NCBI GenBank assembly: GCA_002284615.2
Contig: MU069629.1
Coordinates: 396,729-440,122 of the forward strand
Direction of reading: 5' to 3'
Origin: Dunaliella salina
Lineage: Eukaryota; Chlorophyta; Chlorophyceae; Chlamydomonadales; Dunaliellaceae
DNA: 43,394 bases
Below are positions 1-43,394 of this stretch, piece after piece (position 1 is the first letter of the stretch; each line of letters starts with the position of its first letter). The notes beneath the pieces are model-generated. The model worked only from the letters and a program-made list of their open reading frames with translations. It had not been told where the DNA came from and ran no database searches. The translations under genes and the position numbers were made by a program.

Positions 1-48
<48 letters not shown>
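1..48. repeat. (CA)n microsatellite
   Basis: The window opens inside an uninterrupted CA dinucleotide run, so its true left end lies outside. Open frames across it are repeat artefacts. Confidence 0.97.
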
Positions 49-50
<2 letters not shown>

Positions 51-174
51 CAAAAATGCACCCACACTTTGGAAAAAAGTGTTATCAGTCTACTAATTAA
101 TGGGCACAACATCATTCCCATCTTTTCTTTGAAATACCCATAATCCTCACTGGTACTCCTCTTGGTAGACAGAG

Positions 175-440
175 AGAAAAGAGGAGAAGAAAGACTATGC
201 AGGCAGAGAAAGCTCTCCCTAGGAGACATTGGCACAAAAGAGCCATGAGTCCTTTACCACAAGTCCAAGGAGGAGATAATTTAATGGGGCCCTGGAGGAT
301 CACTGGGAGCACCTGGATCCAGCATTTGGCTGTGTTTCCTTGTTTTCAATGGCGCGCTTAGTTGTAAGGAGTTTGTGGGCATACTGAAAAGAATGGGCAT
401 GGAAGTGCAAGTCCAGTGGCTCATTCTTGATTGAACTAAA
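175..440 (-). mobile_element. Dispersed retroposon 3'-end copy (family A)
   Basis: Read on the minus strand, this segment matches 11420-11155 over about 200 bp. Shared blocks include TGCCCATTC, CCACAAACT and GTGGTAAAGGACTCATGGCTC. It ends in a pyrimidine-rich stretch (about 215-165) like other family members. No coding potential. It is probably a 5'-truncated LINE tail or a SINE-like copy; assignment is by visual alignment only. Confidence 0.5.
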
Positions 441-554
441 GATGACAGATTTGAGCTTTCTACACAGCTTTCAACATGCAAGAGTTCAGACACCCAGGGC
501 TTCCTGGACTGAAAGCTGCTGCTTCCTTGCATCCGATATCGCAGGTACTTGCCA

Positions 555-1319
555 ATGGGCACCATCCCCAGCAGGTCCTCCTCCCGCCCTCGTCAGAACA
601 TAGGCCATGCCATGCCCTCTGAACAGAAGCTTGCTGAGCCGGACCCTGCGTCAAAGCCCCCTCCTGCTCCAAGTTCCTCACAGGGCCACGGCCGCCCACG
701 GCCTCAGCGCCCTTCCCAGCGAAGCCCGTCGCCTGCAGCTTCCAGGCGGGCTGAGGGCCCGCTACCTTCTCATGTGCGTGCTTGTCTTCTCATGTGCATG
801 CGTGCCTCCTCATATGCGTGCTTGCCTCCACACGGGTGTGCGTGCCTTCTCATACGCGTGTGTGCCTTTCGTGTGCATGCTTGCCTTCTCATGTGCGCGC
901 CTGTGCCTGCTTCTGTCGTTGGCAATATTGGTCTGATTCATGAACAATGCCTTCTTGTGTGTTTAGGCTGCGCTCCTTCTAAAAGCGCTTGTATGCATGC
1001 GCCTGCCACCTCATCACGGGCATGGTTTGGTTAAATTTGCTGTCCATTGCTTTCCATTTGAATGAGTGCGCACCTGTGTTGTATGCGTGGGCCTACTACC
1101 TCAACACAAGCATGACTGTGTTGGGTTTGCTGCCCATTGCTTTTTCATTTCAATGCACGCCGGTGCCTGCTTTTGCCCCTGGCAAGATTGGTCTCATCCA
1201 TGGACAAGTACTTGTTGCGTAAGGCTGTGCTGCTTGCAAAAGCACTCGAATGCATGGGCCTGCTACCTCATCATGGGCGTGACTGTGTTGGGCTTGCTGT
1301 CCATCGTTCCATCGTTTTT

Positions 1320-1375
<56 letters not shown>

Positions 1376-1971
1376 TCTGTGTGTGCCTAATTCATGAGGC
1401 ACAGGTCCTTCCTCTAGCTTTTCATGCATTAATAGCCAGAGGGTCACCATGTATGCCACATGCCACTGTTTTGCACAGGGAAAAATTCTTGGAAGGTCAG
1501 GGAGCTGGTCCTGGGCTTGTCTCTTTTCTCCAATCCTTTTCATGTGCGTGTCCCTGGTCAGATCTGCTTTGGAAATAAGGAAGGTACACAAGGCAGGGGG
1601 GCAGGAGAAAGGGTGCAATCACACAGAGTGCCTGCCTCTGCGCATCGGAGAACATATCTTCCCTGCTTCCCTCAAAAATACAACGCAAACAAAAATGCAG
1701 AGTGTGCAACAAAAATGCAAAGTGTGTCGCACTTCCTATTTCACTCCCTCAGATCAGGCCCGCATGGGAAAACGGGAAAGAGGAGGAGGCTGGCATACCC
1801 AGACAGGTCATGGCACAGGGCAGGCCCAGTGGACGGAAGGTGTGGGCTGCAGCCCCAGGGCAGCATGCAGGCGAGGCTGCAGGTGGAGCGGCAGTGGGCG
1901 GCCACAAGCGGCCCTGGAGCTGCCCTTCTGGGCACCAACAGGAGAGGCAGCAGCAGGGGCAGCATGGTCTC

Positions 1972-2014
<43 letters not shown>

Positions 2015-3022
2015 TGCAGGGAGGGAGTGTCCAAGGACCTAACATTCCTGATGCAGCCAAACCCCGGGTACGCAATGGGTGGAGAGGAAGAGGGGTCCCG
2101 CAGGAGCACCGGGTTTGTAAGAGTGACGTGAATATGGTGGTGCTCCACAGGTGTGCCATTTCAAGTGAAAGAGCTGCCCTCTCTAAAATGCTGTGGTTTC
2201 CTCGCCAGGCACAGCAGCAGTGTCCCAGGCATTGCACTGTACCTGGCCATTTTTTCCGCAAACGCCTGACGCATCTGTTGCCTAATTTGCTATGGTGGGA
2301 CCCAGCACTCCTTTTTGCAGGGGAAATGGGATTTGAATCTATCCCATCATTTGAGGGACTCGGACGCTGCTGCCCAAGCCTTTTGAGAGCAGCAGCCTTC
2401 TGCTCAAAATGCGGATAGCAAAACTCTACAGAGTTGGCTTGAACCACTATGCTGCCGCAAGGTGCTCCTCATGCGCACACGGAGGACAAGAACCCCTCCT
2501 GATCATAATCCTTAAAGCAAGTGCTCATGTAACACGTGTGCACCTTGCTGAGCTGATCCCTGCTGCTGCACGCAGCGCTGGAGTCTCAAGCTCAGAAGAC
2601 ACAAGCTTGCTCGTCGCAAACGTTGCCTACATGCACAGCCATGCTCGGCGCAAGCGTTGCCTACATGCACATCCATGTTTTATTCTGTCTGCGTGCGCAG
2701 CCACTCTTCATCATGTTCCGTTCTGTAGAACCTGCTTGTTCACGGTCCTTGAACTCATGTGCGCCTTGGCGCAGACCCATGCGGCGCGGCCCCTGTCTCC
2801 AATGCACGACCGACTGACGAACGTGGCCCCCAGAAGCCACGAGGCTAGCCCAGACCAGCACCAGCATCGTAGCTCTGGGCTTCACAGGTCCGACAGTGTG
2901 AGGTGATGGAAGTCTGCTGGCAGATAATGTACGGGTTTTAGCGCATGTCGTAAAGGTCGAGATCCTGGACAGTTGCCTCCCTGTCCTCTTGTTGCCACTT
3001 CTGCTGCTGCTGCTCCTGCTGC

Positions 3023-3060
<38 letters not shown>

Positions 3061-6000
3061 CATTAGGATTGCTATTATCATGAATGTAAAGGCTACTACA
3101 CCCGAATTCTGCCTACTGGAAATTCCTCGTTCTGTTACATTGAGCACATAATTCTGCTGCACAGGCGTAGACAAAAGAGTGCACAGATCCAAATTGCTCT
3201 TTCACAAACATCTGTTTTTAAACATACTGACCCCTCTCTACCCATGTATGTTTGGTGCTAGACCTCACAACAGCCGCTCCAGCAGTGCAAGGTCACAGAA
3301 GACACTGGCAGTACCTGTGAAAGCCGATGATGAAACGTCCCCTTGGAACCAAGACCTCGCTCTCTGCATTGCAGGTGCGCTAGGCGTGGTTCCATTGCAT
3401 GCTATACAGCCTTAACTAACTTAGCAAGCTAGGTACCAGAGCTGCATGCCTGTCTTGCGAGTGGATTGGTTTTTTTTGTGTGATCCTTCCAAGACTCCAT
3501 TGAGGAGCCAGAGTGAACAACTGTTTATTAGTACTGCTCCAGGAAAAAAATGACTTTCAGTTACAGCCACATAATGCCTGAAAGCTTCAGTTTGCTGAAC
3601 AGTTACCAAAAAACTGTTTGGTTCCCAAAGGATATCCAGGATTGATCTCCTTCGCCACTACCCTATCCAACACTGCCTTGTATCCATGCTGAACGGAGTT
3701 GATTGACTGGCGATGTTTCCACTCTGTATCAACAAAGAATGAATACTGTACCGGCACGTGATCATTACTCAATTCATATTTTTTTTAAGGGGTTGCGTAA
3801 AGGTGCGGAAAGGTGCATAAAAGGTGCTGGAATGTGCCTAGAGGTGCATAAAGGTGCGCAAACAAAAACCTTTGAGCAGGGTGCGTACTGACGCGTAATG
3901 GAGACATTCAATTGCTGAAAAAAGGGGGCGCGAACTGGTTACGTGCCGGTATGATAGCTGTCAGGAGTGCCAGTCCTGAAACTGCTGACTGTTTTCCAGT
4001 GTACACAATAGCCGGCAAAAGCAGACCTCCTTCAAAGAAACATTGCTACACACAAAAAAGGTATCCCAGTCCTTGTTGTGGACATCATGTGACCAACGCA
4101 CGAGGCCATGGTTAACAATCGAATTGGCATTGAGTGAACCATCTCATTGGCATTGAGCACAGCGTGTTTCTATGTTTCTACCGTTGCTCAGGCGCGGCTT
4201 ATGTACCAAAGATAGGAGGACAGCCAGCAGGCAGCAGCAATCCGGTCTATGAGCATCAACCAAGCGGCCTTCAACAGGGCTGGGGCAGGACTCCAGCCCA
4301 TGCCCCACTGGCAGCACGCAATGCCACACATGAATCTGAGGCACAACCTCCAAACCCTTCCTGCTACCCTTCGACCAGGTGGGTGTGGGAGAGTGCCTTA
4401 GTTCCCAACGCCACACAGGTTTAGGTCACCCTTGCCCGCCTCGTCACCACCTGCAGCACCTTGCCTGGAGGGCCCACACATGTTCCATGGAGCAAGCACT
4501 TCCATCATACTCACTGGGTTTGATTTCAAGACAATAACCGTGAATAGCATGGTACTGTGTTTCACTCATGGGTGATAGCGTGAGCATTGCTGCTAGCAAA
4601 CACTCATGCCGCAGTCTGGAGGCCCTTTGCACTGCAGCACCTGCTGCATCCCGAAAGCCTTTGACTGCAACACTTGCTGCACCCTCTGAAAGCCCATTAC
4701 TGTAACACTTACTGCATCCTGAACATGCTTCATCCTGAAGGCTTTTTGCACTGCAAGACTTGCTGCATCCTGAAAGCCCTTTGCACTGCAACACTTGCTG
4801 CATCCGTACATGCTTACATGCTTCATCCTGGAGGCCCTTAACTGCATGACTTACTGCATCCTGAACATGCTTCATCCTGAAGGCCCTTTGCACTGCAACA
4901 CTTGCTGCATCCTGAAAGCCCTTTGCACTGCAACACTTGCTGCATCCTTACATGCTTACATGCTTCATCCTGAAGGCCCTTTACTGTAATACTTACTGCA
5001 TCCTTAATATGCTGCATGCATTCTGAAGGCCCTTTGCACTGCAACACATGCTGCATCCTGAAAGCCCTGTGCACTGCAACACCTGCTGCATCCTCACATG
5101 CTTACATGCTTCATCCTGTAGGCCCTTAACTGCGAGACGTGCTGTATCCTTAATATGCTGCATGCATCCTGAAGGCCCTTGACTGCGGCACTTGCTGCAC
5201 CCTGAAGGCCCTGCAAATGCGCTTCATCCCAAAAATGCAGCAGGCTCACTTTCCCATCTTATCCTGCCCAGCCATCCTTGTGCAAAATTTAATAGCACAG
5301 GTAATGCTTTTTCACAAAAATGTTAAAGCAGGCGCATTATGTACTGCGTCGCTTTCCAAGCAGCAGAGCAGGGCACATAGAGCACCTCCAAATGGCTGGC
5401 ACCTCCTTGCAAGTCTCGAGCAACCCTGCCTACACACTCTCTTCTCTACACACACTCTCTTACACACTCTCTGGTGTTACACCAGGTCTTCACTTCGACA
5501 TAAATGTTAAAGCAGGTGCATCTCGCACTGCTTTTCTTTCTGGGCTGCAGGCCAGGGCACACAGAGCACCTCCAAATGGCCGGCACCTCCATGCAAGTCT
5601 CAAGCAACCCTGCCTATGCACCCTCTAGGTATGTTTCACATGCAGCATGGAGCCTGAATGACCTCTGTACTGGAATGTGAGCGCTGTCACACATCATCAA
5701 CAAAACAACAAAGTTGTTTTGTCCGTCATTAATTTGTTTTCAAAATTGCCTTTTTTTTAACAAATGATCGTCAAGGTCATCTAAAATCTTTTTCTTTTAT
5801 CGACTTTCCATCTTTGTTAACTAGTTTTAATTCGCATGAGGGTTCAACAACATGCTGGTACCAGGTGATGTGCAGCACGAATACCAGTTGATGTGCTGCA
5901 TGGACACCATTTTGTTACCTGCAAAGGCGCCAGGCAACATCCTGCTAGTGTGTGGTGTACTTTGAGTGTATCTTCTTGGTAGCTATGAGTGTGCAAGACG

Positions 6001-9000
6001 ATGTGCTTTGAGCACTACACAAGGCAGCTGTTTGAACTGGCAGTCGTTTTGAAGAATAACCCACACCGATTTGTGAAACAAAGAAACGTCCGTGCCTGCC
6101 TTTTCCCCATGTTCCCCTTAGGGGCAGCCCTGAACCAGGCAGAGAAAAGAGGAGACGCGCGGCCTACGTGCAGACCCCTCCACCCCCAATACAGATGCAA
6201 CCCACCCTGTCTTCGTCCTCAACTTCTTCCTTTGCCTCATCCGGTGACGATCAGGTATGTGTGGCAGCCTAGGCTTCCTGACTTCCTTTGCAATACGTAG
6301 TTTTGGATGTGCGCCTTTTATTTGCCTCTCTTTGTTATGCTGTTTTACTTTTCACACACAGGGAAGCAGTGGTTGGGGCTAAGAATAATTGTTATGTGTG
6401 CCACCTCATGCTTTTGCAGACCCTCGACCCATCAGCGCTGGCTGAGATCATCGGACCAGATACAATCCGTGGTCCTTCAGTAGCCAATGGCAGAGTTGGG
6501 CATTCAGCGCAGAGTGTCACGTTGGGGGATGGCATAGGGGTTGTTGTTGAAAACCAGCAGCAGGGTGCGAGGTACCAGAGGGGTGCTTCCAGAGCGGCTA
6601 GTCCTGAAAGCCGCATGGTTGCCCAGAAGCTGGAAGCCATTCTTCGTGGCCTTGAGCTGAAGGGGTTTGGGAGGGGGAAGCCCGAAACAGTGGACAGGCA
6701 CTCGAGCAAGCGGGCTGAACTGCAACAGCTCCATGCACAGGTAAGCTGTGTGCTCGGTGTGTGTTACAGGAGTGAAACAGTCAACTCTTTGGCAAGCGTT
6801 TGAAACAATTACAGGCCCATGCATGTCCTCCTGGAAGGCTTGAGAGCGGGTGGTTGCACTTTCACTCCACAGGAATGCAGCGTTTCCAGGGATGAAAGAT
6901 GAGGAGCCGAAGATGTGCAATGAAGGATGAGGGATGAGGGATAAGAAGCAGAGGATGCAAAATAAAGAATTCGCTGAGGTGGGAGAAAGCAGAGGGTGCA
7001 CAAACAAGAAAGGCTGCCGCAGTGGTGAAGCTGCCCCCCTAACCCTCCCCTCCTAGCTCAAATTGGCTCTGATACAAAAGAGGAAAAAGGAAACTATGTG
7101 GCAGTGAGAAAACTCTCCGCATCAAGTAAGGAAAGGAAAGTGATGTTAGCCTAAGGAAAATCCTCCCTAGCTTCTTTTGACGCCGAGAAAAACATGGTTT
7201 GATCTCCATTTGTTACTGCCGAGGCTCTTTGCAGGCCATCAGCAAGAGAAGAAGTAGAGCAAGGTCGACAAAAGGAAGTCAGCCAGGGTTGGGGTCTTTT
7301 ATGTTGCATGGTGTCTATTTTCATAAATGATCATGGATGGCATGCAGCATGTCACATAAATGAAATAATACCGAGCCTGCTTTGTTTTCACCAGTTTAGG
7401 TCTGCTTTCAGTGGGCCTTGCTGCAAGAGAGATAGATGAATGAATACAATGAGTAGCAGGTTGGGTTAACTATTGTTGGGCCTTCTCCCAAAAATTTCCG
7501 GGGCTGTTGGAGCTCCCAGGGCGCAGTTTTTTGATCCAGGGGTGTCCTTTGTGTACCTTTATACCCCAACCCTCACCCTGAGTTTTGGGAAAAGCCCTCC
7601 TATGTGCGCATGGTGCTAAGGGATAGATGTTGCACTGAATGCAAAGGTGTGGGAAGGAGGTCAAGTTGATTCCATTATGAGACCTAAGTATGCAGGAGAA
7701 CTACTGGCATCACACGAGTGTGTCCTGCACCATAAGGTGGCTGGGAGAAGGGTCTTTGTTCTTTTGTCCCAGGCCAGATCTAGATCTCAAATCCTTCTCC
7801 ATTGCGGCCATCTGAGCTCCATGACCTGGAGAACTGAGTTTGTGAAGTAGATCGGTAAAGGAATGGGGTCAATTGGAGGTCAGTCTGCATTTGTTGAAGC
7901 TGACAGAACTCGATGTTTCCAAAAAGTTCCACTTGATCTTAATTTAGCCATGTCTCAGACACGCCTGGATGATCCCAGACCAAATGTGTCACCTGACCTT
8001 GTCCTTTCGCTATGACAAACTTTTCATCCGGGATCATCCGGGCGCTTTTGAGGAAAGGTTTACAAGGTTTACAAGGTTTACAAGGAAATATAACCTTTTC
8101 AGCCAGATAGAGTGGCTGCCCAGTGTGTTGAAATAAATCCACAAGTTCGGAGGTGAGACAACAAGCCTCAGTATCTTAGTTTTGAAAGAATCGAATTACC
8201 TTCTGAGAACAAGCATTAGAAAAATTGGAAGGGCCTGTAAAATCTAACACTTCTCTGTGTGCGGGAAAGGCAGCAAAAAGATGTGCATACTTTCTTTTAA
8301 GACAACAGAGGAAGTTGCAAGAGCAGAGGAAGATAACATGTTTTCATCCTGCTATTGTTCTGAAGTACATAAAATAACATTGAGGTGCATGTTCATGCCA
8401 ATGAGAAGTTTCAACTCGAAGGTTGGGCATGCAATCGGAAGCAAGCAAAATTTCTCTGCATTTGCCTACCAAGGTCCAGATATAAATACCTAGGAGTGTG
8501 GAAAGGTTTGGCCAAAGCACAATTATGCTTGAAGAGAAGTGCTACTCAGTTGTTGTACTTGGCTAACTTGTCCAAATGAACATGATGTTCAGCCTGATCC
8601 TCAGTTGGCCGCGCGCACCTATGCCTCTTCCATAAATCAACCACAAAATCCCAATAGGTTGGCCTGAGTAAACACAATGTGTGAAGCAGTTGTGCCTTTC
8701 CAATCTTCCTTTTAAAGAAAGGCAGATATGAACTCTGATGCCCAGCACTTCCGAGAAATATTACTTGTGTCAATATCTGCTCTGAGCTCTTCGCGTAAAG
8801 TTATGCTGTTGTAGGCAAGGGAGGCATTATAAAATCTAACAGCGGCTCGAAACCAATAGAACTGCAGTGGTTCAAACCCGCATTCACGCAACACAGACCA
8901 ACTTGGTGCAGTCCTTTTAACTCCAAGGATACACCCGCAAGTAGCCTAACGCGGCGGCATCCAGTTTTTGAGGTAAAACCTGTGGAAGTGCCACACAGTG

Positions 9001-9341
9001 TTGATTTTTCATCCCTCTAAATGAGTATTTAAAACGTGCATGGCTATGGTCACCAGATCCTTGTCAGCCCTTTAGTTAGGCCTGGGGTGTTGCCTAGATT
9101 TGCTCGACGCCTCAGATCTGGCTGTTTGCTCGAAGACCCATGCCTCAATCTCCCAACCATGTGTTTCCAACTTATGCAGGTGGAGGCTCAGCTGGAGCGC
9201 TTGCGAAACCCACCCCTGGAGGCAAATGCCCAACATTCAACGCCTCCGGTACTTGCAGCAGGGGACCCTGACTTGTTGGAAGTAGAGCAATGCATAGCCA
9301 AAAAGCTGAATGAGCTAGAAGCACAGCTCGCGCAAGGGTAG
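555..9341 (+). CDS. Spliced gene for an unknown Q/S/P-rich protein with a coiled-coil C terminus (7 exons)
   Basis: Proposed exons: 555-773, 1753-2150, 3262-3374, 4192-4378, 6122-6254, 6420-6740, 9180-9341. All have GT/AG borders, and every junction phase agrees (0, 2, 1, 2, 0, 0), giving 1533 nt: 510 residues plus a TAG stop. The ATG at 555 follows an in-frame stop at 510 and sits in a good context (GCCAATGGG); 545 could instead be an acceptor, making this an internal exon. Exon 1 is Ser/Arg/Pro-rich (RSSSRPRQ). Exon 2 carries a 13-residue Gln run. Exon 5 has PPPP and a Ser tract. Exons 6-7 are charged and heptad-like (KRAELQQLHAQ, VEAQLERLR, KKLNELEAQL), suggesting a coiled coil. I recognise no catalytic domain, signal peptide or membrane segment. 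The least certain part is exon 2: the Ser-run frame with a donor at 2068 is also phase-compatible with exon 3. The 2.4-kb last intron contains a LINE remnant. Function unknown. Confidence 0.55.
772..898. repeat. Minisatellite, ~20-22 bp unit
   Basis: Five to six imperfect copies of a unit like GTGCGTGCTTGCCTTCTCAT start exactly at the proposed exon 1 donor of the unknown gene, so each copy carries a donor-like GTGCGT. Confidence 0.75.
899..1320. repeat. Complex tandem duplication (~260 bp, with ~92-bp sub-repeats)
   Basis: The block starting at 899 (GTGCCTGCTTCTGTC, GGCAATATTGGTCT) recurs at 1159 (GTGCCTGCTTTTGCC, GGCAAGATTGGTCT). A shorter module with ACCTCA and TTGCTGTCCATTG appears three times, near 1000, 1095 and 1265. 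It lies in intron 1 of the unknown gene. Confidence 0.7.
1324..1373. repeat. (TG)n microsatellite
   Basis: About 25 TG units in intron 1 of the unknown gene. Confidence 0.97.
1975..2013. repeat. (CAG)13 tract in exon 2
   Basis: A CAG run inside GC-rich putative exon 2. It reads as Gln in the preferred frame, Ser or Ala in the others. The Ala frame meets a stop at 2040; the Gln frame stays open from 1702 to 2418. Confidence 0.9.
3001..3059. repeat. (CTG)n tract
   Basis: Interrupted CTG repeat in intron 2 of the unknown gene. It creates a spurious poly-Ala/Gln frame on the minus strand. Confidence 0.9.
3907..3945 (+). repeat. Short dispersed repeat, partner at 30250-30295
   Basis: ATTGCTGAAAAAAGGGGG followed by CGCGAACTGGTTACG recurs as its reverse complement near 30250-30295 with about four differences. 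Just upstream (3790-3862) is an irregular AAAGGTGC-rich tract. No coding content. Confidence 0.5.
4606..5215. repeat. Minisatellite, ~35-bp unit
   Basis: About 17 variable copies of a unit holding CATCCTGAAGGCCC, TTTGCACTGCAACACTTGCTG or ACATGCTTACATGCTT. It lies in the intron between exons 4 and 5 of the unknown gene. Cys-rich minus-strand frames across it are repeat artefacts. Confidence 0.85.
5320..5628. repeat. Tandem duplication with 184-bp spacing
   Basis: ATGTTAAAGCAGG, AGAGCACCTCCAAATGG and CAAGTCTCGAGCAACCCTGCC at 5320-5440 recur, with substitutions, at 5504-5625. Intronic. Confidence 0.8.
7030..7125 (-). mobile_element. Weak family A retroposon end
   Basis: On the minus strand, GGAGAGTTTTCTCACTGCC followed by TTTCCTTTTTCCTC resembles the corresponding part of the 175-300 copy. 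Only this short stretch aligns. The rest of the intron from 7126 to 8057 shows nothing I recognise. Confidence 0.3.
8058..8935 (-). mobile_element. LINE C-terminal remnant (post-RT region to 3' tail)
   Basis: Minus-strand fragments read as the region downstream of a LINE reverse transcriptase: LGVKRTAPSWSVLRECGFEP, LQFYWFRAAVRFYN and LREELRADID, then after a frameshift LLRPTYWDFVVDLWKRH. Near the end, LTSELVDLFQHTGQPLYLAE aligns with the C terminus of the copy at 33390-33880 (ISELMDIMLAGEDQSQ, NLAEGP). It ends in three exact GTTTACAAG units (8058-8084 on +), matching the short-tandem 3' tail typical of many LINEs. No intact ORF. It lies antisense in the last intron of the unknown gene. Confidence 0.7.
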
Positions 9342-9669
9342 TCCACCTCCTCCTGTCGAACGTTCTTTTGGACAATACGCGCCATGCGTAGCAGGAATTT
9401 ATACATGGTTCAGGGGTTCAGGCTATGTACCGGCTCAGAAGCGAATCGGGGATGGGTCATACTTGGCTTTGAGAGTTGCTGTATGTGTATATACTTGGCT
9501 TGTTTTTGACTCCAGCAATGCTCCTATGTACTAATTGCTGCATAAACGTGATTGTGAAGTTGCCAGCCTCGTATCGCATGCGTTTTCATGGCGAGTCTTA
9601 CCATAGAATTTACAACGACCATACTTTCATTATCCCGGAACACATGTATGACTTATCTCAGGCAAATGA
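9342..9669. other. 3' flank of the unknown gene, nothing recognised
   Basis: I found no TGTAA signal, ORF of note or repeat between the stop codon and the hAT-like element. Confidence 0.5.
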
Positions 9670-10068
9670 CGCATTTGTAGGGTACGGCATTTGCATTGCG
9701 TAATACGTAATAGTACGTAATCATTAATGTATGATATGTTACGTAATATCACGTGGCTTTCATGTGGTATCACTTTTTCTTTGCAAATGTGAAAATCACA
9801 CCCCGAAGTTCAAGCTGATGTGCTCGGAGCTCTGAGTGCAAAACTCGGATTCATAATCACAGCGATTCCAAGTTTGCGAGGCTGGTTCCAATGAATGGCA
9901 GGTTGCAGTTGAGGAAGGTAGTGATGGGAGGGTTTGACAGCCAATCCTGGAACTCTACCTTACTCTTGAAGAGGCCAAACGGGACTTAGAGAGCTAGGCA
10001 AACGATGCAGTGAAGGCAAGATTTAATGATTTCATGCTCCAGAGCTGCTCGTTTTCAAGCCCTTTGGC

Positions 10069-10428
10069 ATGCTGCATTGCAAGGGATGCAAGGACTCCCT
10101 CAGTGCAAGTCACCCTTAGCAAAGCATCAAGCAGCATGATGTCTCATGCGAGAATGTGGGGCAGCTTCTGCGCTTTTTAATCAGCACTGAGGCGCCATTC
10201 ACACCTTGCTCGACCCGGCGGCATAGACGGGGTATCAACCCCCGCTGTTATCCTGCCAAGCTAACCCATGTTGACCAGCACCTAGCACATACAACGGCTC
10301 ATTCGAACCTTATAAGCCTAGGCGCACCTATAACCTCCAAACGCTTCCCTCTCGACATTCGTGACCCTCAACAGCTCATTCAAGCATATATGCGCGAGAA
10401 ACAGGGAGGGGCAGATGCATCGCAGTAG
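10069..10428 (+). pseudogene. Broken BED-type zinc-finger ORF of the hAT-like element
   Basis: The frame reads LHCKGCKDSLSASHP, a stop, QSIKQHDVSCENVGQ, then about 90 open residues ending MREKQGGADASQ. The Cys-x2-Cys and His-x3-Cys spacing resembles the BED finger at the N terminus of hAT transposases. The in-frame TAG lies between the two metal-ligand pairs. Further on, frames near 10560-10820 (YFKKITGQHCGK, KNHLHTHRQITKMAGK) look like more decayed coding DNA, possibly with an intron ending at 10701. The transposase identity is inferred from the finger and the element's ends. Confidence 0.45.
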
Positions 10429-10479
10429 GAATGGATGTTCTGAGCCCATCCTTCTCTAAGGGCAACGAGTTAAATAATA

Positions 10480-10481
<2 letters not shown>

Positions 10482-10512
<31 letters not shown>

Positions 10513-10513
10513 G
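10482..10513. repeat. (CAG)n tract
   Basis: CAG/CAA repeat inside the hAT-like element, downstream of the zinc-finger ORF. Confidence 0.9.
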
Positions 10514-11154
10514 AGGTCGCAGTCCAAATGCCAGTTTCAGTAGCAATGACAGCTGTGGTTAAAGTACCAGCAGATGCAGCAAAACAGTTGGATTTTCTGC
10601 TTCAGCTTACTTTAAGAAGATAACTGGACAACACTGTGGGAAAATTGGACAATTTTACTCTTTGCAAGAATGAAAGGTGTGTTTTAGCTCAATTCTTTAG
10701 ATAGAGGATGCCGTGGACAAGTTTTTTTGTGCTGACTTGACCAAACAATTCCTGGCATTGAAAAACCACCTGCACACGCACCGTCAGATCACAAAAATGG
10801 CTGGAAAGTGTAAAACGCAATAAGTAACATTGCGTAATACATTACATAATGTAAGGGGTTACAAGGGTTACATAATGTAAATTCCTGCAAAGTAATATCA
10901 CATGTCGTGCCCTATGCATTTGTGCATTCAAACTGTAGGTATGCCTCGAGGAAGACAGATGAATTATTGCGGGCAAAGGACGTGGATTTCGGCGGCACGG
11001 CTGCCTTAATGAAGAAAAAGGAGAAGAAGTCTGCACTGGGCTGTTACAGCCACCCCAGTTGATGTATCGGGCGCACCACCAAGGAGGAGATTTGCGGTTC
11101 AAATCCTTGTGGCCAGGGGTAAAAAACCTGGAGCCCTTTGGTGGGGGTCGATGG

Positions 11155-11420
11155 GGGGCCCTTCCTTAATTAAGGTCCTACATCAATTGAGGAAAAGGAG
11201 ACACATGGGCTCATAAAGAGCCGTGAGTCCCCTCCACCACAAGATATGAGTCAAGACCAGCTAATGTGGGTCTGGAGGGTTAAAGGAAACACCTGGCTCT
11301 AGAACCTGGCTGTGGGAAGTGCTCTTGTTTTTTATAGCATTATGTGGAAACAAGTTTGTGGACATATTGAACAGAATGGGCATGTTGAGCAAGCTTTGTG
11401 ACACGTCCGTGATCCAGTCC
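11155..11420 (-). mobile_element. Dispersed retroposon 3'-end copy (family A)
   Basis: Best partner of the 175-440 copy. On the minus strand it contains CTTGTGGTGGAGGGGACTCA, CGGCTCTTTATGAGCCC, GTGTCTCCTTTTCCTC and AATTGATGTAGG; the last blocks also match 30300-30375 on +. Confidence 0.55.
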
Positions 11421-11449
11421 TAGACATTTGAATTACTTCATGGTATGCT

Positions 11450-12165
11450 CGGTTTAAATAGTTCCACCGACACCCATGAGAATGGGGTGAATTGCTTTAG
11501 CTTTGGCGCTTATAGATTTATGGAGGTCTGCGTGCTGCTGCTTAGCCGCGTTCAGCTTATGCTCTGGCCTTGTGTCCTCACAGAACTTGATTTCTACTAG
11601 GTGCACAAGACGTTCGTGCACAAGAAGTTCATGGGATCGCCTCACAGGGCTAGTTCTTGTGGTCCTCTGTGGATGTGCGCAAAGCGTGGTGTGAATGTAT
11701 AGGAGAAACACTGTTAAAAGTTTGCTTGGCATTATAAGGGGTGATCGTAATAGCATCTGGTCAACTTGAGTCCCTTCCTCTCTCGAAGGTCACGAGGGAA
11801 GAGTGGGTTATAGTTCTGTTTGAGACATGCGTAGGCAGCTTGAGGTTGTGTTGTGCAAGTTTAAAATTGCTTCCTATGTCTTCTAGACCAGGCCTGCTCC
11901 CAGAGGGCTGTTGCTAAGTGCTTTCGTAATTATTCTGCCTGCTATATAATGTCTTTCAGTTTTCATGTTGGAGATGATACGGTTCTGGCAGCCTAAGAGC
12001 ATGTGGAGTGCGCTGTCCAATTGATGGCAGCCCGGGAGAGGGCATATTGGTTCAGTAGACCTCTTTAAAACGGACTGCATGTTTTTGATTGTAGAGGGTG
12101 CCTGTGCGATACTGCAGGATGTTGCGCTTCATAGGTACAGAAATGTAGGGCATATTTCTGAAGGC
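11450..12165 (-). pseudogene. Degenerate retroelement C terminus: CCHC knuckle and PD-(D/E)XK nuclease
   Basis: Minus-strand pieces are homologous to the end of the 40148-42394 ORF. LQYRTGTLYNQKHAVRFK aligns with MKYRTDTLYTQSHASNF; CPLPGCHQLDSALHMLLGC is the CCHC knuckle; HLVEIKFCEDTRP aligns with HLVELKFCPDTNP, holding the E-x-K pair of the nuclease; and HPILMGVGGTI aligns with HTILIGVGGTIY. At least two frame changes and several stops are present. RNase H and methyltransferase-like parts are absent, so this is a 5'-truncated, diverged copy. Confidence 0.75.
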
Positions 12166-12299
12166 ATTGCTGTTTTTTTGTCTGCATGCGGCAATAAGTT
12201 TTGATAGTAAGAGTACGTCGAAATGTTGTATTTCATTACAGGACCTGGTTTTTCAGTAACAAAAAAACACGGTAACGCAGTAACATAGACTTGTACCGT

Positions 12300-12510
12300 G
12301 CAGCAACCATCAGGGGCATGGCTAGCAATCCTCCAGATTTCCATTAGTTCTGTCTCTTGCTCTCTCCTAGGCTAGTTTTGTCTAGTTTAGGTGGAGGGCC
12401 TCCTGGTGAGGCCTCTAACTTTTGTTAGGGGTTCTTCCCTTAATGCACGCGGCCTTTGGCTTGCGTAGACTTATCTTTTTCTTTTTCTTTTCTTTGGTTG
12501 CTTGCAACCC
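12300..12510 (+). mobile_element. 3'-end-only retroposon copy, partner of 40005-40185
   Basis: This segment is the reverse complement of 40005-40185 at roughly 90% identity, including CTAGCAATCCTCCAGAT, TAGGTGGAGGGCCTCCTGG and CACGCGGCCTTTGGCTTGCG. It ends in a (CTTTTT)n-like tail at 12478-12500. In the 40-kb element the same sequence is the 3'-terminal region, so this is read as a severely 5'-truncated insertion. Confidence 0.7.
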
Positions 12511-12522
12511 CAATGTATTCGG

Positions 12523-12665
12523 GCTGTAATCAGTGACGACTGCTGGGTTGCGGTCTATGTTACAAGAAACCACTGATTATTAGTTACCCTCTCGTATTCA
12601 GGCAGTAACCCATGATGACTGCTTGGTTGCGGTCTATGTTACAAGAAACCACTGATTTCTAGATT
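12523..12665. repeat. ~79-bp tandem repeat, left block
   Basis: Two copies of a unit with GTTGCGGTCTATGTTACAAG, AAACCACTGATT and TTACCCTCTCGTATTC, spaced 79 bp. The same unit resumes at 13905, on the other side of the 84-bp satellite. Confidence 0.8.
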
Positions 12666-12679
12666 TCTAGACACAACAG

Positions 12680-13802
12680 CTGAATCCCACGCGGGATCCA
12701 GCAGAGGTCAGATTGGCACTGTCTCTGTTCAAGCGCACGAAAGATGGATCACGCGCACAAAAGCTGGATCCCACGCGGGATCCAGCAGAGGTCAGGTTGG
12801 CACTGTCTCTTTCAAGCGCACCAGAAATGGATCACGCGCACAAAAGCTGGATCCCGCGCGGTATCCAACAGAGGTCAGATTGGCACTGTTTCTGTTCAAG
12901 CGCATGAAAAATGGATCCCGCGCACAAAAGNNNNNNNNNNNNNNNNNNNNNNNNNNNNNNNNNNNNNNNNNNNNNNNNNNNNNNNNNNNNNNNNNNNNNN
13001 NNNNNNNNNNNNNNNNNNNNNNNNNNNNNNNNNNNNNNNNNNNNNNNNNNNNNNNNNNNNNNNNNNNNNNNNNNNNNNNNNNNNNNNNNNNNNNNNNNNN
13101 NNNNNNNNNNNNNNNNNNNNNNNNNNNNNNNNNNNNNNNNNNNNNNNNNNNNNNNNNNNNNNNNNNNNNNNNNNNNNNNNNNNNNNNNNNNNNNNNNNNN
13201 NNNNNATCACGCGCACAAAAGCTGGATCTCGCGCGGGATCCAGCAGAGGTCAGGTTGGCACTATCCCTGTTCAAGCGCACAAAAGCTGGATCCCGCGCGG
13301 GATCCAACAGAGATCAGATTGGCACTGTTTATGTTCAAGCGCACAAAAGATGGACCCTGCGCACAAAAGCTGGATCCCGCGCGGGATCCAACAGAGGTTA
13401 GATTGGCACTGTCTCTGTTCAAGCGCACAAAAGATGGACCCTGCGCACAAAAGCTGGATCCCGCGCGGGATCTAACAGAGGTCAGGTTGGCACTGTCTCT
13501 GTTCAAGCGCACGATAGATGGATCCCGCGCACAAAAGCTGGATCCCGCGCGGGATTCAGCAGAGGTCAGACTGGCACTCTCTTTGTTCAAGCGCACAAAA
13601 GCTGGATACAGCGCACAAAAGCTGGATCCCGCACACGATCCAGAAGAGGTCAGATTGGCACTGTCTCTGTTCAAGCGCACGAAAGATGGATCTTGCGCAC
13701 AAAAGCTGGATCCCGCGCGGGATCCATTAGAGGTCAGATTGGCACTGTCTCTGTTCAAGCGCACGAAAGATGGATCACGTGCACGAAAGCTGAATCCCGC
13801 AC
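12680..13802. repeat. 84-bp satellite with palindromic core
   Basis: The 84-bp unit (28 codons) is repeated about 12 times around an assembly gap, with shorter ~63-bp variants and one 83-bp variant. Each typical unit holds a 22-bp perfect palindrome (CTGG-ATCCCGCGCGGGAT-CCAG), then CAGAGGTCAG, TTGGCACTGTCTCTGTTCAA and GCGCACAAAAG. Because the unit is a multiple of three, long frames stay open on both strands, for instance KLDPARDPAEVRLALSLFKR. Nothing indicates that these are genes. Confidence 0.9.
12931..13205. other. Assembly gap (275 N)
   Basis: Unsequenced or collapsed satellite; copy number is therefore unknown. ORFs crossing it are meaningless. Confidence 0.99.
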
Positions 13803-13905
13803 TGAGACAAATCTGAAGGCTTGCTTTCAAGCGCTTGAAAGCTGTAATCAAGCGCTTGAACGCCGTTCTTGCGCAAGAAAGCCCGTCCTTGCGGGAGGCG
13901 TTTAC
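13803..13905. repeat. Cluster of short palindromes
   Basis: TTTCAAGCGCTTGAAA, TCAAGCGCTTGA and TTCTTGCGCAAGAA follow one another between the 84-bp satellite and the ~79-bp repeats. Confidence 0.7.
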
Positions 13906-14290
13906 CTGAGTGCTGCTCGGTTGCGGTCTATATTACAAGCTTTCTTAAGAAACCACTGATTTCTAGTTACCCTCTTGTACTCGGTCAGTGACAAAGGATG
14001 ACTGCTCGGTTGCGGTCTATGTTACAAGAAACCACTGATTTGTAGTTACCCTCTCGTATTTGGTTAGTGACGAAGGATGACTTGAAGGTTGCTCCATGTT
14101 ACAAGAAGCCACTGATTATTAGTCACCCAAGTGTGATCATTCAGTAACCTCTTGAGGCCAGCCTGGTTGCTGTTAATGTTGCTTAAAACCACTGATTACT
14201 AGTCACCCTATTGTAACCATTCAGTAAGATCTGGTGTCCAGCCTGGTTGCTGTTCATGTACTGGTAACCAATGGTCACCAGTAACCCTCT
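13905..14290. repeat. ~78-bp tandem repeat, right block
   Basis: About five diverging copies of the unit seen at 12523-12665, decaying rightward (GTTGCGGTCTAT, then GTTGCTCCATG, then GTTGCTGTTAATG). Confidence 0.75.
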
Positions 14291-14639
14291 CTTCATCAGT
14301 CTGTTACAATAGAAACAAGCCTGGTTGTCATCATGGCACTGCCACCACCAGGAACCAGAAAAAGAATTAGCCAATACGAAGCACTGTAGCTGCTGTCATC
14401 AATCAAAGCCTTTGAGGTAGGCTTTGTAACGGTCCCGTAATGAAATACAACATTCCAACGTAGTAACCTGTCTTGGCATTGGCATATTCGAGCTTGTGTT
14501 TAATATGCATTTGAGAGCATCTTGAAGTTGGGGAGATAGGTGAGCTTGGGGGCAGGCAGGGGCCCTGTAGATATACCCGCGGCATGCACTCTTTTTTCTT
14601 TCTTTCTTTCTTTTACTGGGAAAAAGCAAGTGTACATTT

Positions 14640-15249
14640 AGGAAAGACCCAACAGTCAGTGCTGAAGCTGAGAGTGAGCTTCACCAGTTCAGACCAAGAA
14701 AGAGCGGAGGGTCCGCTCCACTACAAGGTTTGTGACAGAAAATCTGGGATCTAATGCAGGAGGTAAATGTATCATTACATTCCCTCCTGCTTGTAAATTT
14801 GGACGTCTGGGCCAAAACCACGGAGCCCTACCTGAAGAAACAATTTCTTGCCCAAGGTAAAAAATCCCCGGACCTGAAGCTCGCCTGGACGGTCCCAGTT
14901 TGGTCTGGTCTGTCAGGGGGCCCGCAAATCCACTAGGCCACGGGTTAGATCTTTGATACCTTGTAAAAGTAAGCACGGCTGTCTGTCTGGGGGCTTTCCT
15001 ACCTTTTGTAAAGACAGGCAGACTGAGGAAACCAGCGCAATTAGGGTATGCAAAGGGCAAGAGGGGTCCGTGATCCGGAAAGCCAGCACAATGCCCAACT
15101 TTGACCGGAGTCTGGAATTATGTCTGGTGGCAGTTGGTAGTTATGAACTGGGAAAGGGTCTGTGTCGTTACACACAGCTTGCCCAAGTTGGTGGGGCTCA
15201 CTTTTAGAATCAGTGCTGAGTCAGCGCTGCTGACTGTTGGGTCTTTCCT
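14640..15249. mobile_element. Inverted pair of family A retroposon ends (or a MITE)
   Basis: AGGAAAGACCCAACAGTCAG at 14640 recurs exactly as its reverse complement ending at 15249, like 20-bp TIRs of a 610-bp MITE. However, the same outward end plus flank (CTTTCCTTAATGCACGCTGG, AGTGAGCCCCACC) occurs singly at 34060-34170 and 15900-15965. Two oppositely oriented retroposon tails therefore explain it equally well. I see no clear target duplication. A TTTC-rich tail follows on the left (14590-14620). Confidence 0.5.
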
Positions 15250-15688
15250 TCCTGCACGCTGGTTGTTGTCCAGGAAGACTCCTCCTATTCACTCCTGCAC
15301 TCTCCCCATTTATCAGGTCCCATCGATGCCTTTGTTTCACATTCTAGAGCATCACTGGCAAATGCAGTGAATGCTACACTTTTCAGGATGCAGAGTGGTA
15401 CTGGAAGAGGGGGTCTCAGGAGAGGTGCAGCCGTCCCTGATTTTCACCTACCTGTGAAGCAGGCAGCAGGCTTAAGCCTGGGGAATGGACTCCCGCCCAT
15501 ATTAGGGCTACGGCCAGCCCCTGTGCAAGAGGGGGGCCCAGAGATGATGGATAGCTTTCTCGGAGGATAAGGGTAGGGTCTTAAGTTTGCTGGACAGGGC
15601 CTCTGTCCAGTCCTGTTCTCTGTCAAGACAACAGCATCATGGGTGTCTTAGGTGGAGCTTAGGTGGAGGCCAACTAGCTGGAGTAGGT
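15250..15688. other. No feature recognised
   Basis: Intergenic DNA with only short open frames and no repeat partner found by eye within the window. Confidence 0.4.
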
Positions 15689-15770
15689 AAGGTTACACCC
15701 CTGTACCTGCCTACATGGGCAGCTGAGCGGGAACACAGAGGCCTGTAACCAGACCAGTCTAAATGAAAAA
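15689..15770 (-). mobile_element. Dispersed repeat family B
   Basis: GGTAAGGTTACACC, GGGCAGCTGAGCGG, AACACAGAGG and TGTAACCAGACCAG are shared with 29684-29755 and 29955-30050. Read on the minus strand, each copy ends in TGTAACCTTACC-type short repeats, resembling a LINE 3' tail. Confidence 0.6.
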
Positions 15771-15899
15771 ATAGAGTGCTAGAAGCTGCTGACACAGCAT
15801 TTCTGGCAGACACCAATTGGTCAAGTTGCAACTTGCTGGCCAGCACCACATGGGATAGACTTATGTGGTTGCCTTCCTCTTAGTCTGAACTGGTTGGGC

Positions 15900-15965
15900 T
15901 TTCTTTCGGTTTCAGCGCTGACTTCAGGGTCTTTCCTTAATGCCAGTGTAGACGACTTCTTCTTT
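15900..15965 (+). mobile_element. Family A retroposon end
   Basis: CAGCGCTGAC, GGGTCTTTCCTTAATGCCAG and TGTAGACGACTTCTTCTTTT match the consensus end shared by the other family A copies. Confidence 0.5.
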
Positions 15966-16567
15966 TGGTGAATGCAGGTCACTCTGTCTGAGACTTGCGA
16001 GCCCAAAATACGTAAGCTTCAAGCTTTTAGGAGGATCTTGTGTGCTGGAATGCCAAACAGCTTGCAGAGAGAGGAAAGCTCTCTCAGGGACACCGCACCT
16101 GGACCCCTTCGACCTTGAAATTTGACCGAAGACAATGTTTACATGCAAGGTAGTCCATCATATACTCTCAAGAGATCAAGCAGGGAATATCTGACGCCAA
16201 CTGCCGAATTTTATGCAGACTGTCGACCATCTGATGTTAAAAGGTTTTTCTCGTCCGTCGCAGTTCTGTCGCCAGTGACGTCCTCAGAATCCAATTTTCA
16301 TTGTGGGAAAAAACAGAAAACATTTTACAAGCATGGATTTTTTCGCGGGTTGACCATGCCCATCATCGTTGATCATGCGAAGCCAGAGCAAAAGAGCTTC
16401 CGTCCGTACAACAAAAATCATTTTAGAATAAGCATGGGGATATCCATCCGGGTCTGCAGAATTCTGGTGGTTTGTAAATACGTTTCATGTGAGTTAGCCT
16501 GACCCTTTGAGCACAACATTTATACATGGGTGTACACCCAGGGGCTCATCATCAGGGGAAGAAGAGG

Positions 16568-29124
<12,557 letters not shown>

Positions 29125-29429
29125 GAGCAGCTTTGTTGCTGCTGCTGCTTAGCTTGTTCAAGTAGAAGGTGGCCTTGTAGATCCTTGTGTGGGTCCTGGT
29201 CCACCAAAATCCGAGGATGGGGGTTAGAGTTGCTTCCCAGGAGCTTAACGCATGTCTGCTGTGGGACAAGAAAAACATTTGATTCAATAAGCTCCTGATA
29301 AGCATTGTTATTTTATGGAAGAGGGATTTAAATTAAAGACACATGCGGAGTATGATATTGCCAAGCAGCCCGAAGAACAAGGGTTTCCTGGACTTTCATA
29401 AGTCTCCATATTGTTCATGTGCCCCCGGT

Positions 29430-29434
29430 TGTAA
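29430..29434 (+). promoter_or_regulatory. Candidate TGTAA polyadenylation signal
   Basis: TGTAA, the usual chlorophyte signal, lies about 305 bp after the transporter stop codon. A 5-bp motif can occur by chance. Confidence 0.35.
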
Positions 29435-29683
29435 GTTAACCTATTGAAGTGTTGGCGCGTGGACAAGTGGACAACTGTTTGTGTTTTCTTGGAGGTGCAG
29501 GTGACTTTGGCCGACTGTCTTCAAGTTATCATCAAGTGCCATTCTTGGAGCTCAGGTGTTGCAACACAACTGGTCATTCTCGGACTGTTTATCAGCAGCA
29601 TTTCATTGTCTCCCTCCAAGATTTGGATTGGACACGCTGCCTACCTTTTTAAATGTGCCATTCAGGTAATGTTTCAGGTAGAA

Positions 29684-29755
29684 GGTAAGGTAACGTCACA
29701 TCGCTTTATCCGCCTACAAGGGCAGCTGAGCGGAGACATAGAGGTCGTAACCGGA
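29684..29755 (-). mobile_element. Dispersed repeat family B
   Basis: Second copy of the 15689-15770 repeat: ATCCGCCTACAAGGGCAGCT, GAGCGGAGACATAGAGG. Confidence 0.6.
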
Positions 29756-29954
29756 ACACTTCAAGCAAAAATGAAAGCAGTGCTCAAATTGAGCTCAGGC
29801 ACTCAACGCAGGCACAGCATTTCAAGCATGCAGACACATTTGGCTAATGCTAAGACATCTTGGTTCATGAAGTCCATGAAGCGTGTTGGACTACCGGGAG
29901 GTGCACAGCTGAACAAAGATGGATGGATGATGGAACTGAGTGCGCAAGTCTGTC

Positions 29955-30050
29955 AGGTAAGGTAAGGTAAGGTTACACGCTATATCCGCCTTCAAGGGCA
30001 GCTGAGCGGAAACACAGAGGTCTGTGACCAGACCAGACTAGGAAATTGAA
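29955..30050 (-). mobile_element. Dispersed repeat family B with (GTAAG)n edge
   Basis: Third copy, beginning with GTAAGGTAAGGTAAGG on + (a CTTAC-repeat tail on -), then TATCCGCCTTCAAGGGCAGC and TGTGACCAGACCAGACTAG. Confidence 0.65.
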
Positions 30051-30249
30051 TGCGTTGCTCAAAACTCAGGCACAGCATTTCAAGCAAGCAGACACAAACT
30101 TGTGCTGTTCATATTGCACAGTGTGCCAAACACATTTGTTGCAAATCCTGAACTTGTAAGGGCACCTCTGCCCGTGCTGCCGCTGGGTTTCCATCCAAAG
30201 ATTTGACTGGATAGTCGCAGGCATGAAATGCCGCCCAATACTGTACAGA

Positions 30250-30400
30250 ACCGTGACCATTTCGCACCCCCTTTTTTCAGCAATTAAATTCCTACATTAT
30301 GCATCAGAAGGGGGCTCACAGCTCTTTTTTGAGCCAATGTGTCTCTTTTTCCTTAATTGATGTAGGGAGAGTTTCTCTGTCTACGTAATTTTTCTTTTCA
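30250..30400 (+). mobile_element. Dispersed repeat plus family A retroposon end
   Basis: 30250-30295 is the inverted partner of 3907-3945. It runs directly into GGGGCTCACAGCTCTTTTTT, GTGTCTCTTTTTCC and AATTGATGTAGGGAGAG (family A), ending in a TTTTTCTTTTC tail. Confidence 0.55.
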
Positions 30401-31013
30401 TTTCTATCAGTATCTTGCTCAAACGTCTTTTTGGCATTATGCATGTTGTATTACGCGCTTTCCAGGGCAGCCTGCCCAATTATTATCAGCATTACGCACA
30501 CTGCCTTCTGCACCTTCAAGGAAGCTTGCACAGAAATTTCAACCAATATGCACCCAAACCCTTACCCACCCCAGCCGCCCCCGTCCCAACCTCTTCAAGA
30601 GGGGGGGGTCCTTCAATTTTCAGCCATTCATTTTTCTCATTCCGCACCTTTACACACCCGCCTGGAAAAACCCATTACGCAGTATGCACCCCTCGAAAAA
30701 AGAACTATATTTGCATAATAGTCATGGAGCGGTATGGTAATTTATGTTGTAAGAAGAGTGGTAAAAGAGGCTTTTATTCCTCTTCCTGGCATCCCACCAG
30801 CCAAGTAAAATGCCCAAGTGTGTGTGACACGTCCTCGTGATTCTGCTGGTAGCATGGGGCTCTTGTGGAGTCGGATTGTCCAGGCAATGGATGATTTGCT
30901 CACGAAGAACCCTCAAAAATATAAGTGTTACTTTTGGCTTCCAGGTTGAAGCATTTGGTTCAATTATTGGATGTTCTTTTGGGGACTGCCTGTGAATGAG
31001 CTACAAGAAGAAA

Positions 31014-31018
<5 letters not shown>
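30401..31018. other. Intergenic, nothing recognised
   Basis: A 141-codon frame at 30415-30840 has no recognisable domain and crosses a poly-G run; I do not call it a gene. Confidence 0.45.

Positions 31019-31080
<62 letters not shown>
31019..31080. repeat. (GA)n microsatellite
   Basis: About 31 GA units, followed by AT-rich DNA. Confidence 0.97.
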
Positions 31081-31083
<3 letters not shown>

Positions 31084-31559
31084 TTAATAGGATAGGTAAA
31101 TATTTATATGAAAATATTATAAGAATAGAATATTAAAAATTGGCAAAGCCAGTCTCTCACGGACTGAAGATGTCAGTCACAATCTCCTAGAGTTGCAAGA
31201 CACATGTGACAATACTTGAGCATGCCTTGATACACATGTGTGGCTGCTTTACCATCGAGCATAGCTAAAAGCACTGCAACATGCGTAACTGCATGAATGG
31301 CTTGCACATTGCTGTGCACATTACTGCGTGCATCTTTGCACGCATCACCGTACGCATGGCTGTATGCATTACTGCGTGGATTATTGCCTGCATGCATTGC
31401 TGGGCACATTGCTGCGTTCATGCATAATGCCCAAATATTGTTACATACATCCTGCATCATCATTGCTGCATGCGTTCCAGAGTGCATGGTGTTTGCTGCA
31501 TGCATCCTTCTCGGCGCTGCAAATGCAAAGGGTGAGCCATGCAAGCTGACTCCCTTTCT

Positions 31560-31564
31560 CACAC

Positions 31565-31620
<56 letters not shown>
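31560..31620. repeat. (CA)n microsatellite downstream of H4
   Basis: On the H4 coding strand this is a TG run lying after the 3' stem-loop; a TG run occupies the matching place after H3. Confidence 0.95.
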
Positions 31621-31624
<4 letters not shown>

Positions 31625-31671
31625 AGACAGAGAGCAGCGATTGCTTCCAATACTATACAACAGTGGGAGGT

Positions 31672-31687
31672 GGTGTTGATAAACACC
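31672..31687 (-). terminator. Histone mRNA 3' stem-loop (H4)
   Basis: On the minus strand GGTGTT-TATC-AACACC forms a 6-bp stem with a 4-nt loop, 57 nt after the H4 stop. It is followed by ACCTCCCACTGTTG, nearly the same as after H3. It matches the replication-dependent histone stem-loop (6-bp stem, tetraloop, ACC-rich flank). Confidence 0.85.
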
Positions 31688-31744
31688 GTTTGAGTTGCTG
31701 CTGTGCGCTAGATGGGCTGCATGCCTCCCGTTGCAAGCTGCTGC

Positions 31745-32734
<990 letters not shown>

Positions 32735-32797
32735 GCAGCAGCAGCAGCATGGCTGTCAGGACATGAGAGGGGAGTGTCTTCCAACCTTCAAACAACC

Positions 32798-32813
32798 GGT
32801 GTTTTTCAACACC
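32798..32813 (+). terminator. Histone mRNA 3' stem-loop (H3)
   Basis: GGTGTT-TTTC-AACACC, a perfect 6-bp stem with a TTTC loop, 63 nt after the stop and followed by ACCACCCACTGTTG. Stem sequence and flank match the H4 copy; only the loop differs. Confidence 0.9.
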
Positions 32814-32833
32814 ACCACCCACTGTTGCTAACA

Positions 32834-32834
<1 letters not shown>

Positions 32835-32888
<54 letters not shown>

Positions 32889-32937
32889 TGNNNNNNNNNN
32901 NNNNNNNNNNNNNNNNNNNNNNNNNNNTGTGTGTGTG
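32835..32937. repeat. (TG)n microsatellite with 37-N gap
   Basis: TG run at 32835-32890, gap of 37 N (32891-32927), TG to 32937. It starts 21 bp after the H3 stem-loop. Confidence 0.95.
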
Positions 32938-32989
32938 ACTGCATGTGTGCATGTGCATGAACGCTTCTATCCATGCAGGGTCTGACTTT

Positions 32990-33235
32990 GCGGTGGTATC
33001 ATGTAATCCCAAACTCTGACCTTGTGAGGCTGATGATAATGTCCAGAATGATCAACATGTCCTCTTTCATTGCATACATCCCCAGCTGGTCTCTTTCCGC
33101 AGGAAATATGCTCCCTTGTTCTCACAGGCAGGATCTCATGATGTGTCCGCTTGTTTAAATCAGAACAACAATAAACTTCCATTTTTCCTTCATGAATTAA
33201 TCGCCTTTTAGGAGCAGGCTAGCAATCGCAATTCT
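32990..33235 (+). mobile_element. LINE C-terminal remnant
   Basis: One plus frame reads NVQNDQHVLFHCIHPQLVSF, RRKYAPLFS and NQNNNKLPFFLHELIAF, matching the copies at 24380 and 33390. A stop interrupts the knuckle region on its left side (CNPKL, stop, PCEADD). Confidence 0.7.
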
Positions 33236-33389
33236 TGACCGATACGAATGTACATGTTGCGTGGTATACATGGATTCTTCAAACACAAAGACCAAAGAAG
33301 GACGTCACTGAGTGAGACATAGTACCAGGTCTTTGAGACTTGCTTCGCTTGTAGATAACAAGTCTGGGTAGGCCCCAACTGGCGGACCC

Positions 33390-33880
33390 TAGGCATCTGC
33401 AAGGTGTATGAAATCATCAGAATGGCTTTGCCTTTCAAGACGCAGTGGCTCAAAATAGAAAAGCCTGCGAGCCCTCTCGAGTCAAACACACATTACCTAG
33501 TGTACAGGTTGAAGGTGGAGACAGCGGCTTGGGATTCTCGAACCTCTCTCGTGTGTGATTGCTGCTCTAGTGCTGAGATTCAGGATGAAGTCCATGCCCT
33601 TTTGACGTGCAGAAACGCAGCTGTTTGTGATTTGAGGAGAAAGTATGCTTACCTGTTCAACTGCTTCTCAGGTGTTTTTTCAATGGAACAACCTTATTTA
33701 CAGCAAGTTAGTGTCCAGGGTGTGCAGGATTTCCTCTTGCAACACAACAACAAGCTTTATTTGTTTATTTCTGAGCTTATGGATATTATGTTGGCTGGCG
33801 AGGACCAGTCACAGGCTGATCAGTCGAACAATCTGGCTGAAGGTCCCCAAATGTAAATCTAAATCTAAATCCAAATCCTA
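33390..33880 (+). pseudogene. LINE C-terminal ORF with CCHC knuckle and (AAATCY)n tail
   Basis: A 150-codon open frame (33404-33853) with YRLKVETAAWDSRTSLV, the knuckle CDCCSSAEIQDEVHALLTC, DLRRKYAYLF, LQHNNKLYLFISELMDIM and NLAEGPQM at the stop. Directly after it come five AAATCT/AAATCC units, a LINE-type tandem tail. This is the best-preserved C terminus of the family in the window; RT and endonuclease parts are missing. It is not a host gene. Confidence 0.75.
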
Positions 33881-34044
33881 GTGTACAAGGGAGGGAAGGT
33901 GGAAGAAACTCACAGCTTTCTTTTAGCTGCCTTTTTGCCTCCCAAAGGTAACTGCCACTTTGCTTCTGATGGTGAATTTGAGTACAAGGTTACAAGAAAG
34001 GCGCCATGGATTATCTCCCTGCCAGGGGACAGTGTATTCCGCCG

Positions 34045-34170
34045 CGAGTACAAGTTAAAAAGTAAAAGTCTACGCTGGCACTTGCCAGCGTGCATTAAGG
34101 AAAGACCCAACAGTTAGCACTGGCACTAACAGTGAGCCCCACCAAAGAAGGCTAGCTATGAGCAGCCCAG
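34045..34170 (-). mobile_element. Family A retroposon end
   Basis: On the minus strand: GGTGGGGCTCACTGTTAG, AACTGTTGGGTCTTTCCTTA, ATGCACGCTGGCAAG and GCGTAGACTTTTACTTTTT. The GCTGGCACTTGCCAGC segment is a perfect hairpin. Confidence 0.6.
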
Positions 34171-34384
34171 CTAATGAGGGTCCGGCGGGTAGTCGGCCAT
34201 CCGTCCGGCTGCGCGCCTCGCTGGCCTGTACACAGCCCTCTCTGTAGCCCCCTCCCCCAAACCCCCATTGCTTATGTTATTGAGTTGGATGGCATTTTTG
34301 GGGTTGTGAATTTTTGTTAGGGACTTAACAGCGTGATAGTGGAGTTCTTTGGCAGTTTCAAAGTTTGTTTGCTTTGTCTTTTGT

Positions 34385-34650
34385 TAGGCCAAGTTTGCAG
34401 AGAGGATCAATAGTGTAGGGATTGACAAGCTTACGAAACAATACCCAGGGATGCTCTTTAAACTCATCTTCAAAGCATTCGCATGCCATGTTGCTTGCTG
34501 GCTATTCTGGAAAACATTTATGACAATGATGAGTACATCTTGGTGGATGGGTGAAAGCGAGCACATGTGCATCCTAGACTAGGGGTTAAGCAAGGCTGTT
34601 TATTGTCTCCTCTGCTATTTTCCTTATATACTAATAAGGAAAATGTGTCA
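34385..34650 (+). mobile_element. LINE reverse-transcriptase fragment
   Basis: The plus frame contains AYETIPRDAL (motif A region), a stop, then LLAILENIYDNDEYILVDG, a stop and LGVKQGCLLSPLLFSLYTN, the canonical LINE RT block with QGC-LSPLLF. The catalytic YxDD part is cut off at about 34650, where an unrelated APE fragment begins, so a second LINE appears to have inserted here. Confidence 0.7.
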
Positions 34651-34654
34651 TAAA

Positions 34655-37600
34655 CTCTCAGCCCTGTACCCCCATCCTCATGGGTGACATGAATGCCACG
34701 TCCTGTAACAGTGACAGAAGTAGCCAAGCTGCCTACCAGCAAGACACCCTGTACGGACATTTCTTACAGAACAAGGAGCTCATCCCAATTGACACAAATC
34801 TCCACGAACGGCCTGGCCTTTCTGCTCATGCACCTTCGCAAATGCAGATGGTAAAAATTCCTACACAAACAGCCGAATAGATGACATACTTTTGTTTGCT
34901 TTCACTCGGAACCACCCTCACCTGTTCTGCTCTCTTCATGATACGGGACACAAACACAGCGATCACTTGCCCTTGATTGCTACCATTCCTGTCAGCAGCC
35001 TCTGCACAACAATCAAAAACTTGCCCCCTAGCCTCAGCAAACCCAAGCCTGAAAAGGTCCTCACCCGCCCTATTTCAAACCATGACCGAGAAAAACTTCA
35101 ACATGCCCTGCTTGACCCATCCTACCCAGCCCACAACATGCTCTGCCATATCCTTCACAAGCTGAATCCTATGCATCAAGACGCATTCAATCACCTCAAC
35201 CAGCTCGAATTCACTTGTGCCAAACTCCCAAACAGGCTCAATGACCTCCGTGGAAAATCCGCCAGAGCAGCTGTCGAGGATCTTGCAACTGACATTGTCA
35301 ACCTACTCCAGGAATGCCACAACACTGCACTTACAGTCTGCAGTGCCAAAACAAAAACAACAAATAACAGACATTTCAAACCCAGGCGTATTAACAAACG
35401 CCGCAAATATCTCTGTCACATGCTAAAGCAGTTGCGCTACTTGTTAAGACAAAGGTCGCTCCTCCAGAGCACCCAGAGCCTTCAAGAACTCCTCTTGCGC
35501 AATAAACTTAGCCCCAGCCTGCGACAGGCCCTCAAAACACTGTGCAATTTCCTGAAAAAGGAAAGGCAAAACAAATGCTCCTCCAACCCGCCCCCCCTTG
35601 ATCAAATTAAATTCACCTATCATGAAATCAAGCAAGAAATCCACATTATAGACATGTCACACAGTGACAAGTCTCAGCAGAAAGCAAAGAAGGCCCAGCA
35701 AAAAGCCATTGCCAAACATCCATCCCAGGCTAATCAGCAAATTTTCAAAGCCTCCCATAGCCAGCCCTCCAACCTCTTGGCCTTAGAAGATAAGCGCACC
35801 AATGTAAATCCAAATCCAAATCCAAATCTAAGCGCACCAAGACAGTCCACACAGAACCCAACAAAATTGCAAACATCATAGAAGACTTCTTCACGAAAAG
35901 CATAATGGCTCCCAGTATCAAAACAGGGAGATATTTGCCCAGTGACTCTCAGGCCAAGTGGGATTATCCATGGTCCAGCAGTCATAATTATGACTCTTTC
36001 AAACTCGAAACGCCCATCACCAGAGAGGAAACCACGACAAACTGCAAGTAAAAATGGCTCCATAGCTCTATCCTTGAAAAATGTAATTTTCACGGCTGTA
36101 TTAAGTGCCTAACTAAGAACAAATCTCCAGGTCCAGATGGAATTGTCAATGAGCTCCTTAAAGCCTTTACAACACAAAGACATCCTCCACAAGCTTTTCA
36201 CTATCATGTGGACCACAGGAATTACTCCTAGAGCTTGGAAAGTTAGCGACACGATTCTTATCCACAAACAAAAGGGACCAGAGACCGATATTTCTTCATA
36301 CAGGCCAATAGGCCACGCCAATACTCTCTGTAAGCTCTGGACGCGCTTGATAACCAACACTGTATGAATATGCAGAAGAGCACTCCATTCTCAGTGACAA
36401 GCAAGCTGGATTCCGCAAAAAGAGAGACACAATACAGCAATTACAAACTTTAATCATGGCTCTAGGAGATGCAAAGATATTTAACCAAGATATCTATGCC
36501 CTCATTGTGGACTTTACCTCTGCTTTCAATACCACTGACCATGACAAGGTACTCATTATTATGTACGACCTGGGTTTCCCCACAGATGCTATTGATGTGG
36601 TCAAAAACCTTTACCACCAAGCGAACACACGAGTTAGGCTCCCTACAGGAGACTACACCTCTGAAATCCCTGTAGAGAGGGGAACCATACAAGGAGACAC
36701 ACTTTCTCCCTTCCTCTTCCTTATCTACATCGAGCCCCTGCTCCGCTGGCTACATGTTGGTAACCAAGGTTACACACATGCATGCACCCCTTCCGCTTCT
36801 TCACCACAAGAAAAAAATAGAAACACAATAAGTAGTGGGGCCTTTGCTGATGACCTCATTTTTTAATGAAAACATTTCAACACCTCCAGCTTCAAGCCAA
36901 GAAACTTACCCTCTATACACCTCATCATCTCTGGAAACAAAACCAAGGTTACCTGCATCCCGCACAGCGAAGAAAGCACACTGCTGCGCAGCAACACAAA
37001 TATGTCAGATTTCACCCAACACTTACTTATTGGAAGAATTTTGGTACAGGGCCAACCAGCCCAATTCATGCGCCCTGAACCTTTCCGGCACCTGGGTGTC
37101 TTAATAACCATGGACCTCAACTGGTCTCACCAGCTGCAGAGTATGACCCACAAACTCCCTGACAAGTTACAGCTCTTGAACAATCATGTGCTAGCCCAAA
37201 ACAAACATTAGGTATATTGTGCACTGCTGTTATGCCTAGCATAGATTATGCCTTCCCTGTCACACCATGCTCACAGGCAAATTTGGAACACTGGGACACC
37301 TCTTTACTCTCTACCATCAAAAAGAAATTTGGACTATGGTCAAAAACTTGCACAGCACTCCTTCATGAAGATTAACAGAATTTCGGCCTCGGATATACAT
37401 CTATGACAATTGAATATCACTACAGGAACGCTGTTGCTCTCACCACTAGCCTGAATGACAAGTCAAGACATGGCAGGATCACCAACCTGTTATTATGCTG
37501 CCAAACTGCTAACCTACAAAACATAGCCAATGGTCTGCTAGGGCCCCAATGTCAAACTCCCAAGTATCCCAATCAAATGCTTAAATACAACCTACGTCCA

Positions 37601-40004
37601 CGACAATGCACCAGTATACCAAGCGGCTTGTAAGTAACATATCAAGGCCAACTTCCCTTCACTGACGCCTTTCAACCTATAGCAAACATCCCCTGGACAC
37701 CAAAAAACCCGTGAACTCCCAAGACTGATTAATTGCATCGTGCATCCTCTCATGAAGCTGGCATTTCAAGTTTCTTCTCTATTCTATCAAATGAGCACAC
37801 ACATGTCTTAAATGCCCAAGCTCTGAATTCCTACCACCACACCATCAAGAAAAAGCAAACTACCGCTCTCAACAGGCTTGCTTCTCTTGCAAACTGCAAC
37901 AATCTCAACCAATCCACAATTGACCACACATTTACAAACACTGACGCCTACCCAAACAAAACTTCAGGACTCAGACAAATAAATCGCAATTCTTTACACC
38001 GACTCACCCATTTGCACCGCTACTGCAATGATTCGAGAGGACACCTCACATTGTGGACTCGGTGTGTCATCAATATCTGTGGAATACCATAGGCGCATGG
38101 CCCTTGCCCTCTAGAAGACCCCTCAAACAGACACCGCAGTGTCACCCTAGGCCTCCTCACGATGCAAGTAAAACACTTGAAGGACCTAGCCACAGAATAC
38201 CTTACAAAGAGAGAATGAAAAAATCACCGCATTAAGCGCCAACTTAACTACTGCATGAGAGCCTGCCAGCTCATCAGTGTCTACTCAAGCAAGCTCCACC
38301 TCACAAAACAAAACATAAGCCTGTTTCTGGATGACTTAAGATCATTGATGAGGCTTTCTCCCTCCATGATCCCCCGCCCACTCTTTCCCAACGCTTATTG
38401 CCTGTATCACCAAACCCCTCCTAAGTTTGGACATCCACGGACTCCATGACCTTACAACCAATAGCGGAACCCACATAATCAGTGTGGCACAACTCAAGAA
38501 CAAGCACTCAAAAATTACAACAAAAAGATAAATAGCTCTAAACAGGCTAGCAGCCTTAGTCAACCTACCTCCTGATGTACAATTAACCCAGGACATCATA
38601 CATAACATTCTTGGAGACAAAAGTACTGCAGCTAACACTCTCCCCAGATACCGCCAAATCAACAACAGCCACATCAGCGAGCTGGTTAACACACACTTCA
38701 ACAGTTCATCTCCAGACTCACCACTCCCAGGAACTATCCCCCTAACTGCACACACAACACAACCAGTGCCCCCAACACAACCCCGCTCCAGGACCCACTA
38801 CACACACACGCTTACAGGCCGCCGCATCAATCTGACAAATACTTCAATCACTGCCCCCATCCAAAACCCTAACAAAGCAACACAGAATCAGGAGGCCAAC
38901 CCAGCAGAAATAAATACCAATCAATCCATCACCTCCTTAAACACAAAAGAGACAATCTCCCTGAACACCACCTCCCTAAACACTACCTCCTCTAACATCA
39001 CTTCCTAGAGCACCACTTCCCTGACCACCACTTCTCACAGCACGCAAGGGACCTCCCCCACACCTTCAGAAGAGGCCAGCATGAACCCTGGAAACTCAGG
39101 ATACCACACAAGAGAACGTACAAGGAATCACAACCCAAAGGAGCCCCAACAACGCTGACAATAATCCTCAGGGAGCCGTCAACGAACATGATGTGCCTCC
39201 CACCCAAGCTGTACCACTGAATACCCCGTCTCAAAGTACCATAAATCCAACAGAAGAACCACCTAGCAAAAGGACTCGATCTAAAAGCAATCAAACCATA
39301 ATAACCACAGGAGCAACCTCCTTGATACAAAACACAACTCAAAACTACTTACTGCTCCTTACTCAGGAAATACAGCAAGGAAACACAGAGACCCCATATT
39401 CCGCCACCACACCCACGCAAACACTCGATATAACACCAACAATACCCCTTTGCCCCCAAGAACTCCCTCAACCACCCCCTCCAGCAGGAAAAGAGCTGCT
39501 TCTGCCAACCCTACACTCCCCGATACTCAACCTAACCATCCTAATACCTCAAACACATGTAACTCACAGGCTCTGTCTCCCCCCAACGAGCCACCCAGCA
39601 AACGCGCGCGATCCAAGTCACAATCAAGCTCCCTCCACACACAAAGCACCTGTAACCAAACAACATCGATGTTGTTTGGATATCCAATCCCCTGGCCTTA
39701 CGACACCAAAGCGACAACCCACCTCCCACTCACCATCAACCTAGCCCCCCTTCCATGCCTCCAACCAACACTCTCACTTCCTCTAGCTAAGGCACACAAA
39801 ACAGCCGACAGGAAAGAAAGAGGAGAAAGCTTCTTGAAACTAATACAAACCTCTCCATCCCTAGTATCTCTCCACTGGNCCAAACAGCCCAACACACAGA
39901 GCTCTGGCACTACAAGCAAAATAAATTGAGAAAGCTAGCAGAGGAAACGACCCCCCTAGACGCAATTAATGCTATCTACAACTACGACCTAAATGATATC
40001 ACAC
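34655..40004 (+). mobile_element. Decayed APE/RT LINE
   Basis: Pieces appear in LINE order over about 5.3 kb. APE endonuclease: ILMGDMNATS (34675), NSYTNSRIDDILLF and HSDHLPLIATIP (to about 34985), split by a frameshift near 34850. A linker ORF follows (34892-35881) with R/K-rich parts. RT: KSPGPDGIVNELLKAF (36121), ISSYRPIGHANTLCKLW, LIVDFTSAFNTTDHDK, GTIQGDTLSPFLFLIYIEP and FADDLIF (36840-36863), followed at once by a stop, then FRHLGVLITMDLNW (thumb). Beyond 37.2 kb only broken, Thr/Asn/Pro-rich frames remain; EPPSKRTRSKS and EPPSKRARSKS near 39260 and 39590 mark an internal duplication. At least six frameshifts or stops make it inactive. Confidence 0.8.
35805..35833. repeat. (AAATCC)n stretch inside the LINE
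   Basis: TGTAAATCCAAATCC-type units, reading NPNPNPNL in the linker ORF. The same hexamer forms the 3' tail of the LINE copy at 33851-33880. Confidence 0.8.
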
Positions 40005-40147
40005 ATAAAGAAAAGAAAAGAAAAGTCTACGCAAGCCAAAGGCCACGTGCATTAAGGGAAGAACCTTTAACAAAAGTTAGAGGCCTCACCAGGAGGCCCT
40101 CCACCTAAGCTAGACAAAACTAGCCTAGGAGAGAGCAAGAGACAGAA
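40005..40147 (-). mobile_element. 3'-terminal region of the minus-strand retroelement, with (CTTTT)n tail
   Basis: Read on minus, this follows the stop codon of the 748-codon ORF: CTTGCTCTCTCCTAGGC, TAGGTGGAGGGCCTCCTGG, GAGGCCTCTAACTTTTGTTA, then GCGTAGACTTTTCTTTTC. It recurs alone at 12300-12510, including the tail, which supports this as the element's true 3' end. The plus LINE abuts it tail to tail. Confidence 0.65.
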
Positions 40148-42394
40148 CTAATGGGAATCTGGAGGATTGCTAGCCATGCCCCTGAGCGCTCGGACTCTCC
40201 TTCTTCCATCCTCAGCCGCCGCCGCGCGCCCAGCAAACCCTCTCCCAGATGCCCTCTGAAAGCAAAGTGCATGTCTAGTGTTAATGATGGTGGATAATCT
40301 TTGGATGGCATGGTCCCTGAGCTTGGATGCTAGTGATTTGGCTTTCTGTTTGGTTAGACCCAGATTTATTAGAGATGAAATTGTTAGCTCATTGTAAATT
40401 GTGCCACCCACACCAATTAAGATGGTATGCGAAGTCACTTTGTTGTTCCTGTTTGGGTTTCTTAAGTTGCGTGTTTTAAGTCTAGTTATGGTGTGGGAAT
40501 GTTGAGTCCGTGCACGTTCCAGAGTGATGAAGGGATTTGTGTCAGGGCAGAATTTAAGTTCGACAAGGTGAATATCTCTATCATTTGGGGGGATATTGGT
40601 AGGATCAAGGTGGGCTTGTCTGCCTGGGATGGGGCGCACAAAAAGAGCATCAGGGCGGCTTTGGTGCCGAGCAGGTGAGGCAATGTCATTTGGGAAAACC
40701 CAATCTGGAATAGCTCGAGAGGTGTTTTCAGGGATTTGTATGCCTTGATCCAGAAGTCTGTCATGATTGCAGCTATCCATGCTAATGAGGGATGAGCCAT
40801 ACCGGCCTTTACTCAGGGTTTCTACACAGAGACTAAGGGCCGCATGGTGTCTGTTGGTGTGCATCCCACTCATTGTTGGGTTGGTACACCTGAGCAGAAC
40901 GTGATTGATGCTGTCCGTATTTGCACAGAGTGGGCATCTAACAGAACTGGAAAAATTGAAGTTGGAGGCATGACTCTGTGTGTACAGTGTATCCGTTCGA
41001 TACTTCATAAGATTTATTTGCTGTTTAAGGGTTACCTTTGGGCTTTTCCAGAAGGAGTTGCTGATCTCCTTGTTTGCAAGTTGAGGGGCTGGGTTGTACA
41101 CTTCAGTGTCGGCATTGGCGGTGGGTGGTGTGGCATCGTTAAGCTTCTGCCATCTCTGGTAGGGGTACCCAGAGGTGTCAGCAGAGCCAAGCTCGTGTTT
41201 CTCGTGCATGTGTGTTTTAAGTTTGCCGCTCAGGCTGGTGAGATAGTGCATCGGAAGCGCGTGGTAGCGGTGCATGCCATCATTTTGTGTGGAAGAGGTC
41301 TTCAATGAAAGCCAATAGAAATTGTGGAAAGGGTCCCTGGCATCTGGAAGTGCAATGGCGTGAGAGAGGGCTGCGGTGCGAGCGCAAGCGTCGGCCCCTT
41401 CATTTCCTATGATGCCAGAGTGGGCTTTGACTTTGTAAAAATGGATAGGGTGAGGGGAGTGCTCTAATATGGTTGACATTGTATGAATGAGCTCTGCATG
41501 TAGGTGATACCTCATGCGCATCGGGTTAAGGGTTTGATTAGAAATCTGAAAAAGGCATGATGCACTATCAGTGGCAATCTCAGTTTGCTCGTGTTGGAGT
41601 GCCACAAGGCTACCCACAAGTTCTGCTCTGGTGATGGTATTGGTTGGCCCATGGCCATTGGGTTTTATGTGCAGTTGCAAGTGTTGGGAGGGTGCAGCAG
41701 TGTCACTTCCTGGTTTGTAAACACCTGAACCGGAAAGGGGTGAGGAATCGTCATCTTTGTGCTTAATCACACTGCCATCAGTGTAGGTGATTCCCCTCCA
41801 GTCCTGGACTTTAGGTGTGAACATCTTTTTGAAGTTGGCAGGGGTGAGTTCTGCTCTTTCCTGAGGGCACTTGTGTGAGCAGCTATGGGTGTCAGGGGGG
41901 AGTGATTGGAATTTCTGTTTCCAAGTATTTGATGCTAGGTGTTGGTGGGTACGCAGCGGCGTGACAGTATTTGGAGAATCCAAAGGTAGCCAACAAGCTT
42001 CTGGTGTAACTTGCTNTACATCTTGCTGGAGGGATTGAAACCAGTCTTTGTATGCGGTATCTAGTATTTGTCTGGCGTTAGGGTTCCACACAACGATGAG
42101 TTGCATAGGATAGGAAGGCGGAGTAGGATTGGTGATGGTATCAAACCAGTNTTGTGGTGCTTGGAATTGGATTTTCCTTGCAGGGAATCTGGCAAGAACT
42201 TTTGCAGTATCTGGGTANTGGCTCAGCCAGCTCATATACGCATTACAGCTGAAGCCTCTCCAGTGGGGCAGGAGCATGAAGGTGGCAACTGGATCTGTGG
42301 AATGGAGGGAGGAGTGCACTGCGTGGCGTAGGAGTTTAAACATCATTTCGTCAACGTGTGGAGGATGGCAGAAGGAGAAGCCAGTGTAGCGCAC
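40148..42394 (-). CDS. Retroelement polyprotein: PCIF1-like methyltransferase region, RNase H, CCHC knuckle, PD-(D/E)XK nuclease
   Basis: 748 open codons; numbering is from the first Met, but coding probably begins upstream. Residues ~1-105 resemble the PCIF1-type adenine-N6 methyltransferase core: TGFSFCHPPHVDEMMFKLL, VATFMLLPHWRGFSCNAY and MQLIVVWNPNA. The expected N/S-PP-F/Y motif reads HPPH here, so activity is doubtful. RNase H spans ~200-340: TDGS (D206), AEL (E258), ATDSASC (D276), KAHSGIIGNEGAD (H325, D335), a complete catalytic set. The CCHC knuckle is at 487-503 (CPLCANTDSINHVLLRC). The restriction-like nuclease spans ~580-665: RPDALFV (D582) and HLVELKFC (E612, K614), then HTILIGVGGTIY. 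The last ~35 residues (RASGRGFAGRAAAAEDG) run into GC-rich and 3'-terminal DNA and may be spurious. No RT lies in the window on this strand. Three ambiguous bases (42016, 42151, 42218) lie in the ORF. Dualen/RandI-like LINEs combine such nucleases with RNase H. Confidence 0.8.
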   Translation of the reverse strand: MRYTGFSFCHPPHVDEMMFKLLRHAVHSSLHSTDPVATFMLLPHWRGFSCNAYMSWLSXYPDTAKVLARFPARKIQFQAPQXWFDTITNPTPPSYPMQLIVVWNPNARQILDTAYKDWFQSLQQDVXQVTPEACWLPLDSPNTVTPLRTHQHLASNTWKQKFQSLPPDTHSCSHKCPQERAELTPANFKKMFTPKVQDWRGITYTDGSVIKHKDDDSSPLSGSGVYKPGSDTAAPSQHLQLHIKPNGHGPTNTITRAELVGSLVALQHEQTEIATDSASCLFQISNQTLNPMRMRYHLHAELIHTMSTILEHSPHPIHFYKVKAHSGIIGNEGADACARTAALSHAIALPDARDPFHNFYWLSLKTSSTQNDGMHRYHALPMHYLTSLSGKLKTHMHEKHELGSADTSGYPYQRWQKLNDATPPTANADTEVYNPAPQLANKEISNSFWKSPKVTLKQQINLMKYRTDTLYTQSHASNFNFSSSVRCPLCANTDSINHVLLRCTNPTMSGMHTNRHHAALSLCVETLSKGRYGSSLISMDSCNHDRLLDQGIQIPENTSRAIPDWVFPNDIASPARHQSRPDALFVRPIPGRQAHLDPTNIPPNDRDIHLVELKFCPDTNPFITLERARTQHSHTITRLKTRNLRNPNRNNKVTSHTILIGVGGTIYNELTISSLINLGLTKQKAKSLASKLRDHAIQRLSTIINTRHALCFQRASGRGFAGRAAAAEDGRRRVRALRGMASNPPDSH

Positions 42395-42473
42395 AGAGAG
42401 AGCGTTTTTGTGTGCCCCAAAGACTTAGTCTCAGTAGTTTGTGCTGAAATAGGTGTCGTAGGTATTTTCAAAA

Positions 42474-43067
42474 TCAAGAGGGCTGGAATACCTCTCCACT
42501 GCGGGAAGGAGTAATAGGCACGTTTGAACTGAAAACCTGTTTGCTCTGAGCGAATTTTTTTTTAGCCTTTTGGCAAGAGAGCAAACCCATAATTTCGGTT
42601 GCTGGATCCTGGACAGGGGGCTGGATGGTGTCATGGATGCCTGCCCTTTTGGCTGCTTCGTAGGCTTCAAGCAGGGTTGTGAGCCTTTTTTTAGTGAGCA
42701 TGCCCATGCATTTACCATTGGCATTGTAGATACAGGCGCATTCAGAGGTGGTTTCCTCTGGCATTTGTGTTGGCATGGCAACCTCATCAGTTGTGTCCAA
42801 GTGAAGAGTCTCCTTCATGAGGTCAACACTTCTAATGATTATTTCACATTGCCATGTTGGCATGATATCTGTCTGGGGATTCGTAGGTTGGAAGTCAAAG
42901 GTGACATTCTTGCGAATTGCGTAGCCGGTGGTTGAGAGCCATGGAGATGCAGATAGGCTCTGAGGATTGCCTTCAAAGCCTTGGTTGACAAGATTGTCCA
43001 GGTCTATTTTAATGGCCAAGGGGCCTTCTATTTCCTCTGGTCGCTCCTCCGCGTCAAAGGCTTGCAC
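42474..43067 (-). CDS. Upstream part of the minus-strand retroelement ORF (frameshifted from the next)
   Basis: A 197-codon frame: MQAFDAEERPEEIEGPLAIK at the start, then GYAIRKNVTFDFQP and KCMGMLTKKRLTTLLEAYEA. It ends in SRSGEVFQPS. In the neighbouring frame the sequence continues as ERYSSPLDFENTYDTYFS, two stops, and VFGAHKNALSVRYTGFSF, which joins the 748-codon ORF. That connecting stretch is what one expects just before a PCIF1-type methyltransferase motif, so the two ORFs are one gene broken by a frameshift (about 42500) and stops at about 42429 and 42423. The first ~150 residues have no recognised domain. Confidence 0.65.
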   Translation of the reverse strand: MQAFDAEERPEEIEGPLAIKIDLDNLVNQGFEGNPQSLSASPWLSTTGYAIRKNVTFDFQPTNPQTDIMPTWQCEIIIRSVDLMKETLHLDTTDEVAMPTQMPEETTSECACIYNANGKCMGMLTKKRLTTLLEAYEAAKRAGIHDTIQPPVQDPATEIMGLLSCQKAKKKFAQSKQVFSSNVPITPSRSGEVFQPS

Positions 43068-43394
43068 ATGAGCATCCAGGTCTGGATGTATTTCAGTGTT
43101 TTATTTTTTGTTTTGGCGAAACCCAGACTTCAATACTTTTAGGGGCATCCCCTCTCCTGAGTAGTGCCATTTTATTACTTCCCCCCCCCCCCAGCCTGTA
43201 GGCCTCGGCAGGACAAGGTTATAAGTTTTCTCCCTTGCATTGCTGCATTGTGTTGTGCCAGCTATCCTGGAACTGGCTGCTCACACCATGCTTCAGGTGA
43301 TTCTTGTATTCACGACCACTGTGGCCTTTCTTTACTTTTGACATTGCATTTCATTTCTTTTACTTTCTTGCCCTTGGGCCTTTAAGCGGGGGGG
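43068..43394. other. Window end, nothing firm
   Basis: The frame NTEIHPDLDAHV continues leftward into the retroelement, but a stop precedes it at about 43110. A poly-C run (43179-43192) and a terminal poly-G follow. The RT expected upstream of RNase H is not visible. Confidence 0.4.

Follow-up and report, generated by a model that had tools for sequence, protein, structure and literature searches.

Element copies in the window

The window, the whole stretch of 43,394 nucleotides of Dunaliella salina DNA that was analysed, holds on its minus strand a 5'-truncated, frame-broken LINE copy that represents the 3' half of its element (40007..43092). The limits of this copy were set by similarity to dispersed copies, which have a common 3' end and differing flanks beyond it; homology to them stops at 40007-40010 on the 3' side and at 43089-43092, in mid-element, on the 5' side. 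The insert is somewhat bigger than the interval 40148-43067, on the minus strand of which the first-pass annotation had placed a series of motifs. All of them were located there, in the order given: ERYSSPLD, FGAHKNAL, GFSFCHPPHVDEMM (with HPPH at 42356-42367), ATFMLLPHWRG, LIVVWNPNA, RNase H, CCHC and RPD...E-L-K.

Read along the minus strand, the copy starts with an upstream protein part in one open frame (42474..43092, within the ORF 42474-43100), which has 86.6-88.2% identity in loci L006, L024 and L028. It is followed by a PCIF1/CAPAM-type methyltransferase (MT) domain that occupies two frames (42071..42737) and carries HPPH (42356..42367) at the position of the NPPF catalytic tetrad of PCIF1, as placed by the family alignment and its profile alignment to 6irv/6irx. 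An RNase H domain with readable D-E-D-H-D residues (41369..41788; PF00075, E 8.2e-10), a zf-RVT-like CCHC zinc finger (40883..41074; PF13966, 24.9 bits, under the cut-off of 27.5) and a restriction-like endonuclease (REL) of the PD-(D/E)XK type (40253..41044, the profile match including the finger) complete the protein. The family profiles scored 120.7 bits (E 1.7e-35) and 39.8 bits (E 8.9e-11) for the two frames of the MT, 185.8 bits for RNase H and 234.8 bits for REL, while Pfam alone gave 13.7 bits (E 0.047) for the MT of the window, under the cut-off. The retroelement protein with RNase H, CCHC knuckle and PD-(D/E)XK nuclease that had been proposed at this place was confirmed. The finger region of the model of protein P0006, the counterpart of the window finger, aligns with R2. 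The closest named relatives of the window protein are D. salina proteins, with 77-89% identity over 9-25% of the query.

The copy ends in a (CTTTT)n tail (40007..40025, minus strand), recognised by comparison of 3' ends. A CTTTT-type tail followed by other flanks was found at seven of the eight other 3' ends compared, two of which (both in L015) have one flank in common; the exception was L023. No target-site duplication was found around the window copy. Because of a frame change near 42490 and two stops, at 42433-42431 and 42427-42425, just ahead of FGAHKNAL, this copy is dead.

A second copy (APE-RT-linker) lies on the plus strand at 34638..40006, the start being approximate, and ends where the 3' end of the minus copy begins. 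It contains the C-terminal part of an APE endonuclease (34665..34975; family APE profile, E 1.5e-11 and 1.5e-4) and, in broken frames, a reverse transcriptase (RT; 36082..37372; PF00078, E 9e-15; family RT profile up to 263.4 bits). A third piece, on the minus strand at 11457-12144, consists of REL only and was detected by the family profile. The end of the window is the end of contig C194; the stretch from 43093 to 43394, which reaches that end, matched neither the continuation of the plus copy nor any fetched locus.

Relation of the MT domain to PCIF1

PCIF1 uses SAM to methylate the adenosine next to the mRNA cap at N6, and the WW domain of PCIF1/CAPAM binds the phosphorylated CTD. The PCIF1-type fold proposed by the first-pass annotation was supported by the family profile matches in the window and by related copies in the same genome (a host assembly of 285 Mb), which scored 35.9-47.3 bits against PF12237 (cut-off 31.1). 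The search of 14 control genomes with PF12237 gave no match, and the family profiles had no match among 466 reversed or shuffled proteins. PCIF1 was reached by profiles only, phmmer with the window protein against the PDB having returned no PCIF1 up to E 1. The profile alignment to 6irv/6irx showed landmarks in common with PCIF1, namely FASPL...FG and the NPPF position, and the nearest solved relatives of the MT domain are RNA cap methyltransferases. The methyltransferase core fold of PCIF1/CAPAM is present, and the identity of the MT domain as PCIF1-type is virtually certain. Cap specificity is not implied by this identity, because the alignment begins at PCIF1 residue 417-428 and no WW family is listed for the long relatives scanned (P0040, P0045, P0062, P0122, P0131, P0132, P0133, P0144 and P0148, some of them incomplete), and for want of a WW domain in these relatives the MT is classed as a domain of PCIF1 fold and not as PCIF1.

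Comparison of the tetrad in the host genome, with patterns that require the flanking GFS..C, showed 377 occurrences of GFSFC-HPPH (462 for the relaxed form [HNDY]PP[HNDY], these 377 included) and 611 of GFSVC-HPIY, against 10 of the N-P-x-[YF] form; reversed-pattern controls gave none. Single host copies had other letters (QPDY in L003 and RPIY in L015). Since HPPH and HPIY together dominate these counts (988 Dunaliella motif places with H first, against the 10), a first-place histidine is the rule in the host genome and not damage. The suggestion that a copy reading HPPH may be dead was therefore right about the copy and wrong about the cause, HPPH being no defect of this copy.

In relatives, the tetrad position was present in 180 rows, 81 of which read NPEY and 35 NVPA, the remainder being diverse; the first residue was N in 125 and H in 20, and NPPF occurred in none. 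The commonest state is therefore N-P-E-Y and not the N/S-PP-F/Y that the first-pass annotation had proposed to look for. The named NVPA rows are from Haematococcus, and many are near-copies. After thinning to less than 70% identity, 108 rows were left: 54 with an active-type tetrad (chosen as N/D/S...Y/F/W and reading N/S...Y/F), 18 with H, 35 with other letters and one with NVPA. The middle letters, which were not used in choosing rows, were P in 93% and E in 96% of the 54 active-type rows, in which the E, S, P, L, D and F of ERFASPL...RDQLFGA were 98-100% conserved. Residues aligned to ECFASPL and FG of PCIF1, which from this alignment are presumed to line a SAM pocket, were kept at 89-100% in the 54 rows and at 82-100% in the H rows. 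The 35 other rows were far less conserved (E 71%, A 51% and S 69% of ERFASPL), and the W of LPAW was weak in both altered groups (33% in the 18 H rows). The tetrad is lost in the Haematococcus rows (NVPA) and in these 35 of the 108 non-redundant rows, and the weaker E/A/S and W of tetrad-less rows would fit a loss of SAM chemistry.

A quick tree of 120 MT rows, built without the motif columns, had 10 changes between active-type and other tetrads, at least seven of which are forced by starred branches. Dunaliella fell within 26 rows without an active-type tetrad (support 90), beside the NPEY row P0055 (98, starred). The rows nearest the PCIF1 outgroup are NPEY rows, which suggests that NPEY came first, the root and the direction of tetrad change being unsure because the tree is quick and the PCIF1 outgroup branch is long. 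The active-site residues thus look intact in many lineages and altered in nearly every Dunaliella copy examined; the common tetrad of the N-bearing lineages is NPEY and not NPPF/Y, which leaves activity in doubt for them as well.

Retention of the MT domain in host copies and relatives

The fetched loci were picked by PF12237 score and open frames and are a non-random sample. In these loci RNase H was next to the MT, on the same strand, in 32 of 36 MT places (31 of 35 without the place counted twice, since L007 and L016 hold the same one), and in 22 of the 24 with at least 1500 bases downstream; the association of the two domains, on which the first-pass annotation had staked its reading, was thus found in other copies. 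The first-pass annotation had also proposed to look for an RT; on the strand of the MT, RT pieces precede seven of the 36 MT places (L015, L016, L019, L021, L023, L024 and L028), L001-L008 extending just 1.5 kb upstream of the MT. RT, finger region, MT, RNase H and REL follow one another in a single direction in L024. When 74 of 3431 candidates of a genome RT search were scored, 16 RT places were obtained on contigs C1-C56. HPIY, the only motif counted, lay downstream on the same strand at 2.4-2.8 kb from seven of them and at 3.6 and 5.7 kb from two, and was absent within 8 kb of the other seven. In the 8 kb around each of the 16 places it was found neither upstream nor on the opposite strand (chance about 0.0004 per place).

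A tblastn search with distant APE queries, which covered 28 of the 29 loci (L009 was omitted) and the window, detected no APE; the family profile later did. In the host genome APE was found as C-terminal pieces only, ahead of RT in the plus copy of the window, in an ORF of L013 (E 3.7e-6) and weakly in L030 (7.5 bits). The RT in the same element and the dispersed 5'-truncated copies with a common 3' end and a short-repeat tail are those of a LINE.

Medians of pairwise dN/dS between host copies, per dS bin, were 0.31-0.45 for the MT, 0.32-0.51 for RNase H and 0.21-0.48 for REL, with single pairs up to 1.1, one RNase H bin made of a single pair (0.68) and one pair for RT (0.29). Stop codons were left out, the two query families overlap in copies, and L007 and L016 are both in the set. 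The constraint on the MT is similar to that on RNase H; the values, which lie near 0.4 and mix selection in active elements with neutral decay of dead copies, show past constraint and not present activity.

Proteins were collected with an MT+RNH+REL query (39 proteins), a later search (90) and an RT query (best 120 of 137 matches). The order in the family is APE, RT, finger region, MT, RNase H, CCHC finger and R2-type REL; APE, RT, MT, RNase H and REL occurred together in 51-52 of 233 proteins, all in that order. The RT search, which did not use the MT and whose query came from an MT-bearing element, added 109 new proteins among the best 120 of 137. At least 900 amino acids follow the RT in 77 of these, and the MT was found downstream of the RT in all 77 (lowest score 39.4 bits, in P0231), also with an MT profile built prior to that search. 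The domain is accordingly not an oddity of one element. The MT was present in 10 of the 32 shorter relatives; the 22 of 109 without it are read as truncated or mis-modelled, because none has 900 amino acids after the RT. Distances of RT and MT were correlated among 66 thinned proteins (Mantel r 0.55, 0/999). The MT is very probably an old, inherited core part throughout this LINE clade.

Searches for the other domains showed APE (PF03372) above the cut-off in P0131, P0132, P0133, P0136 and P0148, and RNase H (PF00075) in relatives as in the window. The nuclease residues of REL are not uniform, since 79 of 174 rows failed the text pattern R/K/Y/F-PD...E-x-K. A PHD finger (PF00628) was above the cut-off in P0005, P0040, P0045 and P0148 and under it in P0009 and P0013, and host copies L013 and L014 matched only zf-RING_15, under the cut-off. 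The chromodomain-like look of stretches around the finger had no Pfam support, and Josephin in P0148 (25.1 bits) stayed under its cut-off of 26. A C5 DNA methyltransferase follows the MT in P0117 and P0122. Precomputed Pfam columns, which list PF00145 also for P0225, already show the co-occurrence of domains for many family proteins. Named hosts with an MT match were mostly green algae: Dunaliella, Haematococcus, Cymbomonas (202 and 216 bits), Nannochloris (P0123, 117 bits, divergent) and Parachlorella (P0222, 39.5 bits, a partial match). One protein that groups with the Dunaliella HPPH rows, P0004, bears the label Pelagomonas; it and P0020, labelled as an Agrobacterium MAG, may be contamination.

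Possible function and comparison with known systems

In target-primed reverse transcription the APE or the R2-type nuclease nicks the target, the RT copies the element RNA in place and RNase H removes the RNA. The window copy is probably the 3' half of a dual-endonuclease, Dualen-like LINE in which the MT is an old core domain that would methylate in the NPEY types and be non-catalytic or altered in the Dunaliella type. An NPEY-type domain would bind SAM and methylate adenines in the element nucleic acid that its own protein carries. The most likely substrate would be the RNA of the RNP, either ahead of target-primed reverse transcription or in the course of it, and the methylation would mark, stabilise or shield the element RNA. 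Methylation by the NPEY types is about as likely as not. In Dunaliella the catalytic N is replaced by H or otherwise changed in nearly all motif places and the fold and most presumed SAM-pocket residues persist; classical catalysis has likely been lost, and the domain would most likely be a non-catalytic or altered RNA/DNA-binding module. Since almost all Dunaliella lineages are without the N, the proposal that the element modifies its own RNA or cDNA is less likely for them. Only tentatively do we extend it to a LINE clade with its own adenine methyltransferase as an ancestral core, with the new tetrad NPEY, which would methylate its own RNA or cDNA and would repeatedly have become a pseudo-enzyme, still constrained, including the 988 Dunaliella places.

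Other readings differ in what the domain acts upon, or whether it acts at all. As an active N6-adenine DNA methyltransferase it would place its marks on first-strand cDNA or on the new insertion, which would serve self-recognition or resistance to silencing. The part of the literature covered suggests likewise for DNMT-bearing retrotransposons, LINE, DIRS and Gypsy elements with methyltransferases of the C5 type being known, as well as DIRS elements with Dam-like ones (PMC5890265). The C5 domains or PF00145 of P0117, P0122 and P0225 and the position of the MT beside RNase H and REL, both acting around cDNA synthesis, point the same way, but the relationship to RNA cap methyltransferases does not, and lineages without N do not fit; we consider DNA marking unlikely. 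Slightly less doubtful, and still improbable, is a nucleic-acid-binding module that would be non-catalytic in all lineages, NPEY being a binding loop and not an active site. It would account for a tetrad state that changed 10 times on the tree (seven forced) as the fold and most pocket-type residues stayed, for the third-place change from P to E, which departs from the NPPF/Y of known enzymes, and for the first-place H of the 988 Dunaliella places. Against it, the unchosen middle letters and the ERFASPL...RDQLFGA residues are nearly invariant in the 54 active-type rows, sites whose joint variation is what an active site would show, and in amino-methyltransferases N and Y hold the amine and stack the base. 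That a chance fusion, or a host gene captured by one element, is carried without a role would agree with the broken window copy, but is already contradicted by the MT in all 77 relatives with room for it, the single order of all five-domain proteins, the correlated RT and MT distances, median dN/dS well under 1 and the several algal hosts, and is scarcely credible.

If the reading as a core methyltransferase is true, an RNA-type adenine methyltransferase of PCIF1 fold is standard in a LINE clade and gives m6A or 6mA an independent source encoded by the element itself; a single protein would then suffice to test whether retroelements mark their own RNA. Whether the element needs catalysis or binding could be tested directly, because both N-P-E-Y and altered versions of one scaffold occur in nature. 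PF12237 matches in algal genomes can be mostly retroelement and not host PCIF1 genes. To our knowledge the R2 LINE, unlike the present family, has no RNase H, APE or MT.

Dualen elements are described as joining APE, a restriction-like endonuclease and RNase H (PMC4640811), and Dualen LINEs are reported in relatives of Chlamydomonas (PMC8226300). Compared by description, the present family resembles Dualen/RandI in having both APE and REL in one element (in relatives), RNase H (in the window and relatives) and green algal hosts, which bears out the link to Dualen-type LINEs made at first; the portions of these accounts that were covered make no mention of a PCIF1-type MT between RT and RNase H (PMC4640811, PMC8226300). 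A PCIF1-type domain in a LINE was not described in the part of the literature searched, and the word PCIF1 is absent from the main text of PMC5890265 and PMC6338049. SymbioLINE-Dnmt, SymbioDIRS-Dnmt3 and KnitGypsy-Dnmt3 are likewise retrotransposons with a nucleic-acid methyltransferase, but, as far as the portions covered describe them, their enzymes are C5 cytosine methyltransferases in other element types, and the DNMT of SymbioLINE lies mostly in an ORF upstream of the RT, unlike the MT here (PMC5890265). DIRS elements share with the family an adenine methyltransferase in a retroelement (PMC5890265, in part), but their enzymes are Dam-like and they encode a tyrosine recombinase. Unlike PCIF1/CAPAM, the MT is part of a retroelement protein, with an NPEY or degenerate tetrad and without WW in the relatives scanned; what it has in common with PCIF1/CAPAM is the fold and the landmarks FASPL...FG and the NPPF position.

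Element pieces in the window and at a second locus

Besides the minus-strand copy (40007..43092), the window held a fragment of the same restriction-like endonuclease domain, in broken frames, on the minus strand at positions 11457-12144, and a second element copy with APE endonuclease and RT parts at positions 34638-40006. This second copy lies on the plus strand, opposite to the 40007..43092 copy, and its end (40006) abuts the start of the latter's 3' end. A continuation of the plus-strand copy was sought in the flank beyond the minus-strand copy and was not found there.

At L015, another D. salina locus, the element 3' end was present in two copies (7519-7856 and 9612-9901). The same flank on both, at a spacing of about 2.1 kb, suggests a duplication later than the insertion.

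Element pieces in host gene models

The predicted proteins of four D. salina gene models (P0003, P0010, P0026 and P0031), examples being an Hsp70 model and a RIC1 model, include pieces of the LINE element, which are probably gene-model errors or exonised fragments.

Additional domains in related proteins

Among the best 120 of 137 RT-query relatives, Josephin (PF02099), a deubiquitinase fold, was listed for many of the proteins from Haematococcus lacustris in the range P0155 to P0233 and also for P0148, P0195, P0200 and P0208. A Ulp1-type peptidase family (PF02902) was listed for P0184. The Pfam scan placed Josephin before APE in P0148, with a score below the cut-off.

A C5 DNA methyltransferase (PF00145) occurred together with the PCIF1-type domain in the relatives P0117, P0122 and P0225 (PF00145 in P0225, which is from the same best 120 of 137, by precomputed Pfam only). 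Each is thus a single predicted LINE protein with two unlike putative nucleic-acid methyltransferases.
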